A stretch of 64,000 bases of DNA. Source: Rhodohalobacter sp. SW132 (GTDB lineage: Bacteria > Bacteroidota > Rhodothermia > Balneolales > Balneolaceae). A program made the translations under genes and the position numbers. This document shows positions 1-64,000 of this stretch, piece by piece. The notes under the pieces are model-generated. The model was not told the origin of the DNA. It worked only from the letters and a program-made list of their open reading frames with translations, and made no database searches. The stretch spans positions 62,001 through 126,000 of the forward strand of contig NZ_QUOK01000002.1 of the NCBI RefSeq assembly GCF_003390325.1. Direction: 5' to 3'. How positions within the stretch are numbered: the stretch's first letter is position 1; every line of letters starts with the position of its first letter.

Positions 1-116
1 GGGAAGGAGGCAATAGGGGATGACCATTTTATTTATCAGTTTGGTTTTGGACCATTCTAGATTATGATGAACATCCCCCTGCTCTCTCCGTTCGCTTTCC
101 CCCTTCAAAAGGGGGA
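1..116 (-). repeat. Composite GC-rich intergenic repeat, copy 1 (cut by window start)
   Basis: Read on the minus strand, this segment carries CCCCCTTTTGAAGGGGG, then AAAGCGAACGGAGAGAG, then GGGGGATG, a spacer of about 43 nt, then GGTCATCCCC and a pyrimidine-rich end. The same blocks in the same order and with nearly the same spacing occur on the plus strand at 31511-31653. The element is therefore an interspersed intergenic repeat, present here in the opposite orientation. It contains no gene. Its left end may lie outside the window. Confidence 0.7.
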
Positions 117-179
117 CTCATTTTTCCAACCCAGAAGATTAAGAATTGAACCAATTATAAATTAAATCAAGTTAATACC

Positions 180-2321
180 ATGGCCACATCAGATAACAAA
201 AAAAATGAGAGAAGAGATATAGATGAGAATACAAAAAATGAGGATTTAGAACAGTTCCGGGAATCCTCTGATGGTGAATACCTGACGTCGGAACAGGGAG
301 TACGGATCAATCATACCGATGATTCTCTGAAAGCGGGTGGCCGCGGACCGACCATCATGGAAGATTTTCATTTCCGTGAAAAAATGACCCATTTCGATCA
401 TGAAAGAATTCCCGAACGAGTGGTTCATGCCAGGGGATCGGCCGCTCATGGATTTTTTCAGCCCTATGAAAACGCAGCTAAATTCAGCAAAGCCGGTTTT
501 CTACAGGATCCATCTCAAAAAACACCCCTGTTTCTGCGAATTTCAACAGTTGTGGGCTCACGTGGTTCTGCTGACACCGTGCGGGATGTGCGGGGTTTTG
601 CCACTAAATTCTATACAGAAGAAGGAAATTTCGATCTGGTTGGCAACAATATGCCTGTGTTTTTTATCCAGGATGCGATAAAGTTTCCCGATTTAGTCCA
701 CTCCATTAAGCCTGAACCGGATAATGAGGTGCCCCAGGCTTCAGCTGCACACGATACTTTCTGGGACTTTGCGTCACTAACGCCGGAAACAACTCATATG
801 CTGATGTGGGTACTATCTGACCGCGCACTCCCACGCAGTTTACGAATGATGGAAGCTTTTGGAGTTCATACGTTTCGGTTGATAGATGCCGACGGAAAAT
901 CCCGTTTTGTAAAATTTCACTGGAAACCTATCCTCGGTATTCATTCACTGGTATGGGATGAAACCCAGAAACTGGCCGGAAAAGATCCTGATTTTAACCG
1001 GAAGGATCTGTGGGAAGCGATCGAAAATGAGGACTATCCGGAGTTTGAACTGGGAATACAGGTTGTGGAAGAGGAGGATGAACACTCTTTTGATTTTGAT
1101 ATTCTGGATGCCACGAAAATCATACCAGAAGAAGAAGTACCCGTCACACCGATCGGGAAAATGACGCTCAACCGAAACCCCGATAATTTCTTCGCTGAAA
1201 CAGAACAGGTGGCATTTCATGTAGGTAACGTCGTTCCCGGTATCGATTTCACCAACGATCCGCTGCTGCAGGGGCGTCTGTTCTCCTACCTCGATACGCA
1301 GCTCACTCGTTTGGGCGGACCCAATTTTGCGGAGCTGCCGATCAACCGTCCGGTAGCTGATGTACACAATAATCAGCGGGATGGTTTTGGCCGGCAAAAA
1401 ATCAACAAGGGTAAGGGATCCTATCTGCCAAACAGTGTACGGAGCGGCTGCCCGATGCACGCACCTGAGAATATGGGTGGTTATGTACATCATACCGAAA
1501 AAGTTGACGGGCATAAAATCCGGGAACGCAGCGACAGTTTTAAGGATCATTTCAGCCAGGCAACGCTGTTCTGGAACAGTATGTCGAAGCCGGAAAAAGA
1601 TCATATTGTGAAAGCAGCCCATTTTGAACTTGGAAAAGTGAAAGATAAAGAGATCCGTAAGCGGGTTATTTATGAACTGTTTAACCATGTGGATCACGAT
1701 TTTGCAGTGCGGGTAGCTAAAGGCGTGGGCATTGACCCGCCATCTGATGAGCCGGTTAAGAACCATGGAAAAAAATCACCTGCGCTGAGCATGGAAAACA
1801 CGGTGAAGGATTCCATAAAAACCCGGAAAATCGCTCTTCTTGCCCTGGAAGGATATAATCATTCCCATGTAAGCCAGGTAAAAGATGCATTGATGAAAGA
1901 GGGGGCCCAGGTGAAAATTATTTCCGAACGCGGAGATCCAATACAAAATGGTAAAGATGAGGTTGAAGTGGATATGACGTTCATCACGACCGGTTCCATC
2001 ATGTTTGACGCGGTATTTATTCCGGGCGGCAAAGAGAGTGTGGAGGCATTGAAGGAAAATGGAAATGCTGTCCATTTTGTGAATGAGGCCTATAAACACT
2101 GCAAGCCCATTGCAGCAGTTGCAGAAGGCGTCAGTTTTCTGAAAGTGTGCAGGCTCCCGGGTGTGACCCTGCCGGGTCCAGGGTCAGACGAGGTAACGAA
2201 CGTAAAAGGAATCGTTGCTGGAAATTCCGATAACCTGGAATCCTTCACGAAAGAGTTCATCCGGGCGATCGCCCAGCACCGGCACTGGGACAGGGAGGAT
2301 ATTGATAAAGTGCCGGCGTGA
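180..2321 (+). CDS. katE: Large-subunit (HPII-type, clade 2) heme catalase
   Basis: Breaks hydrogen peroxide into water and oxygen in the cytoplasm. At 713 residues it has the length of the large-subunit catalases. The distal heme-side motif VVHARGSAAHG places the catalytic His at residue 83; the distal Asn lies in DLVGNNMPVF; the proximal heme-ligand Tyr is in RLFSYLDTQ near residue 370. The last 160 residues or so (from about 550) form the DJ-1/PfpI-like flavodoxin-fold domain that defines clade 2, beginning RKIALLALEGYNHSHV. The first 40 residues are charged and low-complexity, as in HPII. The next gene downstream is convergent, so it stands alone. No OxyR or PerR gene is adjacent. Minus-strand open frames inside it are shadows. 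Confidence 0.97.
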   Translation: MATSDNKKNERRDIDENTKNEDLEQFRESSDGEYLTSEQGVRINHTDDSLKAGGRGPTIMEDFHFREKMTHFDHERIPERVVHARGSAAHGFFQPYENAAKFSKAGFLQDPSQKTPLFLRISTVVGSRGSADTVRDVRGFATKFYTEEGNFDLVGNNMPVFFIQDAIKFPDLVHSIKPEPDNEVPQASAAHDTFWDFASLTPETTHMLMWVLSDRALPRSLRMMEAFGVHTFRLIDADGKSRFVKFHWKPILGIHSLVWDETQKLAGKDPDFNRKDLWEAIENEDYPEFELGIQVVEEEDEHSFDFDILDATKIIPEEEVPVTPIGKMTLNRNPDNFFAETEQVAFHVGNVVPGIDFTNDPLLQGRLFSYLDTQLTRLGGPNFAELPINRPVADVHNNQRDGFGRQKINKGKGSYLPNSVRSGCPMHAPENMGGYVHHTEKVDGHKIRERSDSFKDHFSQATLFWNSMSKPEKDHIVKAAHFELGKVKDKEIRKRVIYELFNHVDHDFAVRVAKGVGIDPPSDEPVKNHGKKSPALSMENTVKDSIKTRKIALLALEGYNHSHVSQVKDALMKEGAQVKIISERGDPIQNGKDEVEVDMTFITTGSIMFDAVFIPGGKESVEALKENGNAVHFVNEAYKHCKPIAAVAEGVSFLKVCRLPGVTLPGPGSDEVTNVKGIVAGNSDNLESFTKEFIRAIAQHRHWDREDIDKVPA

Positions 2322-2451
2322 TTGTTTGAACTGAAATTTGCCCATTATGTCACTGGAAGTGATGTAGTGGGTAGTTTAAATTAATTACTTTTGGTGAAAC
2401 GGATTGGCAATTATGCTACTGTAAATATTTGCCTTATATGTTTATGCTTCT

Positions 2452-3501
2452 TCAAAACAATTCATAAACATAAAACTCAATTCCCTCATCCGTTTCTCCG
2501 AACGTATATAAGTTTCCGTTTTCATCAACAGTTATTTGATTGAAGCGCCGATCCAATTTATAGGCATCAATCAAATTTAAATCCCAATCATATTTATGAA
2601 TAATATTGCCACTTAATCTCTCATCGTCCCAGAGCTGGCCGGAATACAATCCATAAATATAATTTTCATTGGAGTCTATATTCACGTAAGAAACAGCTCC
2701 GGCATTAAAGGGCCATTCATTTCTGATTTCCATGTTTGGCTCAGGGTTTTGTGCACCCTGAATTCGTTTTATTAGATTTCCATCACCATCATACATTTCT
2801 ATAAAATCGGCATTCACTGAAAACAGGTATACGTATGGTTCATCTGGATGTACAGTTCCATTAGAACGCCATCCTAAAGCGAGATCTCTTCGCGAAAAAT
2901 CTTGATTAAATTCTATCAGGTCGCCAAATTCTGAAATAGTCTCGCCATTAGAATCCATTGTAATGAATCGACTCCCAAAAAAAAGGCCAATTCCTATAAA
3001 TTGTTCATTTGTAAAGGAATAGATGCTGGCGGGCCTGCCTGTAGTACGCAGGTGGATATCATTATAAGACGCCAATTCCCCTGAGGCAGGGTCATAACTT
3101 ACCATCTTCAGTTGGTTACCATCGTAGATGTAGATTAGTGAATCAGTAGCTATAATATCATTAATTTCTAAAAACTCTCCGGGTCCTTCGCCTCTTGTTC
3201 CTAAACCTTTTTCATAAATCAAAGAATGAGTATTCGAGTCGGTATTTAAAACATGAAATGACACGTCTGGATTTTGAGCCTCTGTCACATATAATTTTCC
3301 ATCAATGATTCGGATAGTATTGGGATTAAATATTTCAGAGAATGAAAAACTGCTTTTTACTTCTACAGGTTTGTAATTCAATTCATCTTCAAATACTGAA
3401 ACCTCATTATCACTATTGCAGCCAAATGCTGTAAATAAGAAAAAAAAGAGTGCCACAAATTGCCGCGTTTGATTTAAGTTCATTTTCTCAGGCATTTTCA
3501 A
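2452..3501 (-). CDS. BF3164-type six-bladed beta-propeller lipoprotein
   Basis: A secreted lipoprotein of unknown substrate. The N-terminus has a hydrophobic segment ending in the lipobox TAFGC, so the mature protein starts at Cys28 (Cys22 if translation starts at the internal Met at 3483). The rest is a series of short beta blades with repeated phrases such as IDGKLYVTEAQNPD, DSLIYIYDGNQLK and VDENGNLYTFGE, typical of the TolB-like/BF3164 six-bladed propeller family of Bacteroidota. It resembles the 51557-52675 protein in architecture. It is monocistronic, convergent with the catalase and separated from the downstream-facing antitoxin gene by about 55 bp. Binding of a ligand or a partner protein is likely; no catalytic motif is seen. 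Confidence 0.8.
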   Translation of the reverse strand: MKMPEKMNLNQTRQFVALFFFLFTAFGCNSDNEVSVFEDELNYKPVEVKSSFSFSEIFNPNTIRIIDGKLYVTEAQNPDVSFHVLNTDSNTHSLIYEKGLGTRGEGPGEFLEINDIIATDSLIYIYDGNQLKMVSYDPASGELASYNDIHLRTTGRPASIYSFTNEQFIGIGLFFGSRFITMDSNGETISEFGDLIEFNQDFSRRDLALGWRSNGTVHPDEPYVYLFSVNADFIEMYDGDGNLIKRIQGAQNPEPNMEIRNEWPFNAGAVSYVNIDSNENYIYGLYSGQLWDDERLSGNIIHKYDWDLNLIDAYKLDRRFNQITVDENGNLYTFGETDEGIEFYVYELF

Positions 3502-3556
3502 GTTTTTGATTTGAGAATAATAAACTGCTCTGATAAGTAGTATAACGGTCTTGGGC

Positions 3557-3925
3557 TTAAGTAGCCGGTTCTGGCTCTTGGATTAAAACTTCAGCTGGGA
3601 TACCAAGCTTTCGGTACAAGATTTTAATTTGACGTAGAGAAAGTGATCGTTTACCAGATAGAATTTCGCTCGCCCGTGATTTCGAACCTAAAATTTTTGC
3701 CAAATCTTTCTGCTCCATACCAAGTTGGTCCATTCTAAACTTAATCGCTTCAACCGGCTTTGGTGCTTCAATGGGGAAGTGCTTTTTTTCGTATTCATCC
3801 ACTAAAATTCCCAATATTTCCAATTCGTCACCTTCTATACTTCCAGGCTTGGCATCAAAAATTTCTTCGATACGATCTAATGCGTTTTGATAATCGTCTT
3901 CGGTATGTATGGGTTGAATCTGCAT
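3557..3925 (-). CDS. higA: HigA-type antitoxin with C-terminal Xre helix-turn-helix
   Basis: Likely the antitoxin of a type II HigB/HigA pair; it should bind the toxin and repress the shared promoter. Residues about 1-55 form an acidic helical region (IHTEDDYQNALDRIEEIF), and residues about 60-115 are an Xre-type helix-turn-helix (MDQLGMEQKDLAKILGSKSR, then LSGKRSLSLRQIKILYRKLG). The toxin gene lies directly upstream with a 14-bp gap, the toxin-first order usual for higBA. The 122-residue length fits the family. Confidence 0.9.
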   Translation of the reverse strand: MQIQPIHTEDDYQNALDRIEEIFDAKPGSIEGDELEILGILVDEYEKKHFPIEAPKPVEAIKFRMDQLGMEQKDLAKILGSKSRASEILSGKRSLSLRQIKILYRKLGIPAEVLIQEPEPAT

Positions 3926-3939
3926 AATAAATATCTGCT

Positions 3940-4233
3940 TTAAATTGTCGTTGCATCAATTTTATCGTATTCGGCATGAGTACCAATAAAACGGATGAAT
4001 ACCTGTCCATAGTCGTAATTAATTTTGACTACTAACCGATAGGTATTGCCCTTAATATTGAAAACCACTCGATTATCAGGAAGAATACTGGCGTGTGGAT
4101 AATTATTCTTGATAACTGAAGGTGTTTCCCATTGGGAATTTTTTGCTTCAGAAAACCACGCTTTTAAAGCATCTTCACTATCCGAATGATTGTTCCAAAA
4201 CTCACGTAATGTTTTTCGGGCAAATACTCGCAT
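3940..4233 (-). CDS. higB: HigB-type mRNA interferase toxin
   Basis: A RelE-superfamily toxin of the HigB group, expected to cleave mRNA at the ribosome. The 97-residue protein has the family pattern: an N-terminal helix (KTLREFWNNHSDSEDALKAWFSEA), then W.TPS.IK.NYPHASIL, then the strand region RVVFNIKGNTYRLVVKINYD and the closing FIGTHAEYDKIDATTI. That last segment matches the conserved GTHAEYDKI end of HigB toxins. It is the first gene of the pair with the antitoxin at 3557-3925. Confidence 0.93.
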   Translation of the reverse strand: MRVFARKTLREFWNNHSDSEDALKAWFSEAKNSQWETPSVIKNNYPHASILPDNRVVFNIKGNTYRLVVKINYDYGQVFIRFIGTHAEYDKIDATTI

Positions 4234-4308
4234 AGAAGAATATAGAAAGTTCCACTATTGGGAACAATCGAAAAGATAGGTTAGAAAACGGTTTAATGGC
4301 CGATTTGA

Positions 4309-4653
4309 TTATTGGTTAGATTCGATGATCTCTTCTACTTTTGTTTTGAGATCCAAAATATCTTCTGTTGCCACAACCCAAACCATTTCAAGGGTGATAC
4401 CAAAATATTCATGAATGATGACATCCCTCATACCGGCAATTTGGCGCCAGGGGATATCGGGATGAGTTTCTCGAATTTCTTCAGGCAGGTGCTTTACGGC
4501 TTCCCCGATAATTTCCAATCTCCGAAGTACAGCATCCTGTTTCTCTACATTTTCATAAAATTCATCTTCCGAAACACCATCAAGAAATCTCTGGATATGT
4601 TCAATGCTCTGTACTATATCCTGAAGATAGACATCTGGCTTTCTTTTGCTCAT
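4309..4653 (-). CDS. hepT: HepT-like HEPN toxin (DUF86)
   Basis: HEPN-domain ribonuclease-type toxin of a type VII HepT/MntA pair. In this family the partner MntA inactivates HepT by adding AMP to a Tyr next to the active site. The HEPN catalytic pattern R-x4-H with a following Tyr is visible as RDVIIHEY near residues 88-95. Helices before it (IEHIQRFLDGVSEDEFYENV) fit the DUF86 fold. Its start overlaps the end of the mntA gene by 4 bp, so the two are translationally coupled, with mntA first. Length (114 residues) is normal. Confidence 0.9.
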   Translation of the reverse strand: MSKRKPDVYLQDIVQSIEHIQRFLDGVSEDEFYENVEKQDAVLRRLEIIGEAVKHLPEEIRETHPDIPWRQIAGMRDVIIHEYFGITLEMVWVVATEDILDLKTKVEEIIESNQ

Positions 4654-4931
4654 AGCACAGGTTCTTCATCCCTGAGGATATCCTCTTTCAAGGCTGGCTT
4701 GATGGCTTCATATTCCACAAGATCAACCTTCATGCCTAATTTGTCTTCCAGTTCCTGTTGAATCCCGATAAATTCCAACAGACTGATCTTTTTATCGATT
4801 TTAACAAGCAGGTCAAGATCATTCACCACAGATTCACCTCGCGCAGAAGACCCGAATATTCCGGCTTTTTTGATGCCGTACTTTTTAAGGATCGGTCTGA
4901 TTTCCTTTTTTATGTCGTCGAGGTTATTCAT
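4650..4931 (-). CDS. mntA: MntA-type minimal nucleotidyltransferase antitoxin
   Basis: A minimal nucleotidyltransferase acting as antitoxin to HepT. The diagnostic motif GS-x10-D-x-D is seen as GSSARGESVVNDLDLLV (residues about 27-43), with a third acidic residue in MKVDLVEYEA. The 93-residue length is normal. It is the first gene of the pair and overlaps hepT by 4 bp. The pair sits back to back with higBA on the same strand. Repeat copy A begins 85 bp upstream of its start codon. Confidence 0.9.
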   Translation of the reverse strand: MNNLDDIKKEIRPILKKYGIKKAGIFGSSARGESVVNDLDLLVKIDKKISLLEFIGIQQELEDKLGMKVDLVEYEAIKPALKEDILRDEEPVL

Positions 4932-5016
4932 GATTTTGATCTGTAGTTACAAAGACTAATATAACAAAAGATAAATGAATTTAGCTTATAGCATGATCAC
5001 CGTGTTAAATGCCATT

Positions 5017-5263
5017 AACATTTAATTCCTCGACAGTTCTCACGCCGCATACTCCATCGCAGAATATTCGATTTGATTGTTATTCGTAAATACGGACTAT
5101 GACCGGGCATATTCCCCGACTACTAAAAAGCGGGGAGTGTCGCGGAACAATAAAAAAGTGGTGGAGCGGGGTTAAATGCATTCGTTGTTTTCAGATGGAG
5201 AAATTAAAAACCCGAATTACTCCGTTCCGGTTAGAGAGAAACATAATTCTGTGCAGGATTAGT
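5017..5263 (+). repeat. Interspersed repeat, copy A (gene-free 4932-5494)
   Basis: The first 75 nt (5017-5091) match 7754-7828 at 74 of 75 positions. Beyond that, similarity continues more weakly to about 5263, including GTTAAATGCATTCGT and ATGGAGAAATT blocks shared with copy B. A hairpin CCCCG (5114-5118) with CGGGG (5131-5135) encloses an A-rich loop; in copy B the stem is CTCG with CGAG, a paired change. A short plus-strand frame around 5161-5235 (GVKCIRCFQMEKLK) is shared with copy B but is not a convincing gene. The rest of 4932-5494 is AT-rich with no gene seen. Confidence 0.75.
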
Positions 5264-5494
5264 TACTGCCAAAAGATCAATGTGGTATTTTAAACTTCGA
5301 TATATACAAAACTTAAAAAGTATTGTATAACAGTCTTTATCCTGACTATTTGCATTTTCCATTTGTGAAATAAATTTCACGAAACTCACAACAAGTCAAA
5401 CGTTCAGCATCTGAATAATTGCACAATATATGAAGAGCATCTTCAAACTGTGCTCCTGTACAAAACACATAATATTTAAATAGATCGAACAGCT

Positions 5495-6091
5495 ATGATT
5501 CAACGAATATTAGTAATATTGACAGTAATTATAAGTACGGCTGTTTTTACAGCCAGTGCACAATCTGCAGCAGATCGCGCAGGAATCTCCAATACGTTGG
5601 GATTTGGACCACGACTCGGTTACTACAGTGCCCAGGATGCTGATCAGGGAAGTTTCTATTACGGTATTCAGGCGAGATTCCGGCCGGGAGCTATCGTTGG
5701 AATAGAGGCAGCCATAGAGTACAGACCCGGACAGGAGTTCGGGTTTGGTGACAGCACGGTGGAGACAAGTTTTGTGCCCGTAACGCTCTCACTGCTTCTG
5801 TTTGCACCTGTAAGCGAGTACTTTGCACCTTATGGGGTGGCGGGGCTTGGCGCTTACTTTACCAAGTACAGTCCATCAGATGTACTTGAAGATCTCGGCT
5901 TCGAAAGCGATAGTGATTTCAATCTTGGATATCATATAGGGTTTGGTGCGGAGGTACCGTTTAGCGGTAACATCGCCTTAAGCATTGACTATCGCTACAT
6001 TTTCCTAAATCCGGACGAAAATGAGGAGTCATTCGAAGGCGCCAATTTCAATGGTAATACCATCTCGGCCAGCCTGATGTTTTATTTTTAA
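5495..6091 (+). CDS. Outer-membrane beta-barrel protein, porin-like
   Basis: A 198-residue exported protein. It has a signal peptide ending ASAQ at residue 23. Alternating hydrophobic strands follow, such as YYGIQARFRPGAIVGIEAAIEYRPG, PVTLSLLLFAP and IALSIDYRYIFLNP, and the chain ends in an aromatic residue (SLMFYF), the usual barrel signature. The size suggests an 8-stranded barrel of the OmpW/OmpA-like or general porin-family type. Function is unknown. It stands alone between repeat copy A and a MITE-like element. Confidence 0.8.
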   Translation: MIQRILVILTVIISTAVFTASAQSAADRAGISNTLGFGPRLGYYSAQDADQGSFYYGIQARFRPGAIVGIEAAIEYRPGQEFGFGDSTVETSFVPVTLSLLLFAPVSEYFAPYGVAGLGAYFTKYSPSDVLEDLGFESDSDFNLGYHIGFGAEVPFSGNIALSIDYRYIFLNPDENEESFEGANFNGNTISASLMFYF

Positions 6092-6116
6092 TTCATAAGT
6101 GGTCTGATTCCGGGGC

Positions 6117-6269
6117 TGTCCAAAAAGAGTGTCATCCCGCACCTGATGCGCTCATTTTTTAACCCGAAGCGAGTTCTCCTGTCCCAAATACAGGCAGGAG
6201 ATGACGGATCGGAGTCCGGTATGACGGAATTGATGAATGAATGTTCAGTTTTCACGCTCTTTTTGGACA
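6117..6269. mobile_element. MITE-like element, 153 bp, with 16-bp terminal inverted repeats
   Basis: The ends TGTCCAAAAAGAGTGT (6117-6132) and ACGCTCTTTTTGGACA (6254-6269) are inverted repeats with one mismatch in 16. Inside are a second inverted pair GTCATCCCG / CGGTATGAC and a small hairpin CTCCTG / CAGGAG. There is no room for a transposase, so this looks like a non-autonomous element that would need a transposase from elsewhere. A clear target-site duplication was not found. An 80-codon open frame crossing it is not a gene. Confidence 0.65.
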
Positions 6270-6287
6270 CCTCAAAAGATAGAAGTC

Positions 6288-6335
6288 CCCCATTGAAGGG
6301 GAAACGATCCCGAAAGCGTTTGGGAGGAGTGATTG
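6288..6335 (-). repeat. Degenerate relative of the composite GC-rich repeat
   Basis: The segment has GTCCCCCATTGAAGGGG, then AAACGATCCCGAAAGCG, then GGGAGGAGTGAT, in the block order of the composite repeats at 1-116 and 31511-31653 but eroded. It lies in the gap between the MITE-like element and the sigma-factor gene. Confidence 0.4.
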
Positions 6336-6526
6336 ACAACTTGAATACCTACACATACACCGAGGCGCTATTCAAATGTTTTAACTAATAAAAGTGATGA
6401 CTGATTATATAGAATCCTGATCTGTATGATGTGGTATCTGCACTCATTTTAAGAAGTTCTGTATTAATCTATTTTCACTTCACAGTCTCACATAAACAGC
6501 AACTAAGAATTCTTAAGGTATTTAAT

Positions 6527-7135
6527 ATGAACGGTGCAACAGCAGCAGAGCTTCGCAATATGAATGATGAAGATGTTATGGAACAGCTTCAGGTCGGTGT
6601 AATGCAAGCCTTTGACATTATCGTTCACAGATATAAAGATAGACTCCATTATTTTCTACACCGATATACTCACAATCATGAAGATTCTGAAGATCTTGTT
6701 CAGGAAACATTTTTAAGAGTATATCGAAGCCGTAATTCTTATCAGCGGATTGCAAAGCTCTCTACATGGATTTATACCATTGCATTGAATCTCGCAAGGA
6801 GCATGTATAAAAAGAAGCAGCGAATGAGCTTTATTTCCATTCATGCTGATGAATCAGATCCTGATGACCGGAAAATGGAGATTACAGATACTAATATTCT
6901 TCAGGATGATAAACTTCATTTTAAAAATTGCATGATAGAACTTGAAAAAGCTTTATCGGAACTGAATGATGATTTCAAAGAAGTAATTATTTTAAGAGAT
7001 GTACAGCAATTAACCTATGAAGAGATCTCCGTAATTACGGGGGCAGTAATGGGTACCGTTAAATCGAGAATTTATCGCGCCAGGAATCAACTTTGTGATT
7101 TAATCGGAGATTTTGTTGAGCTTCCTATGAATTAA
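6527..7135 (+). CDS. RNA polymerase sigma-70 factor, ECF subfamily
   Basis: An alternative sigma factor that directs RNA polymerase to a stress or surface regulon. Region 2 is seen around FDIIVHRYKDRLHYFLHRYT, with the core-binding and -10-reading part DSEDLVQETFLRVYR and LSTWIYTIALNLARS. Region 4 carries the -35 helix-turn-helix: LNDDFKEVIILRDVQQLTYE and VMGTVKSRIYRARNQL. The Met at 6527 is chosen over an upstream frame-opening Met because AAGG lies 8 nt before it and the 32 upstream residues are not sigma-like. No anti-sigma gene follows, which is unusual for ECF factors; the downstream 600 bp carry no gene. Confidence 0.92.
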   Translation: MNGATAAELRNMNDEDVMEQLQVGVMQAFDIIVHRYKDRLHYFLHRYTHNHEDSEDLVQETFLRVYRSRNSYQRIAKLSTWIYTIALNLARSMYKKKQRMSFISIHADESDPDDRKMEITDTNILQDDKLHFKNCMIELEKALSELNDDFKEVIILRDVQQLTYEEISVITGAVMGTVKSRIYRARNQLCDLIGDFVELPMN

Positions 7136-7753
7136 TATAAACTTAGCATTTGCATCGGTATAGTGTCTTTTCATAATTCTTAATACAGGGTCTTTATCCC
7201 TTATCTGAGATAACCTTACAGGTGATCAACTACACTTCATTTTATTAAACCCATTTTATGTGAAGATTATTTTCGAAATCATGTATGACTAACTCAAACT
7301 TGCTCCGGACAACCGCTGGATTCAGATGGGAACTCTGCTCGTGTGAGACTGAATGATTAGACCTGGATCTCATTAACGCTGTTTGGCCTTAACAACTCCG
7401 CCTTAGCTGCTCCAAAATCCCGCTTGCGTTCATGTGCTGTTACCAGCAGTGTTTCTTTTTTTGCTCATATTTTTCATACAATAGTACTTTGTCATTTTAT
7501 TGTTTTGACTGCGGTTAAAACATTCAACTCTACATAAACAAGTGTAATTATAATTGCTACTTCTAAGGAAAAATAAGTCAACCCAAAAGATACTCTGCAG
7601 GTTTCATTTCTTTTTCCACAACCTTACCATAAACTTCGTCATAGATTTTTCAGCACAGTTTTTAACTGCACCCTTACAATCCTCAATAGCTTCTATTATG
7701 GCATTTTCAAATTCTGAGAAATTCAATTTTCGAACTCATTCATTAGTGTGCCT
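7136..7753. other. Gene-free stretch after the sigma-factor gene
   Basis: No gene can be supported. A 90-codon plus-strand frame at 7554-7826 runs into repeat copy B and has no protein-like features. A block at 7388-7440 (TTAACAACTCCGCCTTAGC and following) recalls an integron attC arm, but no matching second arm is present. Confidence 0.5.
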
Positions 7754-8010
7754 AACATTTAATTCCGCGACAGTTCTCACGCCGCATACTCCATCGCAGA
7801 ATATTCGATTTGATTGTTATTCGTAAATGTGTGCTATTACCGGTCATAGTACTCGACTCCAAAAAAGCGAGGAGTGTAACGAAACCATAAAAAAGACATG
7901 GATGAGATTTGGTGTGGCGTTAAATGCATTCGTGGTTTTCAAATGGAGAAATTGAAACAGCGAATAACTCCGTTCTGCTTTAAGAGAAGCGGTGATTCTG
8001 TGCTGAATAA
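7754..8010 (+). repeat. Interspersed repeat, copy B
   Basis: Positions 7754-7828 match copy A at 74 of 75 nt, with a sharp left boundary at AACATTTAATTCC. Similarity then declines but continues through GTTAAATGCATTCGT and ATGGAGAAATTGAAA up to about 8010. The hairpin stem CTCG (7852-7855) / CGAG (7868-7871) replaces CCCCG/CGGGG of copy A, so pairing is kept. The shared short frame reads GVKCIRGFQMEKLKQRITPF here. Of the six codons that differ from copy A within it, four differ silently, which hints at descent from coding DNA. Confidence 0.75.
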
Positions 8011-8100
8011 ATTGCTGTCTGCGCTATCGGTAATGGTAAACTTTGTTGGCCAGTCTGTTATAGGCGTATCTTCACTAACGGTTCACACCCATTTCTGAGA

Positions 8101-8538
8101 CTACTTGGGAGCGTTTGATTTCTCTTGTTTGTCCAGCAATTTGATAAATAATGACATAGAGCTTTTGAATGTAAAGTAGTATTTGGCTGAATAGAGCGTA
8201 AACAGAAAAAATGCCAGTAAGAGTGATAATCCAAAAGTAAGGCTGAACCAGTTTGGATCTGCGCCATAACCAATGAATGCAACAATTGTAAAGTACGCGA
8301 ATGTAATTATTCCAATTGCAGCAGCCCATATAAAATACCTTGTTTCAGTGATCAGTTTCTGAGCAAACTCACGAAACTCCCCATTTTTTAACAACTGTTT
8401 GTCTTTATACGAAAGTAGTAAGTAAGAGGTATTCTTAAACTGATCTGCAAAAAACTCTTCAATTGTTTCCTGAGTTATCAGTGAAGTGTTAGATGAATTA
8501 TCATTTTGAAGCATCTCATATAGTTTTATGATGGTCAT
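8101..8538 (-). CDS. Small two-span membrane protein, unrecognised
   Basis: I do not recognise this 145-residue protein. It has a hydrophilic N-terminal half (about residues 1-65, with helical segments such as TQETIEEFFADQF), two hydrophobic spans at about 69-91 (YFIWAAAIGIITFAYFTIVA) and 98-120 (SLTFGLSLLLAFFLFTLYSA), and a basic C-terminal tail ending KQEKSNAPK. No signal peptide is seen. The gene is squeezed between repeat copy B on its 3' side and copy C on its 5' side, with copy C starting within a few bases of its start codon. The function is unknown. Confidence 0.6.
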   Translation of the reverse strand: MTIIKLYEMLQNDNSSNTSLITQETIEEFFADQFKNTSYLLLSYKDKQLLKNGEFREFAQKLITETRYFIWAAAIGIITFAYFTIVAFIGYGADPNWFSLTFGLSLLLAFFLFTLYSAKYYFTFKSSMSLFIKLLDKQEKSNAPK

Positions 8539-8542
8539 TTCA

Positions 8543-8720
8543 GACAGTATCTTCCACAGAATATTTCATTTCTCTATTATTCGCAAATGCCGGATATACC
8601 GGACATATTCCATGACTTCTAAAAATCGGGATGTGTCACGGAGCAAAAAGAATAGGATAGATCGGGTATTTAATTCGGAGTTTATGTTTACAATACGGGT
8701 GTTCTCTTACGGCCATGAAA
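8543..8720 (+). repeat. Interspersed repeat, diverged copy C
   Basis: A more eroded member of the A/B family. It shares CAGAATATT, TTATTCG.AAATGC, GGACATATTCC and TCTAAAAA.CGGGA.GTGTC with copy A in the same order, up to about 8650. Beyond that the match fades. A 93-codon plus-strand frame at 8528-8809 runs through it; its sequence is not protein-like and I do not call it a gene. Confidence 0.55.
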
Positions 8721-9223
8721 ACGACGGGTTTAGGGTGATGAAATATCCCGATGAGCATCGGATGGAGATGTACAGCGCAGATATCGAAAGAGATGCGGGT
8801 TCGTTATGAGGATAGTTCACAAAGAAACGTTCTGCCGGCACACTTTGTAATGCTGGTAAGGCAGGAGAATATCAGTTAAAACCGTCTGCCGTTCGATGAA
8901 CAGACACATATCCCGGAAGTCTGCTGATAAACGAACTAACATTTCTGCTGCGAGCCGATGAATTGTGAAGCCAGGAAAAACACTTACATACTAAAAGAAG
9001 ATATGGTGCCGGCACAGTTGTGTGATTAGGCGAAATTGTCATAAACTCTGCATCTTTTTTACGTAAATGTGTAATAGTGAGTATATCTCAAACTGCCTAT
9101 ATTTTTATTGCAATCATATGATGGATGAATTCAACTATTTATGTGTGATAGTTAAAGTATAATTGTGCCGAAAACCTCCCGATGGGGCAAAGCCTTCGGT
9201 AAAATCATTAACAAACAAGTGAG
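8721..9223. other. Gene-free stretch before the YihY gene, with a leader hairpin
   Basis: No gene is seen. TGCCGGCACA occurs twice (near 8833 and 9008). A hairpin CCGAA (9168-9172) / TTCGG (9195-9199), with an inner CCC/GGG pairing and a GGGGCAAAGCC block, ends 24 nt before the YihY start codon and could be a leader structure. It does not match a riboswitch consensus that I can complete. Confidence 0.4.
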
Positions 9224-10108
9224 ATGAATAAAAATAAATTGATCAATTCTCCGATAGGGATTGATCGCTCCGGATGGAAGAAAGTTTTAAAGAGGGTTAT
9301 GGAACGTATTGTTGAGGATAATATACCTATCGTATCAGCCGGTGTTGCGTTTTATGCGTTTCTGGCAATCTTCCCCGGTATTATGGCCCTGTTTTCTATT
9401 TATGGATTAGCGACAGACGCTCAGTCGGCCCAGGAACAAATCACAAGGCTGGCAGAAGTGATGCCCGAGGAAGCTATTTCATTAATCGAGGGAAGAGTGA
9501 ATAATTTAATGGAGACCTCAGCTACTGCGCTTGGCTGGGGAACCCTGTTTGGGATCCTGATTGCTCTATGGAGTGCCAATCGGGGGATTAAATCTCTGTT
9601 TACCGGACTTGATATTGCCTACAGTGTAGAAAACGGCAGAGGCTTTATTAAACAATATGCCGTGACCCTGGCTTTTACGCTGGCAACCATTGTTGTGATC
9701 ATCGTGAGCCTGGCATTTATTGTACTGTTTCCTGTTTTGGTTAATACGATTGGATTTCCAGAGACGGTTGGAAGCCTTATAACCTGGCTCAGGTGGCCTG
9801 TGCTGGCTATCATTGTCATTACGGCTATTAGTTTAATCTATCAACACGGACCGTCACGGGAAACTCCGGGATTTCAATGGGTGGTTCTTGGTGCTACAAT
9901 GTCAACCATCGTATGGCTGATAGCTTCCTGGGGATTTTCCGTCTACGTTAGTAATTTCGGAAACTATGGTGAAATGTATGGATCGTTATCAGCGGTAGTG
10001 ATTCTGTTATTCTGGCTGTTTATTACCAGTTTCATCATTCTCTTGGGAGGAGAACTAAACCGCGCAACTGAAGCGTATGCTAATAACCGGCTTGAACCCT
10101 CTGATTAA
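9224..10108 (+). CDS. YihY/BrkB-family inner-membrane protein
   Basis: A 294-residue integral membrane protein of the YihY (formerly called RNase BN) family; the molecular function of the family is not settled. Six hydrophobic spans are seen, at about residues 42-64, 104-125, 145-170, 185-205, 215-240 and 250-275. Family phrases include IPIVSAGVAFYAFLAIFPG, GTLFGILIALWSANRGIKSL and LFWLFITSFIILLGGELNRA. The final segment GELNRATEAY is typical of the family end. It is monocistronic with a possible leader hairpin upstream. Confidence 0.92.
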   Translation: MNKNKLINSPIGIDRSGWKKVLKRVMERIVEDNIPIVSAGVAFYAFLAIFPGIMALFSIYGLATDAQSAQEQITRLAEVMPEEAISLIEGRVNNLMETSATALGWGTLFGILIALWSANRGIKSLFTGLDIAYSVENGRGFIKQYAVTLAFTLATIVVIIVSLAFIVLFPVLVNTIGFPETVGSLITWLRWPVLAIIVITAISLIYQHGPSRETPGFQWVVLGATMSTIVWLIASWGFSVYVSNFGNYGEMYGSLSAVVILLFWLFITSFIILLGGELNRATEAYANNRLEPSD

Positions 10109-10267
10109 TACTATTCGGATATGGTGTTTAGAAAAACATGGTGATCATGTCCTGCATCCAAATCTGAAGGTGTTTTATATAGTGAACATTGGAGCCAATA
10201 TTAGCTCAGTAGATCACTTCCCTCAGTCCGCCAATTTGATGACCTCTTTCCTCTTCCAGAAGGAATT

Positions 10268-11146
10268 TTATTCCCGGATCAGCGGCAATGTGCAGCAGCG
10301 AAAGGACCCCCCAGTGGCCGGGGCTCCGTCAAAAGGAATTTCAATCACTTCAATTCCCCTTTTTCTCATCTCTTCAACTGCTCTTTTTGATTGCGGATGA
10401 TCCCTCGCGATTACCAAATCCCTGGATATAGAAAAAACATTCGTTGCAAGAGCTTGCTGTTCTTTCTTATTAACCTTAATCAGGTCGTATTCTTTTTCAA
10501 AAAAATCAGGGATGGGTTTGATGCCATCCATATAAACCAGGGCACTGTTTTCTCCAACCGGGTTAAAGGCGCAATCCAGGTGAAGTACGTTTTCTCCCTT
10601 TTTCAAATCCGTTAAATACACAGGTATGACTTTCATCTGATCAGTGAAATTATTAAGCAGCCATTCGTACCCTGCAATGTTGGTGCGCTGGCTAAGTCCA
10701 ACAATAATCCTTCCCTTATCCACCATAATATCACCTCCTTCGATAAGGCAATCGACCGGTGGAATAAGGACTACAGGCTCTTCTCCCGTGAAATTCCTAA
10801 TGAGTGGAAAGATGCCGGCTACTTCATACTTCCGGCTCCTTTTGGCCATATTGCAGACTACTATCTTGTTTCCGATAACGGTTGCAACATCACGTGGCGT
10901 AAGCTGATCGTAAAGAAAATTCCCGACATGCTCCGGAATGAGAACTTCCACACCATTTTCTTCAAGTGCTTTCTGAAATGCTTCGAATTCTGTTTTCAAC
11001 TGATCTTCTGATGGATAATCATTTCTCTGGCTTTCATCCAAAAAACTTGTGTATGCCTCTTCTTCATGAAACCCTTTCCACCGGCCAATGATTACGGTTT
11101 TCAGCGTATCGGTCTCGTTAAACTGCGAAAATGTTCTTTTCATCAT
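10268..11146 (-). CDS. Dimethylarginine dimethylaminohydrolase/arginine deiminase-type enzyme
   Basis: A 292-residue member of the guanidino-group-modifying superfamily. It would hydrolyse the guanidinium group of arginine or N-methylated arginine by way of a covalent Cys intermediate. The acidic motif EGGD is at about residue 139; the catalytic His is in VLHLDCAFNPVG; the nucleophilic Cys is near the C-terminus in GGSFRCCTLP. That placement and the short length favour the DDAH-like group over classical ADI (about 400 residues). It has no operon partners and no carbamate kinase or ornithine transcarbamylase nearby, so a full arginine deiminase pathway is not encoded here. Substrate is uncertain. 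Confidence 0.8.
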   Translation of the reverse strand: MMKRTFSQFNETDTLKTVIIGRWKGFHEEEAYTSFLDESQRNDYPSEDQLKTEFEAFQKALEENGVEVLIPEHVGNFLYDQLTPRDVATVIGNKIVVCNMAKRSRKYEVAGIFPLIRNFTGEEPVVLIPPVDCLIEGGDIMVDKGRIIVGLSQRTNIAGYEWLLNNFTDQMKVIPVYLTDLKKGENVLHLDCAFNPVGENSALVYMDGIKPIPDFFEKEYDLIKVNKKEQQALATNVFSISRDLVIARDHPQSKRAVEEMRKRGIEVIEIPFDGAPATGGSFRCCTLPLIRE

Positions 11147-11376
11147 ACTATGGATTCATTTCTCATTTGATCTATTTCATTCAATGTAATGAAAACAACA
11201 GCTGTATTTACCTGATCACCTAAATAAAGCAGAAAATTTCATTTTCCAGTGGGTAGACTACTCTATCAAGTCTATCAAGCGGAAGCATGATTTCACTTTA
11301 AATCGATGCGCCAAATTCTGTAAATAGTCTGCCATTTATCGGATGAGGGACATCTGTGATCAACTCGAGTAAAAAC

Positions 11377-12291
11377 CTAAAGGTCCGGAAAATCAGCTTT
11401 ACTTTTCAGGCTTTTGGCATCTGCCGTGGGAAAATCATCCGGAAGGGGATAGGTTACAGTACCTGTGGCTGCCCATTCAACTGCACGAATCATGGTTGTC
11501 TGAAATCCCACACATCTGTAGGCTTCAGGATAGATTTCCCCGCTCCACAGATGTCCCAGGCTGGAATTATACACTCTTCCTTCACCATAGGAGACAACCC
11601 ATTCCACAGGCCATAAACGCTGAGTGTCTGTGCTGTCATAGGCATAGGATAAGACGTCCAGGTTTTCTGCAGGCCCGCGGGGATAGCTGTAAACTTCTGT
11701 GTGAGCCGTTTTCCACTGTTTAGGATAATCCTGGTTAATCGGGTGTGGATTTAGAATATGGATGACCGCATCAAATCGGTCTCCGTGACCTGTGCCCTGA
11801 CCCTCACCGGGGGGGATACGAATAACTTTCTGACCCTCGCCGATTTCGAGTGCGTAGCCAGACGTTTGGGACCGCCAGCCAAGGCCGATCATTTTATCAT
11901 ATTCCTCCCAGTGAGAAAATGCATTGTTTGCAGAGTGAAGAATATAGAGGCCGCCTCCATTTTTCACATACTCCTCAAGTTTCTTTTCCGCATGTTCAGG
12001 CCATTTTAAACTTTGATCATGGATATTATTGGTGTTTTGAATAACAACAGCATACTGATCGAATTCAGGTAACCATTCCTGCCATTTTGTGCTATCCGAG
12101 GGAACGGTGGATACATCCACACTAAAGTGCTCGCTGCTTTCAAGAATCCATTTTGTTACAGCCGTGGTTTGTTTCCAGTCATGATTGCTGAACCCATCAA
12201 TGATCAGGACCGGGATAGCTGTATCATCCTGGGCATGACTTTTGGATATAAAGCTGATTATAAGAACAAGGGCAATGATTAATTTTCTCAT
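11377..12291 (-). CDS. Exported ThuA-domain (trehalose-utilisation-like) protein
   Basis: A ThuA-like protein with the class I glutamine-amidotransferase fold. Members act on 3-keto-sugars or have unknown roles. The start at 12291 is chosen because it gives a clean signal peptide (MRKLIIALVLIISFISKSHA before QDD); a longer frame upstream adds non-signal residues. Family phrases are VLIIDGFSNHDWKQTTAV, the ENYVKNGGG-like EEYVKNGGGLYILHSANNAF, and WPVEWVVSYGEGRVYNSSLGH. The 305-residue length is normal. It lies 98 bp downstream of the alpha/beta hydrolase gene on the same strand, so the two may be co-transcribed. Confidence 0.88.
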   Translation of the reverse strand: MRKLIIALVLIISFISKSHAQDDTAIPVLIIDGFSNHDWKQTTAVTKWILESSEHFSVDVSTVPSDSTKWQEWLPEFDQYAVVIQNTNNIHDQSLKWPEHAEKKLEEYVKNGGGLYILHSANNAFSHWEEYDKMIGLGWRSQTSGYALEIGEGQKVIRIPPGEGQGTGHGDRFDAVIHILNPHPINQDYPKQWKTAHTEVYSYPRGPAENLDVLSYAYDSTDTQRLWPVEWVVSYGEGRVYNSSLGHLWSGEIYPEAYRCVGFQTTMIRAVEWAATGTVTYPLPDDFPTADAKSLKSKADFPDL

Positions 12292-12389
12292 AGTCTGGTA
12301 TATATTTAAAAAGGGCAACCTTCGAATATGTGTGTGGTGTCCATGGGACTCAAGGGGAGAATCCATTTGTTGTTAATTTCCCCGGGTTC

Positions 12390-13337
12390 TCACTCTGATC
12401 CATTGGCAACGAGAAATTCGTTTACATCCAGCCAATGTATAAAGGCATCGAACCAGCGATTGCTGGTGCGGTCCGGATTCCCAAGTCCGAAACCGTGCCC
12501 GCCATTCTGGTATAGGTGGAACTCAACCGGCACATCTGCTTCGAACCAGGATTGAATTATTCCGATCTCACCGTGGAAGAGAAAATCATCAGCAGCGATA
12601 ACATTGAACATGGGCGGGGCATTTTCTGGCACCTCTACCGCATTCATGCCACCATAAATCGGGCCGATAAAAGCCAGTTCCATAATCTCAGAATTAAGCG
12701 TGGAATACATCGTGAGACCAGCCCCGGCAGAAAAACCGATCATGCCCAGCCGATCGGTGTCGACACCCCATTCATCAGCCCGTTCTACAATCATATTGTA
12801 GGCGGCTTCTGCATCCTCAAGTTGATCTGACAGGTTCCGGCGCGGTCTGCTCGGTGGTTCTTCCTCTTGGGATGAAGTATCAGATGCAGCTTCAAAAGTT
12901 CTATTCATCGATTCCCTGAAATCATCAAGTAACTCCGGGGTTGGGTGAAGCCGGTATTTGAGTACAAAGGCAGCGATTCCCCGTTCCGCAAGAGCTTCCG
13001 CAACCTGCCAGCCCTCGTTACTCAATGACAACCATCTGAAACCACCACCGGGCGCCACAATAACGGCCGCGCCATTTGCAATGTCCGGATCGGGCAGGAA
13101 AGGGGTAAGTGTAGCCGTGGAAATATTTCGAGCCATTGGATCGCCCCACTGACGGAACCAGGTCTCAGGGGATGGTTGGTCCTCAACACCACCTGTACCA
13201 AGCTGAATAGCGTTCGGTTCATCAGGATTATCCAAAGGGTAAATCGTTCCGTCCTGTGCTATGACGGATGATGTGAGGAAGAATGAGAACGCAGCAATGA
13301 AGAAGCAGACCAGGGTTGTACTTATATTCAAATTCAT
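12390..13337 (-). CDS. Exported alpha/beta-hydrolase, acetylxylan-esterase/BD-FAE-like
   Basis: A secreted serine hydrolase of 315 residues. The signal peptide ends VIAQDG near residue 29. The oxyanion-hole motif is IVAPGGGFRWLS, the nucleophile elbow is GFSAGA (Ser near residue 180), and the His sits in NGGHGFGLG near the end. This arrangement is seen in esterases acting on acetylated plant polysaccharides and in xylan-degradation loci. With the ThuA-domain gene just downstream, a role in carbohydrate de-esterification is a reasonable guess. There is an acidic low-complexity insert around residues 150-165 (SSQEEEPPSRPRR). Confidence 0.85.
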   Translation of the reverse strand: MNLNISTTLVCFFIAAFSFFLTSSVIAQDGTIYPLDNPDEPNAIQLGTGGVEDQPSPETWFRQWGDPMARNISTATLTPFLPDPDIANGAAVIVAPGGGFRWLSLSNEGWQVAEALAERGIAAFVLKYRLHPTPELLDDFRESMNRTFEAASDTSSQEEEPPSRPRRNLSDQLEDAEAAYNMIVERADEWGVDTDRLGMIGFSAGAGLTMYSTLNSEIMELAFIGPIYGGMNAVEVPENAPPMFNVIAADDFLFHGEIGIIQSWFEADVPVEFHLYQNGGHGFGLGNPDRTSNRWFDAFIHWLDVNEFLVANGSE

Positions 13338-13900
13338 ATTTTTACCGGATATAGTTTAATATTCAAACTTTAGAGTAATAATAATCTGATAGAATTGCTA
13401 TAACAGACTGCTACTTAGTTGGTTGACACTGATTTAACCCTGCGAATTTGCTTGAAATATTTCGTTAGTCGTCACTTTAAAAAATGTTAGTAATAACAGA
13501 GTTCATTTATACTGCCTGAAGTAGTCCCAGAGGTGGTTTTCACATCAGACTCTTGATTATGGTTTGATGCCGGTGTGCATCCATTTGTACAAAATCCGGC
13601 TGCCAATAAAAAAAATCACAGAAAAGAGAATTCTATAGAAAAGGGACAAAATCTTTGGGAATTCGTCAATTGAAAGGAGAGTACCTGCGGGGAATGGTTA
13701 TCAGAAAAAAGGTGAGCGGGATGATAAATTTTTTACCTACATGGGGAATTGAAATATTATATCGAATAAAAACACTCCGGCTTAGGATGAATATCTTCTT
13801 GCCGAGACAAAAATTTTCCCTCTATTTTACCTCTTTTTTTGTAAATACATACTCATATTTGCGATTATTTTCCTTCTCCTAAAGATTAAGGAAAATAAAA
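13338..13900. other. Gene-free stretch between the esterase gene and tRNA-Val
   Basis: AT-rich, with no supported gene. A 75-codon plus-strand frame at 13655-13882 is basic and hydrophobic with no recognisable domain, and it runs up to the tRNA terminator; I leave it out. The promoter of the minus-strand esterase gene should lie in the first 150 bp. Confidence 0.5.
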
Positions 13901-13928
13901 AAAGCCCTTCAGGATAACTGAGGGCTTT
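13901..13928 (-). terminator. Rho-independent terminator of tRNA-Val
   Basis: Read on the minus strand: AAAGCCCT, loop, AGGGCTTT, followed by a T-rich tract (TTTTATTTTC). The hairpin starts 7 nt past the tRNA 3' end. Confidence 0.85.
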
Positions 13929-13934
13929 TATATG

Positions 13935-14008
13935 TGGGTTCAGGCAGATTCGAACTGCCGACCTCATCGATGTCAACGATGCGCTCTAACCAACTGAGCT
14001 ATGAACCC
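13935..14008 (-). tRNA. tRNA-Val (anticodon GAC)
   Basis: The minus strand gives a 74-nt cloverleaf: acceptor GGGTTCA / TGAACCC with discriminator A, D-arm GCTC...GAGC, anticodon arm CATCG-TTGACAT-CGATG with anticodon GAC at positions 34-36, and T-arm GGCAG-TTCGAAT-CTGCC. CCA is not encoded. All four stems pair fully. It is followed by its own terminator. Confidence 0.97.
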
Positions 14009-14123
14009 GAGCATAGAAGATAGCATGATCAGCGGATGAAATGCAATCAAAAAACAAGAGAGTTCTTTCGGCTGTCCCCAAAGGTTTGTATTTTTCTGTT
14101 CTTTTGAATTTTCAAATTCACTC

Positions 14124-14585
14124 ATGATTAACAGACGAAAAGCCCGCGAAGCTGCACTCAGGTCCATTTATGCAATTGAAGTGGGTGGCAATACACCGGC
14201 AGAAGTATCTCAGGAGATCGTAAAAGTCCTGCTCCTGGATGACCGGGACGGTGTGAAATTCGCCAATGAAGTGATCGTTCAAACAAACAATCACGAGGCG
14301 GAATACGATACGCTGATTTCAAAACATATTAAAAACTGGGAAGTCAGTCGTTTGGCAACACTGGATAAATTGATTCTCAGAATGGCCATAACCGAATTTC
14401 TCTATTTCGAGGAGATTCCAACAAAGGTAACGATAAATGAGGCTATTGAGCTTGCAAAATCCTATTCGACACGAAAAAGCGGCACATTTGTAAACGGAAT
14501 TCTTGACGCTATTTTAACCGATCTCACAGACGAAGGTCGTATCGTGAAAAAGGGGAGAGGCTTAATTGAAACATCACGAAGTTAA
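14124..14585 (+). CDS. nusB: Transcription antitermination factor NusB
   Basis: An RNA-binding protein of the rRNA antitermination complex, acting with NusE on boxA RNA. The all-helical NusB domain covers the whole 153 residues: NRRKAREAALRSIYAIEVGG at the N-terminus (the R-x-AR-x-A-L-Q-like helix), then WEVSRLATLDKLILRMAITE and EIPTKVTINEAIELAKSYST, ending FVNGILDAIL. These are the conserved family blocks. The stop codon is directly followed by the ATG of the phosphoesterase gene with no gap, so they form an operon. Confidence 0.96.
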   Translation: MINRRKAREAALRSIYAIEVGGNTPAEVSQEIVKVLLLDDRDGVKFANEVIVQTNNHEAEYDTLISKHIKNWEVSRLATLDKLILRMAITEFLYFEEIPTKVTINEAIELAKSYSTRKSGTFVNGILDAILTDLTDEGRIVKKGRGLIETSRS

Positions 14586-15248
14586 ATGGACGAAAAAATT
14601 GTAGCGATTGGCGATATCCATGGGTGCATCAAAACGTTGGAAGCATTATGGAAAAAACTGGAACCGTATGAAGATTACATCCACTTGTTTGTGGGTGATT
14701 ATATCGACAGGGGACCGGACTCTAAAGCCGTAGTTGATTTTCTTCTGGATGTGAAGTCGGATAGAAAAACGGTATTTCTTCGAGGTAATCATGAATATAT
14801 GCTCCTCAATTCTCTTAAAAGCGGCAGTTCAAGAAACTGGATGATGAATGGCGGTGAATCTACACTGAAATCGTATGGGGATAATATTTCAGTTTCTGAT
14901 ATTCCCCCGGAACACATTGAGTTTTATAAAAAAACCCGTCTGTTTTACGAATCTGAAGAGTACTTTTTTGTACATGCCGGCATTCCGCCCACACACACGG
15001 TTGAACAGAGTATAAATGATACCTCTGCACATGATTATTTTTTATGGGGGCGGGATCACCTGAATGCGTTTGCCCCGCCATGGGAAAAAACCGTTGTATT
15101 TGGCCATACCCCGCAACCGTTTCCAATCCAGCAGCAGGGGATGATTGGCATTGATACAGGGTGTGTATATAATCGTACCGGACTCGGGAAACTGACGGCT
15201 GTCCGCCTTCCCGAGAAAAAGTTTATGCAACAAAAGTGTCTGGATTAA
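14586..15248 (+). CDS. Ser/Thr-type metallophosphoesterase
   Basis: A calcineurin-like phosphoesterase of 220 residues, likely a protein phosphatase of the PrpA/PP1-like bacterial type or an ApaH-like enzyme. All metal-binding motifs are visible: GDIHG (residues 8-12), GDYIDRGPDS (about 38-47), GNHE (about 66-69), then HAGIPP and FGHTPQ with the late His ligands, plus GIDTGCVY. Starts immediately after the nusB stop. The short length and GDxxDRG motif favour Ser/Thr phosphatase over diadenosine tetraphosphatase. Confidence 0.9.
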   Translation: MDEKIVAIGDIHGCIKTLEALWKKLEPYEDYIHLFVGDYIDRGPDSKAVVDFLLDVKSDRKTVFLRGNHEYMLLNSLKSGSSRNWMMNGGESTLKSYGDNISVSDIPPEHIEFYKKTRLFYESEEYFFVHAGIPPTHTVEQSINDTSAHDYFLWGRDHLNAFAPPWEKTVVFGHTPQPFPIQQQGMIGIDTGCVYNRTGLGKLTAVRLPEKKFMQQKCLD

Positions 15249-15348
15249 AAAGCTGACTGAATACTTTTAAAGATAGTATTCAGGTGCGCAGATTGTATTG
15301 TATTGTGAAGTATATCACTGAAATTGAATTAAAAAACTGAGTTTTATA

Positions 15349-16443
15349 ATGAGTTTGAAATGTGGAATCGTTGGCCTGCCAAATGTGGGTAAATCAACAC
15401 TTTTTAATGCCTTAAGTAATGCAGGAGCGGAAGCAGCTAATTTTCCATTCTGCACGATTGATCCCAACGTAGGACTGGTAACGGTACCGGATACCCGCCT
15501 GGATAAACTTTCAAATCTTGTAGAGCCGAAACAGACCCTGCCCGCAACAATTGAATTTGTAGATATTGCAGGGCTCGTAAAAGGGGCCTCTGAAGGAAAA
15601 GGGAAGGGAAATGCATTTCTGTCTCATATCCGCGAAGTGGACCTGATTGTTCACGTTGTACGCTGTTTTGATGACGGTGATGTGATTCATGTTGAAGGAT
15701 CTGTGGATCCGGCTCGGGATATCGGGATTATAGAGGATGAACTGATTCTGAAAGATCTTGAATCGGTTGAAAAGCGATACGATACTCTTAAAAAGCAGGT
15801 ACGCAGCGGGGATAAAAAGCTGGCAGCAGAATTTGCCGTAGTGGAGCGGCTGAAAGAGCATCTGGAAGAAGGAAATACTGCCCGGACTTTTGATGCGGAC
15901 GAAGAGGAAAGAAAAGCTTTTAAGGATCTTTTCCTGCTATCCGCCAAACCTGTGCTTTATGCCTGCAACGTTTCTGAGGAGGATCTGAATACCGGAAACA
16001 GCCACGTGGAAACGGTAAAAGAGATTGCGGCTCAGCACGATGATCAAATTGTTACTTTTTGCGCTAAAATTGAAGCAGAGATCGCAGAACTTGATGAGGA
16101 TGAAAAAGAGATGTTCCTTGAGGAACTTGGTGTTGAAAGTGCCGGACTGGATCGCCTGATTCAGGCTGCTTACAGCAACCTTGGACTGATTACCTACTTC
16201 ACAGCCGGACCGAAAGAGGTTCGGGCATGGACTATACGCAAAGGCTATAAAGCGCCTCAGGCAGCCGGCGTGATTCATACCGATTTTGAACGTGGATTTA
16301 TCCGTGCGGAAACGATCGCGTACAACGATTATGTGGAACTCGGCTCAGAAAAAGCGGCGAGAGATGCCGGTAAAATGCGCCAGGAAGGGAAAGATTATAT
16401 CGTGAAAGACGGCGATGTCATGCTGTTTCGATTTAACGTGTAA
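15349..16443 (+). CDS. ychF: Ribosome-associated ATPase YchF/OLA1
   Basis: An Obg-family P-loop protein that prefers ATP and binds ribosomes. The 364-residue length is exact for the family. The G1 motif is [15 protein letters not shown] (residues 8-22), followed by the diagnostic [13 protein letters not shown] and [20 protein letters not shown]. The C-terminal TGS domain spans about 280-363, with [25 protein letters not shown] and the closing [12 protein letters not shown]. It sits 100 bp after the phosphoesterase gene and is followed by a hairpin terminator. Confidence 0.98.
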
Positions 16444-16470
16444 GGCAGCCATCAGTAAAGAAACAAATAA

Positions 16471-16516
16471 TCGGCCGGTTCAGAACTTAAAATAAACGAA
16501 CAGCCGGCCGAAATTT
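16471..16516 (+). terminator. Likely terminator of ychF, shared with the convergent Smr gene
   Basis: TCGGCCGG (16471-16478) pairs with CCGGCCGA (16504-16511), extended by GTTC/GAAC with a 2-nt bulge, and is followed by AAATTTTT on the plus strand. The right arm overlaps the last codons of the convergent Smr gene. The minus side has a weaker TTATTTG tail. Confidence 0.55.
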
Positions 16517-16734
16517 TTGCTGTCTTTATCGATCCGGTGGTATTTCTGTTTGATGTGTTTCTGATCCAGGAAACGAAGCACCTTTTTCTTTAGCTGTCCG
16601 GACCCTTTTCCAGGAATGATCTCCACAGTCTTGATCTTTTTCTCGAGTGCTTCATCGATGATGTTTTCCAGTGCCTCATCGATCTTATCTCCTTTATTGT
16701 AAATATCGTGCAGGTCAAGTTTCAGTTTTGCCAT
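16480..16734 (-). CDS. Small Smr-domain protein
   Basis: An 84-residue stand-alone Smr domain, the endonuclease or RNA-binding module found at the C-terminus of MutS2. The family signature is LDLHDI near the N-terminus and IIPGKGSGQLKKKVLRFL (the HGxGxG-like loop, here PGKGSG) followed by a terminal strand FGRLFVYF. The catalytic-loop His of the usual HGKG is replaced by Pro, which may affect nuclease activity. The gene is convergent with ychF. Confidence 0.85.
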   Translation of the reverse strand: MAKLKLDLHDIYNKGDKIDEALENIIDEALEKKIKTVEIIPGKGSGQLKKKVLRFLDQKHIKQKYHRIDKDSKNFGRLFVYFKF

Positions 16735-16842
16735 ACGTCACGTTCTATCTACTTTTGAGTTCGAATGCCAAACACACTTTGAAATCGATCAATATAAAAT
16801 TTAAAGCTCTTTACTTCAGGCAGTGTGTTCGAAGGGAACCAC

Positions 16843-17484
16843 TCAATTATCGTTTTCCTCTTCAGGATCCTCGTACGGTTCGAATACATCCGGGTCAACC
16901 GTAATCAAATCAACAAAACGGATGTCTGCTGTATCTGCAGGGACATTTGACGGTTCAATTCTCTCGTGTACAACCCATGCGTCTGGGTAGCGGGGTTTGA
17001 GCATATTTGAGAAATGAATGGCCTGGTTCCGGTCCTGAAAGTCGCCTGCTCTAACGCGGTAGTTTGGGGACCTGAAGATCACGTAGGCGTCCGGCTCGTA
17101 CCCGGCAATGGTCGTATCAGCCCATGCTACAAAATGGTCTCTGACAGAATCGGCTGCAGCGACATTAGTTGTGGTAAAAAGCTGAACTCTGAACCCAACA
17201 TGAGGATCGCGCTGGCGTTCGTTGGTTACAATTTCCCCGAGATACATCTCAGGAATCACCTGCATCGATTCGGAGTAATGCTGACCGAGATTACTGCGGG
17301 TTCTGGCCAGCAGCCGCTGTTCCTCGCTAAGGGTTTCATCAAGCATCGGATCGTAATCCTCATCCTCTTCGGTAAGTTCATAGAGTGACTCAGGCCTCTC
17401 ATCTTCCTCAGCAGCCGGTTCTGTTGTACCGCAGCCATAAAGAGTGATCAGAAATAGAAGAATAAAGATCGTTTTCAATCGCAT
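16843..17484 (-). CDS. SPOR-domain lipoprotein
   Basis: An exported lipoprotein of 213 residues with the lipobox LYGC (Cys18). An acidic linker (about 25-60) is followed by a SPOR-like domain at about 95-172: VGFRVQLFTTTNVAAADSVR, then PNYRVRAGDFQDRNQAIHF and YPDAWVVHERIEP. SPOR domains bind denuded peptidoglycan glycan strands at septa. The C-terminus is again very acidic. It lies only 10 bp after the stop of the truncated aldehyde dehydrogenase gene, so it is probably co-transcribed with the deoC genes, although no functional link is obvious. Confidence 0.82.
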   Translation of the reverse strand: MRLKTIFILLFLITLYGCGTTEPAAEEDERPESLYELTEEDEDYDPMLDETLSEEQRLLARTRSNLGQHYSESMQVIPEMYLGEIVTNERQRDPHVGFRVQLFTTTNVAAADSVRDHFVAWADTTIAGYEPDAYVIFRSPNYRVRAGDFQDRNQAIHFSNMLKPRYPDAWVVHERIEPSNVPADTADIRFVDLITVDPDVFEPYEDPEEENDN

Positions 17485-17494
17485 ATATAATTAT

Positions 17495-18358
17495 TTAGAT
17501 ACCAACCGGATGCCAGGTTGTTTTGATTTCCTGGAAATCCATGATGTAATATGGAGTTTCATGAGAAAGATCCTGCCAGTTATTTCGGTTCAGGTGCTTT
17601 CTACGTTTGACGTTTAAAGCACAATTCTCATCGATTTGTTTCCTGATTTCTGAATCTTCATTTGCATTAAAAACAGCATTCAAATCCATGTGGCTTGTCA
17701 GATGATCCACCATTTCACTTTGAAATCCGGTGAGAATATTTACCACACCCGCCGGCACGTCCGAGGCGTGCAGGACTTCTCCAAAACTTACAGCCGTTAA
17801 CGGTTTTGATTCCGAAGATAGTATCAGTGCACTGTTCCCACCTGCAATTACAGGCGCCATCATACTTACCAATCCGAGAAGCGGGCTTTCGTCCGGTGCC
17901 ACAATTCCCACCACACCTGTAGGATCGGGCATACTGAAATTGAAGTGGCTGCTTGCAACGGGGTTCACACTACCGAAAACCTGACTTATTTTATCGGTCC
18001 ATCCGGCATAATAAATAAGCCGGTCAACGGAAATTTCAACTTCTGCAGCGGCCGTATTCTTTTTCATGCCCTGCAGTTCCAGCTCCTTAACAAACTGATC
18101 GCTTCTCCCTTCCAGAATTTCCGCGATCCGGTAAAGTATTTGACCGCGGTTATAGGCCGAACGGCTTTTCCAGCCGGGAAATGCGCCGCGAGCCTTCACC
18201 ATTGCGTCCCGAACATCTTTTCGGGTACAGCGGCATGCGTTGGCAATCAGTTTTCCGCTGCTGTCTTTCACAGGGTAGGTATGTCCGGATTCACTTCGCG
18301 GGAAATTACCGCCAACATACGTTTTATATGTTTTCAAAACATCGATTCGCTTGCTCAT
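17495..18358 (-). CDS. Truncated aldehyde dehydrogenase-like subunit without a catalytic domain (ALDH16 C-half-like)
   Basis: A 287-residue ALDH-family protein that covers only the N-terminal, coenzyme-binding part of the fold: YVGGNFPRSESGHTYPV, then AAEVEISVDRLIYYAGWTDK, then PTGVVGIVAPDESPLLGLVS and PAGVVNILTG. The chain ends where the catalytic domain would start; there is no GQxCxA Cys motif. The PDESPL block, in place of the usual PWNFPL, recalls the non-catalytic C-terminal half of ALDH16. It lies 22 bp after a complete ALDH gene in the deoC operon. It is probably a structural partner of that enzyme rather than an enzyme itself. No leftover catalytic domain lies downstream, so it is not a simple frameshift product. 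Confidence 0.78.
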   Translation of the reverse strand: MSKRIDVLKTYKTYVGGNFPRSESGHTYPVKDSSGKLIANACRCTRKDVRDAMVKARGAFPGWKSRSAYNRGQILYRIAEILEGRSDQFVKELELQGMKKNTAAAEVEISVDRLIYYAGWTDKISQVFGSVNPVASSHFNFSMPDPTGVVGIVAPDESPLLGLVSMMAPVIAGGNSALILSSESKPLTAVSFGEVLHASDVPAGVVNILTGFQSEMVDHLTSHMDLNAVFNANEDSEIRKQIDENCALNVKRRKHLNRNNWQDLSHETPYYIMDFQEIKTTWHPVGI

Positions 18359-18380
18359 ATCTGTGTCAGTCTTTTAAAAG

Positions 18381-19913
18381 TTATACCAGTTTCACGTAAG
18401 GATACAATCCGTGAAGGCCGCCTTCGCGTCCCACACCACTCTCTTTGTATCCGCCAAAGGGTGAGGTCGGGTCGAATTTATTGAAGGTATTGGCCCATAC
18501 TACGCCGGAGTTCATTTCAGCCCCGGTCTGAAATATTTTTGATCCGCGATCGGTCCATACTCCGCTTGAAAGGCCATAAGGCGAATTGTTTGCTTTTTCG
18601 ATCGCTTCAGCCGGTGTGCGGAATGTCTGAATGGTGAGCACCGGTCCAAAAATCTCTTCCTGGACAATACGGTTGCTTTGTGATACGCCTGTAAAAATGG
18701 TGGGTTTGCAGAAATACCCATTTTCAGGAATGGAACAGGAGCTTTGGTACATCTCTGCACCTTCGTTTTTTCCAATCTCTAAATACTCTTCAATCCGCTC
18801 AAATTGTGCCCGGGAGTTTATGGCACCGATATCTGTGTTTTTATCCATTGGATCGCCTACAATGAGGGTCTCCATGCGGTCTTTCAGCTTTTTGATGAGC
18901 TGATCCGCAATTCCTTCCTGCACAAGTAATCTGGATCCAGCACAACAGACATGGCCCTGGTTAAAAAAGATGGCATTAATAATCCCTTCCACGGCCTGAT
19001 CAACAGAGGCGTCCTCATAAACAATATTCGCTCCTTTGCCGCCAAGTTCTAGGGTATACTTTTTGTCGGTGCCTGCTACAGCATTCTGAATGATTTTCCC
19101 GACTTTGGTTGATCCGGTGAATGCGATTTTGTCAATATCTTCGTGATCTACAATCGCTGATCCGGTTTGACCCGCACCGGTTACGATATTTACAACTCCG
19201 GCGGGCAGATCTGCATCACGACAGATTTCGGCAAATTTCAGGGCGGTTATGGATGTGGTCTCAGCCGGTTTGAGCACAACCGTATTTCCAGTTGCAAGGG
19301 CAGGGGCAATTTTCCAGGCAAGCATCAGCAAGGGGAAATTCCACGGGATGATCTGACCGCATACGCCAACCGGTTCCGCTTTTCGGCCTGGAAATGCGTA
19401 ATCGAGTTTATCAGCCCATCCGGCATAATAGAAAAAGTGAGCGGCAGCCAATGGAACATCCACATCACGGGATTCACGAATCGGTTTTCCGCCATCGAGC
19501 GATTCCGTGATGGCAAGATCCCTGGCCCGTTCCTGGATCATCCGGGCAATCCGGAAAATATATTTGCCTCGCTCTTTCGCTGATATTGTGCTCCAGCGTT
19601 TTTTAAAGGCATTCCTGGCAGCTTTTACGGCGCGATCTACATCCTCGGTGGTGCCTTCGGCCAGTTCAGTAAGCGTTTCTTCCGTGGCCGGATTAATTGA
19701 TGTAAAGGTTCGACCCTTGGCCGGTTTTACAAATTCCCCATCAATGAAGTGACCGTAGGAAGATCTGATTTCAACCTTATCTGTGCTTTCCGGAGCGCTG
19801 CTATACTCCCAAAATGAAGCAAAATCGAGTTTGCGATCAGCATTAGGGGAGGTTGGTTTTGGTGCACCGTTGGTTGTTTTCTCCGTTTCGGTGGATGTTT
19901 TTGTCTCAGACAT
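18381..19913 (-). CDS. Aldehyde dehydrogenase, deoC-linked (acetaldehyde/ALDH16 N-half-like)
   Basis: NAD(P)-dependent aldehyde dehydrogenase of 510 residues. The catalytic Glu is at residue 289 (LELGGKGAN) and the nucleophile Cys at 323 in GHVCCAGSR; the coenzyme-binding segments IIPWNFPLLML and FTGSTKVG are intact. The first 45 residues are a polar extension rich in Thr, Lys and Glu. The gene lies between deoC (60 bp upstream) and the truncated ALDH (22 bp downstream). Within that operon the likely job is oxidation of the acetaldehyde released by DeoC. Together with the next gene it resembles ALDH16, which is one chain with an active and an inactive ALDH half. Confidence 0.9.
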   Translation of the reverse strand: MSETKTSTETEKTTNGAPKPTSPNADRKLDFASFWEYSSAPESTDKVEIRSSYGHFIDGEFVKPAKGRTFTSINPATEETLTELAEGTTEDVDRAVKAARNAFKKRWSTISAKERGKYIFRIARMIQERARDLAITESLDGGKPIRESRDVDVPLAAAHFFYYAGWADKLDYAFPGRKAEPVGVCGQIIPWNFPLLMLAWKIAPALATGNTVVLKPAETTSITALKFAEICRDADLPAGVVNIVTGAGQTGSAIVDHEDIDKIAFTGSTKVGKIIQNAVAGTDKKYTLELGGKGANIVYEDASVDQAVEGIINAIFFNQGHVCCAGSRLLVQEGIADQLIKKLKDRMETLIVGDPMDKNTDIGAINSRAQFERIEEYLEIGKNEGAEMYQSSCSIPENGYFCKPTIFTGVSQSNRIVQEEIFGPVLTIQTFRTPAEAIEKANNSPYGLSSGVWTDRGSKIFQTGAEMNSGVVWANTFNKFDPTSPFGGYKESGVGREGGLHGLYPYVKLV

Positions 19914-19973
19914 AATGTGATAAAAAAGGTTTAAAAAGAGTTTCGTTGCTTTAGTACGAAATGATAAAACGTA

Positions 19974-20891
19974 TCAGTCATTAGAAAAATAGATGTTGCT
20001 CTGGTAAACACCGGTTTCCTGTTTTACAATCTGCATCAGGAGGTCGTTGGTTAACGAGCTTGCTCCGAAACGGAACCATTCGTTGCTGAGCCATTCCGCA
20101 CCGAGAGTCTCTTTAACCAGCACAAGATATTGAAGCGCCTGTTTTGCTTTCCGAATGCCGCCTGCCGGTTTCATACCAATTTTTTGCCCCGTTTCACGAT
20201 AATAATCACGGATTGCTTCGAGCATCACCAGTGTTACGGGCTGTGTGGCTGCGGGTTGAATTTTTCCGGTAGACGTTTTGATAAAATCTGCACCTGCATG
20301 CATGGCAATATCGCTCGCCTTTCTCACATTAATGAGTGTTTCCAGTTCCCCGGTTTCGAGAATTACTTTGAGATGAGCGTCACCGCACGCTTCCTTTACG
20401 GCTGCAATTTCATCAAAAACAAACGAGTAATTTCCTTTCAGAAACTCTCCCCGCGAGATCACCATATCGATCTCATCTGCGCCCTGTTCTACGGCAAATC
20501 GTGTATCATCAAGTTTGGTTTGAAGTTTAGCCATTCCGCTCGGAAATGCGGTTGCCACACTCGCCACCTTAACGCCGCTTCCCTCAACCGTTTTTTTGGC
20601 TATGGCAACCATTGTAGGATAGACACAAACCGCGGCAACAGAAGGAAGATCGGGCATTGGTGCATACGGTGTGATCGCTTTTCGGCAGAGCTGAATCACC
20701 TTGCCCTCCGAATCTTTACCTTCCAGGGTGGTATGATCGATCATACTCAACGCAAGTTTGAGCCCCTGAACTTTAGACTCCTTCTTGATGCTTCGTGAAT
20801 TCAGCCGGGCGACCCGTTCCTGAACACCAATTGTATCTATTGGTACGGTTTGTGAAAAATCGGGGGTAGTAGTGGTACTCATAAAATCCAA
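19974..20891 (-). CDS. deoC: Deoxyribose-phosphate aldolase, eukaryote-like long form
   Basis: Splits 2-deoxy-D-ribose 5-phosphate into glyceraldehyde 3-phosphate and acetaldehyde. The Schiff-base Lys is K205 in FIKTSTGK; the proton-relay residues are D141 (DEIDMVI) and K241 (MKPAGGI). At 305 residues it is longer than E. coli DeoC (about 260), with the N-terminal helical extension that human DERA also has (LKLALSMIDHTTLEG). It heads an operon with two ALDH genes, so both products of the reaction can be used. A later start (Met4) is possible. Confidence 0.95.
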   Translation of the reverse strand: MDFMSTTTTPDFSQTVPIDTIGVQERVARLNSRSIKKESKVQGLKLALSMIDHTTLEGKDSEGKVIQLCRKAITPYAPMPDLPSVAAVCVYPTMVAIAKKTVEGSGVKVASVATAFPSGMAKLQTKLDDTRFAVEQGADEIDMVISRGEFLKGNYSFVFDEIAAVKEACGDAHLKVILETGELETLINVRKASDIAMHAGADFIKTSTGKIQPAATQPVTLVMLEAIRDYYRETGQKIGMKPAGGIRKAKQALQYLVLVKETLGAEWLSNEWFRFGASSLTNDLLMQIVKQETGVYQSNIYFSND

Positions 20892-21004
20892 TAAAATTTG
20901 CGGTTGCGTGAAAGGTACGGAACTTCAAAGCTGAGTAAAAGAAGTTGAAAAAAACAAAAAGGAAAGGTAAATTGGCGTATATTATAAAGTAAAATGGCGA
21001 ACCC

Positions 21005-21457
21005 ATGAGCAATAAAAAAGATCAAACCTATCCAACGCGTACCGGTGAAGAGCACTCGTTTAAGGCAGAAGAACCATTCATTTCCTGGGATCTGGCCAAA
21101 GCAGCTTCTGTAGTTCATACGGGCATTCATACAACAATTCTTCAAACGATTCAAAACCGTCTGAACATCTCCAGGCTCGAGCTTTCCGAACTGCTTTTGG
21201 TTTCACCCCGAACTCTCGACAGAAGAAAGAAAGAGGAGTTGCTCCCCGCCGACGAATCAGAGCGAAGTTACCGGGTAGCGCGCCTTACCGATCTGGCTGC
21301 CGAAGTTACCGGAAGCATGGAAAAAGCCTCAGAGTGGTTCAAAAAGTCAAACTATGCACTCGGCAACAAAACTCCACTCGAAATGATGCGAACCGAACCC
21401 GGTGCGCGTCTCGTAGAACGAACATTAAATCAAATCAGGCACGGGATTCCTGTTTGA
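21005..21457 (+). CDS. Xre/MbcA/ParS-type antitoxin of a RES toxin
   Basis: Antitoxin of an Xre-RES type II pair. Residues about 50-75 hold a short helix-turn-helix (SRLELSELLLVSPRTLDRRK), followed by the DUF2384 toxin-binding region: GSMEKASEWFKKSNYALGNK and TPLEMMRTEPGARLVERTLN. That block (NxALgg.tPlel..t..G...V...L.ri..G) is diagnostic. The toxin gene starts 29 bp downstream on the same strand. The gene is divergent from deoC with 113 bp between them. Confidence 0.93.
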   Translation: MSNKKDQTYPTRTGEEHSFKAEEPFISWDLAKAASVVHTGIHTTILQTIQNRLNISRLELSELLLVSPRTLDRRKKEELLPADESERSYRVARLTDLAAEVTGSMEKASEWFKKSNYALGNKTPLEMMRTEPGARLVERTLNQIRHGIPV

Positions 21458-21486
21458 TTTAAAATCGGGATTCAGAATCTCATTGT

Positions 21487-21963
21487 ATGAATATGAAAGT
21501 GTGGAGAATTTGTCACAAAGAGTACGCAGATAGTGCGTTTTCAGGAGAAGGTGCGAGATTGTACGGCGGCAGATTTAACAGTGAGGGAATTCGGGCGGTA
21601 TACACCTCCGGTTCACTTTCGCTGGCACTGCTTGAACTTTTGGTACAGATTGAAGACAGAGAATATCTCGACCGATGTGTTTGTTTTACTGCAGTGATAA
21701 AGAGCCGGCACTGTTTTCAGCCGAAACCTGACGAGCTGCCGAATGGTTGGGATACCATTCCATATGGAAAGTCTTCACAGGACTACGGTGACAGGTGGAT
21801 TACGGAGCGTAAATATGTAGCAATGAAAATCCCCAGCGTAGTGGTTCCCGGTGAGTTTAACATCGTTATCAATCCGGAGCATCCAAAATTTGCAGAAATC
21901 GACATCTCACCGCCAGAACCGTTACGGTTTGATCCCCGGTTAAAGATACAATCTGGACTTTGA
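21487..21963 (+). CDS. RES-domain toxin
   Basis: A RES-family toxin; members break down NAD+ or ADP-ribosylate a target and stop growth. The 158-residue protein has the conserved Arg in GEGARLYGGRFNSEG near the N-terminus, the Glu in SLALLELLVQ, and the Ser in the later block MKIPSVVVPGEFNIVINPEH, which together name the family (R-E-S). It pairs with the Xre-type antitoxin just upstream. Nothing suggests it is broken. Confidence 0.92.
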   Translation: MNMKVWRICHKEYADSAFSGEGARLYGGRFNSEGIRAVYTSGSLSLALLELLVQIEDREYLDRCVCFTAVIKSRHCFQPKPDELPNGWDTIPYGKSSQDYGDRWITERKYVAMKIPSVVVPGEFNIVINPEHPKFAEIDISPPEPLRFDPRLKIQSGL

Positions 21964-22061
21964 TCAAAAAGGATAAACCTGAGTTCTATTATCAGTTCAG
22001 AAGTGGGAATAGCTGATGGACATCCCTCTCACCGCTCCCAGACTTTCTGACCCACCCCCGT

Positions 22062-22102
22062 CCCCTCCCTATCGCGCCCTAACGGGACTTGATAGGGAGG
22101 GG
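22062..22102. repeat. Perfect 12-bp-arm inverted repeat downstream of the RES gene
   Basis: CCCCTCCCTATC (22062-22073) is the exact complement of GATAGGGAGGGG (22091-22102) around a 17-nt loop. It lies 100 bp after the RES stop in a gene-free stretch (21964-22334), flanked by more C-rich sequence. No T tract follows, so it looks more like a mobile or structural intergenic repeat than a plain terminator. Confidence 0.6.
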
Positions 22103-22273
22103 AGCTTCAATACATGTTTTGACATCTTAAAAAATAAATAATGCCAACGAATGAGAGTGTAAATTCTCACAGGCTTATAAGGGGAGAGTTTTTCATATAT
22201 AATTTGAGGTGATTTTAAATCGAAGTCAGTTTTCAAAGAAATTCAAAAGCCACTCCGAATTACAGATAAAAGA

Positions 22274-22307
22274 AAAGCCCGATTGAACTGAATCAACCGG
22301 GCCTTTT
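22274..22307 (-). terminator. Rho-independent terminator of pckA
   Basis: On the minus strand: AAAAAGGCCCGGTTGA, loop, TTCAATCGGGC, then TTTTCT. The stem has about 10 pairs and starts 28 bp after the pckA stop. Confidence 0.85.
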
Positions 22308-22334
22308 TATATTTAGTCTAAATGCTCAGAATGT

Positions 22335-23942
22335 TTATTGAGGCTCGGGGCCGGCTTGAACTATGTTTTTAGCGGCCTGCTTTTTGAATTGATCAAAATT
22401 GTCAGCGAACATACCAGCAAGGTGATTCGCTTTTTTGTCGTACGCCTCTTTGTCATTCCATGTATTTCGCGGTATTAAAACTTCGGATGGAACTCCATCT
22501 ACCAATGTTGGAATGGAGAGGCCGAATATCGGCTCTTCGTAATATTCCACACCTTCAAGGTTACCGGCAATGGCTTCACTCAGCATTTTTCGGGTGTGAG
22601 AGAGTTTCATTCTATGGCCGATACCGTGGGGGCCGCCGGTCCATCCGGTATTCACCAGCCAGACGTGCGAATTGTGCTTCCGGATTTTTTCTGCGAGAAG
22701 TTCGGCATAGACGGTTGGGTGCAGCGGCATAAACGGCGCACCAAAACAGGCTGAAAAAGTTGCCTGTGGTTCATTCACTCCCCGTTCAGTTCCGGCTACT
22801 TTTGCGGTATAACCGCTGATAAAGTGATACATCGCCTGTTCCGGCGTTAGTTTAGAAATGGGAGGGAGGATTCCGAAGGCATCAGCCGTAAGAAAAATTA
22901 TGTTTTCGGGATGTCCGCCTTTGCCCGTTTCGCTGGCATTGGGAATGTAGTGAATCGGGTATGCACACCGTGTATTTTGCGTAAGGCTGGCATCATCAAA
23001 CTGGGGATGCCGGCTGTCATCCAGAACAACATTTTCGAGAATAGTACCGGGCATCTGTGTTGTTTCGTAAATTTCCGGCTCTTCCTCTTTTTTCAGGTTG
23101 ATGGTTTTTGCATAACATCCGCCTTCAAAATTAAAGATTCCGTTTTCGCTCCAGCCGTGTTCATCATCGCCGATCAGCGTTTTATCTACATCGGCAGAAA
23201 GGGTGGTCTTGCCTGTACCTGACAGGCCGAAAAAGACAGCAGTCTTGCCTTCGTTATCCATGTTGGCTGAACAGTGCATCGCCATCACATTTCGTTTGGG
23301 GAGGAGGTAGTTCAGTACCGCAAATATTCCCTTTTTTACTTCACCTGAGTAGAGCGTGCCGCCAATAAGAATAATTTTCTTCTCAAAATTGCAGAGAATA
23401 AATGTGTTTGTCCGCGTGCCGTCTGTTTCGGGATCAGCCTGAAAGTGGGGAGCCGCAAGCACGGTGAATTCCGGTTCGTGATTTTTCAGTTCATCTTCAT
23501 CCGGGCGGATAAACATGTTGTGTGCGAAAAGTGCGTGATATGCGACTTCGCTGACAACCCGAACATTCAGCTGATATTCTTTGTCGGCACCTGCATGAAG
23601 ATCTTTCACATAGAGATCTCTGTCAGCAAGATGGGCTACAACTTTATCGAACAGGTTGTCGAAAACATTTTTGGAAATGGGTTTATTCACATCGCCCCAG
23701 TCGATATCATCGGTGATGGATGGCTGATCGACAACAAATTTGTCTTTGGGTGAACGGCCGGTATACTTCCCGGTTAAAATCCGGATTGCCATCTTATCTG
23801 TGAGAACACCTTCACCATTCTGGATAATGTGTTCGTAAAGCTGGGAAGGGTTTAAATTCCAGTATACATTTTCAGAAGTTTTCACCCCAAGATAGCTTAG
23901 ATCTACGTTACTTTTGGGCTGACTGAAATAGTCGTTTTTCAT
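22335..23942 (-). CDS. pckA: ATP-dependent phosphoenolpyruvate carboxykinase
   Basis: Converts oxaloacetate and ATP to phosphoenolpyruvate, the first committed step of gluconeogenesis. The 535-residue length fits the ATP-type enzyme. The kinase P-loop GLSGTGKTTLSAD is at about 238-250, with the metal-binding DDEHGW block after it, and the substrate-binding RILTGKYTGRSPKDKFVVDQ near residue 55. C-terminal adenine-binding phrases (ARNT-like IPRNTW) are present. It has its own terminator. A LacI-type palindrome lies about 62 bp upstream of the start, which suggests carbon-source control. Confidence 0.98.
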   Translation of the reverse strand: MKNDYFSQPKSNVDLSYLGVKTSENVYWNLNPSQLYEHIIQNGEGVLTDKMAIRILTGKYTGRSPKDKFVVDQPSITDDIDWGDVNKPISKNVFDNLFDKVVAHLADRDLYVKDLHAGADKEYQLNVRVVSEVAYHALFAHNMFIRPDEDELKNHEPEFTVLAAPHFQADPETDGTRTNTFILCNFEKKIILIGGTLYSGEVKKGIFAVLNYLLPKRNVMAMHCSANMDNEGKTAVFFGLSGTGKTTLSADVDKTLIGDDEHGWSENGIFNFEGGCYAKTINLKKEEEPEIYETTQMPGTILENVVLDDSRHPQFDDASLTQNTRCAYPIHYIPNASETGKGGHPENIIFLTADAFGILPPISKLTPEQAMYHFISGYTAKVAGTERGVNEPQATFSACFGAPFMPLHPTVYAELLAEKIRKHNSHVWLVNTGWTGGPHGIGHRMKLSHTRKMLSEAIAGNLEGVEYYEEPIFGLSIPTLVDGVPSEVLIPRNTWNDKEAYDKKANHLAGMFADNFDQFKKQAAKNIVQAGPEPQ

Positions 23943-24003
23943 AAAAAAATTTATTGCTGTGAGGTTTATTTAAAATTCTTGTGCGCGTATTCAGTACAGG
24001 ATT

Positions 24004-24015
24004 GTAAGCGCTTTT
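24004..24015. promoter_or_regulatory. LacI-family-type operator upstream of pckA
   Basis: GTAAGCGCTTTT is centred on AAGCGCTT, the core of operators bound by LacI/CcpA-family repressors. It sits 62 bp upstream of the pckA start. The outer bases are only partly symmetric, so it is the weakest of the three sites of this type in the window. Confidence 0.45.
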
Positions 24016-24154
24016 TTGATGCATTAGCTTCAAATAGACGCAAACAGGCAATCTTAATTTATTTCATAAGAATGCTTTAAAAATATAAGCTCTAAATATA
24101 CCGCTATTTCCCTCTTTTTTGTAGTTTTAATAATTGTAATCTGAGTGATGAAAA

Positions 24155-26833
24155 TCAGTCGCTGATATGTACGATTTGTTCACCCGTATATTTGGTAAGC
24201 AGTTCGCGTATGGTTAACGCCCGGGCACTATCATACCCTTCAATACCAGATAGAATAGCATATGACTTGAGGAGATATTCGGTACCGGATTCTGGTTCGT
24301 CCTTTTCGAACGAATGCTTGCCCATTTGCATGAGTGCAAGTCCGTATTCAACGGAATGATCATTATGAAGTTCTTTTACCCGGGCAAATCCTTTTTCCAG
24401 ATAGTAAGCCGCATCATCCAGAAACTCTGGTCCTAACATACTCAGTGCTTCACCAATTCCCATCGAAGAACGTGCAATAAATGAGCTTCCTTCAGGTAAA
24501 TGATTTGTAAATATGGTGTGGGCTGTATCATAAAGTTCGAGAGATTTTTCATACTCACCTTTCAGCATATGAAGTTCTGCAATGCTGAATGTATTGATAC
24601 CTGTCTGCAGCTGGTCGGGGCCAAAAAGTCTTGTATTAATCTCAAGAGCACGGGAAAAATAGCTTTCTGCTGCTTCGAAATTACCGGTGTTTCGCTTCAA
24701 AATGCCCATATTGTTTGTAGATAGCGCAACTTTTGGATGGCTCTCCCCAAAAAGTGAAATTCTCATATCAAGAGCTCGGCTCAGTAATTCTTCAGATTCT
24801 TCAAAACGGCCCTGATTAAGCAATAAAGAGCCGAGGTTGTTCATACTCATGGCAACATCGGGGTGAACTGTATTATATAATTTTTCTCTTTTCTCCAGTA
24901 CATCCCTATACCTGATTTCGGCTTCTTCAAGATTTCCTTGTCCATGCAAAGTTACTCCCAGGCTGCTGATACTGAGCAGTGTTAGAGGATCTTCTGAACC
25001 AAGTTTCTGTTCATAAATGTCAATCAGTGACCGGTAGAGTTGTTCAGCTTGATCCAGCTTTCCAAGTCGTCTGTAAATATATCCCAGTTCTGTATTTGCT
25101 TCTGATAACGCGGCTTGTTCCGGGCCAAAAATTGCAGAACGCTGTTCAATAACTTTTTCAAGAATATTTTGAGCTTCAAACAAGTCTCCGCGCGAGCTGA
25201 GCAGCGATCCCAGGTGCTCATAGCTGGAAACTGTTTGAATATGTGATTCGCCAAAAAGTCCGGTTCTGATTTCAATGGCCTGTGTGAGCAGCTCTTCTGC
25301 TTCTGAAAATTCACCGAGCTGCGTTAAAATTCGTCCCAATACTTCAAACATATTGGCCTGAATTTCAGGCTGACTGGAGAGGTATGATGTTCGTTCGATA
25401 CCTCGATCCAATAAATCCCGTGCCGACACATCATCTCCCCGCTGCACTTCCGGGTCACTTCCCTTAAAAAGATCCAATACAAAATTGGTGACCTGATTCG
25501 CCTTGGCAGCTTCTATTCTGGCAATGTCCCGCTCTTTCTGCACCTGGTGTGTGTAAAACATCATCGATATAACGGCAATCAAAAAGAAACCTGCAGCAGC
25601 GGTGAGAAATGTGCCATTTCGTGCTACATATTTTTTTGTTTGATATAGATTTGATGGAGTCACAGCCTTTACCGGGTAATTCTTCTCATAACGCTCGATG
25701 TCCTGTAGCAGATCATCTACGGTTTGATACCGATCCTCCGGTTTTTTCTTCAAACATTTCAATAGGATAGCGTCTATATCTACCTGTAATGCTTCTTTCA
25801 GAACATAAGGAGATGTGTTTCTTTCAAGTGCAATTTGTTGCTGTGTGGCAGAAGACAATGAAGCGAATTTATCAGACGGGTTAGCCGGTTGATACGTTTT
25901 TATCACTTCATGAATCTGATTCCCTGTTTTCTTTTTTATGGGCAGTGGATGAACACCGGCAAGCAACCGATGAAGAAGAATTCCAAGCGCATAGGTATCG
26001 GATGCTGTAGTTATTGGCTCGTCTCCAAGCTGTTCCGGTGCAGCATTTGTAAATGAAATATATGGTGATTTCTGAATACCATCAGGTTCATCAATCCCGG
26101 ATCTTTCGGGCATTACAAGCTTTGCAATTCCAAAATCCATGATTTTTACCACACCTGATTTTGTAATCAAAATATTTTCGGGCTTCAGATCGCGGTGTAT
26201 AATCAGGTTTTTGTGCGCATACCGGGCCGCTGAACAAACCGATTTAAACAGTTCGATGCGTTCCTTCAGATTCAACCTGTTTTCATCGCAATATGTTGTG
26301 ATCGGCATCCCATCCACATATTCCATAATCAGGTAAGGGATACCGTTTTCGGTGACGCCTCCATCAAATAGCCGTGTTATATTTTCATGGGAGAGGCCAG
26401 CAAGTATTTGCCGTTCCTGTACAAACCTGGAGTAAATCTCGGAATTGGCTTTGCCGCCTCTGATAACTTTTATCGCCGCAGAATGATTGAACTGTCCATC
26501 GGTTCGCTCAGCAAGGTACACAGCACCCATTCCGCCTTTTCCAAGCAGGTGTGTAAGTTTGTATGAGCCGACTTTATCTCCAATCAGCTCTTCATGATGG
26601 ATTTTTTCAGTGTGATTGGCTGCCGCAAAATCTGCCACTTTATCTTTAACATTTTTTTTGGCACTGAAAAAAGTGTCTGCCTTTTTAATTGAATCGAGAA
26701 AAGCGTGAACTTGCTTGCGGCATTTGTCATCACCTTTACATTGATGTTCAATGAACTCAGTGCGTCTATCAGGGGGTAAAATCAAAGCCCTGTCAACAAT
26801 GGATTCTATTCTGTTCCACTCTTCGGTTGTCAT
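24155..26833 (-). CDS. Membrane serine/threonine kinase with C-terminal TPR array
   Basis: A Hanks-type protein kinase of 892 residues. After an N-terminal helical region (about 1-85) comes the kinase domain at about 90-390: glycine loop GKGGMGAVYLAE, Lys122 in AAIKVIRGG, catalytic loop IIHRDLKPEN near 212, and IMDFGIAKL. A single membrane span lies at about 405-427. The outer part, about 430-850, is a long series of TPR-like units with repeated phrases such as GNFEAAESYFSRALEIN and GRFEESEELLSRALDMR. The kinase is cytoplasmic and the TPRs are extracytoplasmic if the span is a simple signal anchor. This architecture is common in Rhodothermota, Acidobacteria and Planctomycetes. Substrates are unknown. 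Confidence 0.93.
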   Translation of the reverse strand: MTTEEWNRIESIVDRALILPPDRRTEFIEHQCKGDDKCRKQVHAFLDSIKKADTFFSAKKNVKDKVADFAAANHTEKIHHEELIGDKVGSYKLTHLLGKGGMGAVYLAERTDGQFNHSAAIKVIRGGKANSEIYSRFVQERQILAGLSHENITRLFDGGVTENGIPYLIMEYVDGMPITTYCDENRLNLKERIELFKSVCSAARYAHKNLIIHRDLKPENILITKSGVVKIMDFGIAKLVMPERSGIDEPDGIQKSPYISFTNAAPEQLGDEPITTASDTYALGILLHRLLAGVHPLPIKKKTGNQIHEVIKTYQPANPSDKFASLSSATQQQIALERNTSPYVLKEALQVDIDAILLKCLKKKPEDRYQTVDDLLQDIERYEKNYPVKAVTPSNLYQTKKYVARNGTFLTAAAGFFLIAVISMMFYTHQVQKERDIARIEAAKANQVTNFVLDLFKGSDPEVQRGDDVSARDLLDRGIERTSYLSSQPEIQANMFEVLGRILTQLGEFSEAEELLTQAIEIRTGLFGESHIQTVSSYEHLGSLLSSRGDLFEAQNILEKVIEQRSAIFGPEQAALSEANTELGYIYRRLGKLDQAEQLYRSLIDIYEQKLGSEDPLTLLSISSLGVTLHGQGNLEEAEIRYRDVLEKREKLYNTVHPDVAMSMNNLGSLLLNQGRFEESEELLSRALDMRISLFGESHPKVALSTNNMGILKRNTGNFEAAESYFSRALEINTRLFGPDQLQTGINTFSIAELHMLKGEYEKSLELYDTAHTIFTNHLPEGSSFIARSSMGIGEALSMLGPEFLDDAAYYLEKGFARVKELHNDHSVEYGLALMQMGKHSFEKDEPESGTEYLLKSYAILSGIEGYDSARALTIRELLTKYTGEQIVHISD

Positions 26834-26951
26834 GATTCGATACTGAAATAGATTGGTATATTTGCCTTCGCAGCACCACCTAATCTATAAATATTACGAG
26901 CAGCTGCCAAATAATGATCGTGAATGATCAGATAATTATGATGAAATGTTA

Positions 26952-27164
26952 TCACAAAGCTCGCCCGTTGAAAGGTAGATAAGCGTTCAGTTCAGTTCCG
27001 TTATGAATTCCGTTCGGCTTTTTCAGAAAATAGTGAACGAGGGGAGGGGCAAAAATGATCGCCAGGAAAATGTGTCCGGTGAATTTGTAGATGATCGCTG
27101 CAATCAGCAGGCAAATCAATACAACGATGCCGGACACGTACCAGACTTTTTGTTGACTGTTCAT
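26952..27164 (-). CDS. Small two-span membrane protein
   Basis: A 70-residue protein with hydrophobic spans at about 8-28 (WYVSGIVVLICLLIAAIIY) and 32-48 (IFLAIIFAPPLVHYFL). I do not recognise the family. It follows ybbP on the same strand with a 24-bp gap, so it is likely part of the ybbA-ybbP operon. The C-terminus is short and polar. The neat spacing and two clear spans make it a plausible gene. Confidence 0.6.
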   Translation of the reverse strand: MNSQQKVWYVSGIVVLICLLIAAIIYKFTGHIFLAIIFAPPLVHYFLKKPNGIHNGTELNAYLPFNGRAL

Positions 27165-27188
27165 AGATTCAGTCAGGTTATTAATATT

Positions 27189-29741
27189 CTATCCAACTTC
27201 GGATCTGAGAACCTCAATCGGTGATTTTTTGAAGATATGGCGGCTTCCCGTCCACCCGATGATTGTGGCTGCCAGAATTATAATGAGGGAAAGCAGCAGC
27301 AGGGATGTGAGGTCTGGCACGAACGTAAGGTCAAAATAGAAATACGCCAGGCTCCAGCTTGCAATCATCGCAAGAATCAGTCCCGTGAGTGTAGCCAGCA
27401 GACCTAAAAGTACATATTCGATGGTTTGAATGCTGCTTACCTGTTTTTTGATTGCCCCGAGCGTTCGTAAAAGTACCGATTCTCGCGTGCGCTGTTTACG
27501 GCTGATGGATATGGAGCTTGCCAGCACAATCAACCCGGTAATAATACTGAAGAGAGCCATAAACTGAATCGCCATAGAAATTTTATCCAGAAACTCCTGA
27601 ACGCTCTGAAGGGCAATGCTGATGTCGATCGCAGAGATATTGGGATAATCGGCCACAATTTCCCGCTGTATCGCGTAGGCCTGATCATCACTGTCAGCCT
27701 TAACGATAGTCGCAAAAAACTGCGGGGCATTTTCAAGTACATTCTCCGGAAACAGTACAAAGAAGTTTGGTTCGGGCCGCTGAAAATCCACTTCACGAAT
27801 ACTCGCTACTACCGTTGATACATCTACACCCTGCACGTTAAATACAAGCGAATCACCAATGGCGAGGTTCAGGTCGTCCTGAATCTGCTGCGCTACGGAG
27901 ATGGGAACCGTGGACTGAATTCCATCACCCTCACCAACCCACTCTCCCTCGAGAATTTCTTCTGAATCGTTTAGTTCACTCCGATAGGTGGATCGGTATT
28001 CCCGCGTTAATGCCCACCGGCGAAGATTAACGGTAGTGTCTTCACGAGCTTCCCGCACGGACTGTCCACGGATTGAGCTCAGGCGCATGGATACAATCGG
28101 GACATTTTGCATAATCGTACCGCCTTCTTCTTCGATGATCCGGTTCACGCCTTCATTCTGATCATACTGAATATCGTACAACACAATATTCGGAAGTTCT
28201 TCGTTGGACTGCAGGCTGATCCGCTCAAGCAGCATCTCCTGGCTGAGATAGAGCGTGCCTATCAACAACATGCCCATCCCGAGTGTGGTGAGCAGCATTG
28301 GCGTTTGATTGTTAGGCCTGAATAGATTGGCCATTCCCTGGCGCCAGACGTAGGGTAAGGATTTTAACCGAAGCCCTTTTACCGTTTGAATCAACACCAG
28401 GGCTGTAAACCAGAGAAGCGCCACAGAAATCATCAGACCGACAGTAAAAAAGATCGCCGCTAAAAGGCTGTCCGTTGTATATGCAATTAAAAGAACTATT
28501 ATTGAAAATGTGATCGCCAGTGTAACCCAGCGGACAGTAGCGGATAAATTTTTAAAGGGAGAAAAATCTGATGATTTCAGCGTGAGCATCGGGGAGATGC
28601 TGCTGATGCCGATCAGCGGCAGAATCGAAAACCCAACACTGATTGTGAGTCCGATAAATAAACCGAGCAGAATGGCCGGTATGGAAATTCCCTGAACGAT
28701 TTCAAACGGCAGAAAGTCGGTAAACAGCAGCGGAAGATAGGATTGCAGAATAAGACCGATCGCTGTACCAATTGCGGCTCCCATCAAACCCATACCCGCA
28801 ATTTGTATTCCGAAAGCGCCAATGATTTGATGCGCCTCCATTCCCAGGCAGCGGAGTGTGGCCACCGCATTCGTTTTTCGTTTGATGTACACATAAACCG
28901 CGCTCGCAACGCCAAGGCCACCAAGCATCAGCGCGATAAAGGCGATCAGTCCGAGGAATTTACTCAGGTTGTCAACAATGGCATCAAAATCCTGTTTGCG
29001 GGATTCGACGGTTTCGGTACGAACACTGTGCTCTCTTCCGAGCGGACGAAACTCTGATGCAATCCGCTCGGCATCTTCGGCACTCTCGAGCGTAAGATAC
29101 TCTTTATAAGTCACCCGGCTGCCTCTCTGGAGGAGGCCGGAGTCTTCAATTAAATCTCTTGAAAGGTAAACCCGCGGCCCGATCAGCGAGAACGCGGCAG
29201 ATTCACCCGGCACATTCTTCAATTCACCGGAAATTTGTAGCCTGATCTGACCCACCTGGATACTGTCACCGACCGAAATGCCAAACTGACGCATAGTAGA
29301 CTGCTCCAGAAGTGCAGTCTGATCCGATTGATAATTTGCGGATGCTTCTTCTGGCTCTGTTGTGATGGATCCGTAGAGAGGAAAAGGTCCGTCAATTGCC
29401 CGGATCTGTGACAGACGGGTATCACTTGAACTCAGAAACTGTACCATAGAGTTAAATTCTATGGAATTGGCCTGGCTTCCCCCGACTGAATCGATAAATG
29501 CGACGACCGGCTCCGGAAACGGTTCAGAAGACCGGAATTCAAGGTCTGCCCCGAGCAATTCTCTCGACTGATCATCTACGGTAAGCAGAACATCACTGCG
29601 GAATGAGAGAATGGCAACCAGTGCGGCAACACCTGCAATGACGGCAGATGTGTAGAGCAGCAAGCTTTTCCATTGAGGACGCGCATCTCTGAACGCCAGG
29701 CGCCATGTAAAAGGGGAGAGGAGACTTCGGATCAGTTTCAT
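27189..29741 (-). CDS. ybbP: ABC exporter permease, YbbP/FtsX-MacB type
   Basis: A large permease of 850 residues that pairs with the adjacent ATPase. It has a membrane span at about 20-42 (SLLLYTSAVIAGVAALVAI), a periplasmic MacB-like region, an FtsX block of three spans at about 265-385 (FLGLIAFIALMLGGLGVASA), further central spans and a second FtsX block at about 730-845 (FMALFSIITGLIVLASSISIS, GLLATLTGLILAMIASWSLA). This is the ten-span YbbP/DUF214 plan. The start overlaps the ATPase gene by 4 bp. In E. coli, ybbA-ybbP is divergent from tesA, exactly as here. The cargo is unknown. Confidence 0.93.
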   Translation of the reverse strand: MKLIRSLLSPFTWRLAFRDARPQWKSLLLYTSAVIAGVAALVAILSFRSDVLLTVDDQSRELLGADLEFRSSEPFPEPVVAFIDSVGGSQANSIEFNSMVQFLSSSDTRLSQIRAIDGPFPLYGSITTEPEEASANYQSDQTALLEQSTMRQFGISVGDSIQVGQIRLQISGELKNVPGESAAFSLIGPRVYLSRDLIEDSGLLQRGSRVTYKEYLTLESAEDAERIASEFRPLGREHSVRTETVESRKQDFDAIVDNLSKFLGLIAFIALMLGGLGVASAVYVYIKRKTNAVATLRCLGMEAHQIIGAFGIQIAGMGLMGAAIGTAIGLILQSYLPLLFTDFLPFEIVQGISIPAILLGLFIGLTISVGFSILPLIGISSISPMLTLKSSDFSPFKNLSATVRWVTLAITFSIIVLLIAYTTDSLLAAIFFTVGLMISVALLWFTALVLIQTVKGLRLKSLPYVWRQGMANLFRPNNQTPMLLTTLGMGMLLIGTLYLSQEMLLERISLQSNEELPNIVLYDIQYDQNEGVNRIIEEEGGTIMQNVPIVSMRLSSIRGQSVREAREDTTVNLRRWALTREYRSTYRSELNDSEEILEGEWVGEGDGIQSTVPISVAQQIQDDLNLAIGDSLVFNVQGVDVSTVVASIREVDFQRPEPNFFVLFPENVLENAPQFFATIVKADSDDQAYAIQREIVADYPNISAIDISIALQSVQEFLDKISMAIQFMALFSIITGLIVLASSISISRKQRTRESVLLRTLGAIKKQVSSIQTIEYVLLGLLATLTGLILAMIASWSLAYFYFDLTFVPDLTSLLLLSLIIILAATIIGWTGSRHIFKKSPIEVLRSEVG

Positions 29742-30469
29742 TCAGCGATTGTGGGTTCTGCAGCAGCAGTTACGGTTTCGTTGGCAAACGTATCGGAAAG
29801 AATATTGCCGTTTTTAAGTTCTATAATCCGGTCGCATTTCTCGGCAAGGGTTCGGTCGTGGGTAACAATTACCAGTGTGGTACCCAGTTTGTTATTGAGA
29901 TCAAACATAAGCTGCTCGATCTGTGCCCCGGTCTCACCGTCGAGGTTTCCTGTTGGCTCATCTGCAAAAAGGATATCGGGCTGGTGAATAAATGCTCTCG
30001 CGAGGCCTACCCGCTGCTGCTCTCCGCCGGAAAGCTGACTGGGATAGTGGGTCAGGCGATCACCGAGTCCAACTTCATTCAGCAGTTCACTGGCTTTGGC
30101 TTCAACTTCGCGGTAGGGTGTGCCCCTGAGTTCTACAGGAACCATTACGTTTTCAAGTGCGGTCAGTGTTGAGATCAGCTGGAAGGATTGAAATACGAAA
30201 CCGATCTGCCGGTTTCTTACTTCTGATAATTTTGATTCATCCATAGATGATATTTCCCGGCCATTCAGGGATACGGATCCGGAAGTGGGCTGATCCAGTC
30301 CCGCACACAAACCGAGCAATGTGGTTTTACCGCTGCCGGAGGGACCAATAATCGCACAAGTAACCCCGGGATCGATGCTCAGTGTTATATTTTTCAGAAC
30401 TGTGAGCTCTTTGGATCCGCTCGTAAAGGTTTTTGTTAAATTATTTACTTCTAAAATTGGTTTGTTCAT
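29738..30469 (-). CDS. ybbA: ABC transporter ATP-binding protein, YbbA/LolD type
   Basis: The ATPase subunit of the exporter, 243 residues. Walker A is GPSGSGKTTLLGL (about 38-50), the Q-loop is FVFQSFQLI, the signature is LSGGEQQRVGLARAF, Walker B is ILFADEPTGNLD, and the H-loop is VIVTHDR. The LolD/MacB-type subfamily is shown by EPTGNLDGETG. It is the first gene of the operon and overlaps ybbP by 4 bp. About 18 extra residues at the C-terminus (ANETVTAAAEPTIAE) are not part of the ATPase fold. Confidence 0.96.
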   Translation of the reverse strand: MNKPILEVNNLTKTFTSGSKELTVLKNITLSIDPGVTCAIIGPSGSGKTTLLGLCAGLDQPTSGSVSLNGREISSMDESKLSEVRNRQIGFVFQSFQLISTLTALENVMVPVELRGTPYREVEAKASELLNEVGLGDRLTHYPSQLSGGEQQRVGLARAFIHQPDILFADEPTGNLDGETGAQIEQLMFDLNNKLGTTLVIVTHDRTLAEKCDRIIELKNGNILSDTFANETVTAAAEPTIAE

Positions 30470-30559
30470 ACGAAATTGATCTTAAAATTATTTCCTGACA
30501 AAAAAACTGGTAACGTTCTGTACCTTCGTGCGTTATAAACGGCCGGATCAAAAATTTAA

Positions 30560-30655
30560 ATGGACAGAGATCATCAGCCTAAACGTTATGTGAAAGCACG
30601 ACGTCTGTATCAAACGATCGGACGAGCCATTCATGCTAAGGGTGGTTATATTTAA
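30560..30655 (+). CDS. Possible 31-residue basic peptide in the ybbA-tesA gap
   Basis: A short open frame from ATG at 30560 to TAA at 30653-30655 encodes a 31-residue peptide with six Arg and three Lys (it starts MDRDHQPKRYVKARRLYQ and ends AKGGYI). It sits in the 320-bp gap between the divergent ybbA and tesA genes. Codon choice resembles that of neighbouring genes, but no Shine-Dalgarno is visible and I do not recognise a family. It could be a real small protein or chance. Confidence 0.35.
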   Translation: MDRDHQPKRYVKARRLYQTIGRAIHAKGGYI

Positions 30656-30790
30656 AATGACTCGAATTAGCGGGTAATCTCATCCAAAGATTTTCAAAAC
30701 ATTATATTAGTTACAATACGCTACGTAAAAGGAACAAGTTAACAACATGGGGATTTAACGAAACCATTCCTATAACACACGGATTTTTTT

Positions 30791-31438
30791 ATGAACTTTA
30801 TCAAACGTCTGCTCATCATAAAGGTTGCAGTTGTATTTTTATTGCTAATCTCAACTACCACGACTTCCGGGCAAGATCAACATTCAATACTTTTCTTTGG
30901 TGATAGTATCACGGCAGGGTACGGGCTTGATGAAGAACAGGCATATCCTGCGCTGATTCAGGAGAAGATCGATTCACTCGGTCTGGAGGTTCGTGTGATT
31001 AATGCCGGATTGAGCGGAGAAACCACGGCAGGCGGGGTTCGGAGGGTTGAATGGATACTGCAGCAGGAGATCGACATCTTTTTTCTTGGTCTTGGCGGAA
31101 ATGATGGTTTGCGGGGGATCGACCCGGCCAACACAAAAAGTAATCTTCAGCAGATTATCGAAAAAGTGAAGCAGAAAGATGAGAATATCGAGATTATTCT
31201 TGCCGGTATGGAAGCCCCGCCCAATTTAGGAGACGACTACACAACACGCTTTCGAAATGTTTTTTCTGAATTAGCGGACGAAAACAATCTGATTTTTATG
31301 CCTTTTCTGCTCGATGATGTTGCCGGAGAGCGTGAACTCAACCAGCCGGATGGTATTCATCCAACAGCGGAAGGTCAGCAGATTATCGCCGATCACATCT
31401 GGGAAATCATTAAACCGCTGCTGGTGGATGTGCCGTAG
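30791..31438 (+). CDS. tesA: Exported SGNH esterase, TesA/arylesterase type
   Basis: A 215-residue lysophospholipase/thioesterase-like SGNH hydrolase. The signal peptide ends TTTTSGQ near residue 28. Block I is FFGDSITAGYGL (nucleophile Ser), block II is NAGLSGETTAGG, block III is GLGGNDGLRG, and block V is DGIHPTAEGQ with the catalytic Asp and His. The gene is divergent from ybbA-ybbP, the same arrangement as E. coli tesA-ybbAP, which supports the assignment. It probably acts in the periplasm on esters or lysolipids. Confidence 0.93.
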   Translation: MNFIKRLLIIKVAVVFLLLISTTTTSGQDQHSILFFGDSITAGYGLDEEQAYPALIQEKIDSLGLEVRVINAGLSGETTAGGVRRVEWILQQEIDIFFLGLGGNDGLRGIDPANTKSNLQQIIEKVKQKDENIEIILAGMEAPPNLGDDYTTRFRNVFSELADENNLIFMPFLLDDVAGERELNQPDGIHPTAEGQQIIADHIWEIIKPLLVDVP

Positions 31439-31510
31439 TATGAAATGAATCCAAAGGCATCAAAAACACCATCCGGAAATTGATCAATACTTAATCAAAA
31501 GTGGTTTAAT

Positions 31511-31653
31511 CCCCCCTTTGAAGGGGCTCATCTTTTAAACGCGTAAGCGAAAGCGAACGGAGAGAGCTGGGGGATGACTCTCTGAGTTCGGAAGGGCCCA
31601 TTTGTAGTTGTTAAGCATAAAAGGTCATCCCCCATTGCCCCCTTCGAAGGGGG
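31511..31653 (+). repeat. Composite GC-rich intergenic repeat, copy 2
   Basis: Starts with CCCCCCTTTGAAGGGG, then AAGCGAACGGAGAGAGC, GGGGGATGAC (31569-31578), a 45-nt spacer, GTCATCCCCC (31624-31633) and CCCCCTTCGAAGGGGG. The inner blocks are exact inverted repeats, so a long cruciform is possible. The minus-strand copy at 1-116 has the same order and spacing. It fills the gap between tesA and the convergent SIMPL gene. A 69-codon frame across it is not a gene. Confidence 0.75.
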
Positions 31654-31665
31654 ACACTTCAAAAT

Positions 31666-31736
31666 AAACTCGATATTGACCAAAAAGTTATGGATTCTAA
31701 GTTGATACCTCGTGGGCTCTGCCCCGAGGTAGTTCA
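31666..31736 (+). repeat. 71-nt dispersed repeat, copy 1
   Basis: Matches 61876-61946 at 56 of 71 positions in the same orientation, with no gaps. Its 3' part forms a hairpin CCTCG(T)GGGC-TCT-GCCCCGAGG with one bulged T. The right end touches the stop codon of the convergent SIMPL gene, so it may also act in ending that transcript. Confidence 0.6.
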
Positions 31737-32432
31737 TTCAAGCAGTTCAAAAATTACGGTAACCCGCTTCTGCACGGATACCGTTTGTGAAAAATCGAAC
31801 ATCGACGGACCTGAGTCACTCATCGCCCGTGCCTGAAACGCTTCGCTCACAGATGCTGAACGAAACGGCTGATCTGATGAGTGTTCGATTCTGATTATCT
31901 TTCCGATTTCCCTGTCTGAGGCAAGAGCTAAAATTTCAGCATCTTTTCGAGCATTTTTTACGGCCTCCCGAAGAGCTTCATCACCGGCCTCTTCCATTTT
32001 CGTTGAGGACAGATTTCCCGAAAAATTATCAAATCCATTCTGAATCAGCGTACGCTGTAGTTCCCCAAGCATTCGTATTTCATCAAGCTGAATTCGAATT
32101 TGTTGTGATGTAACCGAGTGGATTTCCCCATCACGCTGACGATTCGGACGAATGGTTGCCGGGCGATAGTTGATCTGGTCGTCCTCAATCTCCAGCTCTT
32201 TCAGCAGATCAGCGAGGAATGATTCCCTCTCCCGGTGCAGCTCAAAAGCACGATCAGCATCTTCATGATTGATTGAAATATTGACAGACATAAAAGCGAT
32301 ATCTGCAGGCGTGTTTGCTTCACCAGTGGAATGGATGGTTAGTGTATGGGAATCCGTATAATTCTGTGCAGTCACAGAATTTGCGGCAAGTAAAATACCG
32401 AAAAGGGTAAGGACGATGACACTACGTTTCAT
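31734..32432 (-). CDS. Exported SIMPL-domain (DUF541) protein
   Basis: A periplasmic or surface protein of 232 residues. The signal peptide ends ANSVTAQN near residue 23. The SIMPL domain covers the rest: LTIHSTGEANTPADIAFMSV at the start, the central IRIQLDEIRMLGELQRTLIQ, and the family block EALREAVKNARKDAEILALA. It ends with the terminal strand KRVTVIFELLE. The role of SIMPL proteins is not settled; some are linked to envelope or oxidative stress. The gene stands alone. Confidence 0.9.
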   Translation of the reverse strand: MKRSVIVLTLFGILLAANSVTAQNYTDSHTLTIHSTGEANTPADIAFMSVNISINHEDADRAFELHRERESFLADLLKELEIEDDQINYRPATIRPNRQRDGEIHSVTSQQIRIQLDEIRMLGELQRTLIQNGFDNFSGNLSSTKMEEAGDEALREAVKNARKDAEILALASDREIGKIIRIEHSSDQPFRSASVSEAFQARAMSDSGPSMFDFSQTVSVQKRVTVIFELLE

Positions 32433-32603
32433 TGGCTGTCTCCATTATATATAGTTGTTTAAGAAAGGAATAAATCGGATAACACCGAAAATACCAGCTT
32501 ATTGTTTAAAAGCACTGATCTAAACTACTACTTCATTAAGTTTTTGTTTCATGTAATCATTTGAAAATATTCATGTTACGATATTTGTCGGAGCAAATTG
32601 TTT

Positions 32604-32617
32604 TGGAAGCGCTTGCA
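32604..32617. promoter_or_regulatory. LacI-family-type operator upstream of the TonB receptor
   Basis: TGGAAGCGCTTGCA (with one mismatched pair) is a near-perfect palindrome around AAGCGCTT, 98 bp before the receptor start codon. It is similar to the sites before pckA and the MFS gene. No LacI-type gene lies in the window. Confidence 0.5.
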
Positions 32618-32714
32618 TTAGAGCCAAAACAGAGTTTTCTTTGAATAGATTAGCGCTGCCATCAATACTGCCGGTAGCTCTGAATTCATTAAATAGCAAT
32701 CAAATACGATTTTT

Positions 32715-35588
32715 ATGATTACTAAAGTTACGGGTTTTTTTACCGTGGTGATATTGATGACTGGTCTGCTTTTATCAATTGGGAGCAGCCCGATTCAGGC
32801 TATGGATCGAAATGATATGCAGATCACTGTTTCAGGGACAGTCTACGATGCAAATACAGGCAATCCGCTGACCGGAGTGAATGTAACGGTCCAGGGAAGA
32901 GTGATCGGTACCTCTACAAATGCAAACGGTGAGTTCAATCTTCGTGTGAATGACGAACCTCCGATTACACTTGTGATTTCAATTATAGGATATATTTCAG
33001 AGAGAATTGAAATTACAGAAAACAACGTTACCGATCTTCGAATCAAAATAGAAGAGCAGACCATACTCGGTTCCGATGTGGTTGTCTCTGCCTCAAGAGT
33101 GGAAGAGAGTATCCTTGATGCACCGATCAGTATCGAAAAAATTGATGCAATCGGTATTCAGCAGGCTGCAGCGCCCTCTTTTTATGATGCGATTGCAAAC
33201 CTGAAAGGAGTGGATTTCAGTTCACAAAGCATGACTTTTAAATCTGTAAACATGCGGGGATTTGCTGCAAACGGAAATTTGCGGTTTGTTCAGCATATCG
33301 ACGGAATTGATAACCAGGCTCCCGGACTCAACTTTCCCGTTGGAAACATTGTGGGGATTTCAGATCTCGATCTTGAAAGTGCTGAGCTGATTCCCGGAGT
33401 AGCATCTGCGCTATATGGGCCAAATGCCATCAACGGAATACTTCTGATGAACAGTAAAAGCCCGTTTGAATACCAGGGTTTTTCGGCTATGATCAAATCA
33501 GGGGTCAACCATATTGATTCCCGCGATGACGACCCGTCGATGTACAATGATTTCTCTGTTCGTTATGCAAACGCAATCAACGACAGACTTGCCTTCAAGG
33601 TTAATGCTTCGTACCTGCGGGCAAACGATTTTAGAGCAAGCGATCGCCGTGATACGGGACCTGCCACATTTGGAGCAATTGAGCGGGGTGATACTGAGCG
33701 CGGGGACAACCGGGTGTACAGCGGCCTGAATGTTTACGGACAGCCGCTGCTTACCATCGGAAATATTGCCGATGGCGTGATTGCCGGAGGCGGAGCGCAA
33801 GGCGCACAAATTGCGGCCATTCGTCCGCTTTTACCGGATGGCGAGGCCGGTGCATTTACGCCGGACGGATTTGTGGAGAGTTCATTTGTGGACAACACCA
33901 CCGAAAGCCTGAAGCTCGGCGCAGCTCTGCACTACAGGCTGGCCGATCGGTATGAGCTGCTCGGGCAGTTTAACTGGGGCAATGGAAGTACGGTTTACAC
34001 GGCGAACGATCGGTTTATCCTGGATGATTTCATTATCTGGACCGCAAAGCTCGAGCTTCAAAACCCAAACTATTACGTGCGGGCATACACCACACAAGAA
34101 AATTCCGGCGATACATATGCCGCAAACACTGTTGCATCAAGAATCAATGAACGAACGTTTATTCCGGCATACTTCCAAACATTTGCAGGTGCCAGAACAC
34201 AGGGTGCTACAATTGATGAAGCACACGCACAGGCCCGTTCAGCCGGACGAAATGCGCAGCCGCAGCCGGGATCCGAAGAGTTCGATGCGTTGTTTAATGA
34301 AATTCGTGATATCCCCATCTCAGAAGGCGGTGCCAAATTTCTGGACCGCACTGGAATGTGGCATGCCGAAGGGCAGTATAGTTTCCGCGATATCATCGAT
34401 CCGGACGTGGTGGATGTAATTGCAGGAGCGAACGTCAGAAGATTTACACTGAATTCGGAAGGAACACTTTTCGCACTGGATGAGGATGGAAATGAGTTTA
34501 ACCTGGATGAATTCGGGGCGTACGTACAGCTTTCTAAATCTGTTTTGGATGATCGCCTGGATCTCCAGGGATCCCTTCGATACGACAAGCACCAGGATTT
34601 TTCCGGCCAGTTTTCTCCACGTGCTTCCGCGGTTTATTCCATTGCAAATAATCAGAATATTCGCGCCTCGTATCAGCGCGGATTCCGGATTCCATCAACA
34701 CAAAATCAACTGATTGATCTTGACGTGGTAGCCCGGAGACTTTTGGGAAATAACCGTGTGATTATCGACCGATATCTGCTCGAAGAAAATCCTGTATATC
34801 GCTCAGAAAGTGTGGAGGAGGCCCGAGAGGCACTCGCAACCGGTGCATCAGCTCAGGAAGCGCGTAACTTGTTGGAAGGGGTTGATTTTGAGCCATTTCG
34901 GACTGAGAAGGTGACGACATTTGAATTGGGATATAAGTCGCTCATCCGTAACAGATTATTCCTGGATGCTTATTACTACTACAACATCTATGAAGATTTC
35001 ATCGCCGAAATTGAATTTATGCAGGGGGTTCCGAATGGCATTCGTCAGGATCCGGGTTCATTTGACGGCGGATCAGCTGATGGCCAGGATGAGATCATCA
35101 ACCAGACTGTAGCTACGCAGCGTTTCGGTATTAACATCAATGCGGATGGCACGGTGCGGTCGCATGGTTTTGCGGTTGGAGCCGAATACAGCCTGCCGCG
35201 AGGATATAATATTGGCGGCAACGTTTCTTTTAATGAACTGATTTCTCAGCAGGATCTGCTGGATCAGGGCTTTCGGGCGAGTTTCAATACCCCAAAATAT
35301 AGATATAACCTGTCGTTCGCGAATCGTCGCGTGACACAGAATATTGGATTTAATATGACCTGGCGATGGCAGGATGCCTTTCAGTGGGAATCTACATTCG
35401 GCGAAGGGGTGATCCCTGCGTTCGGAACGATGGATGCCCAGGTAAGTTTCAGGCTGCCGGCATACAATTCCATTCTGAAATTTGGCGGAAGCAACGTGTT
35501 GAACAATCGTTATGAAACATCGATCGGTAACCCTACGATGGGCGCCATTTACTATGTATCGCTCACCTTTGATCAACTTCTGAATTAA
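32715..35588 (+). CDS. TonB-dependent outer-membrane receptor
   Basis: A 957-residue active-uptake receptor. After a signal peptide (cleavage near residue 29, before MDRNDMQ) comes a carboxypeptidase-like regulatory domain at about 35-115 (VSGTVYDANTGNPLTGVNV). The plug domain is at about 125-245 (SVEEIS-like APISIEKIDAIGIQQAAAPS, then PGVASALYGPNAINGILLM). The rest is a 22-strand barrel with repeated strands ending in LTFDQLLN. No TonB box can be defined with certainty. The gene is followed after 4 bp by an SGNH lipoprotein gene, so they form an operon. A LacI-type site lies upstream. The substrate is unknown. Confidence 0.92.
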   Translation: MITKVTGFFTVVILMTGLLLSIGSSPIQAMDRNDMQITVSGTVYDANTGNPLTGVNVTVQGRVIGTSTNANGEFNLRVNDEPPITLVISIIGYISERIEITENNVTDLRIKIEEQTILGSDVVVSASRVEESILDAPISIEKIDAIGIQQAAAPSFYDAIANLKGVDFSSQSMTFKSVNMRGFAANGNLRFVQHIDGIDNQAPGLNFPVGNIVGISDLDLESAELIPGVASALYGPNAINGILLMNSKSPFEYQGFSAMIKSGVNHIDSRDDDPSMYNDFSVRYANAINDRLAFKVNASYLRANDFRASDRRDTGPATFGAIERGDTERGDNRVYSGLNVYGQPLLTIGNIADGVIAGGGAQGAQIAAIRPLLPDGEAGAFTPDGFVESSFVDNTTESLKLGAALHYRLADRYELLGQFNWGNGSTVYTANDRFILDDFIIWTAKLELQNPNYYVRAYTTQENSGDTYAANTVASRINERTFIPAYFQTFAGARTQGATIDEAHAQARSAGRNAQPQPGSEEFDALFNEIRDIPISEGGAKFLDRTGMWHAEGQYSFRDIIDPDVVDVIAGANVRRFTLNSEGTLFALDEDGNEFNLDEFGAYVQLSKSVLDDRLDLQGSLRYDKHQDFSGQFSPRASAVYSIANNQNIRASYQRGFRIPSTQNQLIDLDVVARRLLGNNRVIIDRYLLEENPVYRSESVEEAREALATGASAQEARNLLEGVDFEPFRTEKVTTFELGYKSLIRNRLFLDAYYYYNIYEDFIAEIEFMQGVPNGIRQDPGSFDGGSADGQDEIINQTVATQRFGININADGTVRSHGFAVGAEYSLPRGYNIGGNVSFNELISQQDLLDQGFRASFNTPKYRYNLSFANRRVTQNIGFNMTWRWQDAFQWESTFGEGVIPAFGTMDAQVSFRLPAYNSILKFGGSNVLNNRYETSIGNPTMGAIYYVSLTFDQLLN

Positions 35589-35592
35589 TACA

Positions 35593-37191
35593 ATGATGCA
35601 TATGAAATCTATCTACAGACTTTTAATCACAGTATTATTTGCAGGATTTGTTCTGTATGGCTGCGATGGCGAATTCGATTCTCTTGTGGATGCCAATGCA
35701 GATCGAAATCCGATTCCCGATACCGAAATTGAGGCATCCCAGGGCGATGCCGATTTTACCAATTACGTAGCGATTGGAAATTCGCTTACCGCAGGATTTA
35801 TGGACGGGGCTCTCTATAATAACGGGCAGCGGTTCTCATTGGGTGCCCTGCTTTCTGCCCAGTTTGAATATACCGGCGCACCATCCACGTTTAATCAGCC
35901 TGATATAAATTCAGCAAACGGATTTAATACACAAGTAAATACAGGTGATGGAGTGGTGCTTGGCAGATTTAAACTCGACACAAACATCCCCGGACCCTCG
36001 CCAACCGTGAATGGTGATCAGATTACACCCTATGATGGATCAGCATCAGCGCTGAATAACTTTGGAGTGCCTGGCATACGCGTAGGGGAGCTGCTCACTC
36101 CGGAAACAGCCGAAAACAACCCGTTTTATGGGCGTTTTGCATCAAGTCCGGGTTCATCAACGATCCTTGAGGATGCCATCAGTGCAAATCCCACATTTTT
36201 CTCCCTCTGGATAGGCAGCAATGATGTGTTGGGATATGCGCTGGGCGGTGCAACAAATCCATCAGCACTGACATCAACAGAAGCTTTTCAGAATAACTTT
36301 TCTCAGGTTGTAGAGCAGCTTGTTGAGAATACATCTGCCCAAGGCATTGTAGCAAACATTCCACCGGTGCTTGCGGTGCCGCTTTTCCAGGCCGTACCCC
36401 GGGATGCTGTGGAACTGGACCAGGCGACTGCGGATCAGCTCAATGCCGGTTTCAGTGGTTTTGATCAGGCGCTGGATGCTATTGTATCCTTTTTGGGGCA
36501 CAGCAGTGAAGATGCAGACCGGCGCAGAGTGAGCTACCAGGCCGGGAACAACCCGATTTTAATTGTAGATCCAAATCTGGAGAACCTGGGTCCGAAATTC
36601 GATACACTCCGTCAATTCGGCGGAATCACCCAGGAACAGCGTGAAGCCCTTCAGCCGTATGTCCGGTCCCGGCCTATTGAGACCGGTGAACTTGTGTTAT
36701 TGCCTGCTGCCAGCGTTCTGGGTACACTCGCCGATCCATCTAACCCCAATACTCCCATAGGCGTGGTGATTCCGTTAGGAGCTCAGTATACGCTTACTCA
36801 GGAGAATATAGTTGAGATTGAGACCGCACGCGGGACATTCAATGCTATTATTGAATCGGTTGTCGATAACGCAAATGCCCAGGGCGCCCGATTGGCCTTT
36901 TATGACACCAACGAGCAGGGAAGTGCTTTTTCGCAGATGTTTGGATTTGATGGAAGCGGGCCCGGAATTACAGTGGATGGTATTGACCTTGAACCTGACT
37001 TTTCACCGTCCGGAGTTTTCTCAACGGATGGTGTTCACCCGAATGCCCGCGGCAACGCCATTCTTGCAAATGAATTTATCCGTGCCATTGAAGCTGAGTT
37101 TAACGCAACGATTCCGCGGGTTGATGTGCTTGCCTTGCCCAGTGTTTCACTTTGTGCCGGGGATTGTGTGAGTCAGCAGGGCGGAAGTTGA
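35593..37191 (+). CDS. SGNH/GDSL-hydrolase-like lipoprotein paired with the TonB receptor
   Basis: A surface lipoprotein of 532 residues with lipobox LYGC (Cys24; three in-frame Met codons precede it). Block I is YVAIGNSLTAGFMDG, with Asn where GDSL enzymes usually have Asp before the Ser. Block III is LWIGSNDVLGY and block V is STDGVHPNARGN with the catalytic Asp and His. A long insert lies between blocks III and V. The gene starts 4 bp after the receptor stop and must be translationally linked to it. It may process or capture the substrate that the receptor imports. Confidence 0.85.
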   Translation: MMHMKSIYRLLITVLFAGFVLYGCDGEFDSLVDANADRNPIPDTEIEASQGDADFTNYVAIGNSLTAGFMDGALYNNGQRFSLGALLSAQFEYTGAPSTFNQPDINSANGFNTQVNTGDGVVLGRFKLDTNIPGPSPTVNGDQITPYDGSASALNNFGVPGIRVGELLTPETAENNPFYGRFASSPGSSTILEDAISANPTFFSLWIGSNDVLGYALGGATNPSALTSTEAFQNNFSQVVEQLVENTSAQGIVANIPPVLAVPLFQAVPRDAVELDQATADQLNAGFSGFDQALDAIVSFLGHSSEDADRRRVSYQAGNNPILIVDPNLENLGPKFDTLRQFGGITQEQREALQPYVRSRPIETGELVLLPAASVLGTLADPSNPNTPIGVVIPLGAQYTLTQENIVEIETARGTFNAIIESVVDNANAQGARLAFYDTNEQGSAFSQMFGFDGSGPGITVDGIDLEPDFSPSGVFSTDGVHPNARGNAILANEFIRAIEAEFNATIPRVDVLALPSVSLCAGDCVSQQGGS

Positions 37192-37370
37192 GGGTGATTT
37201 GAAATATCCTCATCCGCTGACTTCCCGTCATCGGATGAGTGGATAGGGCTAAAGGTTAATTTAAAAATCGGACATTTCACCGGATGAGTCATTCTTGAAT
37301 TATATACTAACTCGGAATGTCTCGATTTTGCATAAAACTCATCCGATGACCATACACCATATTCCATAAA

Positions 37371-37403
37371 AAAAGCCACGGTTTTTAGCCGCGGCTTTTT
37401 TTG
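37371..37403 (-). terminator. Rho-independent terminator of xylA
   Basis: On the minus strand AAAAAAGCCGCGG, loop TAAAAA, CCGTGGCTTTTTTT; the stem has nine pairs with one mismatch and is followed by a T run. It lies 36 bp after the xylA stop. Confidence 0.85.
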
Positions 37404-37438
37404 TATGATCAAAAAGTGATCTCGGTTTGTCTGTCAGA

Positions 37439-38755
37439 TCAGCGGATGTACCGGTTGAAGAGGTTCTCAAGCAGTTCCTGCTTACCACTGCGCACTTCCG
37501 GTTCACCATTTTTGGCAGCCAGGTCCCGAAGTTCTTCAATGGTTAATTCACCATTTTCAAATTTCTTCCCGTTACCGGAATCGAATGAAGTATAGCGGCC
37601 TTCACGAAGTTCTCTGAAGTTCGAATTTTCGAGAATGTTGTCTGCTATAATCAAACCACGTGCAAACGTATCCATTCCACCGATATGAGCATGGAAAAGA
37701 TCTTCAAGATCGGTGGAATCTCTTCTAATTTTCGCATCAAAATTGAAACCACCTGGTGCTATTCCGCCATTGTCCAGCAGAATGATCATGGTTTCTATGG
37801 CGTCATACAAATTGGTTGGGAAGTAGTCGGTATCCCATCCATTTTGATTGTCGCCTTCATTGGCATCGATACTGCCAAGCATTCCAGATTCTGCCGCTAC
37901 GGCAATATCATGTGCAAAGCTATGTCCGGCAAGCGTTACGTGATTCGCTTCAATGTTGAGTTTAAAATCATCCATCAGGTCTTGTTCACGCAGAAACCCG
38001 ATAACCGTTGCTGCATCATAATCGTACTGATGTTTTGTAGGTTCCATAGGCTTAGGTTCAATCAGGAAATTTCCTTCAAAACCAATTTTACGACCATAGT
38101 CTCGTGCGGATCTCAGGAAAGTTCCCAGATGATCCAGCTCACGTCTCATCATGGTGTTAAATAGATGCATGTAGCCTTCCCGGCCTCCCCAGAAAACATA
38201 ATTTTCTCCGCCCAGCTCTACGGTGGCGTCAAGTGCGGCTTTAACCTGAGCGCCTGCGTGTGTGACCACAGCAAAATCGGGATTCGTCGATGCTCCACTC
38301 ATGTATCGTTTGTGCGTGAAAAGATTTGCAGTACCCCAAAGAAGCTTCACTCCCGTATCTTTTTGATAATCTTTTGCAAGATCTACCAACGTTTGCAGGT
38401 TTTTTTCAGATCCTTCTATAGAATCGCCTTCAGGAGCAAGATCGCGGTCATGAAAGCACCAGTAGGGGGTCCCCAGTTTTGTGAAAAACTCAAATGCTGC
38501 ATCAAGACGAAACTTTGCGTTTTCGAGCGGATCATCCGTTTTATCCCATGGAAATACTCGGGTACCCACGCCAAAAGGATCGCTGTTCTCATTGCAGAAA
38601 GAGTGCCAGTAAGCAATTGCAAACCGGAAGTGGTCTTTCATGGTTTTACCGGCAATAACTTTGTCTTCCTGATAATATTTAAATGAAAACGGATTATCAG
38701 AATCCGGGCCTTCATACTCGATCTTATCAATATTTGGAAAATAAGGTGTACTCAT
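37439..38755 (-). CDS. xylA: Xylose isomerase
   Basis: Isomerises D-xylose to D-xylulose. At 438 residues it belongs to the longer class II enzymes. Visible landmarks are the start [20 protein letters not shown], the catalytic-His block [11 protein letters not shown], the active-site phrase [13 protein letters not shown], the metal-binding [13 protein letters not shown] and the block [17 protein letters not shown], followed by DANEGD. All are intact. It follows xylB with a 14-bp gap and ends at a strong terminator, forming a xylB-xylA operon. Confidence 0.98.
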
Positions 38756-38769
38756 TCTTTTATTCTTTT

Positions 38770-40269
38770 TTATAATTTTGAGTTTAATTCATCAAGCCAA
38801 ATGGTATAGGCTTCAAGATATTGTTTTCTTTTTTGAGAAGTGGGCTCAATCACATCAATTTTTGTAAGCCCGTTGAAAGCATCAGATGTGCTGCTATAGA
38901 TACCCGCTCCAACTCCGGCACCTCGTGCTGCACCCTGTGATCCGTCTGTGTCGTAAAGTTCCAGGCGGGCACCGGTGGTGTTTACAAACGCTTCTCTGAA
39001 TAAAGGACTCAGAAACATATTTGCGTGGCCGGCACGAACGGTGTGGATTTTCATACCCATATTTTCCATGATCTGGAAACCGTAATAGAGTGAAAATACA
39101 ATCCCTTCCTGTGCAGCACGAAGCAGGTGTGATGAGGTGTGACGGTTAAAATTCAATCCGCTGACAGAAGCACCAAAATCTTTGTTTTGGAGAATTCTTT
39201 CGTTACCGTTCCCAAAAGGTAGTACCGTAACGCCGTCTGATCCGATCGGTACTTCTGATGCCAGTTCATTCATCTTTTCGTAAGACAAACTTTTATCGAC
39301 ACCCAGGTTTTTACGGAGCCAGCTATTTAGAATGCCGGTGCCGTTAATACAGAGAAGAACTCCGTATCGGGAATTTTCCTTATCGTGATTAACGTGCACA
39401 AATGTGTTAACACGGGATTTTTCATCATAATCCGGCTCATCGATGATTCCATAGATTACTCCTGAGGTCCCGGCAGTTGCGGCAACTTCACCCGGATTTA
39501 ATACATTCAGTGAAAATGCATTGTTGGGCTGATCTCCCGCCCGATAGGTGACCTTCGTACCTTCTTTAAGCCCGAGAGTTTCTGCAGCAGCAGCTGACAG
39601 TTCACCATGGTCGCCAAAACTCTCCATTGCCTCGGGTAGTAGATCTTCAGAAATACCGTAGTGATCGAGAAGCTCGGTGGCCACGCCATTTTTCCTGAAG
39701 TTCCAGAAGATTCCTTCTGAAAGGCCGGAACTTGTGGTGCAGATTTTGTCCGTCAGCTTCATGGCAATGTAATCACCGGGAAGCATAATTTTATCAATCT
39801 GCTCGTACAGTTCAGGTTCATTTTCTTTCACCCATTTCAGTTTTGAGGCAGTGAAGTTGCCGGGTGAATTGAGGAAATTTTTCAGGCAAAGCTCCTGGCC
39901 CAGGGAATTGAACGCTTTTTCACCGATTTTTGATGCGCGACTGTCGCACCAGATAATGGAAGGACGGAGCACATTTTTGTTTTTATCAACGGCAACGAGC
40001 CCGTGCATCTGGTACGCGATACCGATCGCCCGGATTTGATCTCCGGAAATCTTATCCATCTCCAGGATTTCGTGCGTTGATTTAATGATGTGTTCCCACC
40101 ACATTTCAGGGTCCTGTTCTGCCCAGCCGGGTTTTACAGCCTGCATCTCCATTTCCTGTTTGGGTGAGGTTGCCGATCCGATCGCTTTTCCGGTATCCGC
40201 ATCAATTACGGTAGTTTTGATCGACGAGCTGCCGATATCATACCCGAGTAAATAGTTTTTTTCAGACAT
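38770..40269 (-). CDS. xylB: Xylulokinase
   Basis: Phosphorylates D-xylulose to xylulose 5-phosphate. A 499-residue FGGY-family sugar kinase. The N-terminal phosphate-binding loop is [16 protein letters not shown]; the central block is [21 protein letters not shown], and the second ATP-binding block is [13 protein letters not shown], with a C-terminal [18 protein letters not shown]. xylA follows 14 bp downstream. A terminator separates it from the sugar transporter gene upstream. Confidence 0.95.
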
Positions 40270-40304
40270 CTTAAGTTCTAAATAGTCAAACGTTTATAAT
40301 AATA

Positions 40305-40342
40305 AAATAACCTGTCGGGATTGGCTCCGGACAGGTTATTTA
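40305..40342 (-). terminator. Terminator between the MFS gene and xylB
   Basis: AAATAACCTGTC pairs exactly with GACAGGTTATTT over 12 bp around a 13-14 nt loop. It lies just after the MFS stop on the minus strand, so the transporter and xylBA are at least partly separate units. Confidence 0.75.
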
Positions 40343-40370
40343 AAAGTTAAATGCTCATGTAATATTTGAT

Positions 40371-41963
40371 TTAAGGCAGAGGTCCGGTCTCCGGAGATTC
40401 TCGTTTCTCGAGAGTAACCGCTTTATATCCACCCTGTTTCTTATCACGAATGTAGAGTACAAGGAATACAATCGCAACGAGGAATGCAACCGGTCCAACC
40501 CACAGGAACGACATACGTCCGCCGTAGTTATCTGCTGGGCGAAGAATTGAGTTTGCTTCTGCGGCGAGATCCTCTTCTTGCTGCAGACCGGAATCTACAA
40601 TAGAACGAAGGGCATTTCCGGTTAGATTACCGTCCAGTTCGCCATTTTCGCGATAGAATGCGAGAGCTTGCTGGTTTCGTTCAAGTACGGTGCGAACATC
40701 TACTTCTCTGTATCCGAGTTCGGCAAGTACAGCTGGATCACCGTCAGCCTCTTCAGCTTGTTGTACATATCCAGGGAAACGATCTTCAACCTGTTCCATA
40801 ACCTGAACGGTTTCCTGTTCATCAAGTGCATCGGGCAGATAGCGGTCGGCAATTCCACCCATAATAGCGTTGGAACCTCCGGCAGCAAAAAATCCCATAC
40901 CGATTAGCAGAACAATACCAAGAGAACCGGCTTTTGGAAAGCGTTCACTCATTAATCCTACCATGGTTGGGAAGAAGAATGCAACACCACAGGCAAAGAT
41001 GGTTCCTGCAAATAGAAGGGGTACAATTCCGGTTTCGATGAAAGCAAATAAAAGAAGTCCGATACCAGTGAGAATTGATGCACCCAATAACATCCCTGTT
41101 GGTGCAAAGCGTTCAACAAATGGTCCGGCAAAAAATCTCAGAACCACCATCAAACCACTAATCCATACAAATACGAGCATTCCGTGAACACCGGCGGCCT
41201 GCAGCACCTCTGGAATCCATCGGCTGGGTCCCATCTCAAGGGAGAGAGTGATCATTTTCAAGAAGATCAGTCCCCAAACAAGCGGGTGGGTAAAAGTGTA
41301 CCGAAACATCTCACCAATTGGAATGCCTGCCGCTGCAGTTTCAGTTTCTGGAAACTTCTCGGGCAGCAACATAATTCCGTAAATAATAATGGGAATGTAA
41401 ATGATAGCGATCTGTATCGTCCAGTGACCAATATTAATCGGGCCTACAGTACCAGCCTGAACCATCAGCCATCCTAAAAGTCCGCCGACAACCATGGCTC
41501 CGGGGAAGAATGCGTGAAAGTGATTCAGTTTAGTGGTTTTGTTTTTCGGAAAAAGCGCTGTTGTCAGCGGGTTTCCGGCAACCTCAATCATTCCATTACC
41601 GGCACCAAATCCAATCGCCCCCATAAACAGTATCCAGAATGCACTTGGCTGACCGGCAAATGGGAATCCCAGCAGGAAAAATGTTACACCCGCAAGGTGA
41701 AAAATAAATGCCCATATGGTAGCTTTTTTGAGGCCAATTTTTTCCAGAAATGGCCCGATTGTTAACAGAGAAACTGCCATTCCCCATAGAGCAGCACCAC
41801 CAATATATCCTACCTGCGCATTGGTGAGTATAAACTCAGTTTTGAGCTGATACAGGATATTACTGACGAGTACAAAAGAGAAGCCGGTGGGTACAAGCGC
41901 AAGACAGATACCGGCAAATATCTTCTTGCGGTTAATGTCTTCTAACTGTTTTGGTTTATCCAT
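40371..41963 (-). CDS. MFS sugar transporter (FHS-like) with a large late insertion
   Basis: A 530-residue major facilitator protein, likely a xylose or related sugar importer given its place upstream of xylBA. The first spans read FAGICLALVPTGFSFVLVSN and YIGGAALWGMAVSLLTIGPF; the family phrases GNGMIEVAGNPLTTALFP and NHFHAFFPGAMVVGGLLG are like fucose/hexose permeases. About 100 polar residues lie between the last two spans (from about 378 to 480), rich in Glu, Gln and Asp; by the usual topology this loop faces the periplasm. Typical relatives are about 430 residues. A perfect LacI-type palindrome lies 164 bp upstream. Confidence 0.88.
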   Translation of the reverse strand: MDKPKQLEDINRKKIFAGICLALVPTGFSFVLVSNILYQLKTEFILTNAQVGYIGGAALWGMAVSLLTIGPFLEKIGLKKATIWAFIFHLAGVTFFLLGFPFAGQPSAFWILFMGAIGFGAGNGMIEVAGNPLTTALFPKNKTTKLNHFHAFFPGAMVVGGLLGWLMVQAGTVGPINIGHWTIQIAIIYIPIIIYGIMLLPEKFPETETAAAGIPIGEMFRYTFTHPLVWGLIFLKMITLSLEMGPSRWIPEVLQAAGVHGMLVFVWISGLMVVLRFFAGPFVERFAPTGMLLGASILTGIGLLLFAFIETGIVPLLFAGTIFACGVAFFFPTMVGLMSERFPKAGSLGIVLLIGMGFFAAGGSNAIMGGIADRYLPDALDEQETVQVMEQVEDRFPGYVQQAEEADGDPAVLAELGYREVDVRTVLERNQQALAFYRENGELDGNLTGNALRSIVDSGLQQEEDLAAEANSILRPADNYGGRMSFLWVGPVAFLVAIVFLVLYIRDKKQGGYKAVTLEKRESPETGPLP

Positions 41964-42126
41964 AGATTTTCTGAGTTCAGGTTAGTGGGTAAAGTGGTTA
42001 GTTGTTTGGTTGAAAGTTCTTAGAGTATAACCCGCGGTTGTTATAGTAAGTGCAAAGTTGATAGCAATTCTGATTGCGTCATTTTATTAGAATTCTTTGT
42101 TACTACAAGTGAGGTAAATTTAAATC

Positions 42127-42138
42127 GAAAGCGCTTTC
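42127..42138. promoter_or_regulatory. LacI-family-type operator upstream of the MFS gene
   Basis: GAAAGCGCTTTC is a perfect 12-bp palindrome, matching the classic LacI/CcpA-family operator core. It lies 164 bp before the MFS start in the otherwise gene-free 41964-42265 stretch. It is the best of the three such sites in the window. Confidence 0.6.
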
Positions 42139-42265
42139 CTGTCTTCACAAAAAACGTACAAAATCTTACCATTTTCAATGCCAAATATCCAAAAAAATTA
42201 TTCAATTTTATTTTAGCTAAATATTTGAAGGACCAAAAGTTAATAAATGTAAACGAAACACTTAT

Positions 42266-44017
42266 TTATTCAAAAATATAATCTGCAAAATCCCACTGCT
42301 CAATCTGCTCCTTTGTAAGAGCCTCGTCAGTAAGTATTGATTTCACCATCCGCACCGGAATGCTTCCATTTTTGAGAATGGTATCATGAAATTCCACAGC
42401 ACTCATCTCACCGGTTTCTACCAGATCTTTATAGAGAGAGTAAAACTGCATTCCTCCAATCATATATGCAATCTGGTAGAGGGGACCGTAGTTGCCGGTG
42501 AACGATCGGCGAACTTCTGCCTCAGCATTGGCATACTCATGGCCCACACGCTCAACCAAATAGTCGATGCTCTGTTGCGGGGTCCAGTTGCCCAGGTGGT
42601 AGTTCAGCGAAAAGATAATTCGGGCATATCGGTGCGTTCTCCAGAAAAGCATTCCAATTCTGTCTTCCGGGGTTTCGGCAAAATCGAGATCCCAGAGCAG
42701 CAACTCCCAGTAAAGCGCCCATCCTTCGCCCCAGAAAGAGGTTCGGAAAGGGGATCTGTAGGTGCTGTATCGGCGATTATAAAAACCTTGAAGATGGTGG
42801 CCGGGGATCAGCTCGTGCTGAACAGTAGCGCGGTTAAAGTGCGGATTATTTCCGCGAAGGCTCATCATTTTAGCATCGTGATCCATCGTATGGGTGGGGT
42901 AGGAGATACTGATTACTTCACCGCCGGTAAAAAACGGGTTGATCAGCTGACGTTCAGGGGTCATCATCCGCATTCTCCAGACTTCATCTGCGAGTTCAGG
43001 AACGGTAATTAAATCACGTTCTTTAATGAAATCCACGGATTCCTGATGCAGCCTCATGATCAGTTCCGGTTTTTTACCCGGTTGTACATACTGCTCTTTC
43101 ACATGTTCAAGTGCAGCGTGCCAGTCATCCCCGTAGCCAAGCTCCCGGGATGCGCGCAGCATTTCCTCCTCCGCTTTTGCAAACTGGTGTTCAGCGATAT
43201 CAATCAGCTCTTGCGGGGAGTAGCGGATCATTTCCAATTCCAGCCGCTTCTCGATCTCTTCCCGGCCGATTGGATTTCCAACAATTCCGCTGTCGTCCAT
43301 CTGTTCAGCCTCTTCATCAAAATATCCTTCAATAAACTCCGCATAGTCCGAAATGGCTGCATCAAGTTTTTTCCACGGTTCTTCGGTCCACCAGGTAAAC
43401 TCAATATCGTACCCGTGATAAAATGTGTAGGCATCATCCAATGCGCGATGAATATCATTCAGCGCACGATTTGCCGCACGGGTTTGCCGATTCAATAGAT
43501 ACGAAGAGTTCGATAATTCCTCTTTAAGCTCCCCGATTTCCCGGGCCCAGTTGTCCATACGGTTTGCTGCCTGTTGAGCATCAGGCTGTGTGCCGGATCT
43601 GCGATCGTTGATGAACTCCATGATATCATCGAGGTCGGGCAGCCATTCACGGACAGATTCAAACTCCTGCTTGCTCTGATCCAGAAAGTAGACATGCCGA
43701 TCGATATGAGTTTTAAGCAGATGAAAATCGACCTGGTTTCGGTGGGTCAGATTATCAAAATCGATGGCATCAAGCCGATCGTACCAATCACTGTAAAACT
43801 GTTCAAACCTTTCGAAATATTCGTCCGAATTCTGAACGGAGTACCGCCTGTTGAGCACCGACCGGTCTTCATCAAAAATATAAATGAGCTGTTTGATGTT
43901 GCTCTCTTCATCAGTATCAGCAGCGAAAAGGGAAGTTGCGTTTGCCAGGGATGCGCACAGGATTATGTACGTGAACCACAAAACAGCGGAGGATTTGAGT
44001 ATCGTATTCATGGACAT
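42266..44017 (-). CDS. Exported DUF885 metallopeptidase-like protein, hydroxyproline cluster
   Basis: A 583-residue exported protein of the DUF885 family. A signal peptide ends near SLFAAD (residue 34). The zinc-binding motif is HELIPGHHLQG at about residue 400, with a later Glu in the GEGWALYWE block. A closely related architecture is at 57066-58838. The gene follows the D-hydroxyproline dehydrogenase gene by 41 bp and ends the hydroxyproline operon; the likely role is cutting (hydroxy)proline peptides outside the cytoplasm. That link is inferred from position. Confidence 0.87.
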   Translation of the reverse strand: MSMNTILKSSAVLWFTYIILCASLANATSLFAADTDEESNIKQLIYIFDEDRSVLNRRYSVQNSDEYFERFEQFYSDWYDRLDAIDFDNLTHRNQVDFHLLKTHIDRHVYFLDQSKQEFESVREWLPDLDDIMEFINDRRSGTQPDAQQAANRMDNWAREIGELKEELSNSSYLLNRQTRAANRALNDIHRALDDAYTFYHGYDIEFTWWTEEPWKKLDAAISDYAEFIEGYFDEEAEQMDDSGIVGNPIGREEIEKRLELEMIRYSPQELIDIAEHQFAKAEEEMLRASRELGYGDDWHAALEHVKEQYVQPGKKPELIMRLHQESVDFIKERDLITVPELADEVWRMRMMTPERQLINPFFTGGEVISISYPTHTMDHDAKMMSLRGNNPHFNRATVQHELIPGHHLQGFYNRRYSTYRSPFRTSFWGEGWALYWELLLWDLDFAETPEDRIGMLFWRTHRYARIIFSLNYHLGNWTPQQSIDYLVERVGHEYANAEAEVRRSFTGNYGPLYQIAYMIGGMQFYSLYKDLVETGEMSAVEFHDTILKNGSIPVRMVKSILTDEALTKEQIEQWDFADYIFE

Positions 44018-44058
44018 ATATTTTTGATTGGTTTTAAAGTGGTTTGGCTTGATCGGTA

Positions 44059-45318
44059 TCAGCCTGCAAATCGGTTTGGGTTGATCAGTGAGTGATTCAG
44101 ATCTGATTTTCCCTCCGTAATCAAATCAGCCACAATTTTCCCGCAGGAGGGAGCCAGGCTCATCCCCATCATAGCATGGCCGGTTGACGCGTACACATTC
44201 TTCAGCGAGCTCACAGTTCCCACATACGGCATTCCGTCGGGTGAGCAGGGACGGAGGCCGGTCCAGACCGGGTGGCCTTCCAGGTCGTTCATGCTGAATT
44301 CCGGAAGGTATTCACAGACCGATTTTTTCAGGCCGTTCATTTTTGCCCGGTTGATGCGGGTGTCTGTACCCACAATTTCCATCGTACCGGCAAAACGGAG
44401 GGAACCAAACATCGGGGTCATCGTAACTTTTCGTTCCGCAAATATTCCGCAGTTAAGAGGGCGTTTAACCGGTTCTTCAATCGTAATACTGTAACCTTTT
44501 CCTGCCTGCATCAACATCTGTGTTCCAAATTTTTTGGCGATGCCGGCAGACCACGCACCGGCACAAAGTATGTAGGTGTCCGCTTTCCACTCTTTGCCGT
44601 CACTGCTGTGGAGAGTTCTGATTTTACCGCCGGATTGATCCATCTTTTCAATTTCCGTATTCCAGTGAAAGGTCACTCCGCGCGAAACCAGTAGTTCTTT
44701 CAGGGAATCCATGAGACTGCCGGGATGGAGATGGGCATCTTTAGGATAGTAGGTAGCCCCGATAATATTCAAATTAAGATCGGGCTCCATCTCTTTTACC
44801 TGATCTGCAGTAAGAACTTCGGCCGGAACACCCAGCTGCTGCGCTATTTCAGCGGCTTCAACCTCTTTTTTAAGTCCTTTTTCAGTATTGCAAAACATCA
44901 GCAAACCGCGCTTTTCATAACCGAAAGAGCTGTTTTCTTCAGATTCGAAATCGATCAAAAGTTCACGGCTTGCCATCAGCAAATCACGCAGAACGGGTCC
45001 GGCTTGTTTAACATGTTCGTCAGTGGAGGCTTTTTTAAATTCCCAGCCCCATTTCAACAGATCAAGACTCAGGCGCGGACGAATGTAAAACGGGCTTTCA
45101 GGTTCAAGCATCCATTTTAATCCCTTACTGATAATTCCGGGAGAAGAGAGTGGAATGATGTGGCTCGGCACAATCATACCGGCATTTCCGTATGAGCAGT
45201 TATCTTTGCCGGTGTCTTTATCCAGTATGGTAACTTCCAAACCACGCCGGTTCAGATAATATGCGGTGAAAAGCCCTGCTATTCCCGCACCAATAATTAT
45301 CACACGATTGCTTTCCAT
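44059..45318 (-). CDS. FAD-dependent D-hydroxyproline/D-amino-acid dehydrogenase (DadA-like)
   Basis: An FAD oxidoreductase of 419 residues. The dinucleotide-binding loop is VIIIGAGIAGLFTAYYLNRR, followed by the DAO-family blocks NAGMIVPSHIIPLSSPG and WTGLRPCSPDGMPYVG near the C-terminus. In the hydroxyproline pathway this enzyme oxidises cis-4-hydroxy-D-proline to pyrroline-4-hydroxy-2-carboxylate. Its neighbours (epimerase 57 bp upstream, DUF885 41 bp downstream) support that role over alanine oxidation, for which no alanine racemase is nearby. Electron acceptor is likely a quinone. Confidence 0.88.
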   Translation of the reverse strand: MESNRVIIIGAGIAGLFTAYYLNRRGLEVTILDKDTGKDNCSYGNAGMIVPSHIIPLSSPGIISKGLKWMLEPESPFYIRPRLSLDLLKWGWEFKKASTDEHVKQAGPVLRDLLMASRELLIDFESEENSSFGYEKRGLLMFCNTEKGLKKEVEAAEIAQQLGVPAEVLTADQVKEMEPDLNLNIIGATYYPKDAHLHPGSLMDSLKELLVSRGVTFHWNTEIEKMDQSGGKIRTLHSSDGKEWKADTYILCAGAWSAGIAKKFGTQMLMQAGKGYSITIEEPVKRPLNCGIFAERKVTMTPMFGSLRFAGTMEIVGTDTRINRAKMNGLKKSVCEYLPEFSMNDLEGHPVWTGLRPCSPDGMPYVGTVSSLKNVYASTGHAMMGMSLAPSCGKIVADLITEGKSDLNHSLINPNRFAG

Positions 45319-45375
45319 TCTCGTAGTTATGCTGCTGATATTAAAGTTAAAAATCCGGAATCCAACCGGATCGAT

Positions 45376-46377
45376 TCAGATTACCTGGAAGCCGTGTGCG
45401 TAGGGATCATCATCGTCGATAGTAATTGTATTGTACCCGGTAATTCTGGCCCACCCCTCAATACTCGGAATGATCGCTTCTTTATCCCCGAGTTGAGTAT
45501 TTTTCTCAATTCTGCCGATAAACCGGCTACCAATAAAACTTTCATGCACAAATTCATCCCCGATAGCGAGTTTTCCTTTCGCGGCCCACTGTGCCATCCG
45601 GGCTGAGGTTCCGGTTCCGCACGGTGAGCGGTCGATCGCTTTATCTCCGTAAAACACAGCGTTCCGGGCTGTGGAGTCGGGATCGATTGTGTTTCCGGTC
45701 CAGAGCATGTGGCTCAGGCCACTGATCGTGGAATCTTCCGGGTGGACAAAGGTATAGTTTTCATTCAGCTGGCTGCGCAGTTCCCGGCTCCAGCCGATCA
45801 GCTGATCGGCTTTACATTCATGAATGCCGGGAAAATTTTCCTGCGGATCGACGATGGCGTAGAAATTTCCGCCATAAGCTACATCAACCTTTAGATTTCC
45901 AAGATCTGGACAATCCACTTCCAGGTTTTCCGCTTCGAGATAGCTGGCAATGTTTGTCAGCTTCACCGAGGAAACCCGGCTGCCCTCCATCGTGTACTCC
46001 ACATCGACCAGGCCGGCGGGAACCTCAAGTTTCAGTTTTCCTTCGGTTTTTGGGGTAACCAGGCCTTCCTGCAGCATAATGGTAACCGTGCCGATAGTAC
46101 CGTGTCCGCACATCGGCAGGCATCCGCTGGTTTCAATGAAGAGAACCCCAATATCGTTTTCAGGGTCGGAGGGAGGATAGAGAATACTGCCCGACATCAT
46201 ATCGTGGCCGCGCGGTTCAAACATCAGTCCTTTTCGGATCCAGTCGAATTCCCGGAGAAAATGCTGACGTTTTTCACTCATATTTTTCCCTTTTAAAATC
46301 GGTCCGCCGCCGGCTACAAGCCGAACCGGGTTCCCGCAGGTATGAGCATCAATGCAAAAAAATCGTTTTACGGCCAT
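45376..46377 (-). CDS. 4-Hydroxyproline 2-epimerase
   Basis: Epimerises trans-4-hydroxy-L-proline to cis-4-hydroxy-D-proline. A proline-racemase-superfamily protein of 333 residues. Both catalytic Cys residues are present: C90 in MCGHGTIG and C253 in SPCGTGTSARM. Keeping the second Cys argues for an epimerase/racemase and against the trans-3-hydroxyproline dehydratases, which have Thr there. It is followed by the D-hydroxyproline dehydrogenase and is 6 bp after the OCD-family gene. Sometimes named hypE or lhpA. Confidence 0.93.
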   Translation of the reverse strand: MAVKRFFCIDAHTCGNPVRLVAGGGPILKGKNMSEKRQHFLREFDWIRKGLMFEPRGHDMMSGSILYPPSDPENDIGVLFIETSGCLPMCGHGTIGTVTIMLQEGLVTPKTEGKLKLEVPAGLVDVEYTMEGSRVSSVKLTNIASYLEAENLEVDCPDLGNLKVDVAYGGNFYAIVDPQENFPGIHECKADQLIGWSRELRSQLNENYTFVHPEDSTISGLSHMLWTGNTIDPDSTARNAVFYGDKAIDRSPCGTGTSARMAQWAAKGKLAIGDEFVHESFIGSRFIGRIEKNTQLGDKEAIIPSIEGWARITGYNTITIDDDDPYAHGFQVI

Positions 46378-46383
46378 TCTGTT

Positions 46384-47325
46384 TTACGTAGTTAGTTGTT
46401 GATAGACAAAAATAGCCGCACTTAGATCTTCCAGTGCATGCCCGGTAGATTTAAAAAATGTAATTTCGTTGCTATCTTTTCTTCCAGCTGATTTGCCCTG
46501 ACACAAATCAAACAGGGTTGCTGCAACATCCTCTTTTTGTATTACACCGTCGGCAAGTGGTATTGCAAGATCACCTGTTTCGTGCCATGCATCATCATGG
46601 TCTATAAAAAGAGTAGAGCGCTTTAATACCTCGTTATCAGATTCCCGCATATCGGTTCGATAAGCACCTACCATATCAAGATGCTGACCAGGTTTAAGCC
46701 AGCGGCCATAAATCAATGGGTCGGTACTCATTGTTGCGACGGAGATGATATCTGCTTTAGGAACGGCTTGAGAGAGATCATTTATTACCTCAAAATTCTG
46801 ATCCATGCCTGCCAGCTGATCAATTACAAGTTGACCTTTTCCCTCGGTATGTTCCCATATATAAACTTTCTTTATAGGGCGAATCGTACAATGGGCTTCA
46901 ATAAGTTCGGTGCTTAATGTACCTGTACCTACCATTAAAAGAGTTTCAGATTCAGGCCGCGAAAGAAAAGATGACGCTACTGCTGATTTTGCGGCTGTCC
47001 GGCGGGCAGTAATGCCACTGGCATCAAACAAAGCTATCGGGGATCCGTTTTTTGCGTCAATAAGTATATAGAGTCCCTGTATACTTGGCAGGTTAAACTG
47101 TTTATTATATGGCGAAACGGTTACGGTTTTAATACCCACATACGTACTGTTTTGCCATGCAGGCATAAGCAGCAGTGTTGAGGCAGTATCGCCTATTCCA
47201 TTGTCGAAATTTTTATGCATACGCTGAGGTACAGTATAATTCCCGACAAAAGCTTTTTTTAAGAATGGTATAAAATCCTTGAATGGAAGATGATTTAGGG
47301 TCGTTTTCTTATCAACTTTAAGCAT
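46384..47325 (-). CDS. Ornithine cyclodeaminase/mu-crystallin family reductase
   Basis: An NAD(P)-binding protein of 313 residues of the OCD family. The dinucleotide-binding motif is MVGTGTLSTELIEAH; the block LFDASGITARRTAAKSAVAS is the signature of the family. In hydroxyproline loci such enzymes reduce delta1-pyrroline-2-carboxylate or delta1-piperideine-2-carboxylate to proline or pipecolate. It lies 6 bp before the epimerase, so a proline-salvage role is likely; ornithine cyclodeaminase is less so. Confidence 0.85.
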   Translation of the reverse strand: MLKVDKKTTLNHLPFKDFIPFLKKAFVGNYTVPQRMHKNFDNGIGDTASTLLLMPAWQNSTYVGIKTVTVSPYNKQFNLPSIQGLYILIDAKNGSPIALFDASGITARRTAAKSAVASSFLSRPESETLLMVGTGTLSTELIEAHCTIRPIKKVYIWEHTEGKGQLVIDQLAGMDQNFEVINDLSQAVPKADIISVATMSTDPLIYGRWLKPGQHLDMVGAYRTDMRESDNEVLKRSTLFIDHDDAWHETGDLAIPLADGVIQKEDVAATLFDLCQGKSAGRKDSNEITFFKSTGHALEDLSAAIFVYQQLTT

Positions 47326-47396
47326 CTTAAGAGATTTGTAAAATCATTTGAACGTAAAATTATTTTCCAGGAAGGAATTTTTCCCTTTTAAAACAG

Positions 47397-47430
47397 AAAA
47401 GGCCATCTGTAAACAGAATGACCTTTTTTT
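47397..47430 (-). terminator. Terminator after the ketoglutarate semialdehyde dehydrogenase gene
   Basis: On the minus strand AAAGGTCATTCTGTTT, then ACAGATGGCCTTTT: a stem with pairs AAAAGG/CCTTTT, CAT/ATG and CTGT/ACAG and small mismatches. It lies directly after the dehydrogenase stop, dividing the hydroxyproline genes into two units. Confidence 0.65.
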
Positions 47431-47442
47431 GTCTGCATAGAA

Positions 47443-49011
47443 TTATTTTGTCAGTGTTCCATCTACTATGCGATGAATCTTAAGCGGATTGTCATTTTTA
47501 AGCTCATCAGGAAGCAGTTCTTCCGGGCAGTCCTGGAATGCAATCGGCCGGGCAAAACGACGGATGGCGCCGGTTCCCACCGATGTAAATTTGGAATCGG
47601 TTGTAGCAGGAAACGGACCGCCATGCTGCATCGACGGACAAACTTCAACGCCGGTAGGTGCATTATTAAAGATCACCCGTCCAGCTTTTTCCCTGCCGAT
47701 GTTAATCAGCGGGGCATGTGCAACAAGCTCTTTTTCCGTGCCCATGAACGTAACGGTAAGCTGACCATTCAGTTTTTTAGCAACTTTCTCCATCTCACTG
47801 CTGTCTTTACACTTCACAACAATGGTAAACGGTCCGAACACTTCTTCCTGCAGTTCATCATTCTCCAGGAAAACTGAAGCTTTAACGGCAGCAAGGGATG
47901 CGGCTCCGTTGAGGCCGGTTTCATCGGCCGGACTTGTAATAACTTCAACGCCGTCCTGACTCAGGATCTCTTTGCGTTGTGCCCTGTAATTTTTGGCAAC
48001 TCCTTCATTCAGCATACAGTCCGGAGTATATCCGGCGAGTTTTTCGCCAAGAGTTTTTGCAAACGTATTCAGATTGTCGCTTTCGATACCGATCAGAAGT
48101 CCGGGGTTGGTACAAAACTGACCTTTACCCAGCGTTACTGAACCTGCATATGTTTCTGCGATAGATTCTGCGTCAGATGAAAGTTTCTCATCAAGCAGAA
48201 ATACGGGATTGACGCTTCCCATCTCTGCATAAACGGGGATCGGCTCATCACGGGCCGCTGCATTTTTGAAAATTGCGGTTCCTGCCGCGAATGATCCGGT
48301 AAAGCCGACCGCTTTTGCAGAAGGATGTTTTACAAGCTTTTCGCCAACATCTGCTTTACCGTTTAGTGAGCTGAATACTCCATCCGGCATTCCGGTGCGT
48401 TCAGCTGCTTTCAGGATTGCACGGCTGACGAGTTCATTCGTTCCGGGATGCGATTCATGCGACTTTACAATTACGGGGCATCCTGCAGCAAGCGCAGAAG
48501 CGGTATCGCCGCCGGCGGTTGAGAACGCGAGCGGAAAGTTGCTCGCCCCAAAAACGACTACCGGGCCCAATGGAAAGAGCATATTCCGGATATCTGCTTT
48601 CGGGAGGGGTTCGCGGTCGGGTTGTGCGAGATCAATCCGGGCATCCACCCAGGAACCGTCGCGCAGCAATCCAGCAAACATTTTGATCTGGTTCACGGTT
48701 CTGCCGCGTTCACCCTGGAAACGTCCCTCGGGCAGACCCGATTCTGCAACTGCCCGTTGAATGAGCTCATCACCGAGATTTAAAATCTCTTCGGCAATGG
48801 CTTCGAGAAAGTCAGCCTTTTTTGCACCGGAGAGGTTTTTATACTGATCAAATGCACTCCCGGCTTTTTTAAATGCCTGTTCAATTTCCTGTGAGGTAGC
48901 AACGTAAAATTTTTCAGGAAGCTGTTCATTCGTCTCCGGATTGGAGGCCTGGAGAAATGAATCTCCCTTATTTGAATGAGTTTTTCCAATAAAGTTTTTG
49001 CCTTCTATCAT
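47443..49011 (-). CDS. 2-Oxoglutarate semialdehyde dehydrogenase (KGSADH type)
   Basis: Oxidises 2,5-dioxopentanoate (alpha-ketoglutarate semialdehyde) to 2-oxoglutarate, the last step of hydroxyproline breakdown. A 522-residue ALDH. The catalytic Glu is E263 (YAEMGSVNP) and the nucleophile is C300 (GQFCTNPG). The coenzyme block VVVFGASNFPLAFSTAGGDT is the KGSADH-type sequence with GASNFP rather than PWNFP. Its start codon overlaps the stop of the deaminase gene by one base (TAATG). Confidence 0.93.
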   Translation of the reverse strand: MIEGKNFIGKTHSNKGDSFLQASNPETNEQLPEKFYVATSQEIEQAFKKAGSAFDQYKNLSGAKKADFLEAIAEEILNLGDELIQRAVAESGLPEGRFQGERGRTVNQIKMFAGLLRDGSWVDARIDLAQPDREPLPKADIRNMLFPLGPVVVFGASNFPLAFSTAGGDTASALAAGCPVIVKSHESHPGTNELVSRAILKAAERTGMPDGVFSSLNGKADVGEKLVKHPSAKAVGFTGSFAAGTAIFKNAAARDEPIPVYAEMGSVNPVFLLDEKLSSDAESIAETYAGSVTLGKGQFCTNPGLLIGIESDNLNTFAKTLGEKLAGYTPDCMLNEGVAKNYRAQRKEILSQDGVEVITSPADETGLNGAASLAAVKASVFLENDELQEEVFGPFTIVVKCKDSSEMEKVAKKLNGQLTVTFMGTEKELVAHAPLINIGREKAGRVIFNNAPTGVEVCPSMQHGGPFPATTDSKFTSVGTGAIRRFARPIAFQDCPEELLPDELKNDNPLKIHRIVDGTLTK

Positions 49012-49940
49012 TAAACTGGTTGTTTTTGATTAACAAGATATTGCGTGATTTTCGGCCGCGCTTTCATGGCGCTGTCGATTACGCCTAATACATGTTCGCG
49101 TTCTTTTCCGGCGAGTTTAAGGCGCGGCTTGCGTACATGTTCGGTGCCGATTCCGGTTGCAACTTCTGCAAGTTTAATGTTTTGTACAAGTTTTGGATTA
49201 ATATCGAGTTCAAGCAGGGGCATAAACCATCGATATATCTCGGCGGCTTCATCCACTTTGCCCGCTTTGCACAGTTCATAAATGGATACGGTTTCTCTTG
49301 GAAATGCGCATACAAGGCCTGCAACCCATCCGGATGCTCCAAGCAAAAGTGTTTCCATGGCAAGAGTATCCACACCACATAACACGCTAAATCGATCTCC
49401 AAACCGGTTAATCATGCGGGTTACGTTGGTTACATCCCGGGTAGATTCTTTTACGGCCTGAATATTCTCGTGTTCTGTGAGCTGTTCAAACATATCCAGC
49501 GTAACTTCAATACCGTAATCCACGGGATTGTTGTAGATCATTATCGGCAATTCAGTAGATTCCGCAACAGCCTTAAAATACTCAACCGTTTCGCGGTCAT
49601 CGGCTTTATAACGCATGGGCGGGAGCAGCATCAATCCGGCAGCACCGTTCTTCTGAGCATCCAGGGCGGCTTCAATCGCAGCATCCGTTGTTGGCTCTGC
49701 GATATTTATAATCACGGGAATGTTTCCATCAACCAGTTCCAGTGTTTTTTCAAGAAGCTGAAGCTTTTCCCCGTTTTTTAGTGTACTTGCTTCACCTAAG
49801 GTACCTCCCAGGATTATACCGTGAATACCCGCATCGAGCTGGGTGTGAATATTTTTCTCGAATGTTTCAAAATCAAGAGAACCATCTTCGTTGAACTTGG
49901 TAGTGATTGCGGGATAGACTCCTTTCCAGTGAATTTTCAT
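49011..49940 (-). CDS. DapA-family 1-pyrroline-4-hydroxy-2-carboxylate deaminase
   Basis: A class I aldolase-fold enzyme of 309 residues. The Schiff-base Lys is K164 (QAVKESTRD) and the catalytic Tyr is Y136 (IYNNPVDYG); GGTLGEASTLK is the substrate-binding block. Within this cluster the likely reaction is deamination of pyrroline-4-hydroxy-2-carboxylate to 2-oxoglutarate semialdehyde, not dihydrodipicolinate synthesis. It leads the operon, overlaps the dehydrogenase gene by one base and is divergent from the AraC regulator. Confidence 0.9.
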   Translation of the reverse strand: MKIHWKGVYPAITTKFNEDGSLDFETFEKNIHTQLDAGIHGIILGGTLGEASTLKNGEKLQLLEKTLELVDGNIPVIINIAEPTTDAAIEAALDAQKNGAAGLMLLPPMRYKADDRETVEYFKAVAESTELPIMIYNNPVDYGIEVTLDMFEQLTEHENIQAVKESTRDVTNVTRMINRFGDRFSVLCGVDTLAMETLLLGASGWVAGLVCAFPRETVSIYELCKAGKVDEAAEIYRWFMPLLELDINPKLVQNIKLAEVATGIGTEHVRKPRLKLAGKEREHVLGVIDSAMKARPKITQYLVNQKQPV

Positions 49941-50426
49941 ATAGTTTTTATCTGAATTTTAATTGAAATGTGCAGCTCAAGAACTATGATTGGATATACA
50001 ATTGGTGCTTTATAAACAAATACGTCCCATTAACATAGCCAAACCTTAACATTGTACATCCTACTAATATAATCGGTCGATCATAGCTCTTTTGCAACTT
50101 CAAAAAAATGTAAGGCCAGAATCGCCTGAAAATCTTCTACAATTTTGATTTATATAGTGTATATGTTCGTGAATTTGAATTCGTTTTTAATCCTTTTACA
50201 ACTTTAAAAACCGTTGTGGAAGGGGTTTTCCATACATTGGTTACAGGTTTCAGTACATCGTTGCAACGTATTTCTTTTCATAGCAATATACCGGTCAGGG
50301 CTGGTACTATTTTGTTCTATGCGCTGTAAAAATTCTCTTTTTTAATACAATCTTACACACTTTATCCGGAATTTTGCACATTACAGATCAAGATACGTGT
50401 ATGTTAACAAAATGAAGGTGATTACT
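49941..50426. other. Divergent control region between the hydroxyproline operon and the AraC gene
   Basis: AT-rich and gene-free. It must hold the promoters for both directions and the likely AraC-regulator binding sites. I see no clear operator repeat. A start at 50397 for the AraC gene is possible. Confidence 0.5.
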
Positions 50427-51326
50427 ATGCGGGACAAATCGATTTACTTTCGTCTGCCAAAAACCGGCAAAAAAGGGTTCTTGCTCGAACATGACTACCT
50501 GCCACATTTTTACGATAAACTTCACTACCACCCGGAGCTTCAGTTAAAATATGTTATGGAAGGTACCGGTGATCTTTTCGTGGGTAATACGTTCACACAT
50601 TTTGAACCGGGAGATCTGTTTCTGATCGGATCCAACCAGTCGCATGTGTTCAAAAATTCTCCGGAATATTTTGAGGAGGATAGTAAACTTATGTCGCATT
50701 CAGTTTCTGTATTTTTCCAGGAAGAGTCGCTCGGAAACGGATTTTTTACGATCGAGGAGATGGCTGATATCCAGAACCTGATTGAACGGTCAGGCAGGGG
50801 GCTTCAGTTTTCGGCACGAACAGTGCAAAAAGTAGAAGACCGGATTCGTGCACTCGTAGATATCGAAGGATTTGAACAATTTCTGGAAATTTTATCCATC
50901 CTGAATGAGCTTGCTACCTCGGATGAATATGAATACCTGGCGAGTATTAACAGCCCGGAACCGTTGAGTGACAATGAAAATCACAAGATCAACGAGGTGA
51001 TTAATTACATTTTCATGAATTATAAAGACAATATAAAGCTGGAAGATGCAGCCAATATTGCAAATTATAGTCAGGCCGCGTTTTGTCACTTTTTTAAACA
51101 GCACACCCGGAAAACATTTATCCAGTTTTTGATTGAAGTGAGGGTCTCAAAAGCGTGTAAAATGCTGCGTGACAGTGAATTGAATGTCTCTCAAATCTGC
51201 TATGAGTGCGGTTTTAACAACGTTTCGAATTTTAACCGCCAGTTTAAAAAAGTAACGGGGCTTTCACCTACAGCCTACGTGAAAAAATATGAAGAGCGGG
51301 TGGAGAATATTTCGCACGCATCTTAA
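50427..51326 (+). CDS. AraC-family transcriptional regulator
   Basis: Likely activator of the divergent hydroxyproline genes. The N-terminal half is a cupin-like sensor: LHYHPELQLKYVMEGTGDLF and THFEPGDLFLIGSNQSHVF. The C-terminal 100 residues hold the double helix-turn-helix: IKLEDAANIANYSQAAFCHF and LNVSQICYECGFNNVSNFNR, ending TGLSPTAYVKKY. The start at 50427 is chosen because AAGGTG lies about 7 nt before it; an upstream Met at 50397 would add ten residues. The sensor half binds a small ligand, plausibly hydroxyproline or proline, though that is inferred. Confidence 0.9.
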   Translation: MRDKSIYFRLPKTGKKGFLLEHDYLPHFYDKLHYHPELQLKYVMEGTGDLFVGNTFTHFEPGDLFLIGSNQSHVFKNSPEYFEEDSKLMSHSVSVFFQEESLGNGFFTIEEMADIQNLIERSGRGLQFSARTVQKVEDRIRALVDIEGFEQFLEILSILNELATSDEYEYLASINSPEPLSDNENHKINEVINYIFMNYKDNIKLEDAANIANYSQAAFCHFFKQHTRKTFIQFLIEVRVSKACKMLRDSELNVSQICYECGFNNVSNFNRQFKKVTGLSPTAYVKKYEERVENISHAS

Positions 51327-51384
51327 GAACCAACCCAAATTTATTCGAAATAAAGGATACGATTTTGCCTCAACTTTAAAACTT

Positions 51385-51424
51385 TTCATTCCAGTTCAGT
51401 TAGTCACAACTGAACTGGAATGAA
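51385..51424. repeat. Perfect 17-bp-arm inverted repeat after the AraC gene
   Basis: TTCATTCCAGTTCAGTT (51385-51401) is the exact complement of AACTGAACTGGAATGAA (51408-51424), with a 6-nt loop AGTCAC. It lies 58 bp past the AraC stop. No T run follows on the plus strand; on the minus side AAAAGTTTT comes next. It may be a terminator that needs no U tract or a protein-binding palindrome. Confidence 0.7.
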
Positions 51425-51556
51425 TGCTCAGCAAGTGATCTGAGCACTGAATACCACCCGGGAACTTCACCCGGCCTGGGGTGAAATCGATATAATGCAT
51501 TTAAATTTCTTCAATGTATTTTTTCCAAAATCTAAGATGAATAGAAATAGTTATAT

Positions 51557-52675
51557 ATGATTCATAAAATACAATTTTTAGGAATTATCGGATTTGTTGC
51601 ATGTATAATTATTTCCTGTACACAAGAGCAGCATTCACCCAATCATCTTTCCCAGGATTCCTTCATTCAACTACCGATAGAGACAGCCTTTGAGTTTACA
51701 GAATCAGCAGATATGGCATTTCGTTATATCCGATCGATGAAAATAGACGATAACGGCAATGTACTTGTAACTGATCCCACTCAACCGGTTGTATTCACGT
51801 TTGATGCGGAAGGGAATCTGATTCAGAAAATCGGAAATAATGGTCAGGGACCAGAAGAATTTCAAAATGTAGGTTCAATTATACTCGCTCAAAACAGCTT
51901 ATTAGTTACTGATGGTATTTCTCTTAAAATCGAAGTATTTGATTACCGGAATGAGATGTACGAACACGCACGTACAATAAATGTTACTAAGCAAAACCTC
52001 CTGGGCAATTTGTTAGGGCTGACGGAAGAAGGGATTCTGATCAAAAATGACATTTTGCTCAGTCCCTCCGGAATGAATAATTCTTCAGAAACACCCATAA
52101 GTTTTATTAGCCGTGACGGGGACATTCTTCAGGATACTTTATTCAAGGTACCTATTCATGAATTCGTTGTGGACGATTCACAAATACCATTTGTAGCAGG
52201 CAGAATCTTTGGAAATACCAAGCAGTTGGCGTTTGATCGCGAAAGCAAGGTATACTCGCTTTGGACTGAAAACTTAGACATCAATTATTTCACACTTGAT
52301 GGTGAAAAACACGAGGCATTTTCTTATTCGCTACAGCCTGTGGCTATAACGAATGCAGAACAAGATAGTGCCCTTAACCAATGGCAAAATCCTCAGCGTA
52401 CGATAATGCGTCAGCATATGCCTGATGTAAAACCTGTTGCGAGCAAATTAGTAGTTGATGATCAACAACGTATTTGGGTGGAACTTCTTTCTGATGAGCT
52501 GGATCATGGATGGTTCGCCTTTACCCCAAGTGGTGAGCCACAGTTCTATATTGAAATACCACACCACAACGCATACCTCCAGGATATCCGAGGAAACACG
52601 GTTCTTTGGAATTACACTGATGAAGACGGGAACCCAAGTATTGTGGCCTCCACATTCGAATTACCAGAAATATAA
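51557..52675 (+). CDS. BF3164-type six-bladed beta-propeller lipoprotein
   Basis: A secreted lipoprotein of 372 residues with lipobox IISC (Cys21). The mature part is a propeller: FRYIRSMKIDDNGNVLVTDP, then FTFDAEGNLIQKIGNNGQGP, LDINYFTLDGEKHEAF and a final blade. The GNGQGPEEF phrase is typical of this lipoprotein group and also appears in the 2452-3501 protein (GEGPGEF). It starts the run of exported genes that ends the window. Function is unknown. Confidence 0.8.
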   Translation: MIHKIQFLGIIGFVACIIISCTQEQHSPNHLSQDSFIQLPIETAFEFTESADMAFRYIRSMKIDDNGNVLVTDPTQPVVFTFDAEGNLIQKIGNNGQGPEEFQNVGSIILAQNSLLVTDGISLKIEVFDYRNEMYEHARTINVTKQNLLGNLLGLTEEGILIKNDILLSPSGMNNSSETPISFISRDGDILQDTLFKVPIHEFVVDDSQIPFVAGRIFGNTKQLAFDRESKVYSLWTENLDINYFTLDGEKHEAFSYSLQPVAITNAEQDSALNQWQNPQRTIMRQHMPDVKPVASKLVVDDQQRIWVELLSDELDHGWFAFTPSGEPQFYIEIPHHNAYLQDIRGNTVLWNYTDEDGNPSIVASTFELPEI

Positions 52676-52769
52676 CCAGCCCATTAACGGGGTACAGACT
52701 TCATAGATTTATATGAATTGTCTATTGAGAAAACAATTTTGTGCCTGTCTTATGCATCAAACCGATTTA

Positions 52770-55700
52770 ATGAACAGTAAATCACAACTCTTTCCCGGCA
52801 TCGCGGTGCTGATGCTGCTTTTTTTATTTGGATGCAGTGAAGATTCCTTTGAAGCAGAATGGCACCAGGAGGATGGATATCGCTGGGCTGAATTGCCGGT
52901 TTCCGATAGCGGGCCGGTGGGCTTTGAGATGATTCCGTCTTCACGCACTGGTATCACCATCAATAATTTTCTCTCGGATGAGCGGATGAACGAAAACCGC
53001 GTTCTGATGAACGGTTCAGGCGTTGCCGCCGGAGATATCACAGGGAACGGGCTGCCGGATCTCTATTTTGCCCGGATTGACGGCCCCAACAAGCTCTACA
53101 AAAACCTTGGCGGATTTCGCTTTGAGGATATCACAGAGCAAGCCGGAGTTGCCCACGAAAATCACCTTTCTGCCGGAGCTGTGTTTGCTGATGTAAACGG
53201 AAACGGGCATCTCGATCTGCTGATCACATCCATCGACAGTGAAAATGCACTCTACCTGAATGACGGCGAGGGCCGGTTTGAATACCAGGAAAACAGCGGG
53301 CTGGGTCCGGCTCGCGGCAGCATGACAATGGCTCTGGCTGATGTGAACGGCAACGGCTACCTGGATCTCTACGTGGTAAATTATCGGGAGATTAATGTTG
53401 TGGATGTTTTTGATGTGCAGGAGCTCGTGTGGGAAAACACCGTGCAGGATGGTGAACTGGTTGAGCCGTACGACGATTATTTTACGATCCTTGACCGCGG
53501 TGAAGGATTTCCGCCCGAGCGCCATGAAATCGGCCGGGAGGATGAATTCTACTTTAATAACGGGGATGGCACATTTTCTAAAGTGGAGGATCCCGAAAAC
53601 ATGTTCCTCGCTTCTGATGGCTCACCCCTCGGTTTCTATCCCGACTGGGGACTGGCCGCAAAATTTCACGACCTCAACGGCAACGGCCTGCCCGATCTCT
53701 ACGTCTCGAATGATTACTGGACGCCCGACCGTGTGTGGATGAACCAGGGCGACGGCACCTTTCGCGCTATCGATACGCTTGCCATGCGAAATTCCAGTTT
53801 TTACTCCATGACGGTTGATTTTTCGGATGTGAGTCGCAATGGTCACCTCGATATTTTCACCGTAGAGATGCTCAACGACAAGCACAGCGACCGCCTGCAG
53901 ATGCGCCTGCCAACCGAGCCGTTTCCGCTGCTTCCGGGTGACTATGAAAATCGCCCGCGCTATAACCGGAACTCCCTGTTCTTGAATCGCGGTGATAATA
54001 CCTACGCAGAGATCTCATACTACAGCGGAGTTCACGCCACGGAGTGGTCCTGGGCCACGCGTTTTATTGATCTGAACCTGGATGGTTACGAAGATCTTCT
54101 GGTAAAAACCGGTTTTGCGTTTGATTTCCAAAACCTGGATTCACAGCGACAAATGCTCGATCACCTGATCGCCACGAGGGGAGCTGCTAGAAATTATGTA
54201 GAGGATTTTGATCGCCTGCTGCAGCAAAACCGCATCTTCAAAAATAATGGAGACCTTACGTTCACCGATCTGAGCAGCGACTGGGGATTCACCGAAAAAG
54301 ATATCTCGCTCGGTATTGCGCTGACCGATCTCGATGGCAACGGTGTGCTGGATGTGGTATCAAGCCGGATGAATGATGAACCGGGAATTTTTAAAAACAG
54401 GGCGCTTGGGCCGCGAATTTCGGTTCGGCTGATCGGCACATCACCCAACACACAGGCGATCGGGGCGAAGCTGAAACTCACCGGCGGGCCTGTGGATCAT
54501 CAAACCAAAGAACTCATCAGCGGAGGAGATTATCTCTCCGGGTCGGACCCGTTCGCCGTTTTTGCGGCAGATCCGGCCAATGAAAATCATCACCTGCAGA
54601 TCACCTGGCCGGATGGATCGCAGACAGAAATGGACGTTCAGCCCAACCGGATGTATGAGATCGATCAGAATAACATCGCGTCGTCCATGCCGGATAATTC
54701 CAATGAGGAGTCTGCAGAACCATTATTTTCAGACCGAACCGATCAATTGAATCACCGGCACCATGAGAGTGATTTTAACGATTTCAGGGTACAGCCGCTG
54801 CTTCCTTTTGAACTTAGCAGGCAGGGTCCCGCTGTGGCCTGGCTTGATCTGACCGGGGATGGTGGCGAGGAGCTGATTATCGGTGCCGGGGCAGGTGGCA
54901 AAACCGGAATCTATCGCGTAGAAAACGGAAACTTTACCCCGCTGGATATTGATCTCTTGAATGAAGAAGCGCCCGGAGATCAAACGGGAATTGTGGGATG
55001 GAAGGAAGATGGCCAGACGCACCTTGTGATCGGTTTTGCAAATTATGAACAGGGGTCGGCGCGGGTTCCATCAGCTATTCACTACCGGCTGGAAGGCGGA
55101 GAAGTTGTGTCTTCCGATAGCCTGCCGGGAATCTTATCAACAACCGGTCCGCTTGCGGCTGCAGATTATACCGGGGATGGGCGAGTTGATCTGTTCATCG
55201 GCGGACGGTTCAAACCGGGGCAATATCCTTATGATGCCGATTCGCGCCTCTTTAGAAACGACAATGGGACACTGGTTCACGACACAGAAAACCAGGCGGT
55301 TCTGAATGATATCGGGCTGGTGACCGGGGCCCTTTTTGTAGATTACAATAACAGCGGTGAGCAGGATTTGATCCTAACTACGGAATGGGGTTCGCTGAAA
55401 CTTTTTGAAAATAACGGCGGCATGTTTACCGAACGGACATCCGAACTCGGTCTCGATCGCTACAATGGTCTCTGGCAAGGCGTTGCTGCGGGAGATTTCA
55501 ACGGAAACGGGTATTCCGACCTGGTGGCAACGAACTGGGGTGAAAACAGTCCGTACAGAATTGAAAATCCAGACCGTCCGCTCAGAATCTTTTACGGTGA
55601 TTTCACCCGGAATGGCCGAATCGATATCGTTGATACGTATTACGATGAACAGATTGGCGGCGATGTGCCTCGCAGAAAACTGGAGGAGTATGAAAATATT

Positions 55701-56453
55701 GAGGATATTCTGCGCCACGTGCGGTCGAACAAGCAGTTTTCAGAAATGACCATCGGCGATATGCTTCGGGCGGACCCGGATCAGATTAACCATAAAGATG
55801 CAAATACGCTGAAGCATAAAGTGTTCATCAACCATGAAGGTGAACGTTTTGAAGCAAAATCTCTGCCGGTTGAAACGCAGTTAACGGCTGGATTTTACGC
55901 AGGTGTTGCCGACATGGACAACAGTGGTCAGGATGACATCTTCATCTCCCAGAATTTCTTTGCCGTTGCTGATCCGCAGCGAAAACCACGCCTCGACTCC
56001 GGACGCGGACTCTGGCTGAAAGGGGATGGCGATGGAAACTTTCAAACGGTACCGGGTCACCAAAGCGGCGTAAAAGTTTATGGTGAACAGCGGGGTGCCG
56101 CTCTGGCGGATTATACCGGAAATGGGAAAGTGGACCTGGCGGTGAGTCAGAATGCCGCTGCTACTCGTATTTTTGAAAACCGGTCGGCAGAACGCGGAAT
56201 CCGGGTTGCTCTCGAAGGTCCTGCGCAGAACAGGCTTGGAATCGGTTCAATTGTGAGGCTGATGTATGCGGACGGATCGGCAGGCCCGGTGCGGTATATC
56301 CAGGCGGGATCTGGATATTGGTCACAAAACAGCACTGTACAGATTCTTGGAGTTTCAGGCACACCGGAAGCAGTTGAAGTGACCTGGTTTGATGGACGTG
56401 TGGATCAAATCGATATCGATCCGGGGCAGATGGATTATGTGATATCGTATTGA
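52770..56453 (+). CDS. Large FG-GAP/VCBS lipoprotein with two CRTAC-like (ASPIC/UnbV) modules
   Basis: A surface lipoprotein of about 1227 residues. The start at 52770 gives lipobox LFGC directly; a longer frame upstream has no signal. The body is many FG-GAP/VCBS repeats, seen as GNGLPDLYFAR, NGNGHLDLLIT, DLTGDGGEELIIGAG and GNGYSDLVATNWG, which bind calcium. Two ASPIC/UnbV domains lie at about residues 546-630 (RISVRLIGTSPNTQAIGAKL) and 1142-1227 (GIRVALEGPAQNRLGIGSIV), each ending a block of repeats. The protein is therefore a tandem duplicate of the CRTAC architecture. It is common in Bacteroidota and Planctomycetes, with unknown ligand. Confidence 0.85.
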   Translation: MNSKSQLFPGIAVLMLLFLFGCSEDSFEAEWHQEDGYRWAELPVSDSGPVGFEMIPSSRTGITINNFLSDERMNENRVLMNGSGVAAGDITGNGLPDLYFARIDGPNKLYKNLGGFRFEDITEQAGVAHENHLSAGAVFADVNGNGHLDLLITSIDSENALYLNDGEGRFEYQENSGLGPARGSMTMALADVNGNGYLDLYVVNYREINVVDVFDVQELVWENTVQDGELVEPYDDYFTILDRGEGFPPERHEIGREDEFYFNNGDGTFSKVEDPENMFLASDGSPLGFYPDWGLAAKFHDLNGNGLPDLYVSNDYWTPDRVWMNQGDGTFRAIDTLAMRNSSFYSMTVDFSDVSRNGHLDIFTVEMLNDKHSDRLQMRLPTEPFPLLPGDYENRPRYNRNSLFLNRGDNTYAEISYYSGVHATEWSWATRFIDLNLDGYEDLLVKTGFAFDFQNLDSQRQMLDHLIATRGAARNYVEDFDRLLQQNRIFKNNGDLTFTDLSSDWGFTEKDISLGIALTDLDGNGVLDVVSSRMNDEPGIFKNRALGPRISVRLIGTSPNTQAIGAKLKLTGGPVDHQTKELISGGDYLSGSDPFAVFAADPANENHHLQITWPDGSQTEMDVQPNRMYEIDQNNIASSMPDNSNEESAEPLFSDRTDQLNHRHHESDFNDFRVQPLLPFELSRQGPAVAWLDLTGDGGEELIIGAGAGGKTGIYRVENGNFTPLDIDLLNEEAPGDQTGIVGWKEDGQTHLVIGFANYEQGSARVPSAIHYRLEGGEVVSSDSLPGILSTTGPLAAADYTGDGRVDLFIGGRFKPGQYPYDADSRLFRNDNGTLVHDTENQAVLNDIGLVTGALFVDYNNSGEQDLILTTEWGSLKLFENNGGMFTERTSELGLDRYNGLWQGVAAGDFNGNGYSDLVATNWGENSPYRIENPDRPLRIFYGDFTRNGRIDIVDTYYDEQIGGDVPRRKLEEYENIEDILRHVRSNKQFSEMTIGDMLRADPDQINHKDANTLKHKVFINHEGERFEAKSLPVETQLTAGFYAGVADMDNSGQDDIFISQNFFAVADPQRKPRLDSGRGLWLKGDGDGNFQTVPGHQSGVKVYGEQRGAALADYTGNGKVDLAVSQNAAATRIFENRSAERGIRVALEGPAQNRLGIGSIVRLMYADGSAGPVRYIQAGSGYWSQNSTVQILGVSGTPEAVEVTWFDGRVDQIDIDPGQMDYVISY

Positions 56454-56503
56454 TTTCATTTTTTTTGCCGCGGTGGCGCGGTGGCGCAGTGAGGGTGTTA
56501 AAT

Positions 56504-56883
56504 GTACGGCTGGAGAATTTTCTCGCGGAGGCGCAACGGCGCAAAGAAGGTGATAATTATTGTGTGGTATAAAATCAAATTTTAACCTTCGTGTAGCTTA
56601 GAGTCCTTGTGTCCTTCATGGTGAAAACTGTGCGGCTGGAGTATTTTACCGCGGTGGCGCAACGGCGCAGAGATGGGGAAGATTTGTAAGGTGTAATAAA
56701 ATCAATAATGAAACCTTCGTGAATCTTCGTGTCTTTGAGTCCTCGTGGTGAAAACTGTACGGCTGGAGAATTTTACCGCGGTGGCGCAACGGCGCAGAGA
56801 TGGGTAAGATTGTGAGGTGTTATGATATCAATAATAGAACTTTCGTGAATCTTCGTGTCTTTGAGTCCTCGTGGTGAAAATTT
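56504..56883 (+). repeat. Three tandem 126-127-bp repeats
   Basis: Units start at 56504, 56630 and 56757 with GTACGGCTGGAGAATTTT or a close variant, continue with GCGGTGGCGCAACGGCGCAG and CTTCGTGAATCTTCGTGTC, and end with CGTGGTGAAAA; the last two units are nearly identical. A partial fourth start follows (TTTTAAGGCTAATGAATTTT). No reading frame is kept. The block fills the 610-bp gap after the FG-GAP gene. A shorter related segment is at 61226-61280. Confidence 0.8.
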
Positions 56884-57065
56884 TAAGGCTAATGAATTTT
56901 ATTAATGTTATACCATCTTAAAAAATTGGGGATACAATCCGAAGATTTCAAAATGTAAAAATCTATCAATCGTAAAAACCCACAAGTATTGAACAAGATA
57001 TCAGAGGTTCCCCGAACTTGTATTTGATATATAAAGCCAATCAACACAAACAAAAATATTTCAGA

Positions 57066-58838
57066 ATGCCACCCTATTTGAAACCAGTTCCTGTACTTAT
57101 CCTGTTTTTATCCGGATTTATAATGCTTTTAGCGGGATGCGATTCAGAATCGAACAGCGATCGTCTGCACGCATTGATGGATGAAGCTGAAGAGTTTGAA
57201 ATTCGTGAAAATCCGTTTCGGGGAGGTGATGATGGAGAGTATCAGGAAAACGACAGACTTCAGTCGGTAGCGATGGAAGATCTTGAGCGCAGATATGAAT
57301 TCTGGAGTGATATTCAGAATCAGCTGGAGTCGGATGTTACCCGCGATGAACTCGATCTAAGTCACCAGATTACGTACGACTCTTTCAAGCGTCAGGTTGA
57401 CCACAATGTGAATCAGCACCGATACCGGAGTTACCTGGTGCCCATGAACCACGAAGGAGGTTTTTTTAACCGGTTAGTCGGCCTGGAAAACCGGGTACCG
57501 CTCGATTCCCTTCAGAACTACGAAGATTATATCACCCGCCTGAACGCTGTACCAAACTATTTCAATCAGCATATCGAACACATGCGAACCGGAATGGAAG
57601 AGGGGTATACGCTTCCATCAGTGATTTTTGTGGATGATTACGACCATTATTTTACCTCGGCAATTGTGGATGAAGCCACCGAATCCAGTTTTTATGAGCC
57701 GTTTGAGGATTTTCCGTCATCAATATCAGAATCAGATCGTGAACGTCTGGCCGAAGAGGGCAGAGCTGCAATTGAGCAGTCGGTTATGCCGGCGTACAGA
57801 TCGCTAGCCGATTTTCTGACTAATGAGTATATCCCCGCTGCCCGTGAGACGATCGCGACTGCAGATCTGCCGGATGGCGAGGATTATTATAATCACCTGA
57901 TAGAATATCACACCACGCTGCCGATGACGGCCGAAGAGGTGCACCAGGTAGGGCTCGATGAAGTGGAGCGTATTCGAAATGAGATGTATGAAATCATCGA
58001 AGAAGTAGGGTTTGAAGGGAGCTTTGATGAATTCCTGGAGTTTCTCCGAACCGATCCGCAGTTTTTTGTGGATGAACCGGAAGATCTGCTCAAGGAAGCA
58101 TCCTACCATTCAAAACGAATGGACGGTAAACTCCCTGAAATTTTTCATATCCATACGCTGCCGAGAAGGCCGTACGGAGTTCAGCCGGTTCCCGATCACC
58201 TCGCCCCGCGATATACAGGCGGCCGGTATTCGCTCGGCGGCGGAACGCGTGCGGGTGAGTACTGGGTGAATACCTACAATCTGCCAAGCCGGACGCTCTA
58301 CACGCTTGAAGCCCTGACTTACCACGAAGCTGTACCGGGACACCATCTTCAAATCGGACTGAACCAGGAGATGGATGATCTTCCCAGACGCGCAGGCGGA
58401 TTAACTGCATTTTCGGAAGGATGGGCGCTCTATGCTGAACGACTCGGACTGGATGTTGGCCTTTACGACGATCCCTATTCCAATTTTGGCCGGCTCACTT
58501 ACGAAATGTGGCGCGCCTGCCGTTTGGTTGTAGATACCGGGATGCATGCCCTGGGCTGGAGCCGCGAGGATACGATTAATTTTATGACTGAAAACACAGC
58601 GCTATCCCATCACGAAATCGACACGGAGACCAACCGATATATCGCGTGGCCGGGACAGGCTCTTGCCTATAAAATGGGTGAGCTGAAGATCCGGGAACTT
58701 CGCGAAACCTATGAAGAAGAACTGGGCGACGATTTCGATATCCGCGACTTTCATGAGGCGGTGCTGAAAAACGGTCCGGTTACCCTGCCGGTTCTGGAAC
58801 AGCAGGTCGCTGATTTTTTTGAAAACCGGGATCAATAA
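57066..58838 (+). CDS. DUF885 metallopeptidase-like lipoprotein
   Basis: An exported protein of 590 residues, the second DUF885 gene in the window. The start at 57066 gives a lipoprotein signal with lipobox LLAGC. The zinc motif is HEAVPGHHLQIG at about residue 420, with SEGWALYAERLGLD following and the family ending DFRDFHEAVLKNGPVTLPVL (read as IRDFHEAVLKNGPVTLP). The gene ends 6-7 bp before the S9-peptidase frame opens, so the two are likely co-transcribed. It probably cleaves peptides at the cell surface. Confidence 0.88.
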   Translation: MPPYLKPVPVLILFLSGFIMLLAGCDSESNSDRLHALMDEAEEFEIRENPFRGGDDGEYQENDRLQSVAMEDLERRYEFWSDIQNQLESDVTRDELDLSHQITYDSFKRQVDHNVNQHRYRSYLVPMNHEGGFFNRLVGLENRVPLDSLQNYEDYITRLNAVPNYFNQHIEHMRTGMEEGYTLPSVIFVDDYDHYFTSAIVDEATESSFYEPFEDFPSSISESDRERLAEEGRAAIEQSVMPAYRSLADFLTNEYIPAARETIATADLPDGEDYYNHLIEYHTTLPMTAEEVHQVGLDEVERIRNEMYEIIEEVGFEGSFDEFLEFLRTDPQFFVDEPEDLLKEASYHSKRMDGKLPEIFHIHTLPRRPYGVQPVPDHLAPRYTGGRYSLGGGTRAGEYWVNTYNLPSRTLYTLEALTYHEAVPGHHLQIGLNQEMDDLPRRAGGLTAFSEGWALYAERLGLDVGLYDDPYSNFGRLTYEMWRACRLVVDTGMHALGWSREDTINFMTENTALSHHEIDTETNRYIAWPGQALAYKMGELKIRELRETYEEELGDDFDIRDFHEAVLKNGPVTLPVLEQQVADFFENRDQ

Positions 58839-58910
58839 CCGAATATGGCTGAACAAAAAAGTATGCTGCTACGAATGAATATCAACCGGCACAATAAAAC
58901 ATCAGACACT

Positions 58911-61199
58911 ATGGTATCACGAATACTTCTACAAACATGTACACTTACTGCCGCTGCACTTTTGCTTCTGCCAGCCGCTCTGTTTGGTCAGGGTGAGCTC
59001 GAAGATTATCAGCGGGCAGATGAACTGCGTGATCGTTTTGACGGCACCGTCACCGACAGAATCCTGGGTCAGCCGACCTGGCTGGAAGATTCACCGGAAT
59101 TCTGGTACCGGAAAAGTGTAACCGGCGGTTATGAATTCGTACATGTGAACGCCGAAGAGCAATCACGGGAAGCACCGTTCGATCACGACCGGCTTGCACG
59201 GACACTGTCTGAAGCGGCCGGTGATGAGTATCACGGGCTTGAACTGCCGTTTAATTCATTTGAATATGTGAACAATCGATCTTCAATTGAAGTGTCTATC
59301 GATGGCACGATCTATACATGCTCGCTGTCATCCTATCATTGTGATACTCGTCCGGACGAAAACAGCGGATCTGGCTGGTCAAGCTGGGGCGTGTGGGATC
59401 ATGACCTGGAACCGGTGAACCTGGCAAGAAGTGAAGAAGAACGGGAATCGCCCGACGGGAAATGGAAAGCATTTGTGAAAAATTACAACGTTGCGCTCCG
59501 TAACGTCGAGACGGATGAAGTAACCATGCTAAGCACCGACGGTTCAGAACAAAACTATTATAATTACAACTCTTTCCGCTGGTCACCTGATTCCGAAAAA
59601 CTGGCTGCCTATCGCAAAATTCCGGGATACGACCGGAAAATACATTACGTGGAAAGTTCACCGCAGGATCAGCTGCAGCCGCGCCACCTCAGCCGTACAT
59701 ACATCAAACCGGGGGATGTGCTGGATATAGATCAGCCGGTGCTATTTCATGTGGAAGATGGAAATCAGATAAACGTGGATAACGACCTTTTCCCGAACGC
59801 CTATTCCAACAGTAACATGAACTGGTGGAGTGACAGCCGTGGATTTTACTTTGAGTACAATCAGCGCGGACATGAGGCGTACAGAATCATCGAAGTGGAT
59901 GGCGAAACCGGCGAAGCGCGTGCTTTGGTGAATGATGAGCCCGATACTTTTTTCAGTTATGCAACATCACTGTACAGACATTACACTGAAAATGGCGAAG
60001 AGATTATCTGGATGTCGGAGCGGGACGGCTGGCGACATCTTTACCTCTATGATGGAAAAGAGGGTGAGCTGAAAAACCAGATTACGCAGGGTGACTGGGT
60101 TGTGCGTGACGTGGACTATGTGGATGAAGAGAACCGGCAGATCTGGTTCCGTGCCAGCGGGCTGGATGATGACCAGGATCCGTACTACATCCACTACCTT
60201 AGAATCAATTTTGACGGAAGCGGACTTACCCGTTTCACAGAAGCTGATGGAAATCATTCCGTGCAATTTTCATCCGACCGTGAATTTTATGTTTCTACCT
60301 GGTCGCAGGTTGACCAGGCCCCGGTTTCTGAACTTCGCAGAACATCCGATCAGTCCCTCGTAATGGAACTGGAAGAGTCTGATATCAGTGCACTGGAAGA
60401 GGCGGGGTGGCAGGCACCCGAGCAGTTTTCAGCTAAAGGAAGAGATGGAGAAACCGATATTTATGGTATTATCATCCGCCCGACAAACTTTGATCCGAAT
60501 CAGAGCTACCCGGTGATTGAGTACATTTATGCGGGACCGCACAGTAATTTTGTGCCGAAATCCTTCATGAACTACAGCAATATGATGTCCCTTGCAGAAC
60601 TCGGGTTCATCGTTGTGCAGATCGACGGAATGGGCACAGCCAACCGGTCGAAAGAGTTTCATGATGTTGCGTGGCAAAATCTGGGAGATGCCGGATTCCC
60701 GGACAGGATTCTCTGGCATGAAGCCGTAGCCGAGCAATACTCGTGGTATAATAATGAGAGAGTAGGAATTTACGGACGATCCGCCGGGGGACAGAGTTCC
60801 ACCGGGGCGCTTCTGTTTCATCCCGAACACTACCACGTAGCCGTTTCATCCGTGGGCTGCCACGATAACCGGATGGATAAAATCTGGTGGAATGAGCAGT
60901 GGATGGGCTGGCCAATCGGACAACAGTACGACGATGCATCCAACATCGTACACGCCGATAAACTGGAGGGCAACCTGCTTCTTTTTGTGGGTGAACTGGA
61001 TACAAACGTAGATCCCGCATCCACCTACCAGCTTGCGGACGCCTTGATTAAAGCGAATAAAGATTTTGATTTTCTGAGCATACCCGGTGCGGGTCACGGA
61101 TCGATTGGTGATTATGAAGAGCGAAAGCGCCGTGATTTCTTTGTGGAGCATCTGCTTGGGAAACGGGCACCAAACTGGAATCAGCTGAGTACGCAGTGA
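58911..61199 (+). CDS. Exported S9-family prolyl oligopeptidase/DPP-IV-type peptidase
   Basis: A serine peptidase of about 762 residues with an N-terminal beta-propeller (about 50-470) and a C-terminal alpha/beta-hydrolase domain (about 500-760). The nucleophile is in YGRSAGGQSS; Asp is in GELDTNVDPAS, and His in GAGHGSIGDYE. The signal peptide MVSRILLQTCTLTAAALLLL followed by PAALFGQ supports the start at 58911; earlier Met codons at 58845 and 58875 are possible. DPP-IV-type enzymes cut after proline, so it may work with the DUF885 peptidase before it to supply peptides. The exact specificity is not shown by the sequence. Confidence 0.9.
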   Translation: MVSRILLQTCTLTAAALLLLPAALFGQGELEDYQRADELRDRFDGTVTDRILGQPTWLEDSPEFWYRKSVTGGYEFVHVNAEEQSREAPFDHDRLARTLSEAAGDEYHGLELPFNSFEYVNNRSSIEVSIDGTIYTCSLSSYHCDTRPDENSGSGWSSWGVWDHDLEPVNLARSEEERESPDGKWKAFVKNYNVALRNVETDEVTMLSTDGSEQNYYNYNSFRWSPDSEKLAAYRKIPGYDRKIHYVESSPQDQLQPRHLSRTYIKPGDVLDIDQPVLFHVEDGNQINVDNDLFPNAYSNSNMNWWSDSRGFYFEYNQRGHEAYRIIEVDGETGEARALVNDEPDTFFSYATSLYRHYTENGEEIIWMSERDGWRHLYLYDGKEGELKNQITQGDWVVRDVDYVDEENRQIWFRASGLDDDQDPYYIHYLRINFDGSGLTRFTEADGNHSVQFSSDREFYVSTWSQVDQAPVSELRRTSDQSLVMELEESDISALEEAGWQAPEQFSAKGRDGETDIYGIIIRPTNFDPNQSYPVIEYIYAGPHSNFVPKSFMNYSNMMSLAELGFIVVQIDGMGTANRSKEFHDVAWQNLGDAGFPDRILWHEAVAEQYSWYNNERVGIYGRSAGGQSSTGALLFHPEHYHVAVSSVGCHDNRMDKIWWNEQWMGWPIGQQYDDASNIVHADKLEGNLLLFVGELDTNVDPASTYQLADALIKANKDFDFLSIPGAGHGSIGDYEERKRRDFFVEHLLGKRAPNWNQLSTQ

Positions 61200-61225
61200 G
61201 ATCTGTGGGGTTTATACTTAGTTGG

Positions 61226-61280
61226 GGGTTCTCGCGGAGGCGCAACGGCGCGAAGTTTTAAAGGCGCAAAGGCGCAATGA
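61226..61280 (+). repeat. Short relative of the 127-bp tandem repeat
   Basis: CTCGCGGAGGCGCAACGGCGC and GGCGCAAAGGCGCAATGATG recall the GCGGTGGCGCAACGGCGCAG core of the tandem repeats at 56504-56883. It lies just after the S9 gene. It seems to be a fragment of the same repeat family. Confidence 0.5.
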
Positions 61281-61431
61281 TGAAATGGGTTTTTGGACTC
61301 TATTTTTTATTTCGAACTTGCGTTGGGTATGAAATCATTTAAACCACCGTTGTAATGGATATATTGACAGTAAGCAAATGTGGAATATTAGGACCATATT
61401 TCTCATCAATTATTGAACAAACCCGCAGCAG

Positions 61432-61848
61432 ATGAAAAATAATCGATACGTTTTCACTTCTTTTTTGATGATGGGACTGCTGTTTGCAGGGTGCAGCAGT
61501 ACAAACGAAACCCGTTCGGGCGAAACCAGGTCGAATCAGCAGCCGGATATCGAAATTCATGATCCGTCACTTCGCCTCTCCGATTATTTGCAGCGTGTAG
61601 GCGGAGTGGATATTCACGAAACCGGTGGAAATATATCGGTGATTATCCGGGGGAATTTCTCTTTTGAAGCCGAAACGCAGCCGCTTTATGTAATAAACGG
61701 CGTTCGGTCGGGCCACGACTACAATCGTGTTGAGCGAATGGTGCCGGTTCAGAATATTTCTTCTGTACAAATTTTGAAAGGATCAGAAGCCTCGGTAAGA
61801 TACGGACTCGCAGGCAGCAATGGCGCCATTGTTATCCGTACAAAGTAG
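61432..61848 (+). CDS. Stand-alone TonB plug-domain lipoprotein
   Basis: A lipoprotein of 138 residues with lipobox LFAGC (Cys20). The mature part is only a plug-like domain: LSDYLQRVGGVDIHETGGNI, VIIRGNFSFEAETQPLYVIN and VQILKGSEASVRYGLAGSNG, ending GAIVIRTK. These are the plug motifs of SusC/TonB receptors, but no beta-barrel follows; the frame stops at 61848 in normal intergenic DNA. It may be a soluble, anchored partner of a receptor. It is complete with its own signal, so it does not look like a broken gene. Confidence 0.82.
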   Translation: MKNNRYVFTSFLMMGLLFAGCSSTNETRSGETRSNQQPDIEIHDPSLRLSDYLQRVGGVDIHETGGNISVIIRGNFSFEAETQPLYVINGVRSGHDYNRVERMVPVQNISSVQILKGSEASVRYGLAGSNGAIVIRTK

Positions 61849-61875
61849 GCTGATGAAAGGGTGAGACTCCACAAC

Positions 61876-61946
61876 GAACTCCATAATGATCAAAAAGATA
61901 TGGGATCCAAGTTGATGCCTCACGGGTTTTGCCCCGAAGTACTTCA
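61876..61946 (+). repeat. 71-nt dispersed repeat, copy 2
   Basis: Matches 31666-31736 at 56 of 71 positions without gaps, in the same orientation. The palindromic core (CGGG...CCCCG) is kept in part. It lies between the plug-domain gene and the cytochrome/FG-GAP gene. Confidence 0.6.
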
Positions 61947-61984
61947 GTACAGAATTTTTCATGAATCATGATGTAGACTTACGA

Positions 61985-63607
61985 ATGGAGCGATCCCGCG
62001 GTTCTGAGAGCTGTTTATGGTTATGGATAGTACTTCCGCTATTTCTGCTGATGGCTTCCTGCGCGTCAGATGAGTCTCCGGATTCAGAATATAGCAGCAG
62101 TACAGCTCTTGATGAGCGCCTGACCGATAAAGAACTGATCGCCCGCCGCCATTGTGCCGGATGCCATATCTACCCGGAACCGGATCTTCTCGATAAAAAT
62201 ACCTGGCTCACACAAACCCTGCCCGCGATGGGTCCGCATCTCGGTATCTTTGAATATGACGGGGAAGAGTATCCGCTGGATGAGACCGAATATCTTCCCG
62301 AAAATTTCTATCCCGATTACGCTATAGCTACTGATGAAGAGTGGCAGGCCATCCTCGATTTTTATGAAGAGATGGCGCCTGAACGGCTTGAAAGAGATGA
62401 CGATTTTACTGAAATCCGGCGTGAAAACCACATTTTTAAACCTCTTCGTCCGCCGTACCGGTCCGATACCCATCCCATGGCGAGCGCGGTGAAAATCGAT
62501 CCGGTAAACGGACTGATTTTTCTTGCAGATGCCAACCTTGGACGGATGTTAATTTACAATCGTGACCTCGATATTGTTGACACTTTTGAAGTACCGGCTG
62601 CCATTTCTCATATCGCCTTCACCAACGATACATCCGAACCGGGAAGGAGAGAGCTGATGATTACCTACATCGCAAATATCAATCCGTCGGATGCCAAAGA
62701 TGGGTTTATTTCCCGTGGATGGTACGATCCGGACAGCGGCAACGGTGAGTTCGATGATCGGTTTATCGAGAATCTGGCTCGTCCGGTCGAATCACTCCTC
62801 GCTGATCTCAATCAAAATGGTAAACTGGATCTTCTCGTAAGTGAATTTGGTCACAGGGAAGGTTCTGTGTTCTGGCTGAAAGGGGAGGGAAGCGGTAATT
62901 TTAATCAGCAAAAAAACATGCTGATCAACACGCCCGGCTGCCTGGACAGTGAGATCATTGACTGGACCGGAAATGGCCTGCCGGATATCCTGGCGCTCTG
63001 TTCACAAGTGGACCAGGCGATCTACCTGTTTGAAAATTTGGGCGATGGGCAATTCAGCCGCAAGACACTTCTCGAGTTCCCGATTACCGCAGGATCCAGC
63101 TCTTTTGAACTGCACGATTTTAATAACAACGGCCGCCCCGATATCCTTTATACAAGCGGTGATAATGCGGACTACTCGATGATGTATAAACCGTATCACG
63201 GGGTCTATATTTATATGAATGAAGATGAAAATCAATTTTCGGAAAAGTGGTTCTACCCGATTAACGGGGCATACAAAGCGATTGCAAAAGATTTCTCCGG
63301 AAACGGACATCCCGATCTTGCAGTTTCATCCTTTTTTGCGGACTACTCCCGCAAGCCGTATGAAGGGTTCATATTTTTTGAAAATGAAGGAAATAACACA
63401 TTTACCCCGTTCCACCCGCCCGAAGCTTCTTATGGCCGATGGATCGCAATGGATGCCGCAGATTTTACCGGGGACGGAGCCGAAGATATTGTGCTCGCCA
63501 ACTTTTCGATGGGGCCTACACGAGTCCATGAACAGATCGAAAATATCCTTACTCAAAGTCCCCATATTTTGCTTCTGAAAAATGAATCAGCGTCCGTTGA
63601 AAACTGA
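61985..63607 (+). CDS. FG-GAP lipoprotein with an N-terminal cytochrome-c-like heme site
   Basis: A surface protein of about 540 residues. The start at 61985 is chosen; a Met at 61961 adds eight residues. Lipobox LMASC marks the mature end. A heme-binding CAGCH is near residue 57 of the chosen frame, followed by a putative distal Met in LPAMGPHLG. The remainder holds VCBS/FG-GAP repeats such as DLNQNGKLDLLVSEFGHREG, NGLPDILALC and NNNGRPDILYTSGD. The combination of heme and FG-GAP repeats suggests an electron-transfer or redox-linked surface protein. The partner and the substrate are unknown. Confidence 0.83.
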   Translation: MERSRGSESCLWLWIVLPLFLLMASCASDESPDSEYSSSTALDERLTDKELIARRHCAGCHIYPEPDLLDKNTWLTQTLPAMGPHLGIFEYDGEEYPLDETEYLPENFYPDYAIATDEEWQAILDFYEEMAPERLERDDDFTEIRRENHIFKPLRPPYRSDTHPMASAVKIDPVNGLIFLADANLGRMLIYNRDLDIVDTFEVPAAISHIAFTNDTSEPGRRELMITYIANINPSDAKDGFISRGWYDPDSGNGEFDDRFIENLARPVESLLADLNQNGKLDLLVSEFGHREGSVFWLKGEGSGNFNQQKNMLINTPGCLDSEIIDWTGNGLPDILALCSQVDQAIYLFENLGDGQFSRKTLLEFPITAGSSSFELHDFNNNGRPDILYTSGDNADYSMMYKPYHGVYIYMNEDENQFSEKWFYPINGAYKAIAKDFSGNGHPDLAVSSFFADYSRKPYEGFIFFENEGNNTFTPFHPPEASYGRWIAMDAADFTGDGAEDIVLANFSMGPTRVHEQIENILTQSPHILLLKNESASVEN

Positions 63608-63847
63608 AGTTCCCTCTCTTAATTACAATTGGTTGTAACGAGTCAGATCTCCAAAATACCTGCTTTAAAAAGCTTCTGAGTGGTGTTTCTGGTAATTCAT
63701 CCACGCCTTTAAATAAATTCTGACAAACAAAACAACAAGATAGTATTAGTTATATAAAGTCAAATTAGTAACCTTTTTAACAGCTATATAAAATCACAAT
63801 AATCTTTATCTAACATAGATTCACTCATATCAAAACATAAGGGCAAT

Positions 63848-64000
63848 ATGAATTCAAACATACGATTAGTCTCTTTTCTGAAGATACTAATGGTTATCCC
63901 ACTCTTGCTTGGAATATCCAATAGTGTCTTAGCTCAACATCAGGTATCCGGTACTGTTACTGATGCAGAAACCGGAGAAGCGCTTCCCGGTGTAAGTGTT
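63848..64000 (+). CDS. Start of a SusC/RagA-type TonB-dependent receptor (cut by window end)
   Basis: The first 51 codons are present. A signal peptide runs from MNSNIRLVSFLKILMVIPLL to SVLAQ, followed by HQVSGTVTDAETGEALPGVS, the opening of the carboxypeptidase-like regulatory domain of SusC-type receptors. The gene continues past the window end. The 240 bp upstream have no other gene. Confidence 0.8.
   Translation, partial: MNSNIRLVSFLKILMVIPLLLGISNSVLAQHQVSGTVTDAETGEALPGVSV

Follow-up and report, generated by a model that had tools for sequence, protein, structure and literature searches.

The three copies (A, B and C) of an interspersed repeat in the window, the 64-kb stretch of contig G000:C2 analysed here, are best read as attI sites of a Balneolaceae integron lineage that stand without a neighbouring integrase gene, some of them probably ending attI-type cassettes. 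We consider this reading probable, if well short of certain. Given their promoter-like sequence, their distance from any integrase gene and, for two of them (A and C), the small cassette-like gene immediately behind, the sites appear to be either relics or atypical carriers of captured genes. attI sites vary from one integron lineage to another, and defining them is difficult unless several can be compared; the comparison here yields a clear site family with a predicted promoter at a fixed position and many copies that lack an integrase.

A preliminary description had proposed an unrecognised family of three copies, with A and C directly upstream of minus-strand genes. The interspersed repeat, its sharp boundary near minus-strand genes and the position of A and C were all borne out, and the kind of element proved to be a known one, the attI of a Balneolaceae integron lineage. 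The copies, their flanks and the genes around them are as follows.

3557-3925, minus strand: HTH antitoxin, paired with HigB (Pfam PF01381)
3940-4233, minus strand: HigB toxin, the next toxin–antitoxin pair (Pfam PF09907)
4309-4653, minus strand: HepT-like RNase, toxin–antitoxin pair with MNT (Pfam PF01934)
4650-4931, minus strand: MNT nucleotidyltransferase, behind A (Pfam PF18765/PF01909)
5013..5158, minus strand: copy A, complete solo attI from arm 1 to the GTTAATG core (102.6 bits with model R2)
5162..5268, minus strand: 5' flank of A, common to B only (79% over 108 nt)
7576..7745, minus strand: relict short reading frame behind B, with frameshift and stops (no open reading frame found)
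7750..7895, minus strand: copy B, complete solo attI (core GTTAGGC at 7750-7756)
7910..8017, minus strand: 5' flank of B, common to A only (79% over 108 nt)
8101..8538, minus strand: 145-aa membrane protein gene, between C and B (homologue between sites in the other genus)
8534..8654, minus strand: copy C, solo attI whose 3' end is missing (no arm 4, no GTTA), fused to the beginning of the 145-aa gene

A profile built without window sequences recovered all three copies (A, 3.5e-25; B, 1.4e-19; C, 2.5e-12), so that C is a real but more divergent copy. Read on the minus strand, the unit common to all copies is ~146 nt long; the 247 nt first proposed do not hold for every copy, and the further ~108 nt are found in A and B only, with no match in the other loci compared. 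As originally reported, A and B agree at 74 of 75 nt in the block that ends at GTTA, with identity decaying farther out (91/100, then 127/147). The match breaks off at GTTA, which is followed by ATG in A and by GGC in B. The source genome (G000, 5.1 Mb) holds a fourth copy (D, G000:C7:151917-152061) and a fifth (G000:C3:188278-188420), and a genome of the same genus (G003) carries copies E and F. As 75-nt near-identical direct repeats, A and B could possibly recombine and delete the barrel and sigma genes between them, as had been suggested, and may perhaps be integrase substrates too.

By sequence comparison, the solo sites are homologous over almost their full length to sites that relatives carry between intI and the first cassette, the position by which attI is recognised here. 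A profile trained only on six sites adjoining intI or intI remnants, all from related Balneolaceae, had just three matches in the window, namely A (6.2e-21), B (2.4e-17) and C (8.9e-8). In the reverse direction, model R2, built from 11 sites that include none next to an intact intI (L121 adjoins an intI remnant of 23 aa), matched the intI-adjacent sites of four genomes (G031, 27 bits; G120, 94; G107, 93; G123, 47), and the intI match starts 72-78 nt upstream of the site in all four. From the first six copies, a model based on sequence alone led to sites in a second genus, one of them directly 5' of intI (G031:C35). When the intI loci of other genera were searched with the first model, R1, nothing matched; homology at the sequence level therefore does not reach beyond the two genera, even though the layout is found again. 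These models were built on few sequences, and most of the genomes are drafts in which arrays are often cut by contig ends.

An integron integrase match at E 1e-60 or better was present in 50 of 97 related genomes. The source genome encodes an intact integron integrase at G000:C15:1-1889 (L034; 433 bits to TIGR02249), on a contig that stops inside the integron array and has an attC match at its end. The attI at this locus is of another subtype (TTGCAC-N17-TACTAT...GTTAAGG); the intI-adjacent attI regions of G000 and G003, both of this different subtype, have the same layout as the full sites of the repeat family, with TTGCAC or TTGCAA-N17-TACTAT about 47 nt before GTTA. Because its own attI is of this other sequence subtype, the G000 integrase may not recognise A–D. 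The regions upstream of intI in relatives of G000 have a common layout, with inverted arms ending near GTTA, which could help to define attI sites in Balneolaceae.

Within full sites, the order toward the boundary is arm 1, arm 2, −35/−10, arm 3, arm 4 and ATGTTA. The elements located in the window copies are these.

5013..5019, minus strand: core of A, GTTAATG, with the expected integrase crossover at G/TTA (GTTA invariant in 31 sites)
5024..5037, minus strand: arm 4 of A, CTGTCGAGGAATTA (alignments A3 and A7)
5061..5066, minus strand: −10 of A, TATTCT, 47 nt before GTTA
5084..5089, minus strand: −35 of A, TTACGA, 17-nt spacer (TTGnnn in most relatives)
5138..5147, minus strand: arm 1 of A, TTCCGCGACA (alignments A3 and A7)
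7798..7803, minus strand: −10 of B, TATTCT (−35 TTACGA at 7821-7826)
8558..8563, minus strand: −10 of C, TATTCT (−35 TTGCGA at 8581-8586, 17-nt spacer; alignment A5)

Comparison of the copies revealed that complete sites end at a GTTA boundary, with a promoter-like pair at a fixed distance before it and cassette-like genes after it. Across 31 sites, each GTTA base carries 2.0 bits of information, and the next five bases 0.38 bit or less; the family has a GTTRRRY-type ending at which conservation stops. GTTA is kept in A, where GTTAATG deviates from RRRY, and in B (GTTAGGC), and is lost in C. Most full copies contain a sigma70-like pattern (TTnnnn-N17-TAnnnT) with its −10 46-48 nt before GTTA, a spacing to which several divergent sites do not conform. 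C and D have TTGCGA-N17-TATTCT; in A and B the G of the −35 TTG is lost, giving TTACGA. The pair is a candidate cassette promoter (Pc) that would drive MNT–HepT behind A and the 145-aa gene behind C.

Four inverted arms are a conserved feature of full copies. Arm 2 reads GTCGnGGAATA, arm 3 overlaps the −10 (in D it is TATTCTGCGACA) and arm 4 in full sites is TGTCGnGGAATTA. Because the arms are alike within one attI and differ between species, we read them as putative integrase-binding half-sites and not as RNA structure. By some measures, but not by all, the arms paired moderately more than shuffled controls did. In one short site (L118 845-904, on G031 C111), arm 2 is joined straight to the end of arm 4 (TGTCGTGGAATTATATGTTA) and the promoter is removed, as if two similar arms had recombined.

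GTTRRRY-like cores followed by short genes, and an arm 1 able to pair with arm 4, would also suit attC sites of an unusual long type. We regard this explanation as very unlikely. Relatives' arrays contain ~100 canonical attC-like sites that end in ...GGGtCGTTA, and model R3, built from 29 of the canonical sites of relatives, detects attCs at related loci, with ten matches in G000, and reported none at or beside A–C. The endings differ as well: relatives' attCs close with ...GGGTCGTTA, and the A–C type with AATTATATGTTA, as in the sites beside intI. Together with the homology to intI-adjacent sites, this refutes an attC ancestry. A candidate attC with R'' at ATTTAAC, or with L''/L' at TTCCGCGAC/GTCGCGGAA, was dropped because R3 was negative and the intI-adjacent sites matched. 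Given that the attC model is blind to these attI-type sites, attC-only searches would miss such loci.

Interspersed repeats with inverted arms and without coding capacity might also have nothing to do with integrons and represent a MITE, a piece of an insertion sequence or a structured RNA. The preliminary description had pointed to a compensatory hairpin (CCCCG/CGGGG in one copy, CTCG/CGAG in another), but the stem is broken in C and D, and in a six-copy alignment 60% of cells pair, a level that shuffled columns equal (166/500). The RNA fold of six copies gave a weak consensus, and no Rfam 15 model matched up to E 1. A coding origin fared no better: in the stop-free plus-strand frame, 3 of 9 differing codons are synonymous, not four of six as claimed, and a minus-strand frame has 5 of 11, which leaves no clear coding signal. 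That frame also falls outside the shared ~146-nt unit. With above-threshold matches confined to two genera of one family of bacteria, a fixed place beside intI in four genomes and a 3' boundary that is the integrase core, an origin unconnected with integrons is extremely improbable.

The relatives' sites have intI in cis; A–C do not. By tblastn, with the 5' flanks included, no intI or remnant was found beside A–C, for which reason we term them solo attI copies and not the active attI of an integron. Of the 46 sites examined, in two genera, 39 show no intI match in an upstream stretch of 400 nt or more. Above-threshold matches were restricted to these two genera of one family. The exact core pattern occurred among GTDB genomes in five Balneolaceae records (four MAGs and Rhodohalobacter halophilus) and in one MAG labelled Chitinophagaceae. 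It was absent from viral contigs, and plasmid records held no match to the repeat. We found no papers on Balneolaceae integrons with the search terms used.

Many sites have a short gene within 100 nt downstream, often a toxin or an antitoxin, and the genes behind them are of cassette-like types (MNT–HepT, MazEF and RelBE). In G031 these genes look like MazEF, FitA-like and ParD/RelE-like, as judged by eye; the Pfam check covered the window pairs. A relative of HepT is present in the integron array of a relative. Copy E (G003, L035 4108-4620) is joined inside a mazF-like gene and lacks the site end; homologues of this gene, 87-88% identical, lie in intI-linked arrays of relatives, and an attC-like stretch follows it (R3 E 0.16). 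On G031 C111, four sites lie within 5.5 kb among toxin–antitoxin genes, together with one canonical attC.

The 145-aa membrane protein gene has a homologue in G107, in the other genus, that is 83% identical and likewise lies between two such sites, the downstream one being fused to its stop codon. For the neighbouring window gene (9224-10108), comparison with seven genomes gave a single match, from within the genus and 63% identical. An identity of 83% across genera against 63% within the genus suggests, on this single comparison, that the 145-aa gene was transferred together with its sites. Gene order would fit, but does not establish, a unit of gene plus attI at the 145-aa gene and B, at the G107 fusion and at the four sites after toxin–antitoxin genes on G031 C111.

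Such arrangements bear on whether the sites are only the heads of former integrons from which intI was deleted, their tandem copies having arisen by ordinary duplication or rearrangement and none having been cassette-borne. Several loci would fit such a history: the sites in G022 and G123 adjoin internally deleted intI genes (the last ~20 residues are kept in G022 and residues 260-316 in G123), the G022 C3 site is followed by cassettes and canonical attCs, and behind both F (G003) and the G000 C3 site comes a gene with a canonical attC after it. Upstream of most sites, however, no remains of intI or of its promoter region are seen, and neither the four sites packed between toxin–antitoxin genes on G031 C111 nor a 145-aa gene flanked on both sides by sites in two genera is readily explained by this history. 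We regard it as possible but unlikely as the sole explanation.

In the attI-type-cassette reading that we prefer, the most likely route would begin with a gene in which attI had taken the place of the 3' attC. Integrase-mediated recombination at GTTA could then have produced the tandem copies, and the array may have decayed after cassette recombination; alternatively, tandem sites could go back to integron heads that decayed after the loss of intI. We rate the attI-type-cassette history as about twice as likely as the lost-intI-head history. It is doubtful, and we raise it tentatively, that complete promoter-bearing attI sites routinely serve as cassette-borne recombination sites in these chromosomal integrons. 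If they did, each cassette would supply a promoter for whatever lands behind it, and genes deep in an array, or relocated to another place in the chromosome, would stay expressed without dependence on the promoter at the array head.

A Pc near attI and a GTTRRRY core are textbook integron features (PMC8191803, PMC8876359). Like attIA of the Vibrio cholerae chromosomal integron, attI1 and attI2, the relatives' site lies beside intI and has a GTTRRRY-type core end; as with known attI and Pc, cassettes lie downstream and the promoter, here a predicted one, reads into them (PMC8191803, PMC8876359). Unlike known attI sites, most Balneolaceae copies are without intI, and they carry the promoter-like pair inside the site, ~47 nt before the core, together with four inverted arms. 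Extra direct repeats bound by IntI1 are present in attI1 and absent from most attI sites (PMC8191803/PMC8876359).

Cassettes that end in a partial or complete attI, and that recombine, have so far been described for class 1 and 2 mobile integrons, where IntI1 excises and inserts these attI-type cassettes; their role in chromosomal integrons was only supposed by the authors (PMC12901181). The arrangement proposed here would be similar in that a gene is followed by attI, or part of it, in place of attC (PMC12901181). In mobile integrons it is mostly 14-18 nt of attI and rarely a complete site, in resistance integrons, whereas the Balneolaceae sites are nearly complete with a predicted promoter, are chromosomal and lie mostly before toxin–antitoxin genes or genes of unknown function. 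CALINs, clusters of attC without an integrase, are likewise cassette remnants far from intI, often with toxin–antitoxin genes (PMC7923331), but they are defined by attC clusters, whereas the window copies are of attI type with no attC detected beside A–C. If the sites moved as attI-type cassettes, what has been demonstrated for mobile resistance integrons would apply to chromosomal ones too, and cassettes would gain a promoter of their own.

Two further stretches of the window deserve mention. Right after the HigA stop, at 3536-3555 on the minus strand, lies CTTAAGCCCAAGACCGTTATAC, which resembles the 3' half of a canonical attC and was not reported by the attC model. Between the barrel and sigma genes, at 6111-6270, inverted ends (GTCCAAAAAGAGTG/CGCTCTTTTTGGAC) surround ~130 nt, possibly a small mobile repeat.
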